A DNA stretch of 64,000 nucleotides, from positions 62,001 to 126,000 of the forward strand of contig NZ_JASHKN010000006.1 of the NCBI RefSeq assembly GCF_030056735.1, written 5' to 3'. Source of the stretch: Rhodococcus sp. IEGM 1409 (GTDB lineage: Bacteria > Actinomycetota > Actinomycetes > Mycobacteriales > Mycobacteriaceae). This document shows positions 1-64,000 of this stretch, piece after piece (position 1 is the stretch's first letter; each line of letters starts with the position of its first letter). Position numbers and translations under genes: made by a program. The notes under the pieces are model-generated. The model searched no databases. It was not told where the DNA came from and saw only the letters and a program-made list of their open reading frames with translations.

Positions 1-1
1 A

Positions 2-400
2 GGCCACACCGAAGCGTTGAAAGTGGTCGAGGGCGCCGACCGACCGGGCGAAGAACCGTCCATTCGCTTGCAGGAACTGATCAGCACCTTCGCCAGTTGG
101 CAGGCCGGGCACCATTCACTCGCTCGCGTTGTCCAGTACGAACTCACTGCACTCACACCCGAGCACTACCGAACTGTCGTCGCGCTTCGCCGCAGCACGA
201 CGCGGGTGGTTCGGGAGGTAGTCGACGCTGGCGTCCAGTCGGGTGATTTCACGATCCCCGACGCCGAAGGCGTCACTCTTGCCTTGATGTCTCTGTGCGT
301 CGACGTGTGCCGATGGTTCCCAGCCGGCAACTACACGGAGCCGGAAGACATCGGAAAACTGTACGGAGACCTGGCATTGAGGATGGTGGGCGCCGCCTGA
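2..400 (+). CDS. TetR-family regulator, C-terminal part
   Basis: The frame is open from base 2, so the gene begins outside the window and only about 132 codons are seen. The helical sequence contains ELISTFASWQAGH and later VVREVVDAGVQSGDF, the usual style of a TetR/AcrR ligand-binding C-terminal domain (variable region followed by a helix carrying an acidic/Gly turn). The DNA-binding half is missing, so the target is unknown. A TTG at 17 could be mistaken for a start but lies inside the domain. The gene ends 35 bases before the next one on the same strand. Confidence 0.7.
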   Translation, partial: GHTEALKVVEGADRPGEEPSIRLQELISTFASWQAGHHSLARVVQYELTALTPEHYRTVVALRRSTTRVVREVVDAGVQSGDFTIPDAEGVTLALMSLCVDVCRWFPAGNYTEPEDIGKLYGDLALRMVGAA

Positions 401-435
401 ATCAGGTGGCGCCGACCGCAGAAAGGAATCGGCCA

Positions 436-1014
436 GTGGCCAACCGCACCTATCTCTACACCACCCCTGTTGCCCCGTATGAGAATCCGGCTGCTGCTCG
501 TGCCCGGGGCCTCAAGGGAGTCTCGGAGTGGTCGTACGCGATACCGCTGGTCCCCAGGATCCTTGTGTCCGTGAATCCCTTCGCTCACCAGTCGATCATC
601 TGGGACGACGCTCCCGACCTGATCGCGGTTACCGCGCCGTGCGGTCCTGGCATCGCCCGGCTCGAAGACTTCCTCGGCCGCATCGACCACCCCGAACTCG
701 GCGCGATGGCCGGTGAAGCGCTGCGCTTCTTGCGCAGCCACACCGAGCCCGACCACTACTTCGTCCTCGAGTGCGGCGAGATCTTCGACATGGACGACGA
801 ACCGTTCGCCGAACAGAGCAGGGCGCTGATGGCCGGTCTGGCGACCATCGACGCCGAGATGGAAGCGGCTTTGGCCACGCTCGCACCCGTCAAGCCGAGC
901 TTCTGGGAGCGGCTGTTCACGCCGACTCAGGAGAGCATCGAGGAACCGCTACGCGAGCTCGGCCTCGGCTATTGGTCCGAGATCCTGTACTTCGATCTCG
1001 ACGTCCCGCGATAG
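436..1014 (+). CDS. Conserved hypothetical protein (ANRTYLY N-terminus)
   Basis: About 192 residues, soluble and acidic, with no signal peptide or membrane segment. The GTG at 436 is chosen because GAAAGGA lies 8 bases upstream and the protein then begins [10 protein letters not shown]; a start like ANR(S/T)YLY is typical of an uncharacterised family (I recall DUF7822, not verified). No catalytic motif was recognised. A long acidic stretch ([13 protein letters not shown]) lies in the middle. It sits between the TetR gene and dprE1 on the same strand and may be cotranscribed with either. Function unknown. Confidence 0.6.
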
Positions 1015-1046
1015 GCGAACCGGCGCAACCAAAGGTTCCAGACCGG

Positions 1047-2489
1047 GTGGTCCGCAAACAGGTACCCTCGGATTTCGTGTCCGACAACGCCACCGATCTG
1101 CCAATCATTGCGCCCACCGTCCTCGGCGGTTGGGGTCGCACAGCCCGAACGACCTCGCACGTCGTTTCGACCCCTGATGTAGAGGCGATCGCGAAGGCCG
1201 TCGCCCGCGTCGCAGACGACAATGCAGACAAGCCGTTGCACCTCCGACGCGGAGTCATCGCCCGCGGTCTGGGTCGGTCTTACGGAGACAACGCGCAGAA
1301 CACCGGCGGCTTGGTAGTCGACATGACTGCCTTCCGTCGAATTCACAAGATCGATGCCGAGACCCGACTGGTGGAGATGGACGCCGGAGTTTCCCTCGAT
1401 CAGCTGATGCGAGCGGCACTACCGTTCGGCCTCTGGGTCCCGGTGCTCCCCGGAACACGCCAGGTAACCATCGGCGGAGCGATCGCCTGCGATATCCACG
1501 GCAAGAACCACCACACCGAAGGCAGCTTCGGAAATCATGTCCGCTCGATGGATCTGCTCACTGCCGACGGCAGTATCCGAACGCTGGCGCCGCAAGGCCC
1601 GACATCCGAGCTTTTCTGGGCTACCGTCGGCGGAATCGGACTGACCGGGATCATCCTGCGCGTCACCCTCGCGATGACGCCGACCGAAACGGCGTATTTC
1701 GTCAACGACGGCGCTCTGACCGCGAGTCTGGATGAAACCGTCGCTTTTCACAGCGACGGCAGCGAAGCCGACTACACATATTCGAGCGCCTGGTTCGACG
1801 CGGTCAGTGCGCCGCCGAAGCTCGGCCGGGCCTCGATCACGCGTGGTTCGTTGGCGACCGTCGACCAGCTTCCACTGAAGTTGCAGAAAAATCCGTTGAA
1901 GTTCGATGCGCCACAACTGTTCACGACGCCGGACGTGTTCCCCAACGGCTTGATGAACAAGCTTTCGGCCTCTGCGATCGGCGAGTTCTACTACCGCACC
2001 GGCGGCAACTACGTCGGGAAGGTCCAAAATCTGACGCAGTTCTACCATCCGCTCGACCTCATCGGGGAGTGGAACCGTGCCTACGGGTCCAAGGGATTCC
2101 TGCAATACCAGTTCGTGGTACCCGTCGACGCGGTGGACGAATTCAAGAGCATCATCCGCGATATCCAGCGTTCGGGACACTACTCAGCGCTGAACGTCTT
2201 CAAACTTTTCGGCGAGGGAAACGCAGCGCCACTGAGCTTTCCGATGTCCGGGTGGAACGTGGCCTTCGACTTCCCGATCAAGCCCGGACTGGGTGAGTTC
2301 GTCGCTTCCCTCGACAAACGGGTACTCGAATTCGACGGTCGCCTCTATACCGCGAAGGACTCTCGGACTACCGCAGCAAGCTTCCACTCGATGTATCCGC
2401 GAATCGACGAGTGGATCCAGATGCGCAGAAAAATCGATCCCACAGGTGTTTTTGTGTCCGACATGGCCCGAAGGCTCGAATTGATCTGA
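1047..2489 (+). CDS. dprE1: DprE1-type decaprenylphosphoryl-beta-D-ribose 2'-oxidase
   Basis: FAD-dependent enzyme which, with DprE2, epimerises decaprenylphosphoryl ribose to arabinose, the arabinan donor of the mycolate cell wall. The match to mycobacterial DprE1 is nearly collinear: GWGRTA near the N-terminus, the FAD-binding [34 protein letters not shown] (the His region at the flavin), [10 protein letters not shown], and YTAKDSRTT carrying the active-site Lys. The residue equivalent to mycobacterial Cys387 is Ala (codon 2262-2264, in WNVAFDFP). GTG 1047 gives about 480 residues; GTG 1077 is an alternative closer to the family's 461. dprE2 is not next to it, so this may be a paralogue or a relocated copy. 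Confidence 0.9.
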
Positions 2490-2497
2490 GGCGGCGC

Positions 2498-3739
2498 TCA
2501 GTTGGAAACCTCACCCAACCGACGCGCCAAGTAGGCCCGCTCCGGATCGGTACCAACCAGTTTCAGGGCTTGCCGGTACGCAGATGCCGCCGCGTCGGTC
2601 CGCCCCAACCTTGCGAGCAGTTCGGCGCGCGCGAGGTGATACGGGTGGTAGTCGGCAAGTTTGGGCTCCGCTGCCAGTTCCTCCAGCGCGGTCAGCCCGG
2701 CCTCCTCGCCGTCTCGCATCGCCAACGCAACCGCCCGATTGACGGCGACGACGGGCGAAGGAGTCAGCGTGAGCAGCACTCCGTAGAGCGCGCAGATTTG
2801 CGGCCAGTCGGTTCTCTCCACATCAGCGGCCTCGTCGTGCAATGCGGCGATAGCGGCCTGCACCCCGTAAGGCCCCGGCGCTCCCCCGGTCAACGCGACC
2901 ACGACGAGATCGCTGCCTTCCTCGATCATCGGCTGGTCCCAGCACCCGCGATCCTGGTCCTCGAGGAGCACGATCCCGCCACCGGCGTCGGTACGGGCAT
3001 CCCGACGCGCGTGGACGAGAAGCATCAACGCAAGCAACCCGGCGATCTCGCGCTCATCGGGAAGCAATGCGCGCAAGATCCTCGCCAGCCTGATCGCCTC
3101 TACCGCCAGGTCGACGCGTTGCAGATCCGGACCCGAACTTGCGGCGTACCCCTCGGTGAACACCGAATAGATCACCTGTAGAACACCGGGCAAACGCTCC
3201 GGGAGTTCTTCGGCGCTGGGAGTTCGGAAGGGAATCCGAGCCTGACGGATCTTCTTCTTCGCGCGCACGATCCGCTGCGCCATCGTCGCCGAGGGCACGA
3301 GGAAGGCCCGAGCAACTTCGGGCGTCGTCAACCCTCCGAGGCAACGCAAGGTGAGCGCGATCCGGTCGTCCTCGGCAAGCGCTGGGTGCGAGCAGGTGAA
3401 GAACAGCTGCAACCGCTCGTCGGGAAGTTCTCCGTCGACCGTGGGCGGCGCAGGGTCGGCACGATCGGCGTCCACCTGCATCACGGCCAATCGCGCCGCA
3501 TAAGCCTGATCACGACGAAGCCTGTCGACGGCTTTGCGACGCGCCGTGGTCAGCAGCCAGGCGCCGGGTTTGGCCGGCACTCCGTCCACGGGCCAGTGCA
3601 CCAACGCAGCCTCGACAGCTTCGGAGGTGACCTCCTCGGCCAGATCGAGGTCACCGAAACGGCGGACGAGCGAGGCCAAGAGTCGTCCACGTTCCTCCCG
3701 GAACACTGACTCGACGGAGTTCTCAGCCTGCTCGTCCAC
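2498..3739 (-). CDS. ECF42-type RNA polymerase sigma factor with C-terminal helical repeats
   Basis: 413 residues, much longer than a plain ECF sigma factor. Region 2 is visible in the first 90 residues (LVRRFGDLDLAEEVTSEAVEAAL ... PGAWLLTTARRKAVDRLRR) and region 4 around residues 130-180 (TLRCLGGLTTPEVARAFLVPSATMAQRI). The remaining 200 residues are a helical TPR-like/DUF6596 extension (ending ASAYRQALKLVGTDPERAYLARRLGEV), the hallmark of group ECF42. The start lies 6 bases after the stop of the DGPF gene upstream, so the two form an operon. No anti-sigma gene is present; in this group the C-terminal extension is thought to replace it. Its stop faces that of dprE1 with 8 bases between. Confidence 0.9.
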   Translation of the reverse strand: MDEQAENSVESVFREERGRLLASLVRRFGDLDLAEEVTSEAVEAALVHWPVDGVPAKPGAWLLTTARRKAVDRLRRDQAYAARLAVMQVDADRADPAPPTVDGELPDERLQLFFTCSHPALAEDDRIALTLRCLGGLTTPEVARAFLVPSATMAQRIVRAKKKIRQARIPFRTPSAEELPERLPGVLQVIYSVFTEGYAASSGPDLQRVDLAVEAIRLARILRALLPDEREIAGLLALMLLVHARRDARTDAGGGIVLLEDQDRGCWDQPMIEEGSDLVVVALTGGAPGPYGVQAAIAALHDEAADVERTDWPQICALYGVLLTLTPSPVVAVNRAVALAMRDGEEAGLTALEELAAEPKLADYHPYHLARAELLARLGRTDAAASAYRQALKLVGTDPERAYLARRLGEVSN

Positions 3740-3745
3740 GGCGAA

Positions 3746-4090
3746 TCAGTCCCCGAACCCGGCCAGCGGACGCACCTCGACGCTGCCACCGTCGCGCGCG
3801 CCGGGGCACCGCGCGGCCCACGCGAGCGCCGCATCCAGATCGGGAACGTCGATGACGTCGTAGCCGCCGAGGATCTCACGGGTTTCTGCGAAGGGTCCGT
3901 CGGTGACGGTCTTTTCCCCGGACTGCGAGACCCGAACCGTCGTCGTGGTGGTCAGGTCGGCGAGGGCATCGCCGGACACCCAGATGCCGGCGTCCTTCAT
4001 TTCCTTGTCGTATTGCTGCCAGTCCTCGAACGTGCACTGGGGTTCGGTGTCTCCGCCGGGTGCGGTGTAGATGAGCAACATGTACTTCAT
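3746..4090 (-). CDS. YCII/DGPF-domain protein paired with the ECF42 sigma factor
   Basis: 114 residues with the family signature DGPFAETREILGGYDVIDV and the conserved MKYMLLIYTAPG start; a compact ferredoxin-like YCII fold is expected. Proteins of this family are the standard genomic partner of ECF42 sigma factors, and here the sigma gene follows after 6 bases. The biochemical role of DGPF proteins is not settled; a sensor or small enzyme in the response controlled by the sigma factor is an inference. The promoter must lie in 4091-4230, shared with the divergent DUF309 gene. Confidence 0.88.
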   Translation of the reverse strand: MKYMLLIYTAPGGDTEPQCTFEDWQQYDKEMKDAGIWVSGDALADLTTTTTVRVSQSGEKTVTDGPFAETREILGGYDVIDVPDLDAALAWAARCPGARDGGSVEVRPLAGFGD

Positions 4091-4230
4091 GACTGACTCC
4101 TTGGTCTGTTGTTTTTCATCAGGCTTGCTTGCCTTACAACATGACGACGAACGGTTCTCCCCGAAATCGACAGGCGACCCGAAAAAACTTTTGGCGGGTT
4201 CGTCCGAGGCGCTGCCGTTAGGCTGAGTGT

Positions 4231-4707
4231 ATGACCGAACGTGACCGGGACGCCGCTGGGAAGCCCCTCAATTCGCGGCCCCGCGACGGGCTCGGCCGTC
4301 CACTGCCACGCGACGCAGCGGGCGGTGTCCCGCGCATTCCGGACGATGTGCGTCTGCCGCCGGACGAGTCGATCACCGAGGCTCAGCGCCTCCTCGACCA
4401 CGGCATGCCCTTTCACGCACACGAGATTCTCGAAGGAACGTGGAAGAGCGCGCCGCCCGAGGAGCGCGACCTGTGGCAGGGACTGGCTCAGCTGGCCGTC
4501 GGACTCACACATCTGCTTCGGGGCAACGACACCGGCGCCGTCTCACTCCTCGGCCAGGGGCACGACCGCATCAGGCACTACGAAGTCGAGAGTCCACACG
4601 GCCTGGACATCCCCGGTCTACTGACGTGGTCCGAACACCTGCTCGCCGAAATCGATCGCCCCGGCGATTTCCCCGCCCCTCCGATTCCGAGGTTGAGAAT
4701 CCCCTGA
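4231..4707 (+). CDS. DUF309-domain protein
   Basis: 158 residues. The core HGMPFHAHEILEGTWKSAP followed by LWQGLAQLAVGLTHLLRGN is the DUF309 signature, in which the two HxxxE-type elements form a helical bundle of unknown function. The N-terminal 40 residues (SRPRDGLGRPLPRDAAGG) are low-complexity and probably unstructured. Its stop TGA overlaps the ATG of the LON-domain gene by one base, so the two are translationally coupled. Confidence 0.8.
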   Translation: MTERDRDAAGKPLNSRPRDGLGRPLPRDAAGGVPRIPDDVRLPPDESITEAQRLLDHGMPFHAHEILEGTWKSAPPEERDLWQGLAQLAVGLTHLLRGNDTGAVSLLGQGHDRIRHYEVESPHGLDIPGLLTWSEHLLAEIDRPGDFPAPPIPRLRIP

Positions 4708-5345
4708 TGCCCATCTTCCCCATGTTTCCGCTCGGCTCCGCTTTGCTACCGGGTGAGGTGTTGCCGCTGAACATCTTCGAACCTCGGTACCGCGCACTCG
4801 TCGAGAACGTCCTCGAAGCTGCCGACGGCCCACTGTTCGGAGTAGTGCTCATCGCCCGAGGCCATGAGGTCGGTGGCGGCGAATCACGCCACGACGTCGG
4901 CACTCTGGCTCGGATCGAGTCCCATGTCGCAATGGGTGCCGGACGGTATCAGCTGTATTGCCGGACCGAAGGCCGCATCCGGGTCAATCGCTGGCTGCCG
5001 GACGATCCCTTTCCGCTTGCCGAGGTCGCACTGTGGCCGGACGAGAACAACGGAACACCCGTCACCGCCTACGAATACGACTCACTCCTCGAGCGCATCG
5101 AGTTCATGTACGGAATGTTGGGAAAGCTCGCACTACGAGCCGGCGAACAGACTCCACGAATGCCCGTCCCACCTGATCCCTTGGATCCGTTGGGTTCTCG
5201 GCTGTATGCCTTGGCGCGAAGCATTCCGATGGGCGACGCCGATCGCCTGGCGATACTGACCGCGCCAGGCGCCGACGAACGTATCCGCACACTCTCGGAG
5301 GCAGTCGAGAACACCATCGAGGTAGCGCAGTTCAATCTCCTCTGA
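4707..5345 (+). CDS. LON N-terminal (PUA-like) domain protein
   Basis: About 212 residues, stand-alone LON substrate-binding domain: MPIFPMFPLGSALLPGEVLPLNIFEPRYRAL is the conserved opening, followed by GVVLIARGHEVGGG and a helical C-terminal half. There is no AAA or protease domain, so it is not the Lon protease. In actinobacteria such short proteins are common and functionally uncharacterised; a peptide- or substrate-recognition role is inferred from the domain. It is coupled to the DUF309 gene by a TGATG overlap. Confidence 0.85.
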   Translation: MPIFPMFPLGSALLPGEVLPLNIFEPRYRALVENVLEAADGPLFGVVLIARGHEVGGGESRHDVGTLARIESHVAMGAGRYQLYCRTEGRIRVNRWLPDDPFPLAEVALWPDENNGTPVTAYEYDSLLERIEFMYGMLGKLALRAGEQTPRMPVPPDPLDPLGSRLYALARSIPMGDADRLAILTAPGADERIRTLSEAVENTIEVAQFNLL

Positions 5346-5360
5346 GCGCAACTACGCCGA

Positions 5361-6176
5361 CTACGCCATCGTCTGACCCATGTCGATGACGATCTTCGTC
5401 CCGGTGACCGCGCGGGATAGATCTGTCGCGAGGTAGACCACGGCATTGGAGATGTCCTCGACCGTCGTGCGCGGGACCGAGGTGAGCGGCCACTTGTAGG
5501 AATTCATGTACTCCGGGTGCGCCGTGAGTACCTTGCCGACATTGGGGTCGTTACCCATCTCGGTCTCCACTGCGCCCGGATGAATGCTGTTGACTCGAAT
5601 GTCGAAGCTTCCCAATTCCGTTGCCGCAGTGCGGGCCAAGCCGACGAGCCCGTGCTTGGCAGCCGAATAGTGCGCGCAACCGGGAGCTTCGGCGACGCCG
5701 GCCGCGCTGCTGACAATCACGATCGAACCACCGTTGCCCGCCTCGATCATCGAGGGAACCGCCGCCGCCATCGTGCGCCACACACCATTGAGATTGATGT
5801 CCACGAGCGTCGACCACTGCTCTTCCGGCATCTCCCAGAAACGATTCCACGTTGCGATGCCCGCATTGGCGATCACAACGTCGAGGCGGCCGAACTTTTC
5901 GACGCCCGACGCCACTGCCGCGCGGAGCGCCTCGAGATCACGGACGTCCGCTACAGCAGTGACGATCTCGCGTCCCTCGGCTCGAACCAGGCGCGCCGTT
6001 TCATCGAGATCGGCTTCGGTTGCGGCCGCGTAACCCACGTCCTCGGACACCGACGCGCATACGTCGACAGCAATGACGGCGGCACCTTCCTGCGCGAGCC
6101 GGATCGCATGATTGCGTCCCTGACCCCGCGCAGCACCGGTGATGAAAACGACCTTGCCTGCCAGGAGTTGTGTCAT
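5361..6176 (-). CDS. Mycofactocin-coupled SDR family oxidoreductase
   Basis: 271-residue short-chain dehydrogenase. The cofactor motif GAARGQGRNHA at residues 14-24, the NAG motif (VIANAGIA), catalytic Ser in VSSAAGVAE and YSAAKHG are present. The wording GAARGQGR and the insert after the second strand (VCASVSEDVGYAAATEADLDETARLV) are typical of the carveol-dehydrogenase/mycofactocin-dependent SDR subgroup, whose NAD is held tightly and recycled by mycofactocin. The substrate cannot be read from the sequence. No mycofactocin biosynthesis gene lies in this window. Confidence 0.82.
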   Translation of the reverse strand: MTQLLAGKVVFITGAARGQGRNHAIRLAQEGAAVIAVDVCASVSEDVGYAAATEADLDETARLVRAEGREIVTAVADVRDLEALRAAVASGVEKFGRLDVVIANAGIATWNRFWEMPEEQWSTLVDINLNGVWRTMAAAVPSMIEAGNGGSIVIVSSAAGVAEAPGCAHYSAAKHGLVGLARTAATELGSFDIRVNSIHPGAVETEMGNDPNVGKVLTAHPEYMNSYKWPLTSVPRTTVEDISNAVVYLATDLSRAVTGTKIVIDMGQTMA

Positions 6177-6217
6177 GGCCGGGACGTTAGACGCTGATGT
6201 GGCCCGCTGCCTGTGAG

Positions 6218-6234
6218 TTCCCGCTCGACGGGAA
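6218..6234 (-). terminator. Short inverted repeat after lutC
   Basis: TTCCCG and CGGGAA arms around a 5-base loop lie directly after the lutC stop codon. No U-tract follows on the minus strand, so termination is only a possibility. Confidence 0.25.
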
Positions 6235-6861
6235 TCAACCGTCCACGATCACGACGTGAAGATTCCTCGGACCATGGACGCCTTCGACGCGCTCGAGTTC
6301 GATGTCGGACGTTGCCGATGGGCCGCTGATCATGGTTGTGGGGCGCTCCGGTGTCAGCTTCGCAATCGCCTCCGGCACTCCCACTTCCACACTGCTGCGA
6401 TACACGACGCAGATGTGTGTGTCCGGTACCAGCGTCAACGCACGACGTCCTTGCGATGGACCGGCGTCGAGGAAGATGGTGCCGGTTTCGGCGCAGGAGA
6501 CCTTCGAGCCGGTGACAACGGCGTCGAGGTTCTCGAGTTCAGGAGCCGGTACGTCCGGGCTGTCCACCACCAGCGTTCCGTCGAACCCGGCTAACCACGA
6601 TCGGTCGAGTCCGGCGGGGATGCCCAGCGTACGCAGCTCGTGTGCGCTCAGTATTCCGCTGACAGCCTCGACGATTTCTGTTGCAGCACATCGGTAGACG
6701 TGCGCTTTGTAGTCCTCGAGTCGATCGACGAACAGTTCGATGCGCTTCTCGTCGGACATGCTTCTGCCAGTCCGGTAGTTCCGCGGTATCTCGCTCTCAC
6801 GGGCGGGCGCCAAGGTGATGGCGTCACGAATGCGTCCCATTACCACCTCACGTGAATTCAC
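6235..6861 (-). CDS. lutC: Lactate utilisation protein C
   Basis: 208-residue LutC/YkgG-family protein (LUD domain). It ends with the typical ISGPSATSDIELERVEGVHGPRNLHVVIVDG segment. Together with LutA and LutB it forms the Fe-S L-lactate oxidase complex that converts L-lactate to pyruvate and passes electrons to the respiratory chain. Its ATG overlaps the lutB stop by 4 bases, the last step of a fully coupled lutA-lutB-lutC operon. The exact partner role of LutC within the complex is not known from the family. Confidence 0.92.
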   Translation of the reverse strand: MNSREVVMGRIRDAITLAPARESEIPRNYRTGRSMSDEKRIELFVDRLEDYKAHVYRCAATEIVEAVSGILSAHELRTLGIPAGLDRSWLAGFDGTLVVDSPDVPAPELENLDAVVTGSKVSCAETGTIFLDAGPSQGRRALTLVPDTHICVVYRSSVEVGVPEAIAKLTPERPTTMISGPSATSDIELERVEGVHGPRNLHVVIVDG

Positions 6862-8378
6862 TTGTCCGCCTTCCTGTCACGACGAGCCTCGTCCAATGCC
6901 GCGCGGCCTTCGTCGGAGTCCCACCAGGACCGGAAGGTCTGCTTGGGTGGTGCGGGGATGTCTCTGGCAGCTGTCCAACCGTTCAGTGGCGGTGGCAACG
7001 TGGAGATCTTCCCTTTCTTGCCGGCCACGACGCGTCCGAGCCCGGCGGCTTTCTGAGCGAGCGTCCATCGACCCTCGGTCGACATCGCAAGAGACGCGGC
7101 TTTCATCGCCAAAGACTCTGCCGTGACACCGGATTGCTCGACTTTCTGATGCCGCAATTCGACCAGCAGCGACGGTATGTCGATCTTGACCGGGCAGGCG
7201 TCGAAGCACGCACCGCACAGACTCGAGGCAAAAGGAAGCGTCGAGTTGGGATCGTCTTTGCCATGCATGCCCGCGAGCTGCGGAGTCAGAACCGCGCCGA
7301 TCGGTCCCGGATAGGTAGATCCGTAGGCGTGACCACCGGTGCGCTCGTAGACGGGACACACGTTCAGGCACGCCGAGCACCGTATGCAGCTCAGGGCTTC
7401 CCGTCCGATCTTGTCGGCAAGCGCGGCGGTCCGGCCGTTGTCGAGGAGGACGAGGTGAAATTCCTGCGGACCGTCATCGGGCGTCACGCCGGTCCACAGG
7501 GAGGTGTACGGGTTCATCCGCTCCCCCGTCGACGACCGCGGTAACAATTGAAGGAAGACTTCCAGATCCTGATACGTCGGCAGAATCTTCTCGATGCCCA
7601 TGACGGTGATCAGTGTTTTCGGGAGCGTCAGGCACATTCGCCCGTTGCCCTCGGACTCCACGACGGTCAGTGTGCCCGTGTCCGCGATACCGAAGTTGGC
7701 GCCGGAGACGGCGACCGGCGTCGTCATGAACTTGTGGCGCAGAAACTTTCGTGCAGCAGCGGCAAGCTCGGCCGGATTCTCCCCGAGGTTCGGATCGACA
7801 TCTGGCATCTCACGCAGGAATATCTCCCGAATCTCGGACCTGTTGCGATGGATCGCGGGAACCAGGATGTGCGACGGTTTGTCGTGGCCGAGCTGGACGA
7901 TCAATTCTGCGAGATCGGTCTCGTAGGCGGTGATGCCCTGCGTTTCGAGATGCTCGTTGAGCCCGATCTCCTGTGTTGCCATCGACTTGACCTTGATGAC
8001 CTCGTCGGAGCCGGTGGCTCTGACAAGCTCGGTCACAATGGCGTTGGCCTCGTTGGCATCCGCTGCCCAATGCACCTGCCCACCGCGAGCGATTACTGCG
8101 GATTCGAACTGTTCGAGCAGTTCCGGCAACCGCGCCATGACGTCGGCCTTGATCGCCGAACCCGCATCCCGCAGCTCCTCCCAATCGGGAAGCTCTCCAG
8201 TCACGTTGATGCGCTTGGCACGAATGGTATGCGTTGCCTTGCCGATATTGCGTCGCAGTTGCGCGTTGGCCAGCTCGTGATGTGCTGCGACGGGGAACTT
8301 CTCAGTACCTCGCAGGAACCCTGTGCCTTCGGGTGACCTCGGCGGGAAGCTGGGCAGACCCAACGTCACGGCACTCAT
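6858..8378 (-). CDS. lutB: Lactate utilisation iron-sulfur protein B
   Basis: 506 residues. N-terminal LUD domain (RTIRAKR-type region, then HILVPAIHRNRSEIREIF) followed by two 4Fe-4S motifs, CIRCSACLNVCPVY and CGACFDACPVK, and a C-terminal extension of about 100 residues. This is the electron-transfer subunit of the LutABC lactate oxidase. The ATG at 8378 (MSAVTLGLPSF) is chosen because it overlaps the lutA stop in an ATGA; the frame continues further upstream without a start signal. Confidence 0.93.
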   Translation of the reverse strand: MSAVTLGLPSFPPRSPEGTGFLRGTEKFPVAAHHELANAQLRRNIGKATHTIRAKRINVTGELPDWEELRDAGSAIKADVMARLPELLEQFESAVIARGGQVHWAADANEANAIVTELVRATGSDEVIKVKSMATQEIGLNEHLETQGITAYETDLAELIVQLGHDKPSHILVPAIHRNRSEIREIFLREMPDVDPNLGENPAELAAAARKFLRHKFMTTPVAVSGANFGIADTGTLTVVESEGNGRMCLTLPKTLITVMGIEKILPTYQDLEVFLQLLPRSSTGERMNPYTSLWTGVTPDDGPQEFHLVLLDNGRTAALADKIGREALSCIRCSACLNVCPVYERTGGHAYGSTYPGPIGAVLTPQLAGMHGKDDPNSTLPFASSLCGACFDACPVKIDIPSLLVELRHQKVEQSGVTAESLAMKAASLAMSTEGRWTLAQKAAGLGRVVAGKKGKISTLPPPLNGWTAARDIPAPPKQTFRSWWDSDEGRAALDEARRDRKADK

Positions 8379-9124
8379 GCGTGCACCCGGCTTTCCACCG
8401 ATGCCAGAATTTCCGCGAGGTGAATGGTCTTGGCGCCCATCTGCAGTCGCGACATCCCGCCGCCGATGTGCATGAGGCAGGAGGAGTCTCCGGCGCTGCA
8501 GAATTCGGCGCCGGTGTCCGCGACGTGGCGAATCTTGTCCGCCAGCATGGCCGTCGAGGTCTCCGCGTTCTTGATGGCGAAGGTGCCGCCGAATCCGCAA
8601 CAGGAATCTGCTTCGGGGAGTTCGACCAGATCGATGTCGCGGACGTTGCGCAGCAACTGAAGTGGTTTGTCTCCCACTCTCAACATGCGCAGTGAGTGAC
8701 AGGTCGGGTGATAGGTGACCCGGTGCGGGAAGTACGCACCCACATCGGTGACACCGAGAACGTCCACGAGGAATTCCGAAAGCTCGTACGTCTTTGCCTT
8801 CACTGTCTGCACCTGCCCGCACAGCGACGCGGTGCCGTAGCGCTCGGCAACGATCTCGTGTTGATGACGGATCGAACCGACGCACGATCCCGATGGTGCG
8901 ACAACGGCGTCGATCGACGCATCACCGAAGGTATCGGCGTAATTCGCGACCAGCGGCAGCGCTCCGGGCTGGTAGCCGGTGTTGACGTGCATCTGCCCGC
9001 AGCAAGTCTGCGCGGACGGAAACACGACGTCGTGCCCGAGACGGGTGAGCAGGAGGGCGGTGGCCTTGGCGGCGTCGGGAAACATCGTGTCCCCGATGCA
9101 GGTGGCGAACAGCGCTACTCGCAT
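8375..9124 (-). CDS. lutA: Lactate utilisation protein A (cysteine-rich CCG domains)
   Basis: 249 residues beginning MRVALFATCIGDTMFP. Two cysteine-rich CCG domains are seen, each with a CCG motif (QTCCGQMH and DSCCGFGG), which ligate non-cubane Fe-S clusters in heterodisulfide-reductase-like enzymes and LutA. First gene of the lut operon; the promoter lies in 9125-9222 with the LldR-type operator. An in-frame start further upstream (9190) would run into the operator and is not preferred. Confidence 0.93.
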   Translation of the reverse strand: MRVALFATCIGDTMFPDAAKATALLLTRLGHDVVFPSAQTCCGQMHVNTGYQPGALPLVANYADTFGDASIDAVVAPSGSCVGSIRHQHEIVAERYGTASLCGQVQTVKAKTYELSEFLVDVLGVTDVGAYFPHRVTYHPTCHSLRMLRVGDKPLQLLRNVRDIDLVELPEADSCCGFGGTFAIKNAETSTAMLADKIRHVADTGAEFCSAGDSSCLMHIGGGMSRLQMGAKTIHLAEILASVESRVHA

Positions 9125-9146
9125 GTGGTTCCCCGCAATCTGTCGG

Positions 9147-9161
9147 TGTGGTCTGACCACA
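9147..9161. promoter_or_regulatory. LldR/LutR-type operator
   Basis: TGTGGTC-T-GACCACA is a perfect 15-base palindrome between the divergent lutA and regulator genes. It contains TGGTCTGACCA, which fits the TNGTNNNACNA pattern of FadR-subfamily lactate regulators such as LldR. It lies 23 bases upstream of lutA, so binding would block lut transcription. Confidence 0.75.
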
Positions 9162-9222
9162 GTAATACATCCCCGGACAGGCCACCCCATAAACGGCGTC
9201 CACCCGGTTATGCTCTTGCCTC

Positions 9223-9933
9223 ATGCCGACCGAGCCGAGCCCGCGAGCGTGGGAACAAGTACTGAGCCACCTCGAACGTCGGCTCGTTTCAGGCGAGGTG
9301 TCTCCTGGCCAGCGCCTGCCGGGAGAGAGAATTCTGGCAGCAGAGTTGGGCGTCGGACGGTCATCGGTCCGAGAAGCGTTGCGGGTCATGGAAGCACTCG
9401 GCCTCCTCAAGGCGCAGACTGGCTCCGGCCCGACGTCCGGCGCGATGATTGTCGCCAAACCCACCGGCGGCATGACCATGCTGATGCGGATGCAGGTTGC
9501 AGCACAGGGCTTTCCGGTCTCTGACGTGGTGAAGACACGACTCGTGCTCGAATCCGAGGTCATGCAGTCCTTGGCATCGCGGACCCCGACACCCGACCTC
9601 AGCGCGGCCGTCGAACTGCTCGACTCGATGGACGACGCAGATCTCTCGGCCGAGGAATTCCTGCTACTCGACGCACAGTTCCACGTGGCGCTCGCCGACG
9701 CGGCGGGCAATCAGGTGATCGCAGCCATGATGACCGGACTGCGCGAGTCGATCGAGGCCTACGTTCTTGCGGGCGTGCAGATCGACAGTTGGCCGAGCAC
9801 CTGCACGCGGCTTCGTCACGAACACCGCGGATTGGTGGATGCGGTCAACGCGGGCGACGGCGAACTCGCACGTCAGCGCATAGTCGGCCACATCCGCGGC
9901 TACTACTCGGAAAGCGCCCACTCCGACCGCTGA
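9223..9933 (+). CDS. lldR: GntR/FadR-family lactate-responsive regulator
   Basis: 236 residues. The N-terminal winged helix-turn-helix reads ILAAELGVGRSSVREALRVMEALGLL and is followed by an FCD ligand domain with metal-binding style residues (LDAQFHVALADAAGN, HEHRGLVDAV). Divergent from lutABC and separated from it by a perfect palindrome matching LldR operators, so it is very probably the lactate-sensing repressor of that operon. Symbol by context; lutR would be equally apt. Confidence 0.85.
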   Translation: MPTEPSPRAWEQVLSHLERRLVSGEVSPGQRLPGERILAAELGVGRSSVREALRVMEALGLLKAQTGSGPTSGAMIVAKPTGGMTMLMRMQVAAQGFPVSDVVKTRLVLESEVMQSLASRTPTPDLSAAVELLDSMDDADLSAEEFLLLDAQFHVALADAAGNQVIAAMMTGLRESIEAYVLAGVQIDSWPSTCTRLRHEHRGLVDAVNAGDGELARQRIVGHIRGYYSESAHSDR

Positions 9934-9986
9934 CAGGGGGTGGTAATTGCACCTCCAAAAGTCGTGTACTGTTGGTTTCACACCGA

Positions 9987-10060
9987 CGCGGGGTGGAGCA
10001 GCTCGGTAGCTCGCTGGGCTCATAACCCAGAGGTCGCAGGTTCAAATCCTGTCCCCGCTA
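9987..10060 (+). tRNA. Initiator tRNA-fMet (anticodon CAU)
   Basis: A full cloverleaf is seen: acceptor CGCGGGG pairing with CCCCGC, D-arm GAGCAGCTCGGTAGCTC, anticodon arm CTGGG-CTCATAA-CCCAG, and T-arm GCAGG-TTCAAAT-CCTGT. The unpaired first position (C1 against U72) and the three G-C pairs next to the anticodon loop are the initiator signature, so this is fMet and not elongator Met. CCA is not encoded (ACAAAG follows). Confidence 0.95.
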
Positions 10061-10065
10061 CAAAG

Positions 10066-10105
10066 AAAAGGCCCGTAGGTTGCGAAAGCGACCTACGGGC
10101 CTTTT
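10066..10105. terminator. Strong, probably bidirectional terminator
   Basis: Arms AAAAGGCCCGTAGGT and ACCTACGGGCCTTTT around TGCGAAAGCG form a long perfect stem. T-runs flank it on both strands, so it can end the tRNA transcript and the tenA-side operon transcript. Confidence 0.88.
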
Positions 10106-10150
10106 GCTGTGCGCCTTTATCAACCGCGGGGGTTAATAAGGGCGCACAGC
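10106..10150. repeat. Second long inverted repeat next to the terminator
   Basis: Arms of 20 bases (GCTGTGCGCC then TTTATCAACC, against GGTTAATAAG then GGCGCACAGC) around GCGGG pair with two mismatches that become G-U in RNA on one strand. It begins directly where the first terminator ends and has no T-tract of its own. It is 6 bases from the tenA stop, so it may protect the 3' end of that transcript. Confidence 0.6.
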
Positions 10151-10156
10151 AGTGGC

Positions 10157-10783
10157 TCACACCGCCACGTTGTGAAAATCGATCTCCGCGGCCAGCATGC
10201 CGGAGAACCAACGATCCAGGTCCTCGTCCGTCACGGACTCGGGCATGGTGTCCACCTCGCACGCCAGCACCGCCACCTGAGACACGAACGGCGGAGCGAC
10301 ATGCATGTCCACCCAGTCCTGCAACGCTGGTTCGCGCTCTACCTTCACGGCCGCAGCCTCCCGGCACCACGACAGATACAGGGTCTCCGCGGCGTACATG
10401 CCCACCAGGGCAGCTGCCCGGCCCTCGTCACGAGCGAGAGTCAAGGCGTGCGTGGACAGCACAGACGACTCCTCGACCAGAGCCGCTGCGTCGCCCTCGT
10501 AGGGGAATCGGGAACGCAACTGCGCAAAATACTCGCGCTGTTCGCCCACCAGGTTCGACATCGACGTCACGTGGTCGAGCGCGTCGTCGAGCGTCGGGGA
10601 TTCGGCGACCACCAACCCCAACACCTTGACGGCCGTCAGTACGAATGCCTCTTCGATCACGAGGTACCGGCGAAATCCCTCGTCACTCAACGTCCCGCCG
10701 ATGGTGTCCTCGATGAATGGAACCGCCCGCGCGGCAGCGAGGTTACTCTGCTGCCGCGCGAGCAGGTCTGAGGACCGACTCAT
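10157..10783 (-). CDS. TenA-family protein lacking the usual cysteine
   Basis: 208 residues, all-helical TenA/heme-oxygenase-like fold. FRRYLVIEEAFVLTAVK aligns with the TenA segment carrying the substrate-binding Asp, and AAEIDFHNVA with the C-terminal catalytic Glu. The position of the TenA nucleophile (LLPCYW in Bacillus) reads LVGMYA here, so thiaminase-type chemistry by that Cys is unlikely. ATG 10783 overlaps the preceding gene by 4 bases; a longer frame exists but would run into the ThuA gene. Last gene of the eight-gene operon. The role could be hydrolysis of an amino-pyrimidine-like intermediate, but that is a guess. Confidence 0.7.
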   Translation of the reverse strand: MSRSSDLLARQQSNLAAARAVPFIEDTIGGTLSDEGFRRYLVIEEAFVLTAVKVLGLVVAESPTLDDALDHVTSMSNLVGEQREYFAQLRSRFPYEGDAAALVEESSVLSTHALTLARDEGRAAALVGMYAAETLYLSWCREAAAVKVEREPALQDWVDMHVAPPFVSQVAVLACEVDTMPESVTDEDLDRWFSGMLAAEIDFHNVAV

Positions 10784-11532
10784 TCGCCGGCGACCCAACT
10801 GATCAAACCGTCGAACAGGTCGGTGTATCCGGGCCACTGCTCACAGAACTCCGGCGGAGCCCAGTGCGGCGAACAGTCCGAGGTGAAGACGATCGACCGT
10901 CCCGCGCCGTATTCACCCGCAGCGACAAGCGGATCGCCGTTGATGGTGGCAGGAACCGCAGCACCGTCCTTCGCGACGACGCGGTTGTAACCCAGGAGTG
11001 CCGGCCACGAATCCCCGGCACCACCGAGAGCCGGATGACCAGCATCGACAACGGTGGGAACAATCCCGGCCGGCGTCTCGACGCGATCGTCCTCGGCCAG
11101 CATGGTCACCGGCAGTACCTCGGCGATCGCGGTCTGGCGGAAAGCTGCTCGTGCTTGGAATCCTGAAAACGAGAGGTAGCCACCGATCATCATCAGTGAG
11201 CCACCGGCGTTCACCCAGTCACGAAGCGCAACAAGGCGATCCTCGCCGGCGCGGAACTGGTCGAACACACCGGGAGCCAACTGCAGTGAGTTCGCTCCGA
11301 TGTCGGAGAGAACGACGACGTCGAACTGCGACAGTGCTTCTGCGGTACCGGGGAACTGCGTCGGCACCAGGTGTGCGGGCATGTGTGTCACGTCGTGGCC
11401 ACGCGAGGTGAGCGCATCCCGAAGTGGACCGACCCCCTCGACGTAGGAATGGACACTGAACTCGTCGACGCCCTTGACGTGCGTCGACGTCGTCATCCAG
11501 CTCTCGCCGGCGATCAGTACTCGTTTACCCAT
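10780..11532 (-). CDS. ThuA-like/glutamine amidotransferase-fold protein
   Basis: 250 residues with the class I amidotransferase-like flavodoxin fold: MGKRVLIAGESW opening, VVVLSDIGAN, LRDWVNAGGSLMMIGGYLSF, and a C-terminal GYGAGRSIVFTSDCSPHW-like stretch. The usual amidotransferase Cys is not in place, so it is closer to the ThuA/trehalose-utilisation type and to the uncharacterised STM3548 protein of Salmonella, which also lies beside a phosphotriesterase-like gene (recalled, not checked). Coupled on both sides: overlaps 8 bases with the upstream gene and 4 with tenA. Confidence 0.7.
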   Translation of the reverse strand: MGKRVLIAGESWMTTSTHVKGVDEFSVHSYVEGVGPLRDALTSRGHDVTHMPAHLVPTQFPGTAEALSQFDVVVLSDIGANSLQLAPGVFDQFRAGEDRLVALRDWVNAGGSLMMIGGYLSFSGFQARAAFRQTAIAEVLPVTMLAEDDRVETPAGIVPTVVDAGHPALGGAGDSWPALLGYNRVVAKDGAAVPATINGDPLVAAGEYGAGRSIVFTSDCSPHWAPPEFCEQWPGYTDLFDGLISWVAGE

Positions 11533-12574
11533 GACTGCTTCTGTTTCCTTTCGCGGCCTGCTCGAAGAGCGACCTCGGGTTGTCTCGCATCAGTGCGGAC
11601 ACTTGCTGGGGATCTACGCCTGCGCGCACCAACCGTGCGGCGAAGGCGAGTGGTACGTAGGAGAATCCGTTACCGCCGTGCTTTCTGAGCATTGATTTGA
11701 GGAAGAGGTCGTGACTGAGCAGGAGTTGTGAGGCGTGGCCGGTAGTCACCAAACCGGCTACCGCAGTAGCTGTTTCCGCCGGATGTGGTGAAAGGCCCTC
11801 TCCGGGGAAGTCGAAAGGCATTCCGATCATGTCGAACTCGAGGAAGACTCCGCGGTCGGCGAGCGATCGTTGGTAGTCGGCGTCGTGTCCCGACGGGTCC
11901 ATGTGGCACAGAACTACGGCTTGCGGATCGACACCCATCTCGTTGACAACGATGTCGACAACGTGATGTCCGACGCGCTGCCATCCCGGAAGGTGGACGA
12001 ACAGGGGCACGTCCACCTCACGCTGAGCGATGCACGCCGCCCGCAACGCCTTGGCCTCGTTCTGAGTGAAGAGCGGGGAGACGCCGATCTCCCCGATCAC
12101 TCCCGGAGCCAATTCCTTTGCCGGATCGAACTCCTCGACGAGCGAACCCGCCAGATCGTCGACGCCGAGTTCGTGGACCTCCACCGGATGGGTCGTCTCG
12201 AGGTACCACCCCGAACCCATGATCACTCGCACGTCGGACTTTCGCGAGAACTCCGCCAACTTCTCCGGCGCCCGGCCCAGCCCCGGTGGCGTCAGATCTA
12301 CGATCGTCCGACCACCGAGGCGAGCGAAGTCCGCAAGGTCTTCCACCACGGCCGCTGCGTCGTCGACTCGACAATTGTCGAGGCTGTAGTACGGATTGTC
12401 GTGAAGAAGCCAGGCATTCTCGGCACGTACCGGACCGGCCAACCGCTGCGCCACAACCGGATCCAGTGCCTCGGTGTATGCACCGGTGACGTCGTTATGC
12501 AGATGTTCGTGTGGGAGAACCAGTCCGAGTTCCGAGCTGTCCACAATTCCCGTGACGGTACGAACCTTGCTCAT
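11525..12574 (-). CDS. Phosphotriesterase-like metal-dependent hydrolase
   Basis: 349 residues, TIM-barrel amidohydrolase of the PTE/PHP/lactonase family. Metal ligands are visible in order: HxH in LPHEHLHND, a bridging Glu in VIGEIGVSP, His in VPLFVHLPGW, His in VVLCHMDPSG, and the catalytic Asp in LLLSHDLFLK. Bridging Glu instead of carboxylated Lys points to the PHP-like branch. Family members hydrolyse lactones or phosphoesters; here it probably opens or cleaves a sugar-derived intermediate. ATG 12574 overlaps the permease stop (4 bases); the frame further upstream is shadow of the permease. Confidence 0.82.
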   Translation of the reverse strand: MSKVRTVTGIVDSSELGLVLPHEHLHNDVTGAYTEALDPVVAQRLAGPVRAENAWLLHDNPYYSLDNCRVDDAAAVVEDLADFARLGGRTIVDLTPPGLGRAPEKLAEFSRKSDVRVIMGSGWYLETTHPVEVHELGVDDLAGSLVEEFDPAKELAPGVIGEIGVSPLFTQNEAKALRAACIAQREVDVPLFVHLPGWQRVGHHVVDIVVNEMGVDPQAVVLCHMDPSGHDADYQRSLADRGVFLEFDMIGMPFDFPGEGLSPHPAETATAVAGLVTTGHASQLLLSHDLFLKSMLRKHGGNGFSYVPLAFAARLVRAGVDPQQVSALMRDNPRSLFEQAAKGNRSSHG

Positions 12575-13614
12575 GACCGTGCAGGCCCCGACGGTGCGAA
12601 CTGCAGGTGTCGCCACAGCGCGCTCAGTGTATGTCCGCGCATGTTGATCCAGATGGCCAGTAGCAGAACAACACCGGTGATGATCGGCGTCAGGAACGGG
12701 CTCACGCCGAGCAGAGTCAAACCGTTGGCGATGATTCCGGTCAGGACAGCGCCGATGACGGTACCGATCACGGTGCCGCGACCGCCGAAGAGGTTGGTGC
12801 CACCGAGAACCACAGCGGTGATCACGGTGAGCTCGAATCCCGTTGCAGAATTGGCCGAACCCGAGCCGAGTCGAGCTGCGATCAGCAGTCCCGCGATGCC
12901 GGCAGCAAGGCCGGTGAAAACGAGCGTCATCATGAGCACACGACGGGTGTTGACGCCGGACCGTCGTACGGATTCGACGTTGGAGCCGATACCGGTGACG
13001 TAGCGTCCGAAGCGCATGCGGTTGAGCGCAATTGCTCCGATGACCACGACGACGAGAGCGATCCACGCACTGGCGGAGAATCCGAGGAACTCGGCAGTTC
13101 CGAGCTTCGCGAAGTAGGTGTCTGCCGGGACCGGAACGGAGAACCCTTCGGTCCGGTACAGCGCGATACCGCGAATCACGGACATCGTCGCCAGAGTCAC
13201 GATGAACGGCGGAATGCCCTGATAGGCGGCCAGCCAACCGTTGACCAGACCCCAGGCCGCACCCATCACCGGGGCGGCGACGAAGACCAGGGACGAATCG
13301 ACGCCCGCCTGGATCAGTTCGGCACTCATCGCCGCGACGAACGCGACTATCGCACCGACGGACAGGTCGATCTGACCGGCCGTGATCACGAAAGTCATTG
13401 CTACCGCGATGATCAGAACCGGAGCGATCTGGGTTGCCAGGTTCGACAGGTTCGTGAACGTCAGGAACGACGACGTGGTCGCCGAGAAGACGGCTGCGAC
13501 AGCAATCGTCACCGCGAGCATCGCAAGCGTCGGCTTGTTGACGCTGTCCCACAACGACGGCTTTGCGGCAAGCTTTCGCTCGACCGGTGCCTGGGTCTTC
13601 TCGAGAGTGGTCAT
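12571..13614 (-). CDS. Sugar-type ABC transporter permease (RbsC-like)
   Basis: 347 residues with about ten hydrophobic segments. The BPD_transp_2 signature is present: FVITAGQIDLSVGAIVAF, LNGWLAAY-like loop (VNGWLAAYQGIPPFIVTLATMSV), and ITAVVLGGTNLFGGRGT. It forms the membrane channel of a ribose/CUT2-type importer with the ATPase and lipoprotein genes that precede it. It overlaps both neighbours by 4 bases. Confidence 0.9.
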   Translation of the reverse strand: MTTLEKTQAPVERKLAAKPSLWDSVNKPTLAMLAVTIAVAAVFSATTSSFLTFTNLSNLATQIAPVLIIAVAMTFVITAGQIDLSVGAIVAFVAAMSAELIQAGVDSSLVFVAAPVMGAAWGLVNGWLAAYQGIPPFIVTLATMSVIRGIALYRTEGFSVPVPADTYFAKLGTAEFLGFSASAWIALVVVVIGAIALNRMRFGRYVTGIGSNVESVRRSGVNTRRVLMMTLVFTGLAAGIAGLLIAARLGSGSANSATGFELTVITAVVLGGTNLFGGRGTVIGTVIGAVLTGIIANGLTLLGVSPFLTPIITGVVLLLAIWINMRGHTLSALWRHLQFAPSGPARS

Positions 13615-14381
13615 GCCGTGACTCCCTGTGCTGCTACCGGTGTCCGTTGCGGCACCGGAGTTCGAGTGATGAGTCCGACGAGAGACTCGATGTTGAGGTC
13701 GCCGATCGGAACGTCGTCGACGCTCTGCCCCTCGTACATCACCGTGATTCGGTCACACACGCGGAACAGATCCTGCAGGCGGTGCGTCACGAGAATGACG
13801 CCCACCCCGGCCGCTGCCACGTCCGTGATCAGCTTGAGCACCGACTCGACCTCGGCGACGGCGAGCGCTGCGGTGGGCTCGTCGAGGATCAGTACGTCTG
13901 GCCGGAAAGAGACCGCGCGGGCGATCGCGACGGTTTGCCGCTGCCCGCCGGACAGCTGCCCGATCTCCTGGTAAGTAGACTTCACCTTGACATGCAGGTC
14001 GGCGAGAATGTGAGCCGCCTTCTCGTGCATGGCATGCCGGTCGAGAAAGGGACCTTTTCGCGGTTCTCGGCCGAGGAACAGGTTGCTGGCGACGTCGAGC
14101 GTGTCGCACAGAGCCAGGTCCTGGTAGACGATCCCGATCTTCTTCTGCTGCGCGTCGAGCGGCGTCGAAAAGCGTACGGGTTCACCGTTGACGCGCATTT
14201 CGCCGCCGTCGTGCTGAACCGCGCCGGCGAGAATCTTCATCAAGGTGGATTTGCCGGCGCCGTTGTCGCCGACAACTCCGAGTACTTCACCCTTCGCCAG
14301 CCGAAGGTCCACTCCTTGAAGGGACTTCACCGGTCCGTACGACTTGGTGATGCCCGAGAGTTCGATCAGTGGAGGTGCCAT
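13611..14381 (-). CDS. Sugar-type ABC transporter ATP-binding protein
   Basis: 256 residues, a single ATPase domain: Walker A GDNGAGKST, Q-loop YQDLALCDTL, signature LSGGQRQTVAIARA, Walker B VLILDEPTAAL, H-loop LVTH. Most CUT2 importers use a double-domain ATPase; the single domain here resembles the FrcA-type branch. The ATG at 14381 (MAPPLIELSGI) is chosen because the domain starts there and the lipoprotein stop is 2 bases away. Confidence 0.9.
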   Translation of the reverse strand: MAPPLIELSGITKSYGPVKSLQGVDLRLAKGEVLGVVGDNGAGKSTLMKILAGAVQHDGGEMRVNGEPVRFSTPLDAQQKKIGIVYQDLALCDTLDVASNLFLGREPRKGPFLDRHAMHEKAAHILADLHVKVKSTYQEIGQLSGGQRQTVAIARAVSFRPDVLILDEPTAALAVAEVESVLKLITDVAAAGVGVILVTHRLQDLFRVCDRITVMYEGQSVDDVPIGDLNIESLVGLITRTPVPQRTPVAAQGVTA

Positions 14382-14383
14382 GT

Positions 14384-15391
14384 TTACTTCTCCAAGTAGT
14401 ACATGTAGTCGGCGACGTTCTCCGGAGTCACGATCTGGGTGGGGACGGGGATGTTCGCCGGAGCGCCGCGGCCACAAGCCAGGTCGATTGCCGAATTCAT
14501 TGCCTCGTGGCCGAATTCGAAGGTGTTCTGCTGGACCACGCCTTTAAGCCAACCGGCTTTGAGTCCGCCTACCGCCTGATCCGAAAGATCCCAACCGACT
14601 GCCTCGATGCGATCCTGCGCCTTCTGACTGTTTACCGCCGCGACGAGCCCGATCAAGGCCGGCTCACCGGTTGCATAGACGTACTTCATGTCGCCGCCGC
14701 CGGTCAGCAGATTCTCCGCTGCGGTCTGGGCGTTCTCCTGAATGTTACGTCCGTCCACAACGGTGCCGACGGTCATTCCTCGGCCGGTCACGGTCTCGGT
14801 GAAGCCCTTCTGCCGCTCCAGCTGGACCGTGCTGTTGAGCGCACCGACGATACCAACCGTTCCGGTGTCGTTCGCGACGTCGGCCAAGGTGTTTCCGATT
14901 TTCGCGCCGCCCTCGGCATTGGCCGTACCGACCTGAGTCGACAGTGCCGGATCGTCGATGGTTGCGTCGACCGCGACGACGGGGATGCCCGCGTTCTTGG
15001 CCTTGACCACCGACGGCTTGATTCCGTCCGTGTCGATCGCGTCGACGATGATCGCGTCGACACCGGCGGCGATCAGATTGTCGAAAGCATTGGCCTGTGC
15101 GACGGAATCGTCGTTGCCACTGATGATCTGCAGGTCGACGCCTGCCTTGTCCGCGACGTTCTTCGCGGCATTGTTGATCTGGTTGAAGTACAGCGCCTGA
15201 AGGTTGATGGTTACCAGACCGACCTTGAGCTTGCCGTTCGTCCCGTCACAGCTCTCGGCGACCCGGGTCGGCTGCGGGATGGACGAGCCACCCGATGCGT
15301 CTTTCGAGTCACTCGACGACGCCGAGTCACAAGCGGTGAGCGTGAGCGCGACTGCAGCTCCCAGCGCCAGAGGCAAAGCACGTTTCATCAT
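14384..15391 (-). CDS. Sugar-type ABC transporter substrate-binding lipoprotein
   Basis: 335 residues. Lipoprotein signal LTLTAC (Cys at about residue 21), then a periplasmic-binding-protein type I fold of the RbsB class (VGLVTINLQALYFNQINNAAKN, GVDAIIVDAIDTDGI, GIPVVAVDATIDDPALS, GWDLSDQAVGGLKAGW). It captures the unknown substrate of the operon outside the membrane. Overlaps the PfkB stop by 4 bases. Confidence 0.9.
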   Translation of the reverse strand: MMKRALPLALGAAVALTLTACDSASSSDSKDASGGSSIPQPTRVAESCDGTNGKLKVGLVTINLQALYFNQINNAAKNVADKAGVDLQIISGNDDSVAQANAFDNLIAAGVDAIIVDAIDTDGIKPSVVKAKNAGIPVVAVDATIDDPALSTQVGTANAEGGAKIGNTLADVANDTGTVGIVGALNSTVQLERQKGFTETVTGRGMTVGTVVDGRNIQENAQTAAENLLTGGGDMKYVYATGEPALIGLVAAVNSQKAQDRIEAVGWDLSDQAVGGLKAGWLKGVVQQNTFEFGHEAMNSAIDLACGRGAPANIPVPTQIVTPENVADYMYYLEK

Positions 15392-16287
15392 CGAGTCTCC
15401 AAAAGGGTGTGAGGGGTCAATGTTGCTGTGAAGCTGTCCAATTCATCTCGGGTTGGGCATCCGCGGGGTCCGGCGGTGGCGCAAGCCAAAGCAGCCGAGG
15501 CTCCCGCTAGTCGTGCGGCGTCCACCGGTGAGCGCCCGGCGTCGATGAAGGCTATGTACGTACCGCCGAAGCAATCACCGGCTCCGACTGCATCGACGAC
15601 GTCGACCACTACTGCCGGTTCGCTCGTCACCTCGCCGTCCGGTGTAGCCAGTGTCCAACCTCGCGAGCCGTCGGTCACCAGGAGGTGGGTGTTGTGCTCG
15701 GCGGCCAGTGTCTGCCACTGATCGAAACCGATCCCGAACTCGCCTTCCCACAGGGCACGCCCCACGACGACGTGGTCCGCCAGCGCGAACGCGCGCAGTG
15801 CCACGGCTTTGTTTTCACAACCGTCCAGATCGATTACCAGACTTACGCTTCCCGGCAATTCATCTGGGAGAAAGACCGCACGGTATCCGTCGAGGAACAG
15901 CCGTCCACCGCCGGCAGCGGCCAATCGGGTGACGACAACTCCGATGCGTTCGGCATCGTTCGGGTCGTCCTGGCTGATGATGGAGCGATCACCGTCCTGA
16001 GCGATGAGAACAACCGCCGTCGACAGGAACGCATCTCGCGGCGACCAACTGGTGTCGACGCCGTCAGCCTCGAGAGTGTCGAGAAACTCGGTGGACCGCA
16101 CATCCGGGCCCACGGCACCGGCAAAGATCACCTGCGCGCCCATTCGGGCCGCGGATACCGCAGCATTCGCATTCATTCCACCGTCGATCTGACTGATGGC
16201 CGTTGCCTGCACGCGCTCTCCGAGCACCGGTACGTGTGGAACATGTACCGTCACATCATTGTTGGCGTATCCACAAAAGACAATCAT
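15388..16287 (-). CDS. PfkB-family carbohydrate kinase
   Basis: 299 residues. The ribokinase-type N-terminus (QIDGGMNANAAVSAARMGAQVIFAGAVG) and C-terminal signature DVVDAVGAGDCFGGTYIAFI with the catalytic Asp (GAGD) are intact. It phosphorylates a sugar or nucleoside, presumably after uptake by the adjacent transporter. ATG 16287 (MIVFCGYANND) lies 2 bases after the stop of the BtpA-like gene, which decides the start. Confidence 0.88.
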   Translation of the reverse strand: MIVFCGYANNDVTVHVPHVPVLGERVQATAISQIDGGMNANAAVSAARMGAQVIFAGAVGPDVRSTEFLDTLEADGVDTSWSPRDAFLSTAVVLIAQDGDRSIISQDDPNDAERIGVVVTRLAAAGGGRLFLDGYRAVFLPDELPGSVSLVIDLDGCENKAVALRAFALADHVVVGRALWEGEFGIGFDQWQTLAAEHNTHLLVTDGSRGWTLATPDGEVTSEPAVVVDVVDAVGAGDCFGGTYIAFIDAGRSPVDAARLAGASAALACATAGPRGCPTRDELDSFTATLTPHTLLETR

Positions 16288-16289
16288 GG

Positions 16290-17132
16290 TTACTTTCCTG
16301 CAGCCCGGGACAGTTCGCGAACCTTCTCGCCTGCGACGCGTCCCCACCAGCGTCCATTGTCCTTCACCGAAGAAGCAACTATCGCGCCGTCGCATTCCTT
16401 CATCAGTGCTGCGACGTTGGCGGCCGTGATGCCGGATCCGATGATCACCGGAAGAACCGTGTTGTCGCGGATCACGGACACTTCGTCGACCGAAGCGGCG
16501 TCACCGGTGCGCGAACCTGTCGCTATCAGGACGTCTGCGTCGAAGAACTCGGCGTCCTCGGTCTGCTCCGCGACGGTCCGGTCCGCAACAATCGCATGCG
16601 CACCGTGCTTGACGTGCACATCAGCGAAGATCCGGACGGGGTCTGCGCCGATGCGATGGCGGAAGCGAGTCGTCTTGGCGGCCTGGCCCTCGATGAAACC
16701 CTCATTGGCAATGTAGGCATTGGCCCACTGATTGACGCGCACAAAACTCGCGCCTGCCGCCCACGCCGCGGCCACTCCGCACTCGCCGGCGTTGGACAGG
16801 ATGCTGACGCCGACGGCCTTGCCGAACTCGCCGACCACCGCTGCCGTGATGACTCCCATGCTGGCGGCGGTCTCGTATCCGTGTTCTCCGGGCTTCAGGA
16901 ACGGTATGTCCCAGTGATTTTCGACGATGACACCGTCGAAACCGTTGTCGACGTACGCGTGTGCTTCCTCGACAGCGAAGCGTGCAATTTCCGAAACCGG
17001 CTGCCCGGTGTAGTGCGGGCTTCCCGGCAGGGCAGGGAGGTGGATGGCCCCGATGAGAGAAGGCGTGCCGGTGAACATCTCTGCCAACGCCGAGGGCTTG
17101 GGCGGAAAGACTCCGAGCGGTGATGCGGTCAC
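16290..17132 (-). CDS. BtpA/SgcQ-family TIM-barrel protein
   Basis: About 280 residues. IGAIHLPALPGSPHYTG, GVIVENHWDIPF, VSILSNAGECGVAAAWAAGASFVRVN, FADVHVKHG and LPVIIGSGITAANVAAL are the family landmarks of BtpA/SgcQ proteins, a barrel related to phosphate-binding enzymes. In E. coli sgcQ lies in a sugar operon of unknown substrate. GTG 17132 is taken as start because the conserved part begins soon after and the longer ATG start (17183) would cover the operator pair. First gene of the operon. Confidence 0.82.
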   Translation of the reverse strand: MTASPLGVFPPKPSALAEMFTGTPSLIGAIHLPALPGSPHYTGQPVSEIARFAVEEAHAYVDNGFDGVIVENHWDIPFLKPGEHGYETAASMGVITAAVVGEFGKAVGVSILSNAGECGVAAAWAAGASFVRVNQWANAYIANEGFIEGQAAKTTRFRHRIGADPVRIFADVHVKHGAHAIVADRTVAEQTEDAEFFDADVLIATGSRTGDAASVDEVSVIRDNTVLPVIIGSGITAANVAALMKECDGAIVASSVKDNGRWWGRVAGEKVRELSRAAGK

Positions 17133-17151
17133 TTCAGCTACCCCATTCCAT

Positions 17152-17193
17152 GCGCAAGATTTGCGCTGTATGTCCATGCACAAGATCTGCGCA
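17152..17193. promoter_or_regulatory. Two tandem imperfect palindromes upstream of the BtpA-like gene
   Basis: GCGCAA-GAT-TTGCGC (17152-17166) is a perfect 6+3+6 palindrome. A related site, TGCACAAGATCTGCGCA (17177-17193), follows with its centre 26 bases away. Both lie just upstream of the operon start, so they are candidate operators for the divergent LacI regulator. Confidence 0.5.
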
Positions 17194-17196
17194 CGA

Positions 17197-17290
17197 TGTA
17201 ATCGATTGCCTTGATGAATTAGCAGGTTATGCGATCAACACCGGGTTGTGTCAAGGATTTCACAATTCGAATTTGTAAACGATTGCCTCA
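17197..17290. promoter_or_regulatory. Two TGTAA-CGATTGCC direct repeats between operon and lacI gene
   Basis: TGTAATCGATTGCCTTGA (17197-17214) and TGTAAACGATTGCCTCA (17274-17290) agree at most positions and carry the central CG of LacI-family operators. The spacing of 77 bases between equal positions would allow looping between the divergent promoters. Confidence 0.5.
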
Positions 17291-17366
17291 ATCGCGTTAC
17301 ATGCGGGACACTGGACCGTGCGGTTCGATAACCTCGGAGCCGAATCGAGCAGAAAACGGGGGACGC

Positions 17367-18392
17367 ATGCGCAAGGCGACCATTCGCGATGTCGCGGAAC
17401 TGGCCGGGGTGTCAACTGCCACCGTGTCGCGGGCACTGTCCGGATCCCGCCCTGTCTCGGACGAGCTTGCCGCGACGATCAAACGAGCCGCAGATTCTCT
17501 CGGATACTCGGGAAACATCATCGCCAGCTCGTTGCGTCGCAATCGGACGGACACTGTCGGCATGGTGGTTCCGAGTATCGCGAACCCCTTCTTCACTTCG
17601 CTGGTGGTCAACGTCGAACACGTCCTTGCTCAGCGCGGACTACAACTGTTCCTGTGCGATTCTCGTTCCGACCCCGACGTGGAAGCTCAGCGGCTCAAGT
17701 CGCTCGTCTCGCGGCAGGTGGACGGAATCATCATCAGCCCGTGCCACGGCGAATTGAGTGCCGAAGCAGTCCGAGCCAGCGCGGCAACGCTTCCGGTCGT
17801 TCAACTGGACCGGTTTGCAATGGATACGCAAACGGATTGGGTCGGTGTCGACGACGACGCCGCGCAATCCCTTGTGATGGAGCATCTGTCGGAGCGTGGC
17901 GCGCGATCGGCCGCCTTCATCAGTTCCGAGCTGACCAATTCGTCGACCGAACTTCGCCGGGCCGGATTCTTCCGCCATGCGGATCGAATGGGAATCGAAA
18001 CTCGTGACGAGTGGACACAACTCGGCGAGTACTCGATCGAGTGGGGGCGCACGGCCTCCAACACCATCCTGACCGGCAAGACTCGCCCCGACGCTCTGGT
18101 GTGCGCCGACGACTTGATCGCACTCGGCGTGTTGCAGACCTGCCATACATTGGGCATCGACGTTCCCGGCGACGTTCTGGTCACCGGTTTCGACAACATC
18201 CCATTCTCTGAGTTGTGCAATCCGCCGTTGACCACCGTCGGGCAGCCGCAGGAGAGAATCGCGGAAGAAGCTGTGCGCCTTCTGGATCAGGCGATGAACA
18301 ACTCTTCCGAGTCGACAGCCCACATTGCGCTTGCTCCTGAACTGATTGTCCGTCAGTCCACCGTCGGCCAAGCGGCGGCCACCGCACCGTAA
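17367..18392 (+). CDS. LacI-family transcriptional regulator
   Basis: 341 residues. The N-terminal helix-turn-helix and hinge are classical (ATIRDVAELAGVSTATVSRAL, then SLRRNRTDTVGMVVPSIANPFF), followed by a periplasmic-binding-like effector domain (VLVTGFDNIPFSELCNPPLTTV). ATG 17367 has GGGGGA upstream; the longer in-frame start at 17229 lies inside the operator region. Divergent from the eight-gene operon and presumably its repressor. Its last 40 bases overlap the end of the convergent M20 gene. Confidence 0.9.
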   Translation: MRKATIRDVAELAGVSTATVSRALSGSRPVSDELAATIKRAADSLGYSGNIIASSLRRNRTDTVGMVVPSIANPFFTSLVVNVEHVLAQRGLQLFLCDSRSDPDVEAQRLKSLVSRQVDGIIISPCHGELSAEAVRASAATLPVVQLDRFAMDTQTDWVGVDDDAAQSLVMEHLSERGARSAAFISSELTNSSTELRRAGFFRHADRMGIETRDEWTQLGEYSIEWGRTASNTILTGKTRPDALVCADDLIALGVLQTCHTLGIDVPGDVLVTGFDNIPFSELCNPPLTTVGQPQERIAEEAVRLLDQAMNNSSESTAHIALAPELIVRQSTVGQAAATAP

Positions 18393-19435
18393 GCAGCAAT
18401 TGCATCGTCCAGTTCCGAGACCTTGACGCTTTCGTTGGCCGCATGCATCAGCGAGGGAGTGCCCGGACCCCAGATCACGACGGGAGCGCCGGGGGCGGCC
18501 GCGGCCAGTACCGAAGCGTCGGTGAAGTACGAAACCGGTTCGGTTGCAACAGGGATCGGCAAGGTAGCCAACCACGGATCCGACGCGTCGGTACGCACAC
18601 CTCCCAGGTGAATCGACGTCTCGACCGAGTCGACCTCCGGTTGGGCGCGCCACCATGCGAGCAGGTCTGCGCCGTCTCCCACCGTGCGGTGATCGATCAC
18701 CGCACGTGCACTGTCCGGCACGATGTTCGGAGCCGAACCCCCGCCGACCAAGCCCAGGTTCCAGGTTTCGGCACCCAGAAACGCGTCCGACGACAGCGGA
18801 AGCTCACATCGAGCGCGGTCGACGACGTCAAGGAGTTTGAGGACGGCGTTCGTTCCGCGCTGCGGCGTACTCCCGTGCGCAGCTTTTCCTTTGACGGACA
18901 CTTCGAGCCACAGTGCACCGCGGTGCCCCAGATTGATTCGATTGCCCGTCGCCTCGGGAACGATGACGGCCCCGATCTCGAGATCAGCGACGGCGTCGGC
19001 CGAACGAACTGCACCGAGCGATCCGATTTCCTCGTCGCTCGTCAGCAGAAGTGCGACCGGGACTCCCCGTTCGAAGGCGTCGACTACCGCGGCAGTAGCG
19101 GCAACAAGACCGGCTTTCATATCCGATGTTCCTCTACCGAGGAACAATTCGCCGTCGACCTGCGCGGCATACGGATCGAACTCCCAGTCGGAGACAGTGC
19201 CCACCGGCACCGTGTCGACGTGGCAGGCGAACAGCAGTCTTGCCGCCGAGGGTGCTGCTTCGTTGGTGATCAAGGCCCAGGGGTGATTGCCGGTCGGGTC
19301 CGACTCCACCTTTGCCTGCGGCGCATGCGAGAGCACCAACGAGACAATCGAATCCATGGCTCTCCGCTGAGGAACTGCCTCTCCGGAGACCGTGTCGAGG
19401 GCTACCAGTTCCGAGAGAAGACCGAGAGAATCCAT
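18353..19435 (-). CDS. M20-family metallopeptidase (ArgE/DapE type)
   Basis: 360 residues. The metal-binding residues are visible in order: FACHVDTVP, GRGTSDMKAG, LTSDEEIGS (catalytic and bridging Glu), VIVPEATGN and the C-terminal LMHAANESV. DapE-type succinyl-diaminopimelate desuccinylase, acetylornithine deacetylase or a dipeptidase are all possible; the neighbours do not decide. The 3' end overlaps that of lacI by 40 bases on the opposite strand. Confidence 0.85.
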   Translation of the reverse strand: MDSLGLLSELVALDTVSGEAVPQRRAMDSIVSLVLSHAPQAKVESDPTGNHPWALITNEAAPSAARLLFACHVDTVPVGTVSDWEFDPYAAQVDGELFLGRGTSDMKAGLVAATAAVVDAFERGVPVALLLTSDEEIGSLGAVRSADAVADLEIGAVIVPEATGNRINLGHRGALWLEVSVKGKAAHGSTPQRGTNAVLKLLDVVDRARCELPLSSDAFLGAETWNLGLVGGGSAPNIVPDSARAVIDHRTVGDGADLLAWWRAQPEVDSVETSIHLGGVRTDASDPWLATLPIPVATEPVSYFTDASVLAAAAPGAPVVIWGPGTPSLMHAANESVKVSELDDAIAAYGAVAAAWPTVD

Positions 19436-19461
19436 GCACCCATTGTTGCACTGTCGCAGAT

Positions 19462-20079
19462 TCAGTGCGTTGCCAGCTGGGCGACAATGATGTAGTTGTC
19501 CTGCGTCGACTCCCCCTCGACGACATCACAATTGGCGAGGATCAGACGTCCCGGAACGGATTCGCGCAACTCGTGAGTGCCGAGCAGCGAACCTTTGTGC
19601 AGCGGCCCGACGGTTTCGACGTCGTACTCGAGCACTCCGTTCGGTGTGCCCAGCAGGACGTGATCACCTGGCTCCACTACCCGTAGCGCTCGGAACGGTG
19701 CTTCGCGAGTGGTGTAGTTGTGCCCGACGACAACAACGGTCTGTGTGGTCGACGTTCCTGGCAGTCCGCTCTCGCCCCACCACACCGGCAGTTCGTCGAC
19801 CGGATTCAGCTGCTGTCCACTCTCGCCGCCACGCATCAGTTTCTCCGAGTGCAACGGACTGCTCAGATACGTAACACCGGACGCAGACCTCACTTCGATC
19901 CGGTCGGGTTCGGCCGGATCGACGCTCACCGAAGCCGGCGCAGCCGCGATGTGCGACTGCACCGGCGAGCGGTCAGGTAGCGATCCCGAGTTCTCGCCCG
20001 AACATCCGGATACGAGGAGTGCGAGGATCGCTACCGCGGACAGACCGGCGTTACGCAGACGTGTTGCCCGTACCGTCAT
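19462..20079 (-). CDS. Lipoprotein-type class E/F-like sortase with altered active site
   Basis: 205 residues. Signal with a lipobox (LVSGC, Cys26) predicts a lipid anchor instead of the usual membrane helix. The sortase barrel follows, with catalytic His120 in VVGHNYTT and Cys184 in LILANCDV. The conserved catalytic Arg of the last strand is absent: the segment reads QDNYIIVAQL, with Gln193/Asn195 where Arg is expected. Its ATG lies inside the end of the Ala-rich surface-protein gene (29-base overlap), so the two are cotranscribed and the neighbour is the natural substrate candidate. Transpeptidase activity is therefore inferred with caution. Confidence 0.8.
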   Translation of the reverse strand: MTVRATRLRNAGLSAVAILALLVSGCSGENSGSLPDRSPVQSHIAAAPASVSVDPAEPDRIEVRSASGVTYLSSPLHSEKLMRGGESGQQLNPVDELPVWWGESGLPGTSTTQTVVVVGHNYTTREAPFRALRVVEPGDHVLLGTPNGVLEYDVETVGPLHKGSLLGTHELRESVPGRLILANCDVVEGESTQDNYIIVAQLATH

Positions 20080-21745
20080 GACGCTTGCGACGAACGACCA
20101 CCGTCGTAGCTGCTGCGGCCGCGGCGCCCACGACTCCGACGCCGATCAGCACAGCCGGCAGATTGGAACTGCTGCTACCGCTGGTGCTACTTGCAGTGTC
20201 ACCGAGAGCAAGCTCGACCGGAGGAAGGCTTCCGGCAAGTGCCGGATCACCGTCGGCGTCGGTGACGTAGTAATCGACGACGTCGAAGGCGCCCTTGTTG
20301 TTGTAGTAGCCGACCAGTTTGACACCGGTCTTGTTCACTACTGCCGTGGTCTCGTCGACCTTCGTGACTCCGGAACCGTCGTCTGTGTGCTCACCGATGA
20401 TCACTTCACCGCCGACGCCTGTTCCGTTGTCGATCTCCTTCTCGCCCTTGGCCTTGAGCTCGTCGACGATCTTCTGCGCTGCATCCGCTTCGGCCTTTGC
20501 GGCTGCCGCAGCGGCCTGAGCTTCCTTGGCCTTTGCAGCTGCGGCGTCTGCTGCGGCCTTCGCGTCTTCGGCGGCCAGGTAGAGGTCTTGCGCCTTCTTG
20601 CTCGCCGCTTCAGCAGCTTCGGCCTTCTTGGCAGCCTCGGCAGCCTTCTCGTCGGCGATTGCTCGCTTGTCGGTGGCCGACTCGCCCGCAGCGTCGGCTT
20701 CGGCCTGGGCCGTCTGCGCAGCCTTCGCCGCAGCGTCGGCGTCCTTCTGTGCAGAAGCCGCAGTAGCAGCCGCTTCGTCTGCGGCCTTACGGGCGGCGGT
20801 GGCAGCTTCTACCTCGGTGGCTGCCGCGGACTCAGCTGCCTTGGCCGTGGTTTCGGCGGCGGTGGCCACCTTCTGAGTCTCCCTCACGGTGACTGCAAGC
20901 TGCTTGGCATTCCACGCTGCTGCCAGCGCTTCGGCCTTTGCAGCGAACGCCTTCGCGAAGTCCCAGTTCTTGAGAGCTTCCTCTGCTTCCTTGTTCTTGT
21001 CATCGACCAGTTTGGCGTTCGCATCCGCGGCAGCCTTCGCGTCATCGGCTTTGGCCTGCAGAGCATCAGCCTCGGCGCGCGCCTTTGCGGCCTCTTCGGT
21101 CTTGGCCCCCGAACCGGCGGCCTTCGCTGCTTCCTCGAGTTCCGCAGCCTTGGCTGCGGCGGCGTCAGCTTCTGCCTGAGCTGTTTTTGCTACCTCTTTG
21201 GCATCGGCCGCCGCGGACGCCGCAACCTTGGCTGCCTCTTCGGCTTCCTTGGCAGACTGTTCTGCAGCCCCGGCCTCTGCCTTGGCCTGGGTCGACTCGA
21301 CTGCCGCCTTGGTTGCCTCGACGCTCGCCTGAGTCATTGCCTCGGTCGCCTTCACCGAAGTGTCTGTCGCTTCTGACGAGTCGACCCCTGCCGTCGCGGC
21401 TGCTTCGGCGGCCTTCGCTGCGGCGTCGGCTGCGGCTTTCGCTTTTGCTTCGGCTTCCGCCAGTGCTGCGGCGTCCGTCCCTGCGGTTCCGGCAGTACCT
21501 GCTTCTGCAGCGCCGGCTTCGGCCTTCTCGGGCGCGGTCTCGGTGCTTGTCGCCGCGTCGGCGTCGGTGGTGGGAACTACTTCTTCCTCGCCGCAGGTCA
21601 CAAGCGGATCCGCGCTCGGGGTACACACGGTTTCCGGCTCTGCCGATGCAATTCCCGTGCCGCCCACCGCCAATCCGAGAGCGAGTACGGCACCGGCGGC
21701 CGCAGAGCGGACCCTCCGAGAATGGGCGATGGACTTCTCCGACAT
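20051..21745 (-). CDS. Ala-rich coiled-coil surface protein with C-terminal membrane tail
   Basis: 564 residues from ATG 21745 (GAAAGG 9 bases upstream; the GTG at 21772 has no such site). Signal peptide with cleavage near residue 35 (GIASA-EPET), then about 350 residues made of Ala/Glu/Lys/Asp heptad-like text (AAAKAAEAAATA, KAEADAAQKIV) with almost no aromatic residues: a long alpha-helical rod. A non-helical domain follows (VGYYNNKGAFDVVDYYVTDADG), then a Ser linker, NLPAV at 528-532, a hydrophobic helix and RRKR. This layout mimics an LPXTG cell-wall anchor with a non-standard motif. Partner of the overlapping sortase gene. Confidence 0.8.
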   Translation of the reverse strand: MSEKSIAHSRRVRSAAAGAVLALGLAVGGTGIASAEPETVCTPSADPLVTCGEEEVVPTTDADAATSTETAPEKAEAGAAEAGTAGTAGTDAAALAEAEAKAKAAADAAAKAAEAAATAGVDSSEATDTSVKATEAMTQASVEATKAAVESTQAKAEAGAAEQSAKEAEEAAKVAASAAADAKEVAKTAQAEADAAAAKAAELEEAAKAAGSGAKTEEAAKARAEADALQAKADDAKAAADANAKLVDDKNKEAEEALKNWDFAKAFAAKAEALAAAWNAKQLAVTVRETQKVATAAETTAKAAESAAATEVEAATAARKAADEAAATAASAQKDADAAAKAAQTAQAEADAAGESATDKRAIADEKAAEAAKKAEAAEAASKKAQDLYLAAEDAKAAADAAAAKAKEAQAAAAAAKAEADAAQKIVDELKAKGEKEIDNGTGVGGEVIIGEHTDDGSGVTKVDETTAVVNKTGVKLVGYYNNKGAFDVVDYYVTDADGDPALAGSLPPVELALGDTASSTSGSSSSNLPAVLIGVGVVGAAAAAATTVVVRRKRHDGTGNTSA

Positions 21746-21878
21746 AGCGCTCAACCTTTCGGCCTTCTTCACGAAGACGACAATTCCGGCGTGGACAGCC
21801 TTTACTTCGTCGGCTGAGTTCCAGGCGTTACGACCGGTCGGTCCGAAAAGTTGGGAGCTTGTGTTCGATGCGCAGGAA

Positions 21879-22451
21879 TCAGGACCGCGGAACGCGCCCC
21901 ATCAGGTAGAACTCCGGATTGGGCAGCATGCCGGAAAAACTCGCCATTCGGTTGCTGAGGCCGAAGAATGCAGTGATCGCCGCAATGTCCCACGCGTCCT
22001 CGTTACCGAAGCCGTGCTCACGGAGAGCGTCGAAGTCGGCGTCGGCGATTTCGTGCGAGGCGGAGTTCACCTTGGTGGCGAAGTCGAGCATCGCGCGCTG
22101 ACGATCGGAGATCTCTGCGGTGCGATAGTTGACCGCAACTTGATCGGCAACCAGCGGCTTCTTCTCGTAAATACGCAGAATCGCGCCGTGCGCGACAACG
22201 CAGTACGTACATTTGTTGGCCGCAGAGATCGTGGTGACGATCATTTCCCGATCACCCTTGGTGAGCGCGGAATCTTCCTTGAGCATGATCGCGTCGTGGT
22301 ACGCGAAGAATGCCCGGAACTCAGCTGGGCGCCGCGCGAACATCAGGAAGACATTGGGCACGAACCCCGACTTCTCCTGGATCTCGAGAATCTTGGTGGC
22401 GATGTCCTCGGGCACCTCGGTCAATTCAGCCTGCGGAAAACGGGTGCTCAC
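21879..22451 (-). CDS. Peroxidase-related AhpD/CMD-like protein
   Basis: 190 residues. The carboxymuconolactone-decarboxylase/AhpD core with the redox motif NKCTYCVVAHG (CxxC plus His) and the downstream GNEDAWDIAAITAFFGLSNRM are characteristic of the uncharacterised peroxidase-related family. A thiol-dependent peroxidase function is inferred from the CxxC. It stands alone; the 153-base gap to the divergent AraC gene contains the promoter(s). Confidence 0.82.
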   Translation of the reverse strand: MSTRFPQAELTEVPEDIATKILEIQEKSGFVPNVFLMFARRPAEFRAFFAYHDAIMLKEDSALTKGDREMIVTTISAANKCTYCVVAHGAILRIYEKKPLVADQVAVNYRTAEISDRQRAMLDFATKVNSASHEIADADFDALREHGFGNEDAWDIAAITAFFGLSNRMASFSGMLPNPEFYLMGRVPRS

Positions 22452-22524
22452 TGTGCCTCCTGGTCAACCATCAATGTTCGATTCAAGATAATCACGATTA
22501 ACTGAGTTGTCCAGATGCATTTCC

Positions 22525-22543
22525 TGCCCGACTTTTTCGGGCA
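22525..22543. promoter_or_regulatory. Small inverted repeat between AhpD-like and AraC genes
   Basis: TGCCCGA and TCGGGCA pair around a 5-base CTTTT loop, about 60 bases before the AraC start. Either an operator or an RNA hairpin; nothing decides. Confidence 0.3.
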
Positions 22544-22605
22544 CGGATAGTCGGGTACGAACGAGGTGATCTGCGTAGCGTGAAATCCGTGAACAGGAAG
22601 ACACG

Positions 22606-23484
22606 ATGATCGACGGACTGAACCGCGCGCTCGAGTACATCGAAGGCAATCTGAGCGGCGAGATCGACACAGCCGAGATGGCAAGGCTGGCAACCACCTC
22701 GGAATATCACTTTCGAAGGATGTTCTCGGCCCTCGCCGGCATTCCCGTGTCGGAGTACATCCGTCGACGTCGACTGACCCTGGCCGGTGCCGAGTTGTCC
22801 GTCAGCAGGTCAGGAGTCTTGGAGACAGCCGTGAAGTACGGGTACTCGTCCGCGGAAGCCTTCACACGAGCGTTCACCACATTTCACGGAGTGAGTCCCG
22901 GCGCAGTCAAACGCGCTCCCGCCGTTCTCAAATCACAACCGAAACTTGTCATTCACTTGACGTTGGAAGGAGCCACACCGATGGACTACATGCTTGTGGA
23001 CAAACCTGCCTTGACGGTAGTCGGATTCAAAACCCGGGTACCGCTGGTTCACGAAGGTCCCAATTCTGCCATCGAAGATTTCACCCGCACCGTGGACAAG
23101 GTCGCGCTGCGAGGGTTGCGCGAGCTGTCCGATCAAGAACCGGAGGGAATCGTCAGTGTTGTCGACAATTTGGCGCATCCCAGAACTGAAGGCACAGAAC
23201 TGGATTACTACCTGGGAGTGGTCACCGGCAAAACCTCGCCCTCGGGCTTCGACGCGCTTTCGGTCGACGCACACACGTGGGCCGTGTTCACCGCCGACGG
23301 ATCGGCAATCGAGTCTGTGCAGTATCTGTGGCGAGATATCTACACGGAATGGTTCCCGGCCAACCCTTTTCGCTCCGTGCCTGGTCCCGAGATAATGCGT
23401 ACCGAGTACAACGACAATTTCACCGTCGCACGGTTCGAACTCTGGATTCCGGTCGAGAGCGAACTGAACGACGACGGCGCGTAA
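22606..23484 (+). CDS. AraC-family regulator with GyrI-like effector domain
   Basis: 292 residues. The double helix-turn-helix of AraC proteins occupies residues 1-110 (TAEMARLATTSEYHFRRMF, YGYSSAEAFTRAFTTFHGVSPGA). The C-terminal part (VVGFKTRVPL ... YLWRDIYTEWFPANPF ... FELWIPV) is a GyrI-like/effector-binding small-molecule domain, as in Rob and MarA-type drug sensors. Target genes are unknown; the divergent AhpD-like gene is the nearest candidate. Confidence 0.88.
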   Translation: MIDGLNRALEYIEGNLSGEIDTAEMARLATTSEYHFRRMFSALAGIPVSEYIRRRRLTLAGAELSVSRSGVLETAVKYGYSSAEAFTRAFTTFHGVSPGAVKRAPAVLKSQPKLVIHLTLEGATPMDYMLVDKPALTVVGFKTRVPLVHEGPNSAIEDFTRTVDKVALRGLRELSDQEPEGIVSVVDNLAHPRTEGTELDYYLGVVTGKTSPSGFDALSVDAHTWAVFTADGSAIESVQYLWRDIYTEWFPANPFRSVPGPEIMRTEYNDNFTVARFELWIPVESELNDDGA

Positions 23485-23486
23485 AG

Positions 23487-23525
23487 CAGCCGCCGGGTCG
23501 GTTGAAAGTCACGACCCGGCGGCTG
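23487..23525. terminator. Terminator between convergent AraC and pcaJ genes
   Basis: Arms CAGCCGCCGGGTCG and CGACCCGGCGGCTG pair perfectly over 14 bases around an 11-base loop. It begins 2 bases after the AraC stop. No clear T-run; typical of GC-rich actinobacterial terminators. Confidence 0.75.
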
Positions 23526-23547
23526 AGTACCGAGATGAAACAACCTG

Positions 23548-24195
23548 TCAAATAATCAGTTTCGCGCCGGTGGCAGCAACCACGTCGTCGACGCTGATGC
23601 CCGGCGCCGTCTCCACCAGACGGAGACCGTCGACAGTCACGTCGATCACGGCCATGTCGGTGATGATTCGCTGCACGCAGCCCTTACCGGTCAACGGAAG
23701 TGAGCACTCCTCGACGATCTTGTGCTCACCCTTCTTCGAGACGTGCTCCATCATCACGATGACGCGCTTTGCGCCGTGGACCAGATCCATCGCGCCACCC
23801 ATGCCTTTGACCATGTGGCCGGGGATCATCCAGTTCGCAAGATCCCCGGTGGCACTGACCTGCATGGCACCGAGCACGGCAACGTCGACCTGGCCGCCGC
23901 GGATCATGCCGAACGACGCGGAGGAGTCGAAGAACGAAGCACCGGGGAGAACGGTGATGGTCTCCTTGCCTGCATTGATCAGCTCGGGATCGAGTTCGTC
24001 CTCGGTGGGGTACGGCCCCACGCCCAGAACGCCGTTCTCCGAGTGCAATACGACGGTGATATCTGTCGGGAGGTAGTTCGGAACCAGCGTCGGCATACCG
24101 ATGCCGAGGTTCACGTACTGCCCGTCCTCGAGTTCGCGCGCGACGCGAGCCGCCATCTCTTCGCGGGTGAGTTTGGTGGGTAGTACAGAAGTCAT
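23548..24195 (-). CDS. pcaJ: 3-oxoadipate CoA-transferase subunit B
   Basis: 215 residues of CoA transferase family I, beta subunit, with the catalytic Glu in [12 protein letters not shown] and [14 protein letters not shown] near the N-terminus. With PcaI it moves CoA from succinyl-CoA to 3-oxoadipate. ATG 24195 (MTSVLPTKL) overlaps the pcaI stop by 4 bases. The family also includes ScoB; the assignment to PcaJ rests on the position next to pcaHGBLRF. Confidence 0.9.
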
Positions 24196-24941
24196 GCTCG
24201 TACCGTCCGATTCTCGATGCCGACCGTCACCGGGCCGACGTGGACAACGCGCTGAACGTGAATGCCGGGCGTGTGAATCTCGGCTGGATCGAGCTCGCCT
24301 GGCTCGACGAGGTGCTCGACCTGCGCGATGGTGATGCGACCCGACGTTGCTGCAGCCGGATTGAAGTTCTGGGTACTCGCGCGATAGACGAGGTTGCCGT
24401 GCCGGTCGCCCTTCCAAGCATGAACAAGTGCGTAGTCGGCGACGATGCCGCGCTCCATCACGTAGGTGACGCCGTCGAATTCGCGAGTTTCCTTGGGCGG
24501 ACTGGCAACTGCGATGCCGCCATTGCCGTCGTAACGCAGTGGCAGGCCACCGTCGGCAACCTGGGTGCCGACGCCGGCCGGGGTGAAGAACGCGGGGATG
24601 CCCGCTCCCCCGGCGCGCATGCGCTCGGCGAGCGTGCCCTGCGGCGTCAGTTCGACTTCGAGTTCACCGGAAAGGTACTGACGCGCGAACTCCTTGTTGG
24701 AGCCGACGTACGAGCTGACAGTACGGCGGATCCGTCCCTTCTCCAGAAGTACTCCGAGCCCGAACCCGTCGGTGCCGCAGTTGTTGCTCACCGTTTCGAG
24801 TGAGGTGGCGCCCTGCTTGAGGAGCGCATCGATGAGGATCTCCGGCACGCCGACGAGTCCGAAACCTCCGACAGCGATCGTGACGCCGTCCGGCACGTCG
24901 GCGACGGCCTCGGCAGCAGTGGGAATGACTTTGTCCATCAT
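24192..24941 (-). CDS. pcaI: 3-oxoadipate CoA-transferase subunit A
   Basis: About 249 residues. The alpha-subunit signature [21 protein letters not shown] and [18 protein letters not shown] are clear. The start is uncertain: ATG 24941, ATG 24938 or GTG 24950 are all in frame with no strong ribosome-binding site, which may mean a very short leader. Divergent from pcaH, so both arms are likely controlled from the 168-base intergenic region. Confidence 0.88.
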
Positions 24942-25042
24942 GTCGATCACAGTAGCGTGAGGCGTACGTATTGTGAACCCTCGTGCGCATCCCGAACATT
25001 TTTCGTCCCCGGCATTGCCTGGGTCACATCTACGAACTATCC

Positions 25043-25079
25043 TGTTCGCAGAGCGCAACACATGTACACATTGCGAACA
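25043..25079. promoter_or_regulatory. Inverted repeat in the pcaI-pcaH intergenic region, candidate PcaR site
   Basis: TGTTCGCA (25043-25050) and TGCGAACA (25072-25079) are exact inverted copies. The first belongs to a denser half-palindrome GTTCGCAGAGCGCAAC that resembles IclR-type GTTCG-containing PcaR sites. PcaR is encoded downstream in the same cluster. Confidence 0.5.
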
Positions 25080-25109
25080 CCTTCACGTAACCGAACGACG
25101 AGGTTCCCT

Positions 25110-25829
25110 ATGCTGCATCTACCGCCGAGGTACCAGCGGCCGGCTGGCGTCAACGCCCCGGCCGATTTCGCGGACTACAAGACCACTTCACTTCGCCACC
25201 CGAAGCAACCGCTGAAGCTGCTCCCCCAGCGCCTCACGGAGCTCACCGGGCCGGTATTCGGCGAGGACCGTGTCGGAGCCGGCGAAAACGACCTGACCAT
25301 TGCCAACGGCGGCGAAGCACAGGGACAGCGCATCGTTGTCCACGGCCGTGTTCTCGACGGCGACGGAAAGCCGGTCCCCCACACACTGCTCGAGGTGTGG
25401 CAGGCCAACGCCGGTGGACGCTACCGCCACACCGGCGACAACTGGCCCGCACCGCTGGACCCGTTCTTCAACGGGCTCGGTCGCTGCGTGAGCGACGCGA
25501 ACGGCCACTACAGCTTCACCACGATCAAGCCGGGCGCCTACCCGTGGATGAACCACGACAACGCATGGCGACCGGCACACATCCATTTCTCGCTGTTCGG
25601 CACGGCATTCACGCAGCGCCTGGTGACGCAAATGTACTTCCCCGACGATCCGATGTTCTTCCAGGACCCGATCTACAACGCGGTACCCGAAGCAGCACGT
25701 CACCGCATGGTCAGCGTCTTCGACTACGACGCCACAGTCCCCAACTGGGCTCTCGGGTTCCGCTTCGACATCGTCCTGCGCGGCCGTAATGCCTCCGTAT
25801 TCGAGAACGAGGAAGACCACGATGACTGA
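25110..25829 (+). CDS. pcaH: Protocatechuate 3,4-dioxygenase beta subunit
   Basis: 239 residues. The intradiol dioxygenase Fe(III) ligands are visible in the beta-subunit pattern: Tyr in GGRYRHTGDNWP, Tyr in KPGAYPWMNHDN, and two His in RPAHIHFSLFG. It cleaves protocatechuate to 3-carboxy-cis,cis-muconate together with PcaG. ATG 25110 (MLHLPPRYQRP) has GAGG 6 bases upstream. The pcaG start overlaps its end by 8 bases. Confidence 0.95.
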   Translation: MLHLPPRYQRPAGVNAPADFADYKTTSLRHPKQPLKLLPQRLTELTGPVFGEDRVGAGENDLTIANGGEAQGQRIVVHGRVLDGDGKPVPHTLLEVWQANAGGRYRHTGDNWPAPLDPFFNGLGRCVSDANGHYSFTTIKPGAYPWMNHDNAWRPAHIHFSLFGTAFTQRLVTQMYFPDDPMFFQDPIYNAVPEAARHRMVSVFDYDATVPNWALGFRFDIVLRGRNASVFENEEDHDD

Positions 25830-26514
25830 AAAGCTCACCCCGGCCACATCCCCCGTCGCTTCGCTCGCCCCGGCCACATCCCCCGTCGCTTCGCTCGCCC
25901 CGCGTTACCCCGTCGTCCCCGGCGACTTCACCACCGCCCCCTTCGGTGTCACGCCCTCTCAGACCGTCGGTCCGTACTGGCACATCGGCCTCCCCTGGAC
26001 GGACGGCCCCGACGCCGCCCCGACCGACGCCCCCGGACGAATCACGCTGGCCATCACGGTGATCGACGGCGCCCGTACACCCGTCGCCGACGCGATGATC
26101 GAAACGTGGCAGGCCGATACCCTCGGACGCTTCAACCATCCGGACGATCCCCGCGGCGCAGTGGACCTCACTCCGGCCGGTTTTCGCGGATTCGCCCGCA
26201 GCGCAGCGGATCCCACGGGCACCGCACTGGTCCACACGGTCAAGCCCGGTGCGCTGCCCACCGAAGCTGACGTGAGCGAAGCCCCACACGTCAACGTGTC
26301 GGTATTTGCGCGCGGCATGCTCGACCGCCTGGTCACCCGCTTGTACTTCCCCGAGGACGCCGACGCACAGGCAACAGATCCGGTCCTGTCGTCACTGAGC
26401 GAAACCGAACGCGCGAAGTTGGTTGCAACCAAGGTCGACGGTGGGTACTCCTGGACGGTCTATGTTCAGGACGAGGACGCGAACGGCGTCGAGACGCCCT
26501 TCTTCGAGCTGTAA
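25822..26514 (+). CDS. pcaG: Protocatechuate 3,4-dioxygenase alpha subunit
   Basis: 230 residues with GVTPSQTVGPYWHIGLPW, typical of the alpha subunit; it lacks the full set of iron ligands, as expected. The N-terminus carries an in-frame tandem duplication (PATSPVASLA twice, residues 7-26) before the conserved part begins. Translation is coupled to pcaH by an 8-base overlap; pcaB follows after 11 bases. Confidence 0.94.
   Translation: MTEKLTPATSPVASLAPATSPVASLAPRYPVVPGDFTTAPFGVTPSQTVGPYWHIGLPWTDGPDAAPTDAPGRITLAITVIDGARTPVADAMIETWQADTLGRFNHPDDPRGAVDLTPAGFRGFARSAADPTGTALVHTVKPGALPTEADVSEAPHVNVSVFARGMLDRLVTRLYFPEDADAQATDPVLSSLSETERAKLVATKVDGGYSWTVYVQDEDANGVETPFFEL
25840..25899 (+). repeat. 30-base tandem duplication within pcaG
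   Basis: Two identical 30-base units, each encoding PATSPVASLA, stand head to tail at the start of pcaG. Being in frame they lengthen the N-terminal tail by ten residues. Confidence 0.9.
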
Positions 26515-26525
26515 GAGGAGTACAC

Positions 26526-27854
26526 ATGCCCACTCGCGGTGCACTGTTCGATCCGGTGTTCGGGGCCACCCGAGTAGCGGAACACCTGTCCGACCAGGCG
26601 TGGGTCACCGCGTTGCTCGACGTGGAAGCTGCACTGAGCTGCGCGATGTCCACAGTCGGATTGGCGGACGGGAAACATTGCGCCGCGGTGGCGGCTGCTG
26701 CGGCCGAACTCTCACAACCGGGTGGTCTGGACATCGTGGCGCTCGGCCGGGCGTCGGCGGCCAGTGGAAATCCTGTCATCCCGTTGGTGAAGATGCTTCG
26801 CGAAAGGGTGGGACAGGAAGGTGTGCCGGCCTCCGTGGTACATCCGGGAGCCACCAGCCAGGACATCATGGACTGTGCCCTCATGCTGTTGACGCGGCGT
26901 GCGGGCGCGGTGGTTCTGGCCGACCTGACACGTGCCGCCGATTCCGCCGCCCACCTCGCTCGCATCCATCGATCGACCCCGATGGTCGCGAGAACCCTGG
27001 GCCAACAGGCACTTCCGACCACGTTCGGTCTCTTGGCCTCCAGTTGGTTCACGGCACTCGACGCCGCCGCGATTCGCCTCGAGATCGTGCTGTCCACGTT
27101 GCCGGTTCAGTTCGGCGGTGCCGCAGGCACACTCGCTGCCCTGTATCCCGACGGACTCAGGATCGCCGATGCACTGGCCGACGAACTCGGACTCGCCAGG
27201 CAGGTTGCTCCCTGGCACACCGACCGCGTGACCATCGCAGAACTCGCGACTACCCTCGGTATCGTCGCCGGCGCTGTATCCAAGCCCGCCACCGACATCA
27301 CCGTCATGGCGTCCACCGAACTGTCCGAGGTTGCCGAAAACGCTCCGGGCGGCTCATCGGCCATGCCGCACAAGCAGAATCCCGTAGCGGCCATCACCGC
27401 CCGCGCAGCAGCGCGACGTGCTCCCGCACTGGTCGCTACAGCCCTCTCGAACATGGATCACGAATTCGCTCGCGCTGCAGGCCCCTGGCACGCCGAGTGG
27501 GAAACCGTCACCGATCTCCTGCGTCTGGCAGGCGGAGCAGCGCACCAGCTTTCCGTCAGCCTCACCGGTCTGCAAGTACACACCGAGTCGATGGCCCGCA
27601 ATCTCGACATCACCGGCGGCCTGATTCTCGCCGAGCGTGTCACCAAGGCCCTGTCCGCGCACACCGATCGGGCACGCGACATCGTCACAGCAGCAGCCAC
27701 TTCCGGAATCAGGTTGGATCGTGATCCCGCCATCGCCGAGCACCTGAGCGAAGCGGAGATCTCCGAACTACTCGACCCCGCACACTATCTGGGCCACGCC
27801 CCCGATCTGGTCGACCGCGCCCTCGCCGAACGCCCTACAGGAGGATCTCGATGA
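26526..27854 (+). CDS. pcaB: 3-carboxy-cis,cis-muconate cycloisomerase
   Basis: 442 residues of the fumarase/aspartase superfamily: signature GSSAMPHKQNPVAAI with the catalytic loop Ser, and HPGATSQDIMD. It lactonises 3-carboxymuconate to 4-carboxymuconolactone. GAGGAG precedes the ATG. Its stop overlaps pcaL by 4 bases. Confidence 0.94.
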   Translation: MPTRGALFDPVFGATRVAEHLSDQAWVTALLDVEAALSCAMSTVGLADGKHCAAVAAAAAELSQPGGLDIVALGRASAASGNPVIPLVKMLRERVGQEGVPASVVHPGATSQDIMDCALMLLTRRAGAVVLADLTRAADSAAHLARIHRSTPMVARTLGQQALPTTFGLLASSWFTALDAAAIRLEIVLSTLPVQFGGAAGTLAALYPDGLRIADALADELGLARQVAPWHTDRVTIAELATTLGIVAGAVSKPATDITVMASTELSEVAENAPGGSSAMPHKQNPVAAITARAAARRAPALVATALSNMDHEFARAAGPWHAEWETVTDLLRLAGGAAHQLSVSLTGLQVHTESMARNLDITGGLILAERVTKALSAHTDRARDIVTAAATSGIRLDRDPAIAEHLSEAEISELLDPAHYLGHAPDLVDRALAERPTGGSR

Positions 27855-29032
27855 GCGTCGCGCTCAACTTTCAACAGACCGGCAATCCTGATGCTCCCGC
27901 AGTAGTTCTCCTGGGTTCACTCGGATCCGATCTGTCCATGTGGCAGCCGCAGATTCACGCGCTGTCGAATCGGTACCGCGTCATCGCCGTCGACCATCGC
28001 GGTCACGGCAAGTCGCCGGTTCCCGCGGGCCCCTACTCCATCGCCGATCTCGCCGGCGATGTCATCGCTCTCCTCGATTCGCTCGAACTCGAATCCGTTC
28101 ATCTGGTCGGGCTCTCCCTCGGCGGCGCCGTCAGCCAGTGGATCGCCGCGCACCTCCCCACCCGCGTCGAGACGTTGACCTTGATGTGTACGTCCTCGCA
28201 GTTCGCCCCGGCTCAGCCGTGGATCGATCGCGCCCAGGCTGTCCGTGCAGACGGTATTGCATCCATCGCGGCCGCTGTGGTCGCACGCTGGTTCACGCCG
28301 GGACTGGCCGAAAACGATCCGGAACTAGTCGCCCGCCATGTCGCGATGGTCGAAGCCACACCTGACGAGGGCTATGCCGCCTGCTGCGAGGCACTTTCGG
28401 TGTGGGACGGCCGCGCCGACCTGGCCCGCATCGTCGCTCCGACGCTCCTCATCGCAGGCGAGCAGGATCCGTCGACACCTCCGGTGACGTTGAGTGCAAT
28501 CGCCGACGGTATCGCCGATGCGGTACTGCACGTCGTTGATCCCGGTGCACACCTCGCCAACGTCGAGCAGGCCGGGCGCGTCACCAAACTACTTGCTACG
28601 CATATTGCCTCGCACACATCGGCAGTTGCCCAACGTAGCGCCGCGGTGTCAGCAGGCATGACCGTACGGCGCGAGGTACTCGGCGACGCCCACGTCGACC
28701 GTTCCATCGCCGGTGCCACCGAGTTCACGGCCCCGTTCCAGGACTTCATCACTCGTACGGCGTGGGGCGACATCTGGTCACGCCCCGGCCTCGATCACCA
28801 CACCCGCAGACTCCTCACTCTCGCGATCCTCACCGCCGTCGGCAACGAACACGAACTCGACATGCACATTCGCGCTGCGCTGCGTGCCGGGATCGATCCC
28901 GACGAACTCGTGGAAGTATTTCTCCATACCGCGGTCTATGCGGGTGTGCCGAACAGCAACTTGGCTTTTGCGCTGGGAAAGCAAGCACTCGCGGACCTCT
29001 CGGCCGAACCTGAGGAGAACGAGACAACATGA
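27851..29032 (+). CDS. pcaL: Fused 3-oxoadipate enol-lactonase / 4-carboxymuconolactone decarboxylase
   Basis: 393 residues, two enzymes in one chain. Residues 1-255 are an alpha/beta hydrolase (nucleophile Ser in VGLSLGGAV, His in VDPGAHLANVE) that is PcaD-like; residues 270-385 are a CMD-family decarboxylase, PcaC-like (WGDIWSRPGLDHHTRRL, HIRAALRAGIDPDELVEVF). The fusion is the known PcaL form of Rhodococcus and Streptomyces. Overlaps pcaB and pcaR by 4 bases each. Confidence 0.95.
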   Translation: MSVALNFQQTGNPDAPAVVLLGSLGSDLSMWQPQIHALSNRYRVIAVDHRGHGKSPVPAGPYSIADLAGDVIALLDSLELESVHLVGLSLGGAVSQWIAAHLPTRVETLTLMCTSSQFAPAQPWIDRAQAVRADGIASIAAAVVARWFTPGLAENDPELVARHVAMVEATPDEGYAACCEALSVWDGRADLARIVAPTLLIAGEQDPSTPPVTLSAIADGIADAVLHVVDPGAHLANVEQAGRVTKLLATHIASHTSAVAQRSAAVSAGMTVRREVLGDAHVDRSIAGATEFTAPFQDFITRTAWGDIWSRPGLDHHTRRLLTLAILTAVGNEHELDMHIRAALRAGIDPDELVEVFLHTAVYAGVPNSNLAFALGKQALADLSAEPEENETT

Positions 29033-29853
29033 GTGAGAACAGCAGCGAGCAAGCGCCGGGACCGTCCCCGGACTACGTGCAGTCGCTGGCCCGTGGGCTT
29101 TCCGTCATCAAGGCTTTCGACGGTGAACACCCACGTCGCAGCCTCAGCGAGGTTGCCAGGCACACCGATCTCACCCGTGCGACTGCTCGCCGCTTCCTAC
29201 TCACACTCGTCGAACTCGAATACGTACGTACTGACGGTTCGGTGTTCTGGTTGACGCCGCGCGTCCTCGAACTCGGCTACAGCTACCTCTCCAGCCTGTC
29301 TCTTCCCGAGATCGCCGGGCCACATCTGGAAGCCTTGTCCGCCAAGGTTCGTGAATCCACGTCAGTGTCGATCCTCGACGGTGACGACGTCGTATACGTG
29401 GCCCGTGTTCCGGTCAGCCGCATCATGACGGTTTCCATCACCATCGGCACTCGCTTTCCCGCCTATGCGACGTCCATGGGCAGGGTCCTGCTCGCAGGCC
29501 TACCCGACGACGCACTGGGCGCCTATCTCGCTCGAGTGTCCTTCGCCCGCCTGACCGGCAAAACCATCTCCACCGCCGACGGACTGCGTTCCGAACTCGA
29601 GAAGATTCGCGCCGACGGATTCGCGATAGTCGATCAGGAACTCGAAGAGGGTCTGCGCTCGCTCGCCGCACCCATCCGGGACGCAACCGGTGACGTGGTC
29701 GCGGCCGTCAACATCTCCACCCAAGCCGCCCGCTACAGCGCTGAAGCTGTTCGCGGTGAACTGGTTCCGGCCGCAGTCGCCACCGCAGACGCCATCTCCG
29801 TCGATCTCGGACGCACTCAGTCGTCCAACAATCACTCGGCTGTCACTCGCTGA
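29029..29853 (+). CDS. pcaR: IclR-family regulator PcaR
   Basis: 274 residues. N-terminal winged helix (LARGLSVIKAFDGEHPRRSLSEVARHTDLTRATARRFLL) and C-terminal effector domain (VARVPVSRIMTVSITIGTRFPAYATSMGRVLLAG) are of the PcaR/PobR IclR branch. In this group the inducer is 3-oxoadipate or protocatechuate. It lies inside the operon it presumably controls. Confidence 0.93.
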   Translation: MSENSSEQAPGPSPDYVQSLARGLSVIKAFDGEHPRRSLSEVARHTDLTRATARRFLLTLVELEYVRTDGSVFWLTPRVLELGYSYLSSLSLPEIAGPHLEALSAKVRESTSVSILDGDDVVYVARVPVSRIMTVSITIGTRFPAYATSMGRVLLAGLPDDALGAYLARVSFARLTGKTISTADGLRSELEKIRADGFAIVDQELEEGLRSLAAPIRDATGDVVAAVNISTQAARYSAEAVRGELVPAAVATADAISVDLGRTQSSNNHSAVTR

Positions 29854-29877
29854 CCGAGCATACCCAAGGAAGAACCA

Positions 29878-31089
29878 ATGCCTGACGTTGTCATCTGTGA
29901 ACCGCTCCGCACCCCCGTAGGCCGCTTCGGCGGTGTATTCCGCGACGTCGCCCCGGAGGATCTCGCCTCGACGCTGATCACCGAACTCGTCACGCGTACC
30001 GGCATTTCCGGCGCAGAGATCGACGACGTCATCCTCGGCCAGGCCTCGCCGAACGGTGAGGCTCCCGCGATCGGGCGCATCGCGGCGCTGAACGCCGGTC
30101 TGGGCGTGGACGTTCCTGGCATGCAGGTGGATCGCCGGTGCGGGTCGGGATTGCAGGCAATCATCCAGGCCGTCATGCAGGTTCAGTCCGGTGCCAGTGA
30201 TCTGGTCCTCGCCGGCGGTGCCGAGTCGATGAGCCAGGCCGAGTTCTACGCAACCGGAATGCGTTGGGGCGTCAAGGGTGAAGGTGTTGCACTCAGCGAT
30301 CGTCTCGCTCGCGCCCGCGTCACGGCCGGTGGACGCGACTTCCCGGTCCCCGGCGGAATGATCGAAACGGCAGAGAACCTGCGCGCCGAGTTCTCCATCA
30401 GCCGCGAGGATCAGGACGCACTCGCGGTACAGTCGCATCAGCGTGCCATTGCCGCACAGAAGAACGGCGTCTTCGCCGAGGAAATCGTTCCGGTATCCGT
30501 TCCGCAGAGCAAGGGTGAGGCCCTGCTCGTCGACACCGACGAGCATCCGCGCGCCGACACCTCGATGGAATCGCTTGCGCGCCTTCGGCCCATGCGCGGA
30601 AAGATCGACCCCGACTCCACCGTGACCGCAGGTAATGCCAGCGGTCAGAACGACGGCGCAGCGCTGGCGATCGTCACCACTGCAGACAAGGCCCGTGCTC
30701 TCGGACTGCGACCACTCGCACGCCTGGCGAGTTGGAGCGTCGCAGGAGTTCCGCCGCGAACCATGGGCATCGGCCCCGTCCCGGCGTCGGAGAAGGCACT
30801 CGGCCGCCTCGGGCTGACCCTGGCGGACATGGATGTCATCGAACTCAACGAAGCCTTTGCCGCACAGGCACTTGCCGTCCTGCAGAACTGGAAACTCGAG
30901 GCCGACGATCCGCGCATCAACCCCAACGGCTCCGGCATCTCCCTCGGCCATCCGGTCGGCGCCACGGGTGGACGAATCCTGGCCACCCTGTTGCGCGAGA
31001 TGGACCGTCGCGAAGCGCGTTACGGCCTCGAGACGATGTGCATCGGCGGCGGGCAGGGCTTGGCTGCGGTCTTCGAGCACCTGTCCTGA
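29878..31089 (+). CDS. pcaF: 3-oxoadipyl-CoA thiolase
   Basis: 403 residues. Thiolase active-site Cys in VDRRCGSGLQAI, His in SLGHPVGATGGR and the second Cys in MCIGGGQG are present. It splits 3-oxoadipyl-CoA into succinyl-CoA and acetyl-CoA, ending the pathway. GGAAG precedes the ATG. Its stop directly abuts that of the convergent MarR gene. Confidence 0.94.
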   Translation: MPDVVICEPLRTPVGRFGGVFRDVAPEDLASTLITELVTRTGISGAEIDDVILGQASPNGEAPAIGRIAALNAGLGVDVPGMQVDRRCGSGLQAIIQAVMQVQSGASDLVLAGGAESMSQAEFYATGMRWGVKGEGVALSDRLARARVTAGGRDFPVPGGMIETAENLRAEFSISREDQDALAVQSHQRAIAAQKNGVFAEEIVPVSVPQSKGEALLVDTDEHPRADTSMESLARLRPMRGKIDPDSTVTAGNASGQNDGAALAIVTTADKARALGLRPLARLASWSVAGVPPRTMGIGPVPASEKALGRLGLTLADMDVIELNEAFAAQALAVLQNWKLEADDPRINPNGSGISLGHPVGATGGRILATLLREMDRREARYGLETMCIGGGQGLAAVFEHLS

Positions 31090-31632
31090 TCAAGCTCCGA
31101 CGTGTGCAACGCCGGGGTCTCCGAGTTGGCCTCGTAGACCGTCGAGAAAGACACGCAACAGGTCGGTGAGTTCGGCCTGCTGCTGCTCGGAAAGAATCGA
31201 CGTCAGTTCGGCTTCACGGCCGAGAACTCGGTCCACCAATTGCTCCACCAGTTCGTGGCCGGCGACAGTGAGTGTCACGAGCACAATTCGTGACCCTTCC
31301 GCGGCGGGAGATCTCTCCACCAGACCCGCGTTTTCCGCGCGCGCGAGTCGCTGCGAGATCGCACCGGCAGTGACTCCGGTCTGCTCGGTGATCTGGCGAG
31401 TCGTCAATTGATACGGCTCGCCGGATCGCCGCAGGACACTGAGTAGATCCAGTGTCGCTGTGTCCGCACCGGCCGAGGCGAGTACCCGTCGGCGATCCTC
31501 ACCCAGCAGCTTGGCGCACATCCACAGCCTGGTCACGATGCCGATACCTTCTACGGGCGTGCCTGGCCTTTCGCGAAGCCAGGCCAACGCAACCGCGTCC
31601 ACCGCGTCGTCCGGGTTGTATTCGCCCACCAC
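31090..31632 (-). CDS. MarR-family regulator
   Basis: 180 residues with a winged helix (LTTRQITEQTGVTAGAISQRLARAENAGLVER) and the wing SRIVLVTLT. The helical dimerisation parts flank it. It is divergent from an SDR gene, and the 69-base gap holds two related palindromes, so it probably represses itself and the SDR. The ligand is unknown. It abuts pcaF but faces it and is unlikely to belong to the pca regulon. Confidence 0.88.
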   Translation of the reverse strand: MVGEYNPDDAVDAVALAWLRERPGTPVEGIGIVTRLWMCAKLLGEDRRRVLASAGADTATLDLLSVLRRSGEPYQLTTRQITEQTGVTAGAISQRLARAENAGLVERSPAAEGSRIVLVTLTVAGHELVEQLVDRVLGREAELTSILSEQQQAELTDLLRVFLDGLRGQLGDPGVAHVGA

Positions 31633-31642
31633 TACACACCTC

Positions 31643-31682
31643 GTTTAGATCTAAATGATACGTTCTCCGTATAGGTCTAAAC
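31643..31682. promoter_or_regulatory. Two MarR-type operator sites
   Basis: GTTTAGATCTAAAT (31643-31656) contains a perfect 12-base palindrome TTTAGATCTAAA. A second site, TATAGGTCTAAAC (31670-31682), matches it on the other strand at most positions. Centres are about 27 bases apart between the divergent MarR and SDR starts. Confidence 0.7.
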
Positions 31683-31701
31683 GTAGCTCACGGAGGTAGG
31701 C

Positions 31702-32427
31702 ATGACACGCACAGTTCTGGTAACCGGCGGCGGAACAGGGATCGGGCGCGCAGTAGCGGAAGCGTTCACCCGAGACGGAGACACAGTATTTGTCACCGGC
31801 CGACGCACGGAAACACTCGAAAAGACCGCCGAGGAGTTGGGCTTCAAGGTGCACGCCGTGACGTGCGACAATTCCGACCCGAAAGACCTGAAGCGGCTGC
31901 AGGATTCGCTTCCGGGAACCATCGACGTCGTCGTGCACTGCGCCGGCGGCAACACGGACTTCGACCGCGAAGCACCGTCAGATCTGGAATCCCTGGCCGC
32001 CGCGTGGCGTGCCAATCTGGATTCCAATCTCATCTCGGCGGTTTTGACCACAGCCGCAGTTCGCGATCGAATCCCCAGCGGCGGTGCCGTCATCACCATC
32101 GGATCGATAGCCGCCGACAAGGGCGCGGGCGCGTATGGCGCCGCCAAAGCCGCAGTTGCGACGTGGAATATCGATCTGGCCGCCGAACTGGGCCCCAAAG
32201 GCATCACGGCGAACATCGTCTCCCCCGGTTACATCGCTGACACCGAGTTCTTCCGAGACTTTCTGACGGACGATCGTCGCGCGATGTTGATCGAATCCAC
32301 CAGCACCAAGCGCGCCGGAACACCGGACGACATCGCGGCGGCCGTCCACTTCCTGGCCTCACCGGGTGCCCGGCAGATCACCGGTCAGGTATTGGCAGTC
32401 AACGGAGGCGAGAGAACCAGTCGCTGA
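31702..32427 (+). CDS. SDR-family oxidoreductase
   Basis: 241 residues, classical FabG-like SDR: TGGGTGIGRAVAEAF, CAGG-type NAG equivalent (VVHCAGGN), catalytic Ser in ITIGSIAADKG and YGAAKAAV. NADP preference is suggested by TGRRTET after the second strand. Substrate unknown. Divergent from its probable MarR regulator; its stop abuts the dienelactone hydrolase stop on the other strand. Confidence 0.88.
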   Translation: MTRTVLVTGGGTGIGRAVAEAFTRDGDTVFVTGRRTETLEKTAEELGFKVHAVTCDNSDPKDLKRLQDSLPGTIDVVVHCAGGNTDFDREAPSDLESLAAAWRANLDSNLISAVLTTAAVRDRIPSGGAVITIGSIAADKGAGAYGAAKAAVATWNIDLAAELGPKGITANIVSPGYIADTEFFRDFLTDDRRAMLIESTSTKRAGTPDDIAAAVHFLASPGARQITGQVLAVNGGERTSR

Positions 32428-33147
32428 TCATGCCAGGTGACGCTCGAAGAACGAGTCGATTCGCTTCCAAGCATCTTGCGCTGCAACAGGATCGGGACCG
32501 ATTCCGAGGATTCGCTCCAACGGACGAAGTACCTTGGGGCCGGCCTCCGCGTCGTTGAGGAACGCGTGGCCGGCGGTGGGGTACTCCTTGACGTCGTTCG
32601 CGATACCGGCATTGTTCAGCGCTGTCTCCAGTTTCGCTGCCGCGCCCCGGAGCGAGAAATCCTTACCTCCGAAGCTCCCGACGATCGGGCACGAATCCAC
32701 CACGGCTTCATCGAGTTTGCGCGGAAGCTGGCCGTAGTTGACCGAGGCGGCGTCGAAATCTCCGGCGCTGACCATCGCGAAGCCGCCACCCATGCAGAAT
32801 CCGATGACACCGATCTTTCCGGTGCAGTCCGGGGATTCCACCAGCCAACTGCGAGCGACTTCGATGTCGGTGAACGCCTTGCCGTGCCCTCGAAGCATCG
32901 ACGTCATGGTGGGCACGAGGCACCGCTTCGCCCCACCCGCGCTGTACAGGTCGACAGCGAGCGTCAAGAACCCCGCTGCGGCCAGTCGCTTGGCTTGCCG
33001 CTGCATTACCTCTTCGAGCCCGAAGGCCTCGTGAATCATCACTACCCCCGGCCACGGGCCGGGGGTAGTGGGTGTTTCGAGTATCGCTCGCAGCGGTTGC
33101 GATCCGCCGACTACTGCGGCGCGGCCCGTCAGATCTATGTCCACCAT
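32428..33147 (-). CDS. Dienelactone hydrolase family protein
   Basis: 239 residues. Nucleophile Cys in GVIGFCMGGGFAM and His in YPTAGHAFLND match the dienelactone-hydrolase catalytic triad, with the Asp in SFGGKDFSL. These enzymes open 4-carboxymethylenebut-2-en-4-olide or related esters. It stands alone, not in a chlorocatechol cluster, so the real substrate is open. Confidence 0.88.
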   Translation of the reverse strand: MVDIDLTGRAAVVGGSQPLRAILETPTTPGPWPGVVMIHEAFGLEEVMQRQAKRLAAAGFLTLAVDLYSAGGAKRCLVPTMTSMLRGHGKAFTDIEVARSWLVESPDCTGKIGVIGFCMGGGFAMVSAGDFDAASVNYGQLPRKLDEAVVDSCPIVGSFGGKDFSLRGAAAKLETALNNAGIANDVKEYPTAGHAFLNDAEAGPKVLRPLERILGIGPDPVAAQDAWKRIDSFFERHLA

Positions 33148-33193
33148 GCCTCGATGCTAGGCCGACGCAGCGTCCATACGCCCGGAAGCGAGC

Positions 33194-34219
33194 TCAGGCG
33201 AGCTGTTTTCCCTGACCGGCCGCAAGTCCGGTCAAGAGCTCCGCGAGTTGAGGCAATGCGTACGGGGCGCTCAGTGGACCGAAATTGTCGACGAAGGCAT
33301 TCGAGAGCAGAAGTTCGACAGGCGCGTAGGCTCGCGCCTTCACCGCGGGGAGGTTCTGGAAGACTGCGAAGTTCTCCAACCTCGCCGTCGCCTCCGGATC
33401 AGACGCGAGGCTGAGCAGAATGTCTGCGGGCGCGAGTACTCCGGCCTGCTCCATCGACAGAGCAGCCATTTGATCGGCGTTGTATCCGCGATAATTGAGT
33501 CCGAGTTCGCGCAGCAGAACTCCGGGCGCACTGGCATCCCCTTGCACATACAACTGGTCGCCGTACATCGAGCCGATCATGATCGCCTTGCCACCCAAAC
33601 CGTTCAGCGAAGCGGCGGTGTCGGCGATCAGAGCGTCGGTCCGGGCGATCGCTGCAGTAGCGGCCTCGTCGACAAAAGCGGCCTGCGCGACCGTGGCGAT
33701 GCCATCACGCCACGAAGTGGTCCAGTCCAACGCCACGACCGGCGCGATCCGACTGAGCTTCTCAGCCGCCGGTTCGAGATAAGTCTTCATTCCGATGATG
33801 AGGTCCGGCGAGTACCGCGCGATGATTTCCGGGTTGATCTCGCCTGCGGTGTCGAAGCTTTCGAGATCGGCTATTCCAGCGGCACTCTGCCAGGGCAGAA
33901 CGCCGCGGTCCCACGCTCCCGTATTGCCGTAGGCGACCGGGTGAACGCCAAGGGACAGGAGGAATTCGAGATCCGTGAAGTCGCTGGCGACAACGATCCT
34001 TTCCGGTTTCCCCGAGATCGTCGTGGTCCCGAGCGCGTTGATCACCTGGCGTTGCTCGCCGGCGTCTGCAGCGTCTGCAGCGTCTGCAGCGTCTGACGAC
34101 ATGGAACAACCCGCAAGGATGGCCGCCGCTGCCGCTGCGCCGACGCCGAAGAACCCACGACGACTGAGCTGATCCACAAGTTCAGCAGTCTTGGGTGATT
34201 CGCGAATCGTTCCGTACAT
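33194..34219 (-). CDS. Siderophore-binding lipoprotein of an ABC importer (Tat-exported)
   Basis: 341 residues. N-terminal LSRRGFFGVG is a twin-arginine motif and ILAGC a lipobox, so a Tat-exported lipoprotein of the FepB/FecB class (GKPERIVVASDFTDLEFLLSLG ... INPEIIARYSPDLIIGMK). A 9-base repeat encodes ADAADAADA just after the lipidated Cys. No permease or ATPase gene is adjacent, so it must use a transporter encoded elsewhere. An IdeR-like box lies 56 bases upstream. Confidence 0.88.
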   Translation of the reverse strand: MYGTIRESPKTAELVDQLSRRGFFGVGAAAAAAILAGCSMSSDAADAADAADAGEQRQVINALGTTTISGKPERIVVASDFTDLEFLLSLGVHPVAYGNTGAWDRGVLPWQSAAGIADLESFDTAGEINPEIIARYSPDLIIGMKTYLEPAAEKLSRIAPVVALDWTTSWRDGIATVAQAAFVDEAATAAIARTDALIADTAASLNGLGGKAIMIGSMYGDQLYVQGDASAPGVLLRELGLNYRGYNADQMAALSMEQAGVLAPADILLSLASDPEATARLENFAVFQNLPAVKARAYAPVELLLSNAFVDNFGPLSAPYALPQLAELLTGLAAGQGKQLA

Positions 34220-34599
34220 GTGCGCACTCTCTCCTTCTCGGCGTCTGCTGCGCGCGCCGAGGGCACAGCGAATGAGAGGTTAGCCCACCCTCAGCTCGCA
34301 TGGGGTCCCTACGTTGTCGACTTCGAGCGATTGGAGCGCGAGAACGCAGCTGCGCTCGAGCGAGCGGGCGTCTTCGCGCTGGTCTATGGCCGCAGACCGG
34401 CATGCGAGCCACGAATCGGGGCCTTCGGCGGATTGATCAGACAAGTGCCGAAGATCGGTATCCCATCCTCCTCGTCGGCCCCTGACAACTCGCTTCTGCA
34501 CGTCGCCCACCGTTCGACTTGCGCGGCATGGGAGGATAGACATATCGAGATCGGGACTTCGATGTGAGGGCCCGGATCGAGTTTGTAGGGAGTATCGGT
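34220..34599. other. Intergenic region between siderophore-binding protein and cold-shock gene
   Basis: 380 bases without a convincing gene. It contains the IdeR-like box near 34275 on the left and presumably the promoter and leader of the cold-shock gene on the right. Open frames on both strands here have no recognisable domain. Confidence 0.5.
34275..34293. promoter_or_regulatory. IdeR/DtxR-like iron box
   Basis: AGAGGTTAGCCCACCCTCA agrees with the consensus TTAGGTTAGSCTAACCTAA at about 14 of 19 positions, counted by hand. Upstream of a siderophore-binding protein gene, which fits repression by iron. Confidence 0.55.
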
Positions 34600-34803
34600 A
34601 TGGCACAGGGCATCGTGAAGTGGTTCAACGGCGAAAAGGGCTTTGGTTTCATCGCTCCCGACGACGGAACACCGGACGTGTTCGTTCATTACTCTGAAAT
34701 CTCGGGCAACGGCTACAAGTCGCTCGACGAGAACCAGCGTGTGGAGTTCGAGGTTGGCCAGGGCCAGAAGGGTCCTCAGGCCACCAATGTGCGCGCTGTC
34801 TAA
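34600..34803 (+). CDS. CspA-family cold-shock protein
   Basis: 67 residues: [23 protein letters not shown] carries RNP1 (KGFGFI) and DVFVHYSEI carries RNP2 (VFVHY), so a single cold-shock domain that binds single-stranded RNA/DNA as a chaperone. ATG 34600 has TAGGGAGT 5-12 bases upstream. A strong terminator follows at once. Confidence 0.96.
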
Positions 34804-34815
34804 TCAGTGACACAA

Positions 34816-34851
34816 GAAGAGGGCCGTACCCGCAAGGGTGCGGCCCTCTTC
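34816..34851. terminator. Terminator after the cold-shock gene
   Basis: GAAGAGGGCCG and CGGCCCTCTTC arms with inner ACC/GGT pairing around a GCAA-type loop, 13 bases after the stop. It can also end the converging Clp-N transcript. Confidence 0.88.
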
Positions 34852-34872
34852 TGCGTCAGGCTCACAGATGAA

Positions 34873-35601
34873 TCACTGATCCTGAATGACGGCCAAAGCT
34901 CCCACGATGTACGACTCCGCAACCGATTTCGAGATTCCGAGATCAGCCAGAACACCTGATCCGTCTTCGAGTTCGAGTAGTGCGAGCAGGATGTGCTCGG
35001 TTCCGATGTAGTTGTGCCCCAGGCGAAGAGCCTCACGGAACGTCAGTTCCAAAACCTTGCGCGCACGAGCGTCGTACGGGATGAGTTCCGGCAGTTCGGA
35101 AGTCGGGGCCGGTAGTACGCCTGCCACCGCGGCCCGAACGGAGCCAAGCTCCACCCCCTGGGCGACAATCGCCTTTGCAGCCAACCCGGCAGGCTCCTCG
35201 ACAAGCCCCAGGAGCAGGTGCTCAGGCTGAATCTCTGCATTACCGGCAGCGCGGGCTTCGTTCTGCGAGGCCACGACGACGTTCTTCGCCCGGGGAGTGA
35301 ACCGGTTGAACCCTTCGTTCGGATCCATCGGCTTCTGATCACTCTGCGCCTTGGGAACAAAACGCTTCTGCGCAGCCTGCTTCGAGACACCCATGCTCGC
35401 GCCGATCTCCGTCCACGAAGCTCCCGACCTGCGCGCCTGATCGACGAAGTGGCCGATCAGGTGATCTGCAACTTCACCGAGATGATCAGCGGCGATCACG
35501 GCGTCGGACAGTTGGTCGAGCGCGTCGGTGTGCACCTTTTTGATCGCGTCGATGAGGTCGTCGAGTCGGACCTTGTTGGTCATTTCCACTGGTTTACTCA
35601 T
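34873..35601 (-). CDS. Clp N-terminal domain protein with an N-terminal HTH
   Basis: 242 residues, no ATPase. Residues 1-85 are helical with a clear helix-turn-helix (GASWTEIGASMGVSKQAAQKRF), followed from about residue 100 by a double Clp N-terminal domain (FTPRAKNVVVASQNEARA, IQPEHLLLGLVEEP, then LGHNYIGTEHILLALLELEDG), the substrate-binding part of ClpC/ClpA. It combines DNA binding with a Clp adaptor-like module. ATG 35601 lies 6 bases after a TAGGGT -10 element, which suggests a leaderless mRNA; ATG 35583 is the alternative. Twin palindromes cover its promoter, so autoregulation is likely. Confidence 0.85.
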   Translation of the reverse strand: MSKPVEMTNKVRLDDLIDAIKKVHTDALDQLSDAVIAADHLGEVADHLIGHFVDQARRSGASWTEIGASMGVSKQAAQKRFVPKAQSDQKPMDPNEGFNRFTPRAKNVVVASQNEARAAGNAEIQPEHLLLGLVEEPAGLAAKAIVAQGVELGSVRAAVAGVLPAPTSELPELIPYDARARKVLELTFREALRLGHNYIGTEHILLALLELEDGSGVLADLGISKSVAESYIVGALAVIQDQ

Positions 35602-35650
35602 GCGTCAACCCTAGGTTGACGCATACGAAAACGTCAACCCTAGGTTGACG
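35600..35650 (-). promoter_or_regulatory. Promoter overlapped by two perfect palindromes (Clp-N/HTH gene)
   Basis: Palindrome 1 (35600-35624) has 11-base arms around CTA and includes the start codon; palindrome 2 (35632-35650) has 8-base arms CGTCAACC / GGTTGACG around CTA. Read on the minus strand, TTGACG (35637-35632) and TAGGGT (35613-35608) stand 18 bases apart as -35 and -10, and the ATG follows 6 bases later. Repressor binding would cover both promoter boxes. Confidence 0.75.
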
Positions 35651-35674
35651 GGCGTTTTCGCCGGCGCCAAGCGA

Positions 35675-36484
35675 CTAACCGGAAAAGAATTCACGCAGAG
35701 CCGGGAGAATGGCGCCATCAGCGGCGCCGTGACCCTGGCCAGGGATCTCCAAAGTCTTTGTCCCCGAGACTTTTGCGGCAATTCGCGTCGCCGAAGCAGG
35801 TGCCCATTGCCCACTGTCACCGCCGTACATAACCAACGTGGGGACGGTAATCGAGGCCAGCCAGTCGAGCGACTCACAGCCGTGATCACAGACGGCGACG
35901 TCATAGGGCAAGGTGTGCGCGATAGCGCACATTTCGGGCCAATCGGGACTCCGCTTGATCTCGGCGACCATCTCCGGAGACGCGCCGGTCAGGTCCAGAA
36001 AACGGGTCACAGCACCCTCCCTGTCGCCGGCCGCAATCAACCGCTCCAGATCACTTTGGGCAGTTTCGTCCCGCTGGTCGTCGTCCATGTACGGCGCCTC
36101 GTAGACGGCGAGCTTACGCATCGGAACAGTCTGGGCAGCGGCTTCCAATGCCAGCGCAGCACCCGACGACAATCCGTAGACCAGCGGCGTTTCAACGATG
36201 GCTGCGACGACTGCTCGCAAATCCTCCACCTCGTCGTCGATCGAGAACGCGTGACTGTCACCGCTGTCCCCGCGTCCGCGCCTGTCGTACGAATACACCG
36301 TGAAGTCCGCCGCCAACTCCGCAGCGAGAGAATCGAACCATCCTCGGTCACAGAACGCTCCGGCGACCAGGACCACTGCTGGTCCGGCACCGGAGCGTTC
36401 GTACGCGATGGTCGTACCGTCGCGGGATCGCACTAGCTCTGGGGATTGCTCTGTTTTCACGTCGATCTCCTCAGGTCTGGTCAA
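35675..36484 (-). CDS. Alpha/beta-hydrolase
   Basis: 269 residues. Nucleophile Ser in VYGLSSGAALALE, oxyanion region VLVAGAFCDRG, YDRRGRGDSGD, and the C-terminal His in IPGQGHGAA. The GxSSG elbow and the DRRGRGDSG text fit the esterase/haloperoxidase-like group. Substrate unknown. It precedes the Clp-N/HTH gene on the same strand by 73 bases but that gene has its own promoter. Confidence 0.85.
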   Translation of the reverse strand: MTRPEEIDVKTEQSPELVRSRDGTTIAYERSGAGPAVVLVAGAFCDRGWFDSLAAELAADFTVYSYDRRGRGDSGDSHAFSIDDEVEDLRAVVAAIVETPLVYGLSSGAALALEAAAQTVPMRKLAVYEAPYMDDDQRDETAQSDLERLIAAGDREGAVTRFLDLTGASPEMVAEIKRSPDWPEMCAIAHTLPYDVAVCDHGCESLDWLASITVPTLVMYGGDSGQWAPASATRIAAKVSGTKTLEIPGQGHGAADGAILPALREFFSG

Positions 36485-36542
36485 CGCCTACCTGATTAGA
36501 CCGCCCGCGCTACCGAAAATCATCGGTCGAGTCGGCACGCTT

Positions 36543-37535
36543 TCAGCTGATTTTGTTGTAGAGGGCATCCCAACCCTGCGCCACGTAGGAAATCGTGTAG
36601 ATCGAACCGTAGAACGTGGAGCCGCCCAGACTGGTGACGTTGCCCGCCTGCACTGCCGGGAGCCGCTGCCACAGCTTGCTCGCCACCAATGCCTGGTACG
36701 CCGCACTGTCCTCGCTTTCGGTGATCATGAAGCCGTCGACGCCGGCCAGCACGTCGAGGCCCTCGAGGCTGACGCCGCCCTCGGGATCAAGCCCTTCCGA
36801 AATGGCAGTTTTACCACCGATGTCGCCGAGCGTCATGTCGCTGGGCTTGTCGCCCTTCTCGGACGTACGGATGCTCGTGACGTACAGCGTGTTCGTGTCT
36901 GGCATGAAGGAGACACTTGCGACGGTCTTGGACGCGATCTTCTCGGCATGACGACTGCGGATGTCGGAAATCAGATTGTCGTAGTCGAGCGTCAATCGGT
37001 CGAGTGTGGCTGTTCGACCGAGCCAGCCCGACAGCCGCGAGAGGTTGGTACGCCAGTCGTCGGTGAACTCTGTCGTCAGAACCGGTGCGATGGTAGACAT
37101 CTCGGCCATCGGCCACCACTCGCTCTCGTAGTTGAGGCACACGATCAGGTCGGGTTCGAGCGCCAAAATCTGCTCGCGATTGGGGATCTCCGACAGGAAC
37201 GGTACCGACGAATCGATCGGCACCCACGGCGTCGCCTGGGCGTACGTGTAGCCGACGAGCGGAAGTTCCAGCGCTACAGCAGGTTCGAGATCGAGCCTCG
37301 AATCGATTGCCACCACTCGCTTCGGATTGACAGGAATGTCGTAAGTTCCGAGAGGTGTCGTCACGGAACGCATTTCGGACTCACCCGAACTGCTTCCACT
37401 GTCACCGCACGCCGCCAGGAACGCGCCCAGCCCGGCGATACCGGCGCCGAAGCCGAATTGCCGACGAGTGAGGTCCGAGACGAGGCGGTTGTCGGAGTAA
37501 CCCTCGGGAAGCAAGAGCGTGGATTGAGCGGGCAT
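36543..37535 (-). CDS. Second siderophore-binding lipoprotein (Tat-exported)
   Basis: 330 residues. LTRRQFGFGAG is a twin-arginine motif and LAACG a lipobox. The FecB/FepB-like binding domain reads PVNPKRVVAIDSRLDLEPAVAL ... ILALEPDLIVCLNYESEWW. Like the one at 33194 it has no adjacent permease or ATPase gene, so it is an orphan binding protein. Only a weak iron-box-like sequence is seen upstream. Confidence 0.87.
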   Translation of the reverse strand: MPAQSTLLLPEGYSDNRLVSDLTRRQFGFGAGIAGLGAFLAACGDSGSSSGESEMRSVTTPLGTYDIPVNPKRVVAIDSRLDLEPAVALELPLVGYTYAQATPWVPIDSSVPFLSEIPNREQILALEPDLIVCLNYESEWWPMAEMSTIAPVLTTEFTDDWRTNLSRLSGWLGRTATLDRLTLDYDNLISDIRSRHAEKIASKTVASVSFMPDTNTLYVTSIRTSEKGDKPSDMTLGDIGGKTAISEGLDPEGGVSLEGLDVLAGVDGFMITESEDSAAYQALVASKLWQRLPAVQAGNVTSLGGSTFYGSIYTISYVAQGWDALYNKIS

Positions 37536-37663
37536 GCGTGTCGAACCTCCAGAAGAAATGAATCATCCACTGTTGCGAGCGGATAAGGATGCCCTAACAG
37601 CGTACGCAGGGAGGGTCGTCGCGATCGGCCCAGAAATAGTCGAATCAGGCCAAATCGAGCCCC

Positions 37664-37774
37664 CTACTTGTCGAGCTTGCGCATCTCGACGAAGTAGACC
37701 GCACTGAACGCGAGGTAGGTGCCGACGATTCCGAGAACCGAGATGATCAGGACGAGTGCGAGAAACATAGCCAT
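37664..37774 (-). CDS. Small single-pass membrane protein (36 aa)
   Basis: MAMFLALVLIISVLGIVGTY opens a 36-residue protein that is one hydrophobic helix followed by FVEMRKLDK. ATG 37774 has GGAG 6 bases upstream, which supports translation; GTG starts at 37786/37792 are alternatives. No neighbour explains its role. Confidence 0.5.
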   Translation of the reverse strand: MAMFLALVLIISVLGIVGTYLAFSAVYFVEMRKLDK

Positions 37775-37962
37775 GATGGTCTCCACTGACACGGGTAGTT
37801 CACGATGTCGATCGAGAGAAAATGGCTTCGAACTGCGGCGCTGCGACTCGAAGCGGGGCCGAAACTTTGGGTTACACACATCACGGTAGCCCCAGGCGTC
37901 TCGAGTTTCGGTGAACTCGAGGTGAACTCTCCTACGGCTGCGTCACACTTTTTGTCGAACGG

Positions 37963-38601
37963 TCAGTTCGGTCCGAGCACCTGCCCCGACCACTCGACCA
38001 AAGGCGTCAGTGCGCGCCACGCCGTGCGAACTTCCTTCAATGTCCTGGCGCTGTCCAGCCACGGCGGGCTCGGGTAAGTACGACCAGCGGTCAGCGACTT
38101 GTGACGCAGCAACTCGATTCGCGGGTGGTCCACCGTGTACCCGCGAGGCGCCGTCTTGAGCTTGTCGCCGCCGATCGTGAATCCGGCCTTCTCGACGGAG
38201 GCCAGGATCTTCTCGAGCTCCGCTCCCCGAACATCGTCGTCGACAGCCGCACGATAACGCGCGATAGTCTCCGAACTGCTGGCGTAGAACCCGCCGGCCA
38301 CCATCAACCCTGCCGCGTCGATCTGCACGTAGTAGCCACAGCTCTCAGCGAGACCGACAAACGCGCCCTGATGCGTCTTGTACGGAATCTTGTCCTTCGA
38401 GAATCGAACGTCACGATATGGCCGAAAGAGCTTGGCCGTGCCGAATTCGTCTTCCAACGCCGCGGTCAACGACGCCATCGGACGACGAACCACCTCGTCG
38501 TACGTCTCCTTGTGCGCTGCCCACCAGGTCTTGCTGTTGTCGGCCTCTAGGTCTTCGTAGAAATCGAGTGCAGCAACGGGTATGCCAGTGAACGCAGCCA
38601 T
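37963..38601 (-). CDS. DUF2461-family protein
   Basis: 212 residues. FYEDLEADNSKTWWAAHKETYDEVVRRPM and FRPYRDVRFSKDKIPYKTHQGA are the DUF2461 landmarks; VAGGFYASSSETIARYR and the C-terminal half also fit. Function of the family is unknown. The gene is alone between a small membrane protein gene and the divergent mscS. Confidence 0.88.
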   Translation of the reverse strand: MAAFTGIPVAALDFYEDLEADNSKTWWAAHKETYDEVVRRPMASLTAALEDEFGTAKLFRPYRDVRFSKDKIPYKTHQGAFVGLAESCGYYVQIDAAGLMVAGGFYASSSETIARYRAAVDDDVRGAELEKILASVEKAGFTIGGDKLKTAPRGYTVDHPRIELLRHKSLTAGRTYPSPPWLDSARTLKEVRTAWRALTPLVEWSGQVLGPN

Positions 38602-38681
38602 GTCGTAAGCCTAGCTGCCTGTTCGGCTTTGGACCGCCTGCCCTGCACCGATGCCCGAATCGGCCGGAATCCGTAGACTGC

Positions 38682-39533
38682 ATGGGGATGATTTCCGAAA
38701 TACAAGCATGGGAACTGACCGACACCAACCGAGACTGGCTGATTCACCGACCTGTCGAGATCGCGATCTACGTCGCGCTCGCGGTAGTGCTGCGCTTCGC
38801 GCTGATCCGCGGGATCGATCGAATGTCGAAGCCTCGCAAGTCTCCGAACGCCAAGGTGAACGAGCGCAGATCGCAGCGGGCGCGGACCATCGGTTCGGTA
38901 CTCAAATCGACGGTGTCCATCGTCATCCTTGTCTGGTGTGTGCTGCAGATCCTCGGCATTCTCGGGATCAACGTCGCGCCGTTCATCGCATCCGCCGGAG
39001 TCATCGGTCTTGCCATCGGTTTCGGTGCACAAAATCTGGTGCGTGACTTCCTCTCCGGCATCTTCATGCTGCTCGAGGATCAGTACGGTGTCGGCGACGT
39101 CGTCGATCTCGGTGACGCGGTCGGCACCGTCGAAACAGTGGGCTTGCGTGTCACCACGATTCGAGATGTCAACGGCACCTTGTGGTACTGCCGCAACGGT
39201 GAAATCCTGCGAGTCGGCAACATGAGTCAGGGTTACGCCACTGCGGTTCTCGATCTCCCGATCGCCCACAACGCGAATGTGCACAAAGCGTGCGAGGTGG
39301 CGACACGAGCTGTCCTCGAGGCTGCAGAGTCCGAACCGATCAGGGCGGACATGATCGAAAAGCCGGAGATGCTGGGAGTCAATTCGGTTACTGCCGAGGC
39401 GATTACCATCCGAGTGACGGCGCAGGTGAAGCCTGGGCGCCAATGGGCGGTCCAGCGCGCGTTTGCGCGCTCGGCACTGACTGCGTTCGAAGAGCAGGGT
39501 ATCGAGGCACCCTACCTGCCTGTTCTGCGATGA
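38682..39533 (+). CDS. MscS-family mechanosensitive ion channel
   Basis: 283 residues. Transmembrane helices at about 25-45 and 75-125, then the conserved pore-lining segment GVIGLAIGFGAQNLVRDFLSGIF and the beta domain (VGDVVDLGDAVGTVETVGLRVTTIRDVNGTLWY). It opens under membrane tension and releases solutes. ATG 38682 is supported by the preceding GGAATC/ATGGGG context but ATG 38688 is equally possible. Confidence 0.92.
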   Translation: MGMISEIQAWELTDTNRDWLIHRPVEIAIYVALAVVLRFALIRGIDRMSKPRKSPNAKVNERRSQRARTIGSVLKSTVSIVILVWCVLQILGILGINVAPFIASAGVIGLAIGFGAQNLVRDFLSGIFMLLEDQYGVGDVVDLGDAVGTVETVGLRVTTIRDVNGTLWYCRNGEILRVGNMSQGYATAVLDLPIAHNANVHKACEVATRAVLEAAESEPIRADMIEKPEMLGVNSVTAEAITIRVTAQVKPGRQWAVQRAFARSALTAFEEQGIEAPYLPVLR

Positions 39534-39582
39534 CGGACGAGACGGAATCGTCTGCAGTCATCGGCCTTTTCCACCAATTACA

Positions 39583-39618
39583 CGAGCCCCCGGCGCGGTC
39601 GTTACCGCCGGGGGCTCG
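39583..39618. terminator. Terminator between mscS and the permease gene
   Basis: CGAGCCCCCGGCG and CGCCGGGGGCTCG pair perfectly over 13 bases around a 10-base loop, 50 bases after the mscS stop and 20 before the convergent permease stop. It may serve both genes. Confidence 0.8.
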
Positions 39619-39637
39619 CTGGTGTCCGAAGCGTGAT

Positions 39638-40969
39638 TCAGACGGTGGAGGTCGAGACCTCCCGATTGGTGGAGGTACCACCAAAAACCCTGTGCAGGAA
39701 CATCGTCAGCGCAATGGCTACGACGATCCCGATCAGCGGCGGGATTCCCACCTCGAACTCACCTGAAAGCCAAGCGAGGAAAGCTGCGGCGGCATAAACG
39801 GCGAGGTTGCGCCAGTGCACCGGCCGCGGGGTGTAATCCTCGGGAATGCCGCGCCGCCACCGGCACAGGAAATCAGCGATGATCACGCCGCCCAACGGCG
39901 GGATGAATGTTCCGAGCAGGCTCAGGTAGTCGACGAGATGGTTGTGCACACCGGTCAGAGCGAGTGCAGTGCCGATCACGCACCCACCGATGACGAACGG
40001 AGTCTTGCGGGGTTTTCTGAACAATTCGGCACCGGCCACCCCGAAGGCGTATGCGGTGTCGGCGTTGCTCTTCCAGAGATTCCCGAACAGCAAGACCAGA
40101 CCCCAGCCGACAAGCCCGAGGTTGTAGAGAATCAACACGAAGTCACCCTCGTGGAACGTGATCGCTCCGATCGCGCCGAACAGGATCATCAATCCGTTGC
40201 CGAGGAGGAACCCGATAACGCAGGCCCACACCGCTTGTGATCCGGAACGGGCAAATCTGGTCCAGTTGGGCGCTTGCGTTCCCGCCGATACAAACGTGCC
40301 GACCACCGTGGTGATCGCGAGCGCGATCGTCATGGTCGTCGCGGGTTGAACCGAGACCAGGCCGGAGAATCCACCGACTTCTTCGAGGGACCGGAACACG
40401 ACCCAGCAGGCCAACGCCAGGATCAAGGGCGTCGAGACTAGCGAGACCCAATACATCCCGCGGTAGCCATAGCAGGCGGTGATGCACATCAAGATGCTCG
40501 CCGCAATCATCACCGACGCCCGAGCGAGATAGGAATCCCAGCCCAATGCCTGCGCGGTGAGATCGCCGATCGTTCCGATGATCACTCCGTACCAGCCGAT
40601 CTGCGTACCGCCCAGCAGGATCGAAGCGAGCTTGGACCCGCGAGTGCCGAAACTGTAGCGCGCCATCACAACTGTTGTCAGTCCGGTTCGGGCTCCGACG
40701 AACCCCATCATGGCGACGTACACCCCCAAGATGGCGGATCCGGCGGCGATCACCACCATCAGTTTCCAGAACGAGAACGCGGTACCGAGCGCTGCTCCGG
40801 CCAACATCGTCGGCGTGAAGATGGTGAACCCCAACAACACCACCGCGAGCGAGAAGAAGGGCTTTCGTGCATGAAGCGGAACCGGCGTAACGGGATAATC
40901 CGGATCGACCGGGTGGCCTGCACTCTCCGAATCGCCTGCGACCGTAGCAGGTTCGACGGCGCTGCTCAT
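39638..40969 (-). CDS. NCS1-family cytosine/nucleobase permease
   Basis: 443 residues with twelve hydrophobic segments, NCS1 (CodB-like) type: FTIFTPTMLAGAALGTAFSFW, ARTGLTTVVMARYSFGTRGSK and QAPNWTRFARSG. The last has the NCS1 substrate-binding Trp/Asn environment. ATG 40969 (MSSAVEPATV) overlaps the stop of the deaminase gene by 4 bases, so uptake and deamination of the base are coupled. Cytosine is the expected substrate. Confidence 0.9.
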   Translation of the reverse strand: MSSAVEPATVAGDSESAGHPVDPDYPVTPVPLHARKPFFSLAVVLLGFTIFTPTMLAGAALGTAFSFWKLMVVIAAGSAILGVYVAMMGFVGARTGLTTVVMARYSFGTRGSKLASILLGGTQIGWYGVIIGTIGDLTAQALGWDSYLARASVMIAASILMCITACYGYRGMYWVSLVSTPLILALACWVVFRSLEEVGGFSGLVSVQPATTMTIALAITTVVGTFVSAGTQAPNWTRFARSGSQAVWACVIGFLLGNGLMILFGAIGAITFHEGDFVLILYNLGLVGWGLVLLFGNLWKSNADTAYAFGVAGAELFRKPRKTPFVIGGCVIGTALALTGVHNHLVDYLSLLGTFIPPLGGVIIADFLCRWRRGIPEDYTPRPVHWRNLAVYAAAAFLAWLSGEFEVGIPPLIGIVVAIALTMFLHRVFGGTSTNREVSTSTV

Positions 40970-41430
40970 ACAACTTCGCCGATGTCTTCGAGCCACAGGC
41001 TCGGGCGCTCGGTCAGCATGCGGTCCATCAATGCCACGCACTCCGCGTCGTCGACGACGTCGACCTGAATCCCGCTGCTACGCAACCATTCTTCCGACGA
41101 CTCGAAGGAGCGATTCTCGCCGACTACGATTCGAGGGATCTCGTACAGACGAGCAGTTCCGGCGCACATGAAGCACGGCGACAAAGTCGTGTAGAGGACA
41201 CACTCGCGATACACCGATGCCGGTAGCCGACCGGCTCGCTCGATGCAGTCGGTCTCCCCATGACGGATGGCGCTGTTCATCTGGACCCGACGGTTGCGTC
41301 CGACTGCAAGCACCTCGCCGCGATGAATCAGTGCCGCGCCGATCGGCACGCCGCCCTCCTCCCAACCGATCTTCGCCTGTTCGATCGCTAGTCCGAGGAA
41401 ATACTCATCGGTGTCTGCCGGGTGGTTCAT
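40966..41430 (-). CDS. Cytosine deaminase, yeast Fcy1 type
   Basis: 154 residues. The cytidine-deaminase-fold zinc site is HGETDCIE and SPCFMCAG, and the overall text (GGVPIGAALIHRGEVL, VVGENRSFESSEEWLRSSG, WLEDIGEV) is very close to yeast Fcy1, not to the bacterial CodA amidohydrolase. It converts cytosine to uracil and ammonia. First gene of a two-gene operon with the permease. Confidence 0.88.
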   Translation of the reverse strand: MNHPADTDEYFLGLAIEQAKIGWEEGGVPIGAALIHRGEVLAVGRNRRVQMNSAIRHGETDCIERAGRLPASVYRECVLYTTLSPCFMCAGTARLYEIPRIVVGENRSFESSEEWLRSSGIQVDVVDDAECVALMDRMLTERPSLWLEDIGEVV

Positions 41431-41482
41431 GTGCGCTCCTGGAGTCTGGCCAAAATCCTTGAATGTGGCTCGTGTCACAATC

Positions 41483-41494
41483 CGACCACGGTCG
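41483..41494. promoter_or_regulatory. Short palindrome between deaminase and PucR genes
   Basis: CGACC-AC-GGTCG is a perfect 12-base palindrome midway in the 127-base divergent region; a possible PucR site. Confidence 0.3.
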
Positions 41495-41557
41495 TAGTAC
41501 CCCGACAAGGGACAACCTGTCAGTTCGGCAGAACTAGCTCTATGACGGAGTGCCCCC

Positions 41558-43126
41558 TTGGCGGACGATGAAGAAATGCTGCCTACTCTGCGACAAGTTC
41601 TTGCGATGCCCTCGTTCAAGGCCGCGGCAATCGAAGTGCTCGCGGGCGACGTCGACACCGCGGTGGTCCGCTGGGTCCATTCGTCCGAGGTATACGAGAT
41701 GGGCGGGCTGTTGTCCGGAGGCGAGGTCCTTCTGACAACGGGCCTCGGCCTCCACGGGCGATCCCCCGAGCAACTCACCGCCTACATCGACCAATTGGCG
41801 GACGCGGGATGCGTCGCTCTCGCGATGGAAGTCGGCCGCTCGTTCCTCACCGCCCCTCCCGAGCTCGTCGAAGCTTCGCGCCGACGCGGGCTCGCGTTCC
41901 TGGCACTGCACGCAGTAGTGCCCTTCGAGCGGATGGTCGAAGACTTTCACGACCTCATACTCCGCCGCACGCTCGGTTCGGCGCGAGCCGGCGAGCCTGT
42001 CTGGCAAGAACTTCTGGGGATCGTGGTGGCAGGCCAAGGCATGACTGCACTACTCAACAAGGTGTCACGACTCGCAGGGTGCGGTGTCGATCTCCTCGAC
42101 GCTGATGGCAGAACCGTCGAGCGCAGCGCAACCGACGCAGAACGGTCCGAGACCGAACGGACGATCCACGACGTGCGCGGGCCGACGAACTCGCTCGGTC
42201 GACTCGTCCTGAGCGGACGGGCAACCACACGCCGAACCGCCGTCGCCAACTGCGCCGCCGTGGCGGTGGCTCTGGAACTCGGTCGCCACGGCGATGTCGG
42301 CCCCAGTCAGTCACTCGCCCAGTCGGTGATCACAGACGTGGTTGGCGGAGTGCTCGCATCGCACGGCGACTTGTCCGAGCGACTGACAGCTGCCGGGTGG
42401 ACGCCGCTTTCGGGGGGCCAACATGTCCTCGTCGCCGCTGTCGACGTCGATCGACAAACGCCGGTTCGAGAGCTCGCGGACCCAGTGCGCAACGCTGTGC
42501 GGGCCGTGCTCGGCTCCTGTGTGGTCGGGACTGCCGCGAATCACGTCATCGTGCTCGCACACGGGTGGTCGGCCGCATCCCCCGCACGAGTTCGGACGGC
42601 ATTCACCGAAGCCGACGAGCTGCTACGCCGCGGACCCGGCGGTTCCGCAGTACGCACGCTCGGAGTCGCGACACCGGTCGAAGATCTGTCCGGCGTCGGG
42701 GCGGCAGTCGCTCAGGCTCGCGAGGTCGTCCAGATCGCGCGGCGTTTCGGCACCCGAACCGGCGTGATCCTCGCGAGAGACGTCGGAGTCCAACGACTGC
42801 TCGCCGCCGGCACGACACCCGCTTCCCTGTCCTCGTTCGTCACGGAGCAACTTGGTTCGCTGATCGCCTACGACACAGCACATTCCGCAGATCTTGTTCG
42901 AACCCTCGATGCATACCTCGCACATCGGGGCGGCAAGGCGAGAACCGCGGATTTGCTCGGGATCAGGCGCCAGTCGCTCTATGCCCGATTGACTCGTATC
43001 GAAAAGCTGATGGGAGTTTCTCTCGATGATCCGGCACAGGTGGTGTGTCTCGGGCTTGCGCTGACCGCATGGCGCATGCGCACCGGCCTTGATCCGCAGG
43101 CTGCGTTCGAGCGTCTCCCCGGGTGA
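41558..43126 (+). CDS. PucR-family transcriptional regulator
   Basis: 522 residues. The N-terminal purine-catabolism domain (LPTLRQVLAMPSFKAAAIEVLAG ... GGEVLLTTG), a middle GGDEF-like region, and the C-terminal helix-turn-helix (YLAHRGGKARTADLLGIRRQSLYARLTRIEKLM) define PucR. TTG 41558 has GGAG 7 bases upstream; ATG 41576 is the alternative. Divergent from the cytosine deaminase/permease operon and probably its activator in response to nitrogen or nucleobase. Confidence 0.88.
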   Translation: MADDEEMLPTLRQVLAMPSFKAAAIEVLAGDVDTAVVRWVHSSEVYEMGGLLSGGEVLLTTGLGLHGRSPEQLTAYIDQLADAGCVALAMEVGRSFLTAPPELVEASRRRGLAFLALHAVVPFERMVEDFHDLILRRTLGSARAGEPVWQELLGIVVAGQGMTALLNKVSRLAGCGVDLLDADGRTVERSATDAERSETERTIHDVRGPTNSLGRLVLSGRATTRRTAVANCAAVAVALELGRHGDVGPSQSLAQSVITDVVGGVLASHGDLSERLTAAGWTPLSGGQHVLVAAVDVDRQTPVRELADPVRNAVRAVLGSCVVGTAANHVIVLAHGWSAASPARVRTAFTEADELLRRGPGGSAVRTLGVATPVEDLSGVGAAVAQAREVVQIARRFGTRTGVILARDVGVQRLLAAGTTPASLSSFVTEQLGSLIAYDTAHSADLVRTLDAYLAHRGGKARTADLLGIRRQSLYARLTRIEKLMGVSLDDPAQVVCLGLALTAWRMRTGLDPQAAFERLPG

Positions 43127-43154
43127 GCAACTACCGTTCTGCGATGATGGACGT

Positions 43155-43799
43155 ATGACCGGAGCAGCGGAGCTGATGATCGAGATCCCTGCCGGCGAAG
43201 TGCATCTTCGGGACGACCGCAAGGGCACTGCGTGGACCTCGAGAGTCGAATCCTTCCGCCTCGCGCGCCATCTCACGACCCGGGCACTGCTTCTCGGTGA
43301 TTCGTCGGCCGATTCGAGCAAGCCCGCAGTCGATCTTTCCTGGCAAGACGTCATCGCAACCTGCAACACACTGTCCGTCGCGGACGGTCTGACGCCCGCA
43401 TATCAGGACGTCGACACCGATTCTCCGCAGTGGGACCGGGCTGCAACTGGTTACCGGCTCGCCACCGAGGCGGAGTGGCAGTACGCGTGCAAGGCCGGCA
43501 CCTCCGGCTACCGCTACGGCGAGATCGACGAGATTGCCTGGTACAGCGACAATTCAGAGGGTAGAGCGCATCCCGTCGGAACGAAGACACCCAACAACTG
43601 GGGCCTGTACGACATGATCGGCAATGTCTGGGAATGGTGCTGGGATATCTACGACCCCGAGGTCTACGGCGCGTACCGGATCTTTCGCGGCGGCAGTTGG
43701 GCCGAAAGCGCACGTGGTTGCGGCGCTACCGTAAGGCGGCGAAGCCATCCTACGTTTGCTATCGACGACCTGGGATTTCGCCTAGCTCAGACGATCTGA
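43155..43799 (+). CDS. SUMF1/formylglycine-generating-enzyme-like protein
   Basis: 214 residues with the SUMF1 landmarks RLATEAEWQYACKAGTSGYRYGE, NNWGLYDMIGNVWEWCWD, FRGGSW and DLGFRLA. In true formylglycine enzymes two Cys lie 3 and 8 residues after the GGS; here +3 is Glu and +8 is Cys, so formylglycine activity is doubtful. Many family members have other roles, such as iron-dependent oxidation or structural modules. Its last 133 codons form the left copy of the 584-bp duplication. Confidence 0.82.
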   Translation: MTGAAELMIEIPAGEVHLRDDRKGTAWTSRVESFRLARHLTTRALLLGDSSADSSKPAVDLSWQDVIATCNTLSVADGLTPAYQDVDTDSPQWDRAATGYRLATEAEWQYACKAGTSGYRYGEIDEIAWYSDNSEGRAHPVGTKTPNNWGLYDMIGNVWEWCWDIYDPEVYGAYRIFRGGSWAESARGCGATVRRRSHPTFAIDDLGFRLAQTI

Positions 43800-43984
43800 G
43801 GACAGACGGCCGAGGACTTCGAGCACAGCCTCGATCTCTTGGCGACTGCGCAGCCGAACTATCGGCAACGACGGCACATCGACAAGAACCGTGGCCATTC
43901 GCTCGGCGTTGCGTCCGTCGGTTCGCCAGGCCCACCGAACCACATGATCCGGATCGAACAGAATGGTGAGTAGGGGCGGCTCCA
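43401..43984. repeat. 584-bp direct repeat, left copy
   Basis: Aligns without gaps to 49967-50550 with about 20 mismatches by eye (roughly 96.6% identity). It spans the 3' half of the SUMF1 gene and the 3' end of the convergent P-loop kinase gene. The similarity stops abruptly at both edges. Confidence 0.95.
43782..43984 (-). pseudogene. 3' fragment of a P-loop kinase gene
   Basis: The last 66 codons match the C-terminus of the complete kinase at 50348-50923 (TILFDPDHVVRWAWRTDG, then VLGRLSSDRLS). The Walker A half is missing; upstream codons to 44078 come from island DNA and bear no resemblance to it. A relic created by the duplication/insertion. Confidence 0.88.
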
Positions 43985-44360
43985 CACCGAACGCCGCAGC
44001 ACCTACCAGAGCAAAGCCGGATGAAGGTTGTTCCTCCTTATGCGTCGAATTCATGTCCCCGATCTGATCCATTCCCAATGCCTCCTTCGTCGCAGCGCAT
44101 ACATGTGTCTATCCATTTCGCTATACCTCTCGTACGCGGATCTAACGTCGTCATGCGCCAATGACGACGAAAACGTCGGGTTCGCTTGCACCTTGTCGAG
44201 CAAGAAGTTCACTTTCAGTTCCCGGCATCAAATGTGACTGCCCAGCAAACCACTGTTTCGGCATAACTTATGTGCAGGGTGGCTTACAGAACAACGGCAT
44301 TCGTGAGAAACTGGCAAAGATAGTCGGATCCGATGCACGGACCACCCAAAAATGTTGTTG
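43985..44360. other. Gene-free left part of the island
   Basis: 376 bases in which no domain, RNA or long hairpin was recognised. It is visibly less GC-rich than the core chromosome, and open frames are short and unrelated to known families. Confidence 0.4.
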
Positions 44361-44489
44361 CTAAAGCGATTCCAGATAGGTCAAGACGACGATCAGTGCG
44401 ATGATCGGCACGAAGATCAAAAGGGTGGTGCGGTCGATCTTTCCATCCGAATCGTCGCCTCGATCGCCACTACCCTTGTGACCGTTCAT
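44361..44489 (-). CDS. Small membrane protein, 42 aa
   Basis: MNGHKGSGDRGDDSDGKIDR is a charged N-terminus followed by a single hydrophobic helix (TTLLIFVPIIALIVVLTYL). ATG 44489 is preceded by AGGAAGGGTGGAAG, a strong ribosome-binding site, which supports a real gene. No homologue recognised. Confidence 0.5.
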   Translation of the reverse strand: MNGHKGSGDRGDDSDGKIDRTTLLIFVPIIALIVVLTYLESL

Positions 44490-45015
44490 CTTCCACCCTT
44501 CCTGCTCATCTGCCAGTTCTCAATTCTGGTCATGTTCACGTCGTTGTGGCGGGCACCCACTGCTGATATCAGGGTTGTTCAGTGGTTCTTGATCGGCAGT
44601 CAATTCGACGGCGTCTGCCGCGGTGTTCTCCTCCACTTGCGCCAGACGTTTCGTGCTTGGATGGAGGCGATGTCCTCACCTTGGATCGGCAAACCATGCG
44701 AGGGCGACGAGATCGTTCACCGTTCGGATCTAGCCGTTCAGGAAGCCGGATCCTAGCTCGCGCAACGGCAACGGCAGCTCAGCCTGGGGATCGCGGGTCC
44801 ACAATCAGTACTCGGTCTGCAGTGCCGCCAGCGGGTGCACAGTGTGAGCGCACCCGGATGGTGTCCGGTCTGGCTTCGGACAACCCAAGGCGGCGTACTT
44901 TCCCTTCAACACCAGATCTGCGAGGGTGCCGGAAGAATTCTTTCTTCTGCTGATCCGTGTACTTTTCGCCAGCCATTGCAAGATTTTCCAGTTCACCTGA
45001 TCGGTCATACCAGGT
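44490..45015. other. Gene-free stretch with a possible transposase scrap
   Basis: 526 bases without a supported gene. On the minus strand from 44976 the text MAGEKYTDQQKKEFF resembles the first residues of an IS30-type transposase, but similarity ends after about 15 residues. Otherwise nothing is seen. Confidence 0.35.
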
Positions 45016-45930
45016 TTACTCGCGCTGTCTCGATACCGGTGACTCGGCGGATTCTGAAGTGTCTGTGTCCGCGGGGTTGCTCATCGGGGCGACCCAACTC
45101 GATAGCAGCTGAAGACCGTTGTGGGAGGCCGATCCGGGTTCGGCCGAGAACACCAACATCTGAAGGCCGCGGTCGGATGACAAGTCCATTCCCTGGAACC
45201 TCAAATCCAGATCACCGACCACCGGGTGATGCACGCTCTTGATTCCAGTGCGATGTTCCCGCACATCATGCGCGCCCCACAGCTTCCGGAACAGATCACT
45301 GCGGGTCGAGAGCTCACCAACCAAGTCGCTCAACTGACGGTCATAAGGAGCACGGCCGGCTTCGGCACGCAGCAACGCCACGATCTGACGCGTGTTCGCC
45401 TCCCAATCCCGATAGAAATCCTGAGCACGACGATCCAAGAAAACGAAGCGGGCAGCGTTCACCGGCAACTGCGCGTCATCGAACATCGGAGCAAACAATG
45501 CACGGCCCAGCCGATTCGTCGCGACGGCATCGAGTCGGCCGTTCTGCACGAACACCGGTACGGTCGACATCGCATCGATAGTCTGCTGCATACTCACGCT
45601 CACCTGCGGTTTACGGGCCGCGGTTCGGCGCCGAGGGTGAGCGCCGGCGTTCGCGACCCGCACAAGGTCGAACAGGTGGGCATGCTCGGCCTCGTCCAAC
45701 TTCAAGGCACGGCTGATGCCATCCAAAACTGCCTCGGACACACCATTCACCCTGCCGCGTTCCAACCGCTTGTAATACTCCGGGCTGATGCCCGCGACCA
45801 TCGCGACTTCCTCACGGCGCAACCCGGCCACCCGCCGACGACCACCGAAGTCAGGCAAACCCACATCGCCCGGAGTCAATTTCGCGCGCCGGGTCACAAG
45901 AAAGTCACCAATGCCGTCGTGATTACCCAT
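45016..45930 (-). CDS. XRE-family regulator with MmyB-like ligand domain
   Basis: 304 residues from ATG 45930. Helix-turn-helix in GLRREEVAMVAGISPEYYKRLERGRVNGVSEAVLDGISRAL, then a PAS-like MmyB domain (VPVFVQNGRLDAVATNRLGRALFAPMF, YRDWEANTRQIVALLRAEAGR). This common actinobacterial type usually controls a divergent SDR or aldo/keto reductase, as here. The 154-base gap to the SDR gene holds two CAGGG-containing direct repeats that may be its sites. Confidence 0.9.
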   Translation of the reverse strand: MGNHDGIGDFLVTRRAKLTPGDVGLPDFGGRRRVAGLRREEVAMVAGISPEYYKRLERGRVNGVSEAVLDGISRALKLDEAEHAHLFDLVRVANAGAHPRRRTAARKPQVSVSMQQTIDAMSTVPVFVQNGRLDAVATNRLGRALFAPMFDDAQLPVNAARFVFLDRRAQDFYRDWEANTRQIVALLRAEAGRAPYDRQLSDLVGELSTRSDLFRKLWGAHDVREHRTGIKSVHHPVVGDLDLRFQGMDLSSDRGLQMLVFSAEPGSASHNGLQLLSSWVAPMSNPADTDTSESAESPVSRQRE

Positions 45931-46084
45931 GACAACGAAACTACCCCCGCACATCACGCCTAGCGGGTCTCTGCCAGGGCACCTCTAGACAGGGACACGC
46001 TATGACACGGGAAGGCGGCTTGAATCGAATCATGCCTCCGTTCCCCGGAGCTGTCACCAAAATTTCTTCCGAAAGGCCATCACC

Positions 46085-46927
46085 ATGAGCAGCAACGTCT
46101 GGTTCATCACCGGAGCAGCCCGCGGCATGGGCGTCGACCTCGCTACAGCCGCACTGTCCGCCGGACACCGCGTCGTCGCCACCGCCCGCGACGCCGCAAA
46201 AGTCACCACAGCGCTCGGCGAACACGACAACCTCCTCGCTCTCTCCCTCGATATCACCGACCCCGCCGCATCGATCATCGCCGCCGAAGCAGCCACCGAA
46301 CGATTCGGAAGCATCGACGTACTGGTCAACAATGCCGGGAACTTCTACGCCGGCTACTTCGAAGAGATCAGCGACCAACAGATTCGTAAGCAAATGGAAA
46401 CCAACTTCTTCGGCCCCCTCAACGTCACCCGCGCGATCCTCCCCATCATGCGCACCCAGCGAGCTGGCCACGTGATCACCATTACGTCCGCCGCCGGCAT
46501 CATCGGCCAAGAATTCTGTGCCGCGTACGCCGCGTCGAAGTTCGCCCTCGAAGGCTGGATGGAATCACTCCAGTACGACGTAGCGCCATACGGCATCCAC
46601 ACCACTATCGTCGAGCCCGGCTTCTTCCGCACCGAACTACTCGTCGAGGGCGCCTCCTCCATCTGGCCCGAGCTGTCCATCCCGGACTACGCCGACCGCA
46701 CCGAAAAAACCATCACAGCGTGGAAAAGCATGAACGGCAAACAAGGTGGCGACCCCGCCAAACTCGGCGCAGCCCTCGTCACCATCTCAGCCCTCGATAC
46801 ACCACCGCTGCGGTTCGTAGCCGGAGCGGACGTCGTCGACGGCGTCGAGCACAAAGCACACCTACTGCTCTCCCAGGTAAAAGCACACCGCGAACTGTCC
46901 TCCTTGATGAACATCGACAACGACTAG
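46085..46927 (+). CDS. SDR-family oxidoreductase (island)
   Basis: 280 residues. GAARGMGVDLATAAL is the cofactor motif, NNAGNFYAG the NAG motif, ITITSAAGIIGQEFCAAYAASKFALEGW the catalytic region with Ser, Tyr and Lys. Substrate unknown. GAAAGG lies 9 bases before the ATG. Divergent from the XRE regulator and probably its target, together with the lipoprotein gene 16 bases downstream. Confidence 0.9.
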   Translation: MSSNVWFITGAARGMGVDLATAALSAGHRVVATARDAAKVTTALGEHDNLLALSLDITDPAASIIAAEAATERFGSIDVLVNNAGNFYAGYFEEISDQQIRKQMETNFFGPLNVTRAILPIMRTQRAGHVITITSAAGIIGQEFCAAYAASKFALEGWMESLQYDVAPYGIHTTIVEPGFFRTELLVEGASSIWPELSIPDYADRTEKTITAWKSMNGKQGGDPAKLGAALVTISALDTPPLRFVAGADVVDGVEHKAHLLLSQVKAHRELSSLMNIDND

Positions 46928-46943
46928 AAACGAGAAAACAACC

Positions 46944-47438
46944 GTGAAAAAATCGCTTACTCTGATCGCCCTCGCCGCGACCGCCGCGGTTGCCCTCTCT
47001 GCATGCTCGTCACCCACGCCCGACGACACCACCGCAGCATCGCCGTCCTCGTCCGCATCGGCCGCCGGCGAGGACGCATCGACGGATGGTATGCAGATAA
47101 CCATCACCGCCGGTGATGAGGTCATTACCGCGACCTTGAACGACAGCCAGGTCTCGCGGGACTTCGCAGCTACCCTGCCTGTGACGTTGCCCTGGTACCG
47201 CAACGGAAGCATCGAATACATCACCGAACTGCCCGCACCGATGACGGAGACCGGCCCGTTCTACACAGACGTGCAGCCCGGCGACCTCGTCTACTACAAC
47301 CCGATGGACAGCATCACCATCATCTACGAGGCAACCAGCTCCGTCCCGACCCTGACGAAGATGGGCGAGATCACCTCCGACCTCAACATTTTCGAAAGCC
47401 TGCCCGACGACATCGACATGCGCATCGAAGCCGCCTAA
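46944..47438 (+). CDS. Lipoprotein with cyclophilin-like fold
   Basis: 164 residues. Signal peptide with lipobox LSAC (Cys at about residue 21), a Ser/Ala-rich linker, then a domain reading ITAGDEVITATLNDSQVSRDFAATLPVTLPW ... TDVQPGDLVYYNPMDSITIIYE. This pattern belongs to the cyclophilin-like-2 fold, often encoded beside SDR or aldo/keto reductase genes. Role unknown; there is no evidence for prolyl isomerase activity. Confidence 0.8.
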   Translation: MKKSLTLIALAATAAVALSACSSPTPDDTTAASPSSSASAAGEDASTDGMQITITAGDEVITATLNDSQVSRDFAATLPVTLPWYRNGSIEYITELPAPMTETGPFYTDVQPGDLVYYNPMDSITIIYEATSSVPTLTKMGEITSDLNIFESLPDDIDMRIEAA

Positions 47439-47453
47439 CACTCTGTTGCCCAA

Positions 47454-47467
47454 TGCCTTGCAAGGCA
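47454..47467. repeat. Perfect 14-base palindrome
   Basis: TGCCTTG/CAAGGCA lies directly after the lipoprotein gene, at the edge of the decayed SDR; no T-run follows. Confidence 0.35.
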
Positions 47468-47523
47468 CAAGCAAGCACGAACCGATTCAAGCAGCAAAGG
47501 AAACACTTCCAGCGGATGCACAG

Positions 47524-48070
47524 TTGACCGGAACCGTCGCCATCGTCGCGGTCATCGCCCGCCGCAAAGACCGCCTCGACACCCTCGTCGCCGAAATCGA
47601 AGCCGACGGGGGCGCCGATGTCGATGAGTGAGAGCGAACGATCGCCGTCAATCAGAAGGGCCTGCTCTACATGACCAACACGGCCCTGCCGCACCTGCTG
47701 ACCGCCGCAGAGGACAACCTCCGTGGGGTCGCCGACATCGTCAACATCTCCTCCACCGCGGGCCGACAGGCGTCAGCGAACTTCGGCGTCTACAACATGA
47801 CCAAGTTCGGGGTGAACGGTTTCACCGAAGCGCTGCGGCAGGAAGTCACCAAAAAGCACGTCCGGCGTCGGCGTCCTCAAGCCAGGAGCTGTGGATACAG
47901 AACTCGTCTCGCACAACAACGACACCATCAAGAACGAGCTCGCAGCCTCCGATGCTATCCCCGAGCCGCTGCAGCCTGGAGACATCGCCGACAGCATCGC
48001 TTACATGGTGACCCGTCCCCGCCGCGCATCAGTCGCCGAACTATGGAACATGCCCACATCCCAAGCGTAG
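47524..48070 (+). pseudogene. Decayed SDR-family oxidoreductase gene
   Basis: Pieces of a classical SDR are in order but broken. LTGTVAIVAVIARRKDRLD lacks the whole Gly-rich cofactor loop; the frame ends after GGADVDE; TIAVNQKGLLYMTNTALPHLL and IVNISSTAGRQAS with Tyr/Lys (YNMTKFG) follow in another frame; a frameshift near 47860 then leads to KPGAVDTELVSHNN and the natural end PTSQA. Two deletions and at least one frameshift make it non-functional. Confidence 0.85.
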
Positions 48071-48108
48071 GAATAGGCAACCTTCTCGTAACGAATGGAG
48101 ATTCGGAA

Positions 48109-49164
48109 ATGAAATACCGCACCCTGCCAGGAACCGGCATCAGCGTCTCGAACCTCGCCCTCGGCACGATGGGGTTCGGCACCGAAACCGAGGTGAGCGA
48201 CGCGTTCGCGATCCTGGACCGATTCGTCGCCGCTGACGGCAACCTCGTCGACACATCGAATGTCTACGGTGCCGGTGTATCCGAAGAGATCATCGGCCGT
48301 TGGTTCTCAAGCCGCCCGGACAATGTCACCTCGCGGGTCGTTCTCGCCACCAAGGCCCGCTTCGGAACCGGCCCTGACGTCAATGACGTCGGATCATCCC
48401 GCCGCAATCTGGACCGGGCCCTCACTTCTTCGCTTCGTCGACTCGGCCGTGAGAACGTGGATCTCTATCAGCTGCACGGTTGGGACCCGCTGACACCGAT
48501 CGAGGAGACACTCAACTTCCTCGACGACGCCGTACGGGCCGGGAAGATCAACTACATCGGCCTGTCGAACTTCACCGGCTGGCAGATGCAACTCACGCTC
48601 ACCACTTCGAAAGCGATGGGTGTTCAGGTGCCTGTCACCATACAACCGCAGTACAGCCTCGTATCTCGTGAGATCGAGTTCGAAATCGGCCCGGCTGCAC
48701 TCCACAACAACGTCGGAATCCTCCCGTGGTCACCGCTAGCTGCGGGATTCCTCAGCGGCAAGTACGAAAAGGGAGTGAAGGCGGCAAGCGATACCCGTGC
48801 GGGGGCGGGGAATCCGATGAACGACCACATCTTCGGCGACCTCGCCGCCAAGGATCAGAACTGGGCCACCCTCGATGCGGTCCGCCAGATCGCCGACGAC
48901 ATCGGTGCAACTCCCCCTCAGGTCGCACTGAGCTGGGTCACGAACCGTCCCGGCGTGACGGCCCCGATCATCGGTGCGCGAACTCTGCAGCAGATCGAGA
49001 GCAACCTGGCCGCCTCCGATCTCGTTCTGAACTCTGCCGCCACCGAGTCCCTCGATTCGGTCAGCGCGCCCCGGTCGAACGACTACCCGTACGGACCATT
49101 CGGAGTAAAGCAGCGCGACCGCTACGCCGATTCGAGCGCGCAAGGAATATCGGAACTGTTCTAG
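48109..49164 (+). CDS. Aldo/keto reductase
   Basis: 351 residues. The (alpha/beta)8 AKR motifs are intact: LALGTMGFGTE, catalytic Asp/Tyr in LVDTSNVYGAGVSE, Lys in VLATKARFG, His in LYQLHGWDPLTP, and NADPH-binding PIIGARTLQQIESNL. ATG 48109 (MKYRTLPGTGI) has GGA 4 bases upstream. It follows the SDR remnant and precedes an old-yellow-enzyme remnant, so it was probably part of a larger redox operon. Confidence 0.92.
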   Translation: MKYRTLPGTGISVSNLALGTMGFGTETEVSDAFAILDRFVAADGNLVDTSNVYGAGVSEEIIGRWFSSRPDNVTSRVVLATKARFGTGPDVNDVGSSRRNLDRALTSSLRRLGRENVDLYQLHGWDPLTPIEETLNFLDDAVRAGKINYIGLSNFTGWQMQLTLTTSKAMGVQVPVTIQPQYSLVSREIEFEIGPAALHNNVGILPWSPLAAGFLSGKYEKGVKAASDTRAGAGNPMNDHIFGDLAAKDQNWATLDAVRQIADDIGATPPQVALSWVTNRPGVTAPIIGARTLQQIESNLAASDLVLNSAATESLDSVSAPRSNDYPYGPFGVKQRDRYADSSAQGISELF

Positions 49165-49197
49165 GAAGCTGCCAAGGAATTTGAAAGAGATTCGATC

Positions 49198-49345
49198 ATG
49201 ACCAGCCTCGACCGCCCTCTCGAACTGTCCCAGGTGCCGGTGTGGGCAAGTCGAGTGGCTCTCGCACACATGACAAATCAGCAGAGAGCAGAGCAATGCC
49301 GACGGCACGTTGAGCGACGGCGAGGCACGGTGGTATGTGAAGCTG
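49198..49345 (+). pseudogene. 5' fragment of an old yellow enzyme-type gene
   Basis: MTSLDRPLELSQVPVWASRV then ALAHMTNQQ resembles the start of NADH:flavin oxidoreductases (NR..LAPMTN). After a frameshift the next pieces of the same family appear (ADGTLSDGEARWYV). Then the similarity stops. Only about 50 codons of a 360-codon gene remain. Confidence 0.75.
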
Positions 49346-49349
49346 AATA

Positions 49350-49739
49350 TCAGGGGCGTTCGCCTGCGATTTCCTTACTCAACCGTTCGAGAAGGTCAGG
49401 GACTTGCGCGAGAACAGCCCGCTCATCCTCGGAAAGTACTGCTCGCGCGGCCTTTTCGATCGCGGCTGTCCGATCCGCCCGCTACCTGTCCACGAGTTCG
49501 ATACCCGCCTTGGTCAGATCGATCAGAACCCGCCTGGCGTCGCCGGCGTCGGGCAACTTTGCTACCAGTCCACGCGAGTACGCGGTTGCCACGATCGCGC
49601 TCATGCTCTGATGCCGAATACCTCGACGCCGTGCCAGCTCCGCAATGCTCATCGCGCCGTCACGACGAAGGTACGCAAGCACCTCGATCTCCCCCGCGCC
49701 GCCGACATGTGCCGCAGCTAGGGCACGTCGGGTGAACGA
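49350..49739 (-). pseudogene. MarR-family regulator gene, 5'-truncated and interrupted by TAG
   Basis: The winged helix (MSIAELARRRGIRHQSMSAI and GDARRVLIDLTKAGIELVDR) is followed by an in-frame TAG at 49484-49482. The same frame continues as RADRTAAIEKAARAVLSEDE and runs to a natural TGA at 49350, a normal MarR C-terminus. The N-terminal helix is lost where the IS630 remnant begins. A single base change would restore the frame but not the missing start. Confidence 0.82.
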
Positions 49740-49966
49740 TCCACTGCGTGACACCGTATTTCTTCGGCGGCGGCATCAAGGTCGCGGAGACGATCTCCCG
49801 GTGATCGAGGCTGCGCGGTCGGCCCGAACGCGGATCGTCCGCGAGGCCCACGCGGCCGTCCGCGTCGTAACCGGCACGCCAGGAAATCACCGTCGGCCGC
49901 GACACCCCGACCAACTCCGCGATCGCCGAATTCAACTCACCTCCAGATGCAAGCAGAACGATCCGT
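49740..49966 (-). mobile_element. IS630-family transposase remnant (N-terminal part)
   Basis: IVLLASGGELNSAIAELVGV followed by SRPTVISWRAGYDADG and GLADDPRSGRPRSLD is the N-terminal helix-turn-helix region of IS630-type transposases; it stops after KKYGVTQW. The DDE catalytic part is absent. One edge meets the MarR relic, the other meets the right 584-bp repeat at 49967. Confidence 0.85.
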
Positions 49967-50365
49967 TATCAAGACGCCGACTCCTATTCTCCGCAGTGGG
50001 ACCGGGCTGCAACTGGTTACCGGCTCGCCACCGAGGCGGAGTGGCAGTACGCGTGCAAGGCCGGCACCTCCGGCTACCGCTACGGCGAGATCGACGAGAT
50101 TGCCTGGTACAGCGACAATTCAGAGGGTAGAGCGCATCCCGTCGGAACGAAGACACCCAACAACTGGGGCCTGTACGACATGATCGGCAATGTCTGGGAA
50201 TGGTGCTGGGATCTCTACGACCCCGAGGTCTACGGCACCTACCGGACCTTTCGCGGCGGCAGTTGGGCCGAAAGCGCACGTGGTTGCGGCGCTACCGTAA
50301 GGCGGCGAAGCCATCCTACGTTTGCTATCGACGACCTGGGATTTCGCCTAGCTCAGACGATCTGA
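49967..50365 (+). pseudogene. 3' half of a second SUMF1 gene
   Basis: 132 codons equal to the C-terminal part of the protein at 43155-43799 with a few changes (CWDLYDPEVYGTYRTFRGG in place of the left copy's CWDIYDPEVYGAYRIFRGG). The 5' part is missing and replaced by the IS630 remnant, so there is no proper start. Confidence 0.88.
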
Positions 50366-50550
50366 GGACAGACGACCGAGGACTTCGAGCACAGCCTCGA
50401 TCTCTTGGCGACTGCGCAGCCGAACTATCGGCAACGACGGAATCTCAACCAAGACCGTGGCCATTCGCTCGGCGTTGCGTCCGTCGGTTCGCCAGGCCCA
50501 CCGAACCACGTGTTCGGGATCGAACAGAATGGTGTGTAGGGGCGGCTCCA
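49967..50550. repeat. 584-bp direct repeat, right copy
   Basis: Gap-free match to 43401-43984 at a constant offset of 6566. Mismatches cluster near the left edge and within the kinase 3' region (a 13-base patch near 50440 with seven changes). The reading frames of both genes are preserved in the copy. Confidence 0.95.
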
Positions 50551-50923
50551 TGTTGCGGTTCCACAACACCTCTCGCTGCAGACGCCGACGTACGGTTCGT
50601 GTTATGACCTGGCGCATCACCGTCCGCCGAGGCAGATCCAACCACAGCATCAGGTCCGCACGCTCGGCCAGAAGCCGACGCACCGCACCATACTGCCACT
50701 CGGTCACCCAGGCCGGCTCACTGGAAAAGCGTCGTACTTCGGTTTCGAAACTCTCGAGTGGAATCCAGTCGGGCCCGTGGAAGAGAGAGTCCAACTCAGT
50801 GTGTTCGATCTCGAGAAGCCGCCCGATTCGACCGGCGAGAGTCGTCTTTCCGGCACCGGAGGTCCCCGCGACAAGGATCTTCTGCGGACGAATCGTCAGC
50901 GAGGAGGGGTCTACGAAAGGCAC
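50348..50923 (-). CDS. P-loop kinase/topology-modulation-like ATPase
   Basis: 191 residues. Walker A GTSGAGKTTLA near residue 20, then LEIEHTELDSLFHGPDW and an Arg-rich lid (RTVMRQVITRTVRRRLQRE), in the style of adenylate-kinase-like FlaR/topology modulation proteins. It probably phosphorylates a small molecule; the substrate is unknown. Complete copy of the gene whose 3' end is duplicated at 43782; overlaps the end of the right SUMF1 fragment by 18 bases. Confidence 0.85.
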   Translation of the reverse strand: MPFVDPSSLTIRPQKILVAGTSGAGKTTLAGRIGRLLEIEHTELDSLFHGPDWIPLESFETEVRRFSSEPAWVTEWQYGAVRRLLAERADLMLWLDLPRRTVMRQVITRTVRRRLQREVLWNRNMEPPLHTILFDPEHVVRWAWRTDGRNAERMATVLVEIPSLPIVRLRSRQEIEAVLEVLGRLSSDRLS

Positions 50924-50941
50924 CGATACACACTAGGGGCC

Positions 50942-52051
50942 TTACACTTCGCAGTCCACCCATTCGATGTAACCGGTGCCGTTGATCGACGCACCGTCGA
51001 AACTCCCCCGGTAGGTGTACGCGCCGACGTATCCCTTACCGTGACCGTAGCGCCACTCCGAGTCGATCTCCGCCTCGAACTCCACGACAGTCCTGCCGTA
51101 ATCGCGGACCTGCCAACGCAGTACGCGCGGCACACGCATCTCACGCCCCTGTGGGTCGATGTGCAACGTGTCGGCGTACTCGAGCACATCGAACTCGACG
51201 TCGTCGAAAACCCTTGCGCTACCGTCCACAGTTCGAATGTAGGCGAGCTTGCACGCCGTCACCCCTGACGCTCGAACATCGGTGAGCAACAGTTGATGCC
51301 GGTCGTCGAGTTGAACGATCTGATAGGTGAAGAAGTCGGCCGGGAGCTTCCACGACTCGGGGAGGGCACGGCGAGTCAACGATTGTGGTGTCATGCACCG
51401 CGCATATTCAACGGTGCACGGAGCCGAAATACTCACCGGTCCATCCGGACTCGAGATCGTCCCCGAACACTGCGCCAGGAGACTGACATGGTCGTAAACC
51501 GGATTGCGCACGAACCACGACGCTTGATCGGTTGCCACTACCTCCAGATCCACGTCGAAAGTGTCGTATCGCCCGGTGACACGGAACTTCGGATAGCTGT
51601 TCTCGATGATCAGATTGTCACCGAAGGCAATTCGCGAACCGTCTTCTTCGAAAGCGCACTCGTCGTCGGCATCGTACGCCCGATAGAAGTGGTGGCCGGG
51701 CGCAGCGGTGGAACTCAGCACGGTTGCGGTGTTTCGCGCGTCGGGTGCAGCGAGATAGTCGTTGTCGAACACCACAGTCCCCGTGGCGCCGATCAACGTC
51801 ATGGTGTTGAGATAGCGAAAAGGCCCTGGCAACTCGGGAACGAAGATCCCGTAGTGCGTCCAGGCAAATTTCCGCGAGGCAAGATGCGGGCGCATCATCT
51901 CCGGTCGATCGAACGGGCGTACCGATTCGGCCATCCGCTTGTCGATCAGCGGCAGCGCGCCGTCCAGCAATGCCCGAACCGCGGGTCGCCACAACCGCCG
52001 CGAGCGGGTGGCGGAGGCAGTGTGGGAACGATCAACAGTTTGTCCGGTCAC
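50942..52051 (-). CDS. Conserved hypothetical protein (DUF6670-like)
   Basis: 369 residues, no signal peptide or membrane helix. HYGIFVPELPGPFRYLNTMTLIG and later FKDD-poor beta-rich text (GDNLIIENSYPKFRVTGRYDTFDVDLEVVATDQ, VEFEAEIDSEWRYGHGKGYVGAYTYRG) suggest two lipocalin-like beta-barrels, as in the AttH/carotenoid-modifying group. I recall DUF6670 for this family but could not verify. Function unknown. Confidence 0.65.
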   Translation of the reverse strand: MTGQTVDRSHTASATRSRRLWRPAVRALLDGALPLIDKRMAESVRPFDRPEMMRPHLASRKFAWTHYGIFVPELPGPFRYLNTMTLIGATGTVVFDNDYLAAPDARNTATVLSSTAAPGHHFYRAYDADDECAFEEDGSRIAFGDNLIIENSYPKFRVTGRYDTFDVDLEVVATDQASWFVRNPVYDHVSLLAQCSGTISSPDGPVSISAPCTVEYARCMTPQSLTRRALPESWKLPADFFTYQIVQLDDRHQLLLTDVRASGVTACKLAYIRTVDGSARVFDDVEFDVLEYADTLHIDPQGREMRVPRVLRWQVRDYGRTVVEFEAEIDSEWRYGHGKGYVGAYTYRGSFDGASINGTGYIEWVDCEV

Positions 52052-52196
52052 GCCCCCAAGTTAATGTAACCAACCGTAACAAACAAGTGTCGAAGTTTCC
52101 TCGACGACCTCACCCCTGAACACCCGCGTCCTGCGCAAGGGGCGAATAGCATGTGAGAATCCGCGTACCGGAACCGGTCGCAGAGAGGGCGCAACA

Positions 52197-53039
52197 ATGC
52201 AGCACGAAGAGTCGTCGTTCACCGGGGTAGCCGGCACCAAGATCGTCTACGACGTGTGGACTCCGGACCGCGAACCCACCGGGGTTCTTGTCCTCTGCCA
52301 CGGGCTCGGCGAACATGCGAGGCGCTACGACCACGTAGCCGCGCGGCTCGGCGAACTCGGTCTCATCGTGTACGCACCCGACCACCGCGGGCACGGTCGG
52401 TCCGGCGGCAAGCGCGTTCATCTGAAGGAATTCTCCGACTTCACCGACGATGTCCACACCTTGTTCTCGATCGTGTCCGCGGCGCATCCCGGCAAGGACA
52501 AGTTCCTGCTCGGACACAGCATGGGCGGCGCGATCGCACTTTCCTACGCCCTCGATCATCAGTCCGATCTCGAGGCGCTCGCGCTTTCCGGACCTGCTGT
52601 GATCATTGCAACCGGCACTCCGAAGATCGTGATGCAGTTGGGCAAGATCGTCGGCAAATATCTCCCCGACGTGCCTGTCGAGAATCTGGAAGCGGCTGCG
52701 GTATCGCGTGATCAGAAGGTTGTCGACAAGTACAACGCCGACCCTCTGGTACACCACGGCAAGGTTCCCGCCGGAATTGCACGAGGCATGATCACCGCTG
52801 CGGAAGGCTTCCCGGCGCGCCTCCCTTCGCTCACCATTCCCGTTCTGCTTCAACACGGTTCGGACGACCGTTTGACGGACCCCGCCGGCAGCAAGCTCGT
52901 CGCAGACCTGGCCGGCTCTTCGGACGTCACCTTGAAGGTGTACGACGGTCTGTACCACGAGATCTTCAACGAGCCTGAGCAGGAAGAAGTTCTGAACGAT
53001 CTGATCGAGTGGCTGCGCCCGCGGGTCACCGGAGCATAG
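52197..53039 (+). CDS. Monoacylglycerol lipase
   Basis: 280 residues. Serine hydrolase 4 family: LVLCHGLGEHARRYDHVA, HRGHGRSGG, nucleophile Ser in LLGHSMGGAIALSYA, Asp in LLQHGSDDRLTDP, His in YDGLYHEIFNEPEQ. It hydrolyses monoacylglycerols, as Rv0183 does in mycobacteria. The next gene starts 2 bases after its stop. Confidence 0.92.
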   Translation: MQHEESSFTGVAGTKIVYDVWTPDREPTGVLVLCHGLGEHARRYDHVAARLGELGLIVYAPDHRGHGRSGGKRVHLKEFSDFTDDVHTLFSIVSAAHPGKDKFLLGHSMGGAIALSYALDHQSDLEALALSGPAVIIATGTPKIVMQLGKIVGKYLPDVPVENLEAAAVSRDQKVVDKYNADPLVHHGKVPAGIARGMITAAEGFPARLPSLTIPVLLQHGSDDRLTDPAGSKLVADLAGSSDVTLKVYDGLYHEIFNEPEQEEVLNDLIEWLRPRVTGA

Positions 53040-53041
53040 TC

Positions 53042-53608
53042 ATGTCGACGTGCGGGATCCTGCTGGCTGCCGGGGCCGGATCCCGCATGGGCAAACCCAA
53101 AGCGCTCGTCACAAACGCCGACGGTCAGTCTTGGCTTCACCACGGGGTCACGACACTGCAGTCTGCCGGCCTCTCACCCGTCATCGTGGTCCTCGGCGCT
53201 CAGGCAGAGGACGCCGTCGAACTACTGCCCACCACCGATGTCGTTGTGGTGATATCGGATTGGCAGCACGGAATGAGCGCCTCGCTGCGCTGCGGACTCG
53301 AGGCCGCCATGCGAATCGACGACGCAGATGCGGCAGCGGTCTCCCTGGTCGACGTCCCGGATCTGAATGCCGACACCGTGACGCGAATCGCGGGTGTGGG
53401 AACCCCTGCACGAAACATACTGCGAAGAGCTGTTTTTCGCGGCAGACCCGGCCATCCCGTCCTGATCGGACGCGACCATTGGCCGACGCTTGCAGAGTCT
53501 CTCACCGGGGACGGGGGCGCCAATACCTACCTACGCGAACACGGGGTCGAGTTGGTGGAGTGCAGCGACCTCAGCAGCGGCGTCGACGTCGACTATCCCG
53601 AAGCCTGA
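53042..53608 (+). CDS. MocA-like nucleotidyltransferase
   Basis: 188 residues. LLAAGAGSRMGKPKALV is the nucleotide-binding loop of MobA/MocA-type enzymes; SLVDVPDLNADTV carries the metal-binding Asp, and FRGRPGHPVLIGRDHW the substrate loop. Members attach CMP or GMP to molybdopterin; this length and text fit MocA (CTP) rather than MobA. No molybdoenzyme gene is close, so the assignment is by family only. Confidence 0.82.
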   Translation: MSTCGILLAAGAGSRMGKPKALVTNADGQSWLHHGVTTLQSAGLSPVIVVLGAQAEDAVELLPTTDVVVVISDWQHGMSASLRCGLEAAMRIDDADAAAVSLVDVPDLNADTVTRIAGVGTPARNILRRAVFRGRPGHPVLIGRDHWPTLAESLTGDGGANTYLREHGVELVECSDLSSGVDVDYPEA

Positions 53609-53666
53609 CCGCACGTCACAATCCTCCCAGGTGGTGGGTGTTCGAATTCGGTGTAAAGATGATCCG

Positions 53667-54470
53667 ATGAAACGTACCGTCGCCGCCCTGCTCGACATCG
53701 AGATCGACGAGGCGACCAACCTGGAGTTCAAGATCGCGGTGACGCGCGCGCCGGGTGTCGAAGTGATGGAAACGATGTCGTTCGTCCATGACGGTAGTCC
53801 GCTCGAACCCCGCGAGATCACCGCCGAACACGGCACCCGCATCCACCTGCTCGACTGTGCCCCAGGAAAACTGATCGTCAGCTACGACGCAACCGTCATC
53901 GGCCGCGCAGAACCGGCGTCGGTCAGCGACTACGACGTGTCGAAGTATCTGCGCCCCAGTCGGTATGCCGAGGCGGACAAGTTCTTCGGTTTTGTCGCCG
54001 GGCAATTCGATCTCGCCACTCCCCCGGCCGAACTCCTTCTCGAAGTCACTCGCTGGGTGAGTACACATTTGAGTTATGTTCCCGGCACCAGCCGCGGTAC
54101 CGACAGTGCGGTCGACACCTTGCTCGCGGGCGCCGGAGTGTGCCGCGACTACTCGCACCTGACCATCTCACTGCTGCGCGCCGTGGGGATTCCCGCTCGA
54201 CTGGTGGCCGTCTACGCGCCGGGTTGCGATCCGATGGATTTTCACGCCGTAGTCGAAGCCAATATCGACAACGTGTGGCGCGTGGTCGATGCAACGCAAC
54301 TGGCCCCGCGCAGCAATCTTGTGCGCATCTCGACCGGCCGAGACGCCGCGGACACAGCGTTCCTCGACAACCACGGCGGTTCGATCACGTTGCATGCGTC
54401 GGAAGTTCGCGCAATCGTCGACGGCGTTCTCGACAACGACGACTACGCGACCCTCACGTCGATCGGCTGA
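53667..54470 (+). CDS. Transglutaminase-like protein
   Basis: 267 residues. An N-terminal beta domain (residues 1-115) precedes the papain-like core with triad Cys in AGVCRDYSHLTISLLRAVGIPARLV, His in PMDFHAVVEANI and Asp in WRVVDATQLAPR. The gap from the nucleotidyltransferase is 58 bases. Probably a protease or amidase in peptide cross-link turnover; the substrate is unknown. Confidence 0.88.
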   Translation: MKRTVAALLDIEIDEATNLEFKIAVTRAPGVEVMETMSFVHDGSPLEPREITAEHGTRIHLLDCAPGKLIVSYDATVIGRAEPASVSDYDVSKYLRPSRYAEADKFFGFVAGQFDLATPPAELLLEVTRWVSTHLSYVPGTSRGTDSAVDTLLAGAGVCRDYSHLTISLLRAVGIPARLVAVYAPGCDPMDFHAVVEANIDNVWRVVDATQLAPRSNLVRISTGRDAADTAFLDNHGGSITLHASEVRAIVDGVLDNDDYATLTSIG

Positions 54471-54479
54471 GAAACAGCG

Positions 54480-55451
54480 TCAGGCACTGATCTGGCTCTG
54501 CGAGGCCATCGTTCGCTCGAGGAACTTGACTGTGAGATCGACGATCGTCTTCCCCTCCCGAAGAGCTTTGCCGATCACCGGGAAAGCATGGATCTGCCCA
54601 CTCCAGATGTGCGTTTCGACGGCTTGTCCTGCCTTGATCAGGTTTTCGGTCATGATCTCGACGTCCGGACGCATCAATTCGTATTCGGCGGACACCAGGA
54701 ACGACGGCGGAATCAGGCTGGCATCGGCGTTGATCGGAGACTCTGCACCGACTATTTCGTCCGGACCTTCGAGCCACCGGTCCTTGAGCTTTTCCACCTG
54801 TGACATCGGTAGGTAGGCATCACGTTTCATGAAATCGGGATCGTGGTCCTCAAGGTTCACGTTGAGAAGTGGCGAGTAGCCGATCACGGCTGCGGGCCGC
54901 GTGATTCCGCGCAGTGCGGCAATTTCGGCGACCTTCATGGCCAGGTATCCGCCCGCCGAATCACCGGCAACCACAATCTTGTTCGGGTCTTCCGCTGTCT
55001 CGAGCAACGCCGTGTACGCGGCCATTGCGTCCTTGACGGAGGTGCCGATGGAACCTTCCGGCAGCTGACGGTAGCGCACGGAGATCACCGGCACGCCGGC
55101 CTTCGCCGACAGCAGGCCGCACAGTGCCCGGTGCGTCGCCAGACCGCAGAAGACGAAACCACCGCCGTGGAAGTACAGGATTGTGGCGCCGGCCAACTCG
55201 CCCTGCGCTTTGCGCGGATGCTTCACCTTCTCGCTGGGCACACCGCCCAGCGTGAAAGGCTCGATGTCGAGGTTCTTCGGCTTCGGCAGCTTGTCCGCCA
55301 TCGCGTCGAGTCGCTCGAGTTGGCGGATACCGCGTTCGGTGGTCGGCCAGAGGGTGAACATCGGCTTCACGAACGTCCTGGTCAGGCAGAAGATAACCCG
55401 CGCTCGCGGACTCACGTTCCAATGCCATACCGTCGAATCTCGCGTCCGCAT
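54480..55451 (-). CDS. Esterase/lipase of the hormone-sensitive lipase family
   Basis: 323 residues. HGGGFVFCG is the oxyanion motif of the HSL group, Ser in VVAGDSAGGYLAM the nucleophile, Asp in the ELMRPDVE region and His in GQIHAFPVIG. ATG 55451 (MRTRDSTVWHW) has GGGAGG 5 bases upstream and is preferred to the earlier ATG at 55496. Convergent with the transglutaminase gene. Confidence 0.88.
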   Translation of the reverse strand: MRTRDSTVWHWNVSPRARVIFCLTRTFVKPMFTLWPTTERGIRQLERLDAMADKLPKPKNLDIEPFTLGGVPSEKVKHPRKAQGELAGATILYFHGGGFVFCGLATHRALCGLLSAKAGVPVISVRYRQLPEGSIGTSVKDAMAAYTALLETAEDPNKIVVAGDSAGGYLAMKVAEIAALRGITRPAAVIGYSPLLNVNLEDHDPDFMKRDAYLPMSQVEKLKDRWLEGPDEIVGAESPINADASLIPPSFLVSAEYELMRPDVEIMTENLIKAGQAVETHIWSGQIHAFPVIGKALREGKTIVDLTVKFLERTMASQSQISA

Positions 55452-55594
55452 AGCGTCCTCCCAGGTCAAGCCGTTTTGTGCATTTGAGTTACACATACTT
55501 GTCGGCTGCTGATGTGAACGATAACTGACGCTGCCTCAAAATGACACGACGGGTAGGCCTCGATTGCTCGCGCGTGTGCAAGTTCCGCTCGCGA

Positions 55595-56032
55595 TCACGG
55601 CCGGAAAAGATACGCGGTCAGTCCGCGGTGCCCTCCACGCATCATCGCTTCATGATTCCACTCGAACACCGGCTTCGCGATCCGCGAGGCCAGGCCAAGT
55701 GCTCCGGACACCGTTACTTGTTGCCGAAAGTCGGCGACACAACCAGATCCAGCGGGGCGCACCGCCCAGCTACTCCACCCTGTCATTGCCCCGGAGAGAT
55801 GCACTTTCAGATGGCGGGCAACAGGGTCTTCGACCTCGCGTCGCCCAAATACCAGCAGCGTCAGAGGGACAGCGCTGCGGATGGCCATGGAGCCCGAATG
55901 CTCGTCGGTCGTCCGGACTCGGCGTATCTGAGGCCACCACTGCGAATACCTCTCGGCGTCCGCGAGAACGTCGTAGACACGGTCGGCAGAGGCCGGGAGC
56001 GTCCAGACGCTGTGGAAGTCGAAGTCGGTCAC
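55595..56032 (-). CDS. SRPBCC-family (polyketide-cyclase-like) protein
   Basis: 145 residues. The START-like fold is suggested by SVWTLPASADRVYDVLADAERYSQWWPQIRRV at the N-terminus and the final long helix region LASRIAKPVFEWNHEAMMRGG. Hydrophobic-ligand binding is expected, but no catalytic residue stands out. It follows the DUF1707 gene (17 bases apart) on the same strand. Confidence 0.82.
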   Translation of the reverse strand: MTDFDFHSVWTLPASADRVYDVLADAERYSQWWPQIRRVRTTDEHSGSMAIRSAVPLTLLVFGRREVEDPVARHLKVHLSGAMTGWSSWAVRPAGSGCVADFRQQVTVSGALGLASRIAKPVFEWNHEAMMRGGHRGLTAYLFRP

Positions 56033-56049
56033 GGTTTACAACGTCCGAG

Positions 56050-56589
56050 CTAGCCGGTGCGCACTGTGAGATCACCGAACAACGAATACGAGACAACACG
56101 AATAACCGGTGCACCTGGGCCGGGATCCTGTCGACCCCCGTCGAATTCCCGATCTCCGAAAAGGTCGAAGCCACCCAACTCGACTGAAACCCCCTCCGGA
56201 ACCCGCAGCCTCGTGTCCCCGAAGATCGACACGATGGTGATCGTCGAGGAGGACGCTGTGATGGTTGCCGACCGCAGATCGAACTTGACGTCCCCGAACA
56301 ACAGCAACGCGAGTGTCTTTTTCGCCAAAGACCAACGCCCAGAGCGCTTCGTGTCACCGAAGACACCGACGATCGTTGCTTGCGGCGGCGACATCACGGC
56401 AGGCGGTGCCGCACTGAACGGCACGATCTGCTCGAGCTGCCCCCGATCCGCGGTCGGCGACCACACCACTGCCGCCTTGTCCGAGTACTCCTCGAGGGTC
56501 AAACGCCCCTCACCCACCGCGACTTCCAGACGCGCTTGGGCATCGACACGCAATTGATCGACGTCGTGGCCTTCTTCAGCAGCAGTCAC
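56050..56589 (-). CDS. DUF1707 and cell-wall-sensing-like domain protein
   Basis: 179 residues from GTG 56589. DUF1707 at residues 10-65 (LRVDAQARLEVAVGEGRLTLEEYSDKAAVVW), then three beta-rich repeats each with an FGD signature (GVFGDTKRSG, LLFGDVKFDL, SIFGDTRLRV, DLFGDREFDG). This is the LiaF/DUF2154-like C-terminal module. No membrane helix is present, so it is cytosolic or peripheral. Likely a stress sensor; function unproven. Confidence 0.8.
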   Translation of the reverse strand: MTAAEEGHDVDQLRVDAQARLEVAVGEGRLTLEEYSDKAAVVWSPTADRGQLEQIVPFSAAPPAVMSPPQATIVGVFGDTKRSGRWSLAKKTLALLLFGDVKFDLRSATITASSSTITIVSIFGDTRLRVPEGVSVELGGFDLFGDREFDGGRQDPGPGAPVIRVVSYSLFGDLTVRTG

Positions 56590-56635
56590 CCGAGAACCGT
56601 AACCCGAACCGCGGGTGCCCACACGCCTGGCCCGC

Positions 56636-57166
56636 TCAGTACTCGAACGTCTCCACCCGACGCAGGATCTCCTCCGCGATCTTGGCGGGACTTCCACCCA
56701 CGTCGACGACGATGGCCTGCTCATCCGGGTCGACGGCCTCGAGCGTCGAGATCTGGGAATCGAGGAGCGAGGCGGGCATGTAGTGATCGAGGCGAGCGGT
56801 CAACCGTTGGCCGATCTGATCCCGCGAGCCGGCGAGGTGCACGAACACGACGTGCTCACCGCGAAGGACGTCGCGGTAACTGCGCTTGAGTGCCGAACAC
56901 GTGACGATGCCCGGCTGACCGGCATCGGTGTGACTCTTGATCCAGACGGCGATCTTGTCGAGCCAGGGCCAGCGATCATCGTCGTTCAACGGATGCCCGG
57001 TCGCCATCTTGTCGATGTTCGCCTGCGGGTGGAGATCGTCGCCCTCTTGAAGGTCCCAACCCATCGCTCCTGCGAGCATGCCGCCGACGGTCGACTTTCC
57101 CGAACCCGAGACACCCATCAGGACGAGCACGGGATACTGCTTCTGCTGTGCCGCTTCGCTGTTCAT
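56636..57166 (-). CDS. gntK: Gluconokinase
   Basis: 176 residues. Walker A MGVSGSGKSTVGGMLA, DDLHPQANIDKMATGHPLNDDDRWPWL and CSALKRSYRDVLR are the family's strongest landmarks. It phosphorylates gluconate to 6-phosphogluconate with ATP. It follows gntP by 12 bases and completes a gluconate-uptake operon. Confidence 0.95.
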   Translation of the reverse strand: MNSEAAQQKQYPVLVLMGVSGSGKSTVGGMLAGAMGWDLQEGDDLHPQANIDKMATGHPLNDDDRWPWLDKIAVWIKSHTDAGQPGIVTCSALKRSYRDVLRGEHVVFVHLAGSRDQIGQRLTARLDHYMPASLLDSQISTLEAVDPDEQAIVVDVGGSPAKIAEEILRRVETFEY

Positions 57167-57178
57167 GTGCTCGCCTAC

Positions 57179-58567
57179 CTAGATGAATGCGCTCAACACG
57201 AGCACTCCGGCCAGGCCCGACACCGAGATGATGCACTCCATCACGGTCCAGGTCTTGAGGTTCTGTACCACGCTGACGCCCAGATACTCCTTCACCAACC
57301 AGAATCCGGCGTCGTTGACGTGCGAGAGGAAGAGCGAGCCTGCGCCGATCGCCAACACCATCAGCGAGACGTGTGCGGAAGAGAGGTCGGCTGCAACCGG
57401 AGCGAGGATGCCCGACGCAGTCACCGTTGCCACCGTTGCCGAACCCGTTGCGACACGGATCAATACCGCCACCAGCCAGGCCAGGAACAACACCGGAAGG
57501 CTGCTGCCCTTGATCGCGTCGGCGATCACTCCGGCGATACCGGTGTCGATGAGGACCTGCTTGAAACCGCCACCGGCGCCGACGATCAACAAAATGCCTG
57601 CGATGGGAGGCAGGGAGCTTTCGAGTGACTTCGAGATGGCCTTGCGGTCCATACCGCCGCCGCGCCCCAGAAGCACCATCCCGACCAGAACCGCGAGACC
57701 CAAAGCCACAACGGGTGTTCCGAGGAAGTCGAGGACCGACTTGGGGAGGGCCTCGGAATCGGGAGCGATCACGTCGGCAAATGCCTTGCCCAGCATGAGA
57801 ACAACCGGGAGGAGAATCGCTGCGAGAGTAGCCGCGAAAGAGGGACGTTGCTGCTTCTCTTCTTCGCCTCGATCTTCGCCTGTGACAAAAAGATCCGGGA
57901 CCTTCACGTCGACCCATCGTGCTGCGTACTTACTGAAGACGGGCCCGGCGAGAACAACAGTGGGGATCGCGACGAGAACACCGAGCGCGAGGGTGAGGCC
58001 GAGGTTTGCGTTCAAGGCCGAGACTGCAACCAACGGCCCGGGGTGCGGCGGAACCAACCCGTGCATGGCCGAGAGGCCGGCGAGGGTGGGGATCGCGATG
58101 CGCATCAGGGACAAGCCGGAACGCCGCGCGACGAGGATGATGACCGGCATCAACAGGACGAGACCGATTTCGAAGAACATCGGCAGACCGATCACCGCGC
58201 CGACCAGAGCCATGGTCCACGGAAGCGCCTTGGTGCTGGAACGGCCGACCAGAGTGTCGACTACTCGGTCGGCACCGCCGGAATCGGCGAGGAGTTTGCC
58301 GAACATCGCGCCGAAACCGATCAGGATCCCGACACTTCCCATCGTCGACCCGAAGCCGGTGGCGAACGCCGCAACCGACTCGGCCGATCCGAGGCCGGCC
58401 GCCAGACCGACGCCCACCGCGCCGATGGACAGTGCGAGGAAGGGGTGCAGGTCGAGCCAGGTGATCAGCGCGATGATGACCGCGACGCCGGCGACCGCAG
58501 CGATGATCAAGCGTGCGTCGCTACCAGCGGGGACGACCTCGGCCGCCAGCAATGCTGTGGTGTTCAT
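57179..58567 (-). CDS. gntP: Gluconate:H+ symporter
   Basis: 462 residues, about 12-14 hydrophobic segments, GntP family: GIGFGAMFGKLLADSGGADRVVDTL and PPHPGPLVAVSALNANLG are conserved. It imports gluconate for GntK. Only this enzyme pair and a GntR-type regulator form the cluster. First gene of the operon; the promoter is in 58568-58700. Confidence 0.93.
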   Translation of the reverse strand: MNTTALLAAEVVPAGSDARLIIAAVAGVAVIIALITWLDLHPFLALSIGAVGVGLAAGLGSAESVAAFATGFGSTMGSVGILIGFGAMFGKLLADSGGADRVVDTLVGRSSTKALPWTMALVGAVIGLPMFFEIGLVLLMPVIILVARRSGLSLMRIAIPTLAGLSAMHGLVPPHPGPLVAVSALNANLGLTLALGVLVAIPTVVLAGPVFSKYAARWVDVKVPDLFVTGEDRGEEEKQQRPSFAATLAAILLPVVLMLGKAFADVIAPDSEALPKSVLDFLGTPVVALGLAVLVGMVLLGRGGGMDRKAISKSLESSLPPIAGILLIVGAGGGFKQVLIDTGIAGVIADAIKGSSLPVLFLAWLVAVLIRVATGSATVATVTASGILAPVAADLSSAHVSLMVLAIGAGSLFLSHVNDAGFWLVKEYLGVSVVQNLKTWTVMECIISVSGLAGVLVLSAFI

Positions 58568-58615
58568 AGGGACTCCCAGTCCGATGAGTGATTGAGGTCA
58601 CTGTTCCTTAATTAA

Positions 58616-58647
58616 CCTACAATTTCAAGAGCAGACACTAATTTGTA
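58616..58647. promoter_or_regulatory. Inverted repeat in the gntP-gntR intergenic region
   Basis: CTACAA (58616-58621) and TTGTAG (58642-58647) are inverted copies in an AT-rich stretch midway between the two divergent genes. A candidate operator of the GntR regulator. Confidence 0.4.
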
Positions 58648-58700
58648 GTATTTATTCGGCTTGCACCGGGCTTACTCCATACGCATGGGACGATCTACGT

Positions 58701-59429
58701 ATGCCTTCTGTCCCGTTTCAGCAGTTACACGACTCGATGCTGGAACAGCTCGGCCAAGACATAGTCGGTGGTGTGCTCGCCCCGGGAACCACGATCTCCG
58801 CCGACGAGGTGGCAACGCGCTACGACGTGTCGCGAACCGTCATCCGCGAAGTTGTCCGCGTTCTCGAATCCCTCGGACTGGCCTCGGTTCGTCGACGCGT
58901 CGGAATCACCATCCTCGGCTCCGAACACTGGAACTCGCTCGACCCCAACGTCATCCGCTGGCAACTGGCCGGTCCTGATCGGTTCGAGCAGCTTTCGATC
59001 CTGAGTGAACTCCGTTCCGGCATCGAACCCCTGGCAGCCCGACTGGCCGCAACGCGCGCAACACCGGAGCAGTGCGGCGCTCTCACCGCAGCCGTCATCG
59101 GCATGTCGGCTACTTCGCGTGCTGCCGATACCGACGCATATCTCGGCCATGATTCCGACTTTCACCGCACCTTGCTCGCCGCTTCCGGCAACCCGATGCT
59201 GCGTGCGATGTCGCAGATCGTCGTCGAGATACTCGAAGGCCGCACTCGCCACTCGTTGATGCCCCACGAGGCCGACCCCGAAGCGATTCACCTGCACGGA
59301 GTGGTCGCATCAGCCATTCAGGCCGGAGACGCCGACGCCGCGGAAGCCGCGATGCGCTCGATAGTCGCGGAATCCGCAGAAGCGGTTGAAACAATGCGCG
59401 AAAGCCCCGAGCTGCCACCTCATCTGTAA
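58701..59429 (+). CDS. gntR: GntR/FadR-family regulator of gluconate genes
   Basis: 242 residues. Winged helix ([30 protein letters not shown]) followed by an FCD domain with metal-binding His/Asp ([32 protein letters not shown]). Divergent from gntP, hence probably the gluconate- or phosphogluconate-responsive repressor. The symbol is by function, not homology to E. coli GntR (a LacI protein). Confidence 0.85.
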
Positions 59430-59526
59430 GTCGAGCCACAGACTCGGCGGAATTGGCGCGCAACTGCTCCGCAAGTGGAACGCTTGGCGCCATGACAGCA
59501 CTCGCTACGCAGAACAGCGCACTCTG

Positions 59527-60534
59527 ATGGCCCGCCCGGTACGCGTCGTCGTCCTCGGTGCCGGATCGTGGGGAACCACGGTGGCCGGCCTCGCTGCCCG
59601 CAACACCCCCACCCTGTTGTGGGCACGAAATTCCGAAGCGGCCGACGAGATCAATTCGCAACGGACCAACTCCAAATACCTTGGTGAGCGCAAACTTCCC
59701 AATGGACTCAAGGCAACCTCGGATCTGGTCGAAGCCGCTCGCGAAGCGGACGTACTCGTATGCGGAGTGCCATCGCACGCCGTTCGCTCCACCCTCGCCG
59801 AGATCGCCAACGAAGTTCGGGCGTGGGTCCCGGTGCTGTCACTGTCCAAGGGACTCGAGCCCGGCACCCGGCAGCGTCCAACCGAAGTGATCGCCGAGTG
59901 CCTACCCGGCCATCCCGTCGGACTGCTCGCGGGCCCCAACATCGCCAAGGAGATTGCCGACGGCATGGCGGCGGCATCGGTCGTGGCGACCCAGGACGAT
60001 CGCGTCGCCGCGGCGCTGCAGCCGCTGTTCGCGTCGTCGGTCTTCCGGGTTTACCGCAACACCGACGTGCTTGGCTGTGAACTCGGCGGCATCCTCAAAA
60101 ACATCGTTGCTATCGCCTCGGGCATGGCCGACGGTCTGGGCGTCGGTGACAACACCCGCGCGATGGTGCTCGCTCGCGGCCTCGCCGAAATGACCCGACT
60201 CGGCGAGGCGATGGGCGCCAACCCGCGCACCTTTGCCGGCTTGACGGGCGTCGGCGATCTGATTGCCACCTGCATGGCTCCGACCTCCCGCAACCGTCGT
60301 GTCGGCGAGGCTCTGGCACAGGGCCTGACCGTCGAGGAGGCTGTCGCAAAGCTCGGCCAGGTCGCCGAGGGCGTCAAGACCGCCCCCACCGTCATGGATC
60401 TGGCCCGCGAATACGGCGTCGACATGCCGATTGCCGCGGAGGTCGAGGCCGTCATCGGCGGCCGACAAAGTGCCAGCGACGCATATCGCGGACTTCAGAA
60501 AGTTGCCCCCGGCGGCGAGCACGAAGTGGCGTGA
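59527..60534 (+). CDS. gpsA: NAD(P)H-dependent glycerol-3-phosphate dehydrogenase
   Basis: 335 residues. [16 protein letters not shown] is the dinucleotide loop, [46 protein letters not shown] with the catalytic Lys, and [11 protein letters not shown] are all conserved. It makes sn-glycerol-3-phosphate for phospholipids. ATG 59527 is chosen because the conserved fold starts 6 residues later; the ribosome-binding site is weak. Confidence 0.94.
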
Positions 60535-60548
60535 GGGAAATCTATAGA

Positions 60549-60570
60549 TATCTAGCGATTTAGCTAGATA
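60549..60570. repeat. Inverted repeat TATCTAGC/GCTAGATA
   Basis: Perfect 8-base arms around GATTTA, 15 bases after gpsA, preceded by an overlapping TAGATATCTA palindrome. AT-rich and CTAG-containing, unlike a GC-rich terminator; may be a protein site. Confidence 0.5.
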
Positions 60571-60656
60571 CCTGTAGATGGTTCGAGATCAGGAGGCTGG
60601 AGCATCGACGAAGATGTCGATCGCCAACGGTGACTGGAACAACGGATCAGAAGAGC

Positions 60657-61376
60657 TCAGCCACCCACCGGACGCAGGATCCACCAGCCGCCGAGCACGA
60701 GCACCGCGACGTTCACGAGCAGAAACAAACCGACCCAGACGATCGCGGGTATCGGTGAGAGCCTGGCCAATTGGTCGGCGTCGGAGTCCGGTGCCCCACC
60801 TCGTCGCATCCGCTGCCGTTGAAGTTCCACAACGGGGCGCGGTCCGGCAAAGAGGAGGAAGAGCGTCAGGAAGTACGCTGCGGCCACTTGCTGCTCCTGG
60901 GTCCCCCACCAGACGAGCCCGAACAACACTGCTCCCACGACCGCAAGTGAGAAGATTCCGTAGAGGTTTCGGATCAGGACCATCATCACCGCGATCACGA
61001 ACACACCGATCCACAGCACCGAGACCGCGCGCTGCGCACCCAACAGACCGGCAGCGCCGAGGCCGAGAATCGACGGTCCCACGTACCCTGCGAACGTCAT
61101 CAGAATGACGCCGAAGCCGGTCGGCTTTCCCGACGAAATCGCGACACCCGACGTATCCGAATGCAGGCGAAGACCTTTCAACCGGCGACCGACCAGGACG
61201 GCGACGATCAGATGAGCACCCTCGTGTGCGATGGTGACGACGTTGCGGGCGATCCGCCACAGGTGCGGCTCGAGAACGATGATCACGGCAATCAACGCGG
61301 CCAGCTGAACTACCCACGCCGGCGGATTGGGACTGAGCGCCGCCACCCGATCCCACGCGGTTTCGAGCGCGTTCAC
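60657..61376 (-). CDS. M50B-type membrane metallopeptidase
   Basis: 239 residues with about six hydrophobic segments. HEGAH at residues 51-55 matches the zinc motif HExxH and sits at a membrane segment, as in M50/site-2-protease-like enzymes. The second metal ligand is not obvious. Likely an intramembrane or membrane-embedded protease. ATG overlaps the stop of the AAA ATPase gene by 4 bases, so they are coupled. Confidence 0.8.
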   Translation of the reverse strand: MNALETAWDRVAALSPNPPAWVVQLAALIAVIIVLEPHLWRIARNVVTIAHEGAHLIVAVLVGRRLKGLRLHSDTSGVAISSGKPTGFGVILMTFAGYVGPSILGLGAAGLLGAQRAVSVLWIGVFVIAVMMVLIRNLYGIFSLAVVGAVLFGLVWWGTQEQQVAAAYFLTLFLLFAGPRPVVELQRQRMRRGGAPDSDADQLARLSPIPAIVWVGLFLLVNVAVLVLGGWWILRPVGG

Positions 61377-62566
61377 TCCGCTTGTCCGCGCAGGTATCGG
61401 CCGAAGTGCGGGACTGTGAATCCGATGGACCCACGTTCGGCCGAGTAGATGAGGCCCTTCTTGATCAGTCCGTCCCGTGCCGGCGACAGGGAAGCCGGCT
61501 TACGACCGAGCTCGACGGCGATCTTCGCAGTCGCGACAGGTCCGTCGTCACCGGCGAGATCGGCCATGGCCCGCATGTACTCGCGCTCCGCGGGCGTTGC
61601 TCTTTCGTACCGTGATCCGAAGAAACCGACAGCCAGTTCTTCCTCCGCCGTTGGTGCGCCGACGCGCACGTCTTCTGCCGTGATCGGACTCGATGCCGCC
61701 ACATCCCACGTGGCTTTTCCGTAAGCCTGGACGAAGTACGGGTAGCCGTCGGCCGCCTCGTAAAGAGCGTCGAGCGCGGATTCGGTGAACTCGACGTCCT
61801 CACGCTCGGCAGGTGCAATCAGTGCCTGATCTGTAGCTTCACGCTCGAGTCGGTCGATCCGGTGGTAGCTGAACAGGCGCTCCGAGTAGCTTTTCGACGC
61901 CGACAGCACAGCGGGCAGATGCGGAAGCCCCGCCCCGACGACGATCAGCGGTGCCGCGTCCTGACTCAACTCGTGGCACGCCCCGCAGATCGCCGAAACA
62001 TCCGCAGCCCCGAGGTCCTGCATCTCGTCGATGAAGATGGCAATCCCGACGCCGACATCCCTGGCCAACGACGACGCGTCGAGCAGCAACTCGACCAGGT
62101 CGATCTCGATGTCGCCGCTGTCCGCGCGACCTTTGATCGCAGGTGCGTCGATGCCCGGTTGCCAACGCTCGCGCATTCCTTTGTCTGCAGTGGCGCGCTG
62201 GGCAAACGATTTGAGGACTCCGAGGAACTGATCGACCCGCTCCGGATCGCGATGGGACACCGCGATCTCGCGGACTGCCATGTGCAGCGCCGACGAGAGT
62301 GGGCGTCGTAAATCCTGGTCGGGGCGCGCCTCGATCTTTCCGGTCCCCCAGCTGCGGGAGATCGCGGCCGAACGCAACTGATTGAGCAGGACGGTCTTGC
62401 CGACGCCACGCAATCCGGTGAGGACAACACTTCGTTCCGGGCGGCCACGTGCAATCCGCTCGAGCACGACGTCGAAGGCATCGATCTGCTTGTCGCGCCC
62501 GGCGAGTTCCGGCGGTCGCTGACCGGCACCGGGGGCATACGGATTGCGCACGGGGTCCATGCCCAT
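61373..62566 (-). CDS. AAA ATPase of the ORC1/Cdc6-like (PF13191-type) group
   Basis: 397 residues. Walker A LTGLRGVGKTVLLNQL, Walker B IAIFIDEMQDLG, sensor region VVGAGLPHLPAVLSASKSYSERLF; then a lid and a winged-helix-like C-terminus (LGRKPASLSPARDGLIKKGLIYS). ATG 62566 or 62560 both fit. It is fused to the M50 gene by overlap, so the pair may act as an energy-driven membrane switch; the role is unknown. Confidence 0.85.
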   Translation of the reverse strand: MGMDPVRNPYAPGAGQRPPELAGRDKQIDAFDVVLERIARGRPERSVVLTGLRGVGKTVLLNQLRSAAISRSWGTGKIEARPDQDLRRPLSSALHMAVREIAVSHRDPERVDQFLGVLKSFAQRATADKGMRERWQPGIDAPAIKGRADSGDIEIDLVELLLDASSLARDVGVGIAIFIDEMQDLGAADVSAICGACHELSQDAAPLIVVGAGLPHLPAVLSASKSYSERLFSYHRIDRLEREATDQALIAPAEREDVEFTESALDALYEAADGYPYFVQAYGKATWDVAASSPITAEDVRVGAPTAEEELAVGFFGSRYERATPAEREYMRAMADLAGDDGPVATAKIAVELGRKPASLSPARDGLIKKGLIYSAERGSIGFTVPHFGRYLRGQAE

Positions 62567-62598
62567 CGACGGTACAAGCCGAGTAGACGAATATCTCG

Positions 62599-62622
62599 CT
62601 CTCTAGCGCGTGTCCTAGAGAG
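62599..62622. promoter_or_regulatory. Inverted repeat CTCTCTAG/CTAGAGAG upstream of the AAA gene
   Basis: Perfect 8-base arms separated by 8 bases, 33 bases before the ATPase start. Same CTAG core as the repeat beyond the other end of the operon, so a possible common binding site. Confidence 0.5.
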
Positions 62623-62679
62623 AACTAGGAACAGCAATACCGGCTCGACCTCGTCGAACCAAGCGCCGTGCCTCGTCGT

Positions 62680-63741
62680 CTAGCAGTCCCGGCTTGACGC
62701 TCGGGCGAAGTCCCCGGCCACGTGGGCCCCAATTGCTCCGGCCAGAATGATCGCAGGATGCGCCGCGGCCAGATAGAGCCCAGGCACGCCTTCGGCGAAG
62801 CCCAGCAGCGGGCGGCCACCACGCGGAATGGGACGGTCAGCGATTACCGCCTCGACCAGTTCCATTTGGTCACCGCCCACGAGCTGACTGCGGACCGCCT
62901 GCAGCGTCGGCTCGGCAAGCTCACGAGTATCTCCTGAGAACCCGACCGGAACATCTTCAGCCGCAATCAGTGTCGTGTCGTCCAATTGTCTGATCTCGAA
63001 GTCCGGAGTGGAGAGGATTCCGTTCACCAATGGGTGCGGCGTCGAGAATCTGATGAGGCAACACGGGGAGGCGTCGACCTCGGCGTCGACTCCCGCCGAC
63101 GCCGCGAGTCCGGGGATCGCGGTACCCGCGGCGAGGATTGTGGTCGATCCGTAGACGGGGCCGTCAGTGGTCAATACACCGCGAACCCTCCGACCTTCCA
63201 TGAGCAGTGAGAGCACCGAAATCCTGGAATGCACTGTGGCGCCGTATTCTTCGGCACCTCGCAATAGAGAACCGGCGAACGCAACCGGGTCAATTCCACC
63301 GTCGTCAGGCGCATATGCCGCTACGGCGGGCGCTGTGCGCAACCCCGGCTCGCGAGCAAGGACCTCATCTTCATCGATGAGTTCGACGGGATGACCGAGT
63401 GTGCGATGCGCGTCGACGAACTTTCGAGTCTCCGCTTCCGTCTGCTCCCACGTGATCGCGCCTCTGCGGCGCAAACCGAATGGCTCGGCGAGTTCGCGCT
63501 CCAGGCGGTCGAACTCCGCTGCTGCGCCTCGCCGAAACGGATCGGAGTAGGTTTCTGCGGCACTCTTCGAGAGGCCGACCCAGGCAAAGGAGTTGCCGGT
63601 CACCCCTCCTGCCACCGAGCCGTACTCCAGCACGATGACTCGGAGACCAACGCTCGCCAGGTGATACGCGATCGACGCGCCGACCACACCGGCACCGATC
63701 ACCAGGATCGGACCGCCGTCTCGACCATTCGGATGCGTCAC
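62680..63741 (-). CDS. FAD-dependent oxidoreductase (DAO family)
   Basis: 353 residues. Rossmann motif LVIGAGVVGASIAYHLAS at the N-terminus and the closing GLYLAAAHPAIILAGAIGAHVAGDF are the D-amino-acid-oxidase/glycine-oxidase-type landmarks. The cofactor is FAD, oxidising an amine or amino acid. Substrate unknown; it stands alone. Confidence 0.85.
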   Translation of the reverse strand: MTHPNGRDGGPILVIGAGVVGASIAYHLASVGLRVIVLEYGSVAGGVTGNSFAWVGLSKSAAETYSDPFRRGAAAEFDRLERELAEPFGLRRRGAITWEQTEAETRKFVDAHRTLGHPVELIDEDEVLAREPGLRTAPAVAAYAPDDGGIDPVAFAGSLLRGAEEYGATVHSRISVLSLLMEGRRVRGVLTTDGPVYGSTTILAAGTAIPGLAASAGVDAEVDASPCCLIRFSTPHPLVNGILSTPDFEIRQLDDTTLIAAEDVPVGFSGDTRELAEPTLQAVRSQLVGGDQMELVEAVIADRPIPRGGRPLLGFAEGVPGLYLAAAHPAIILAGAIGAHVAGDFARASSRDC

Positions 63742-63854
63742 CAGTGGACCATATCTGCGAGCCGCAACCTGGATCCACTCAATTTGGATGAGAGCACTTC
63801 GGCGTTAACGAAGGACTAGGCCTCAGCGCATATCGGGACCGATACGGTGTGCTC

Positions 63855-64000
63855 ATGCTCTGGCGTTGGTTCGCAGTCGTGATCGTCATCCTCGCTGTCG
63901 CCGGAATCTGGCGGGTGACCACCCCCGACCGTCCTGTTGCCGCAATAGTCGACGCCGAAACGCTGACGTGCGCGCCGCCGTCACGTGCGACCCGTATATC
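63855..64000 (+). CDS. Membrane-anchored protein, N-terminal part
   Basis: The first 48 codons are seen: MLWRWFAVVIVILAVAGIWR is a signal-anchor helix, followed by a polar extracytoplasmic segment with one Cys. GTG 63849 is an alternative start. The rest lies beyond the window, so no family can be named. Confidence 0.6.
   Translation, partial: MLWRWFAVVIVILAVAGIWRVTTPDRPVAAIVDAETLTCAPPSRATRI

Follow-up and report, generated by a model that had tools for sequence, protein, structure and literature searches.

Genes for sortases and for their substrates commonly lie side by side. In Rhodococcus equi, two sortase islands include substrates, one of which carries an LPVTG signal, and in R. erythropolis the putative LPVTG substrate RER_38400 is encoded beside a sortase (PMC2947987). 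Class E sortases are associated with an LAXTG signal, as in Streptomyces SrtE1 (PMC5148588). Class F sortases have not yet been assigned a physiological role, and candidate substrates encoded next to them have been passed over for having no LPXTG-like pentapeptide (PMC13251363). Such was the case in Actinoplanes missouriensis, where the class F genes srtF1 and srtF4 adjoin AMIS_11010 and AMIS_36440; both encoded proteins have a signal peptide, a C-terminal helix and a basic stretch, and both were put aside for want of a recognised motif even though the authors suspected them to be substrates (PMC13251363).

The locus described here lies in Rhodococcus sp. IEGM 1409. It shares with the R. equi islands and RER_38400 a Rhodococcus sortase that adjoins a putative surface-protein substrate, and differs from them in that theirs bear the canonical LPVTG. 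It can also be likened, by description and not by sequence, to the srtF1 and srtF4 pairs, in which a sortase again stands beside a protein with a signal peptide, a C-terminal helix and a basic tail but no recognised pentapeptide; those pairs belong to another genus and to class F proper. Neither the sortase clade to which the enzyme belongs (clade 1, below) nor its partner's LALG[DG] segment was found described in the open-access papers searched, and no relevant paper on the GVDTG-type tails of class F partners was found there either.

Gene models and domain organisation

The locus consists of two overlapping minus-strand genes in a 6.1-Mb genome, with the reading frame for an alanine-rich rod protein first and that for the sortase second. 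Coordinates refer to the window, the 64,000-nucleotide stretch of DNA that was analysed.

19462..20079, minus strand: lipoprotein-type sortase, 205 aa (reading frame, lipobox, Pfam Sortase)
20051..20079, minus strand: 29-nt gene overlap, with the sortase ATG within the last codons of the rod gene
20051..21745, minus strand: Ala-rich rod protein of 564 aa, predicted to be secreted, putative substrate (reading frame from ATG, conserved MSEKS start, dN/dS)
21641..21745, minus strand: rod signal peptide, residues 1-35 (ending GIASA, followed by EP; from sequence)
20411..21460, minus strand: Ala/Glu/Lys helical rod, residues 96-445 (composition and heptad-type periodicity)
20231..20410, minus strand: small C-terminal beta domain, residues ~446-505 (alignments; low-confidence model with beta strands)
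20198..20227, minus strand: LPPVELALGD, residues 507-516, proposed sorting signal (conservation in paired rods, Pro-x6-Gly register)
20150..20164, minus strand: NLPAV, residues 528-532 (non-conserved; start of membrane helix)
20054..20158, minus strand: C-terminal membrane helix (530-551) and basic tail RRKRHDGTGNTSA (552-564) (sequence; aligns with class F partner anchors)

This layout agrees with the sequence-only reading, which had recognised a lipoprotein-type sortase starting inside the end of a 564-residue gene and a product composed of a signal peptide, a rod of about 350 Ala/Glu/Lys-rich residues, a small C-terminal domain, a hydrophobic helix and a basic tail. Its NLPAV motif is also present, but instead of preceding the helix it stands where the helix begins. 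The 564-residue model is to be preferred, and a 573-residue rod from a GTG at 21772 was rejected, because the rods of relatives begin MSEKS or MSQKS. In relatives, too, the rod and sortase genes overlap or abut, although the length of the overlap varies with the start codon chosen. Tat export, considered because of SRRVR in the signal peptide, was likewise rejected, since relatives have SKKAR or ARKTR at that place. Slightly past the rod gene, window positions 23548-27854 hold genes resembling a beta-ketoadipate pathway cluster (CoA-transferase subunits, protocatechuate dioxygenase subunits and a lyase).

Residues 96-445 of the rod are 42% Ala, 12% Glu and 12% Lys and show a 3.5-residue, heptad-type periodicity (p=0.006 against shuffled sequences); from composition, our guess is that they form an extended spacer or stalk. 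The small domain that follows is conserved in alignments of both paired and unpaired homologues, that is, rods with and without an adjacent sortase. A search of the PDB with it returned no relative by sequence, only weak matches within its membrane-helix part, and its AlphaFold model is poor (pLDDT about 45-54 around LALGD). A Ser-rich linker connects LPPVELALGD to the membrane helix. The tail contains no LPXTG motif, LPPVELALGD and NLPAV being the only candidates, and against the GVDTG sorting domain (NF058571) it scores 18.5 bits (cut-off 29), the match covering helix and linker only and no TG.

The sortase

The enzyme exceeds the cut-off of the Pfam Sortase model PF04203 (41.9 bits, with 26.6 required; E=1e-10) and bears the lipobox LVSGC (Cys26), which is kept in its intact named relatives. 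It is predicted to have a sortase fold: its AlphaFold model (mean pLDDT 83) finds only sortases, of classes A, C, D and E, as top PDB matches. The active-site residues are His120 (GHN), Asn183-Cys184 (LANC) and, at the position of the strand-8 catalytic Arg, which is absent, Asn195 (T-x-D-N); His120, Cys184 and Asn195 are invariant across 20 relatives. Asn at the Arg position is common to class F sortases generally, so that Asn195 does not exclude the enzyme from the superfamily. All 13 clade-1 members aligned have Asn immediately ahead of the catalytic Cys, a place taken by Thr in class E, class F and the sister clade. In Streptococcus pyogenes SrtA, the oxyanion is believed to be stabilised by this Thr, and replacing it with Ala nearly abolishes activity; Thr occupies the position in over 90% of 400 class A sortases (PMC9520033).

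Among the NCBIfam class models, class F (NF033748) scores best, but its 22.3 bits fall far under the 166-bit cut-off, and the enzyme was therefore not filed as class F; class E (NF033747) gives 13.5 bits (cut-off 160) and class C 12.5 bits. The tree supports clade 1 at 97/92 and has as separate groups class F (92/96), class E (100/100) and the sister clade, a second set of Mycobacteriaceae sortases designated clade 2 (100/98). Deeper joins between these groups are weak or unsupported, and the placement of clade 2 nearest to clade 1 (91/73) is not conclusive. The enzyme is best regarded as belonging to a clade of its own with kinship to class F.

Class F systems with their GVDTG_CTERM partners (NF058571) resemble the present one in the sortase domain, in the Asn at the Arg position, in a partner gene immediately upstream, and in a partner tail with Pro-x6-Gly before a helix and an RRRR ending. 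They differ in profile score, in tree position, in having LxTC where clade 1 has LANC, and in the signal, that of clade 1 being LALG[DG], which has no Thr. Class E sortases are also actinobacterial and share L-A in the signal, but they retain Thr before Cys as well as the Arg (TTCHP...R, against LANC...N here) and stand apart in the tree, and LALG lacks both the Thr and one residue of LAXTG.

Conservation of the gene pair

Linkage was measured by two profile searches, one with the rod C-terminal domain and one with the sortase, both run on a single set of 401 genomes from the family. Strong matches to the domain occur in 51 genomes and the sortase occurs in 48; 46 of the 48 clade-1 sortases have, as a same-strand neighbour, a rod with this domain. 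The pair is also present at 14 of 14 loci of named genomes (Rhodococcus, Rhodococcoides, Lolliginicoccus), and because the flanking genes differ between genera, it has been kept together amid changing surroundings. This linkage strongly supports the earlier proposal of a dedicated enzyme-substrate pair and answers the search for sortase/Ala-rich pairs in related genomes with conserved pairing. The reading's accompanying remark that LPXTG-type anchors are rare in mycolate-bearing actinobacteria was overstated in view of the R. equi islands and of class F matches in 241 of 299 genomes of the order, a sample mostly outside the mycolate family.

A profile search of the genome itself found one homologue only of the rod C-terminal domain; a search of phages returned no rod relatives and one of plasmids no sortase relatives. 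The dN/dS ratios (0.12-0.13 for the sortase, 0.09-0.14 for the rod) indicate that purifying selection acts on both genes. Rhodococcus sp. IEGM 1379 has broken copies of both: frameshifts disrupt the sortase gene, and the rod gene, besides carrying a frameshift, has been shortened by a large internal loss.

The proposed C-terminal sorting signal

NLPAV had been put forward as a non-standard anchor motif, with an NLPxV consensus expected among relatives. C-terminal alignment gives no such consensus: across 43 distinct paired rods the equivalent segment reads LPAV, LPAI, LPVI, TPVI, TPAI, VPLV, VPAV, APVL or VPAL, with only the Pro nearly constant, and a Pro is found at that place in most unpaired rods as well (IPISV, IPIQV, LPVAA). 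Since NLPAV varies among relatives and is part of the membrane helix in the alignments, we rejected it as a conserved sorting signal. The expectation of a conserved C-terminal motif did hold, but for a segment further upstream: LP[PA]V[DES][LF]ALG[DG] is kept in all 43 distinct paired rods, and ALG in none of the six distinct rods without an adjacent sortase, which read LVSSE (three), LVLGD (two) and LLLGA (one). The point at which the rod is tied to the cell wall is thus probably the LALG segment rather than NLPAV, and cleavage would fall between LAL and GD, although LALG lacks the Thr of well-characterised signals. The difference between paired and unpaired rods is not fully independent because the two sets are also phylogenetically separated, and the LVLGD retained by two unpaired rods counts against reading the segment as a signal.

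Genome G173 has the order rod (LALGD), sortase, second rod (LVSSE), and two relatives have the second rod alone at the same place, with no clade-1 sortase. Paralogous rods without LALG that keep the membrane helix were seen at three loci (L145:6681-8162, plus strand; L147; L148), and at the latter two the paired rod and sortase are absent.

Comparison with partner tails of other sortases

In this order, class F sortases too have a partner encoded upstream, with a tail of the kind seen here. When ten of these tails were aligned unsupervised, the only invariant columns were the basic pair and a Pro and a Gly seven apart, as in PxGSVDTG, PxGGVDGG, PIGGAQAG and PAGAPQTG. Pro-x6-Gly is also invariant in clade-1 rods (PPVxLALG) and clade-2 partners (PxAxVxTG). 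The Gly precedes the basic residues by 37-40 positions in clades 1 and 2 and by 30-33 in class F partners, whereas the NLPAV segment lies only 22 residues before the basic pair. The C-terminal helix and tail of the rod align with class F partner anchors (hhalign P=8e-9), which places NLPAV inside the membrane helix, and comparison of clade-1 with clade-2 tails sets LPPVELALGD opposite TPGAGVVTGR unprompted and in register, if weakly (probability 11%). Which residues to allow in front of the Gly was decided with the class F tails already in view. By itself the spacing is suggestive and not proof, since a suitably placed Pro-x6-Gly also occurs in 5 of 28 other tail-anchored-like reading frames.

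Clade-2 sortases are found in other genera of Mycobacteriaceae (L042-L046). Like the present enzyme, they follow an overlapping or abutting upstream gene whose product has an Ala-rich coil, here a short one; at four of the five loci (L042-L044 and L046) that product ends in PxAxVxTGR, a helix and a basic stretch. They differ in lacking a lipobox, in the active site (LETCD or LATCD) and in the signal, PxAxVxTGR.

Proposed function and alternatives

We consider it likely that the two genes encode a dedicated sortase and its substrate, and that the lipid-anchored enzyme cuts at LALGD and joins the rod to the cell wall. From the gene pairing, the conservation, the motif pattern and the active-site residues we infer the following course of export, cleavage and covalent display. 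The signal peptide would direct export of the rod, and the C-terminal helix and basic tail would keep it in the membrane, where the sortase would recognise the exposed LPPVxLALGD segment and cut just ahead of the helix, most likely between the Leu and Gly of LALGD. The new C terminus would then be transferred to a cell-wall amine, probably of a peptidoglycan precursor, so that the Ala-rich helical rod would come to stand on the cell surface. Through the gene overlap, production of the enzyme would be coupled to that of its substrate. We hypothesise that Asn beside the catalytic Cys and Leu in place of Thr before the scissile Gly represent a matched change in enzyme and substrate.

A dedicated pair in which cleavage falls instead at the membrane-proximal [LVTA]PxV/I segment (NLPAV) would account for the nearly constant Pro at the start of the helix, after which the residues resemble L-P-x-V; the alternating L-A-L of LALGD could then be the last strand of the small domain. 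We think this rather unlikely, given that the Pro alone is kept in paired rods and persists in most unpaired ones, that the segment lies within the membrane helix and closer to the basic pair than the 30-40 residues of the motif glycines, and that LALGD is not a strand in the AlphaFold model, albeit at low confidence.

A sortase without activity, or one that leaves the rod untouched, is unlikely in our view. Such an enzyme would suit the unusual presence of Asn in place of the oxyanion Thr as well as of the Arg, and because unpaired rods keep helix and basic tail with no sortase beside them, the anchor may work alone, as in a plain tail-anchored membrane protein; purifying selection, conserved linkage and the invariant catalytic His and Cys argue against it, as does the general presence of Asn at the Arg position in class F. 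Polymerisation of rods into a fibre by a class C-type pilin sortase, rather than attachment of single rods, seems very improbable. The long Lys-rich rod, its dedicated sortase and the presence of class C structures among the best fold matches fit such an activity, but loci usually hold one substrate (G173, with two, is the exception) and one sortase, the class C profile fits worse than that of class F, and class A, D and E structures match the fold about equally well.

It is conceivable, if on balance doubtful, that clade 1 is a separate sortase class of mycolate-bearing actinobacteria, with Asn for the oxyanion Thr, a cut after Leu in LPxVxLALGD and a one-to-one match with Ala-rich rods, and that with class F it follows a general rule of a Pro seven residues before the scissile Gly, overlooked because searches demand LPXTG-like pentapeptides. 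The Pro-x6-Gly register offers a concrete motif to test in the candidate proteins adjacent to class F sortases, and the altered active site (LANC) and altered signal (LALG) together provide a simple system of two genes in which sortase specificity can be tested.

Other sortase-linked proteins

A Pfam search had suggested that the enzyme is the sole sortase in its genome; this was rejected on finding a second, class F-like lipoprotein sortase (G000:C44, about 479.5-481.1 kb; L175:1515-3055) whose gene overlaps that of an upstream protein. The upstream protein has no membrane helix and ends in VPISQVPSGPTSRP. Similar C-terminal signatures recur beside sortases at five other loci (L050, L051, L054, L056 and L057), and this type of ending resembles the class F signal VPRGSVDTG stopped at its scissile bond, after the Thr. 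In genome G173, a class F sortase partner (L180:4798-6147, minus strand) ends in a GVDTG-type tail, and its N-terminal part matches an ice-binding protein model with E=1.6e-28, below the model's cut-off.
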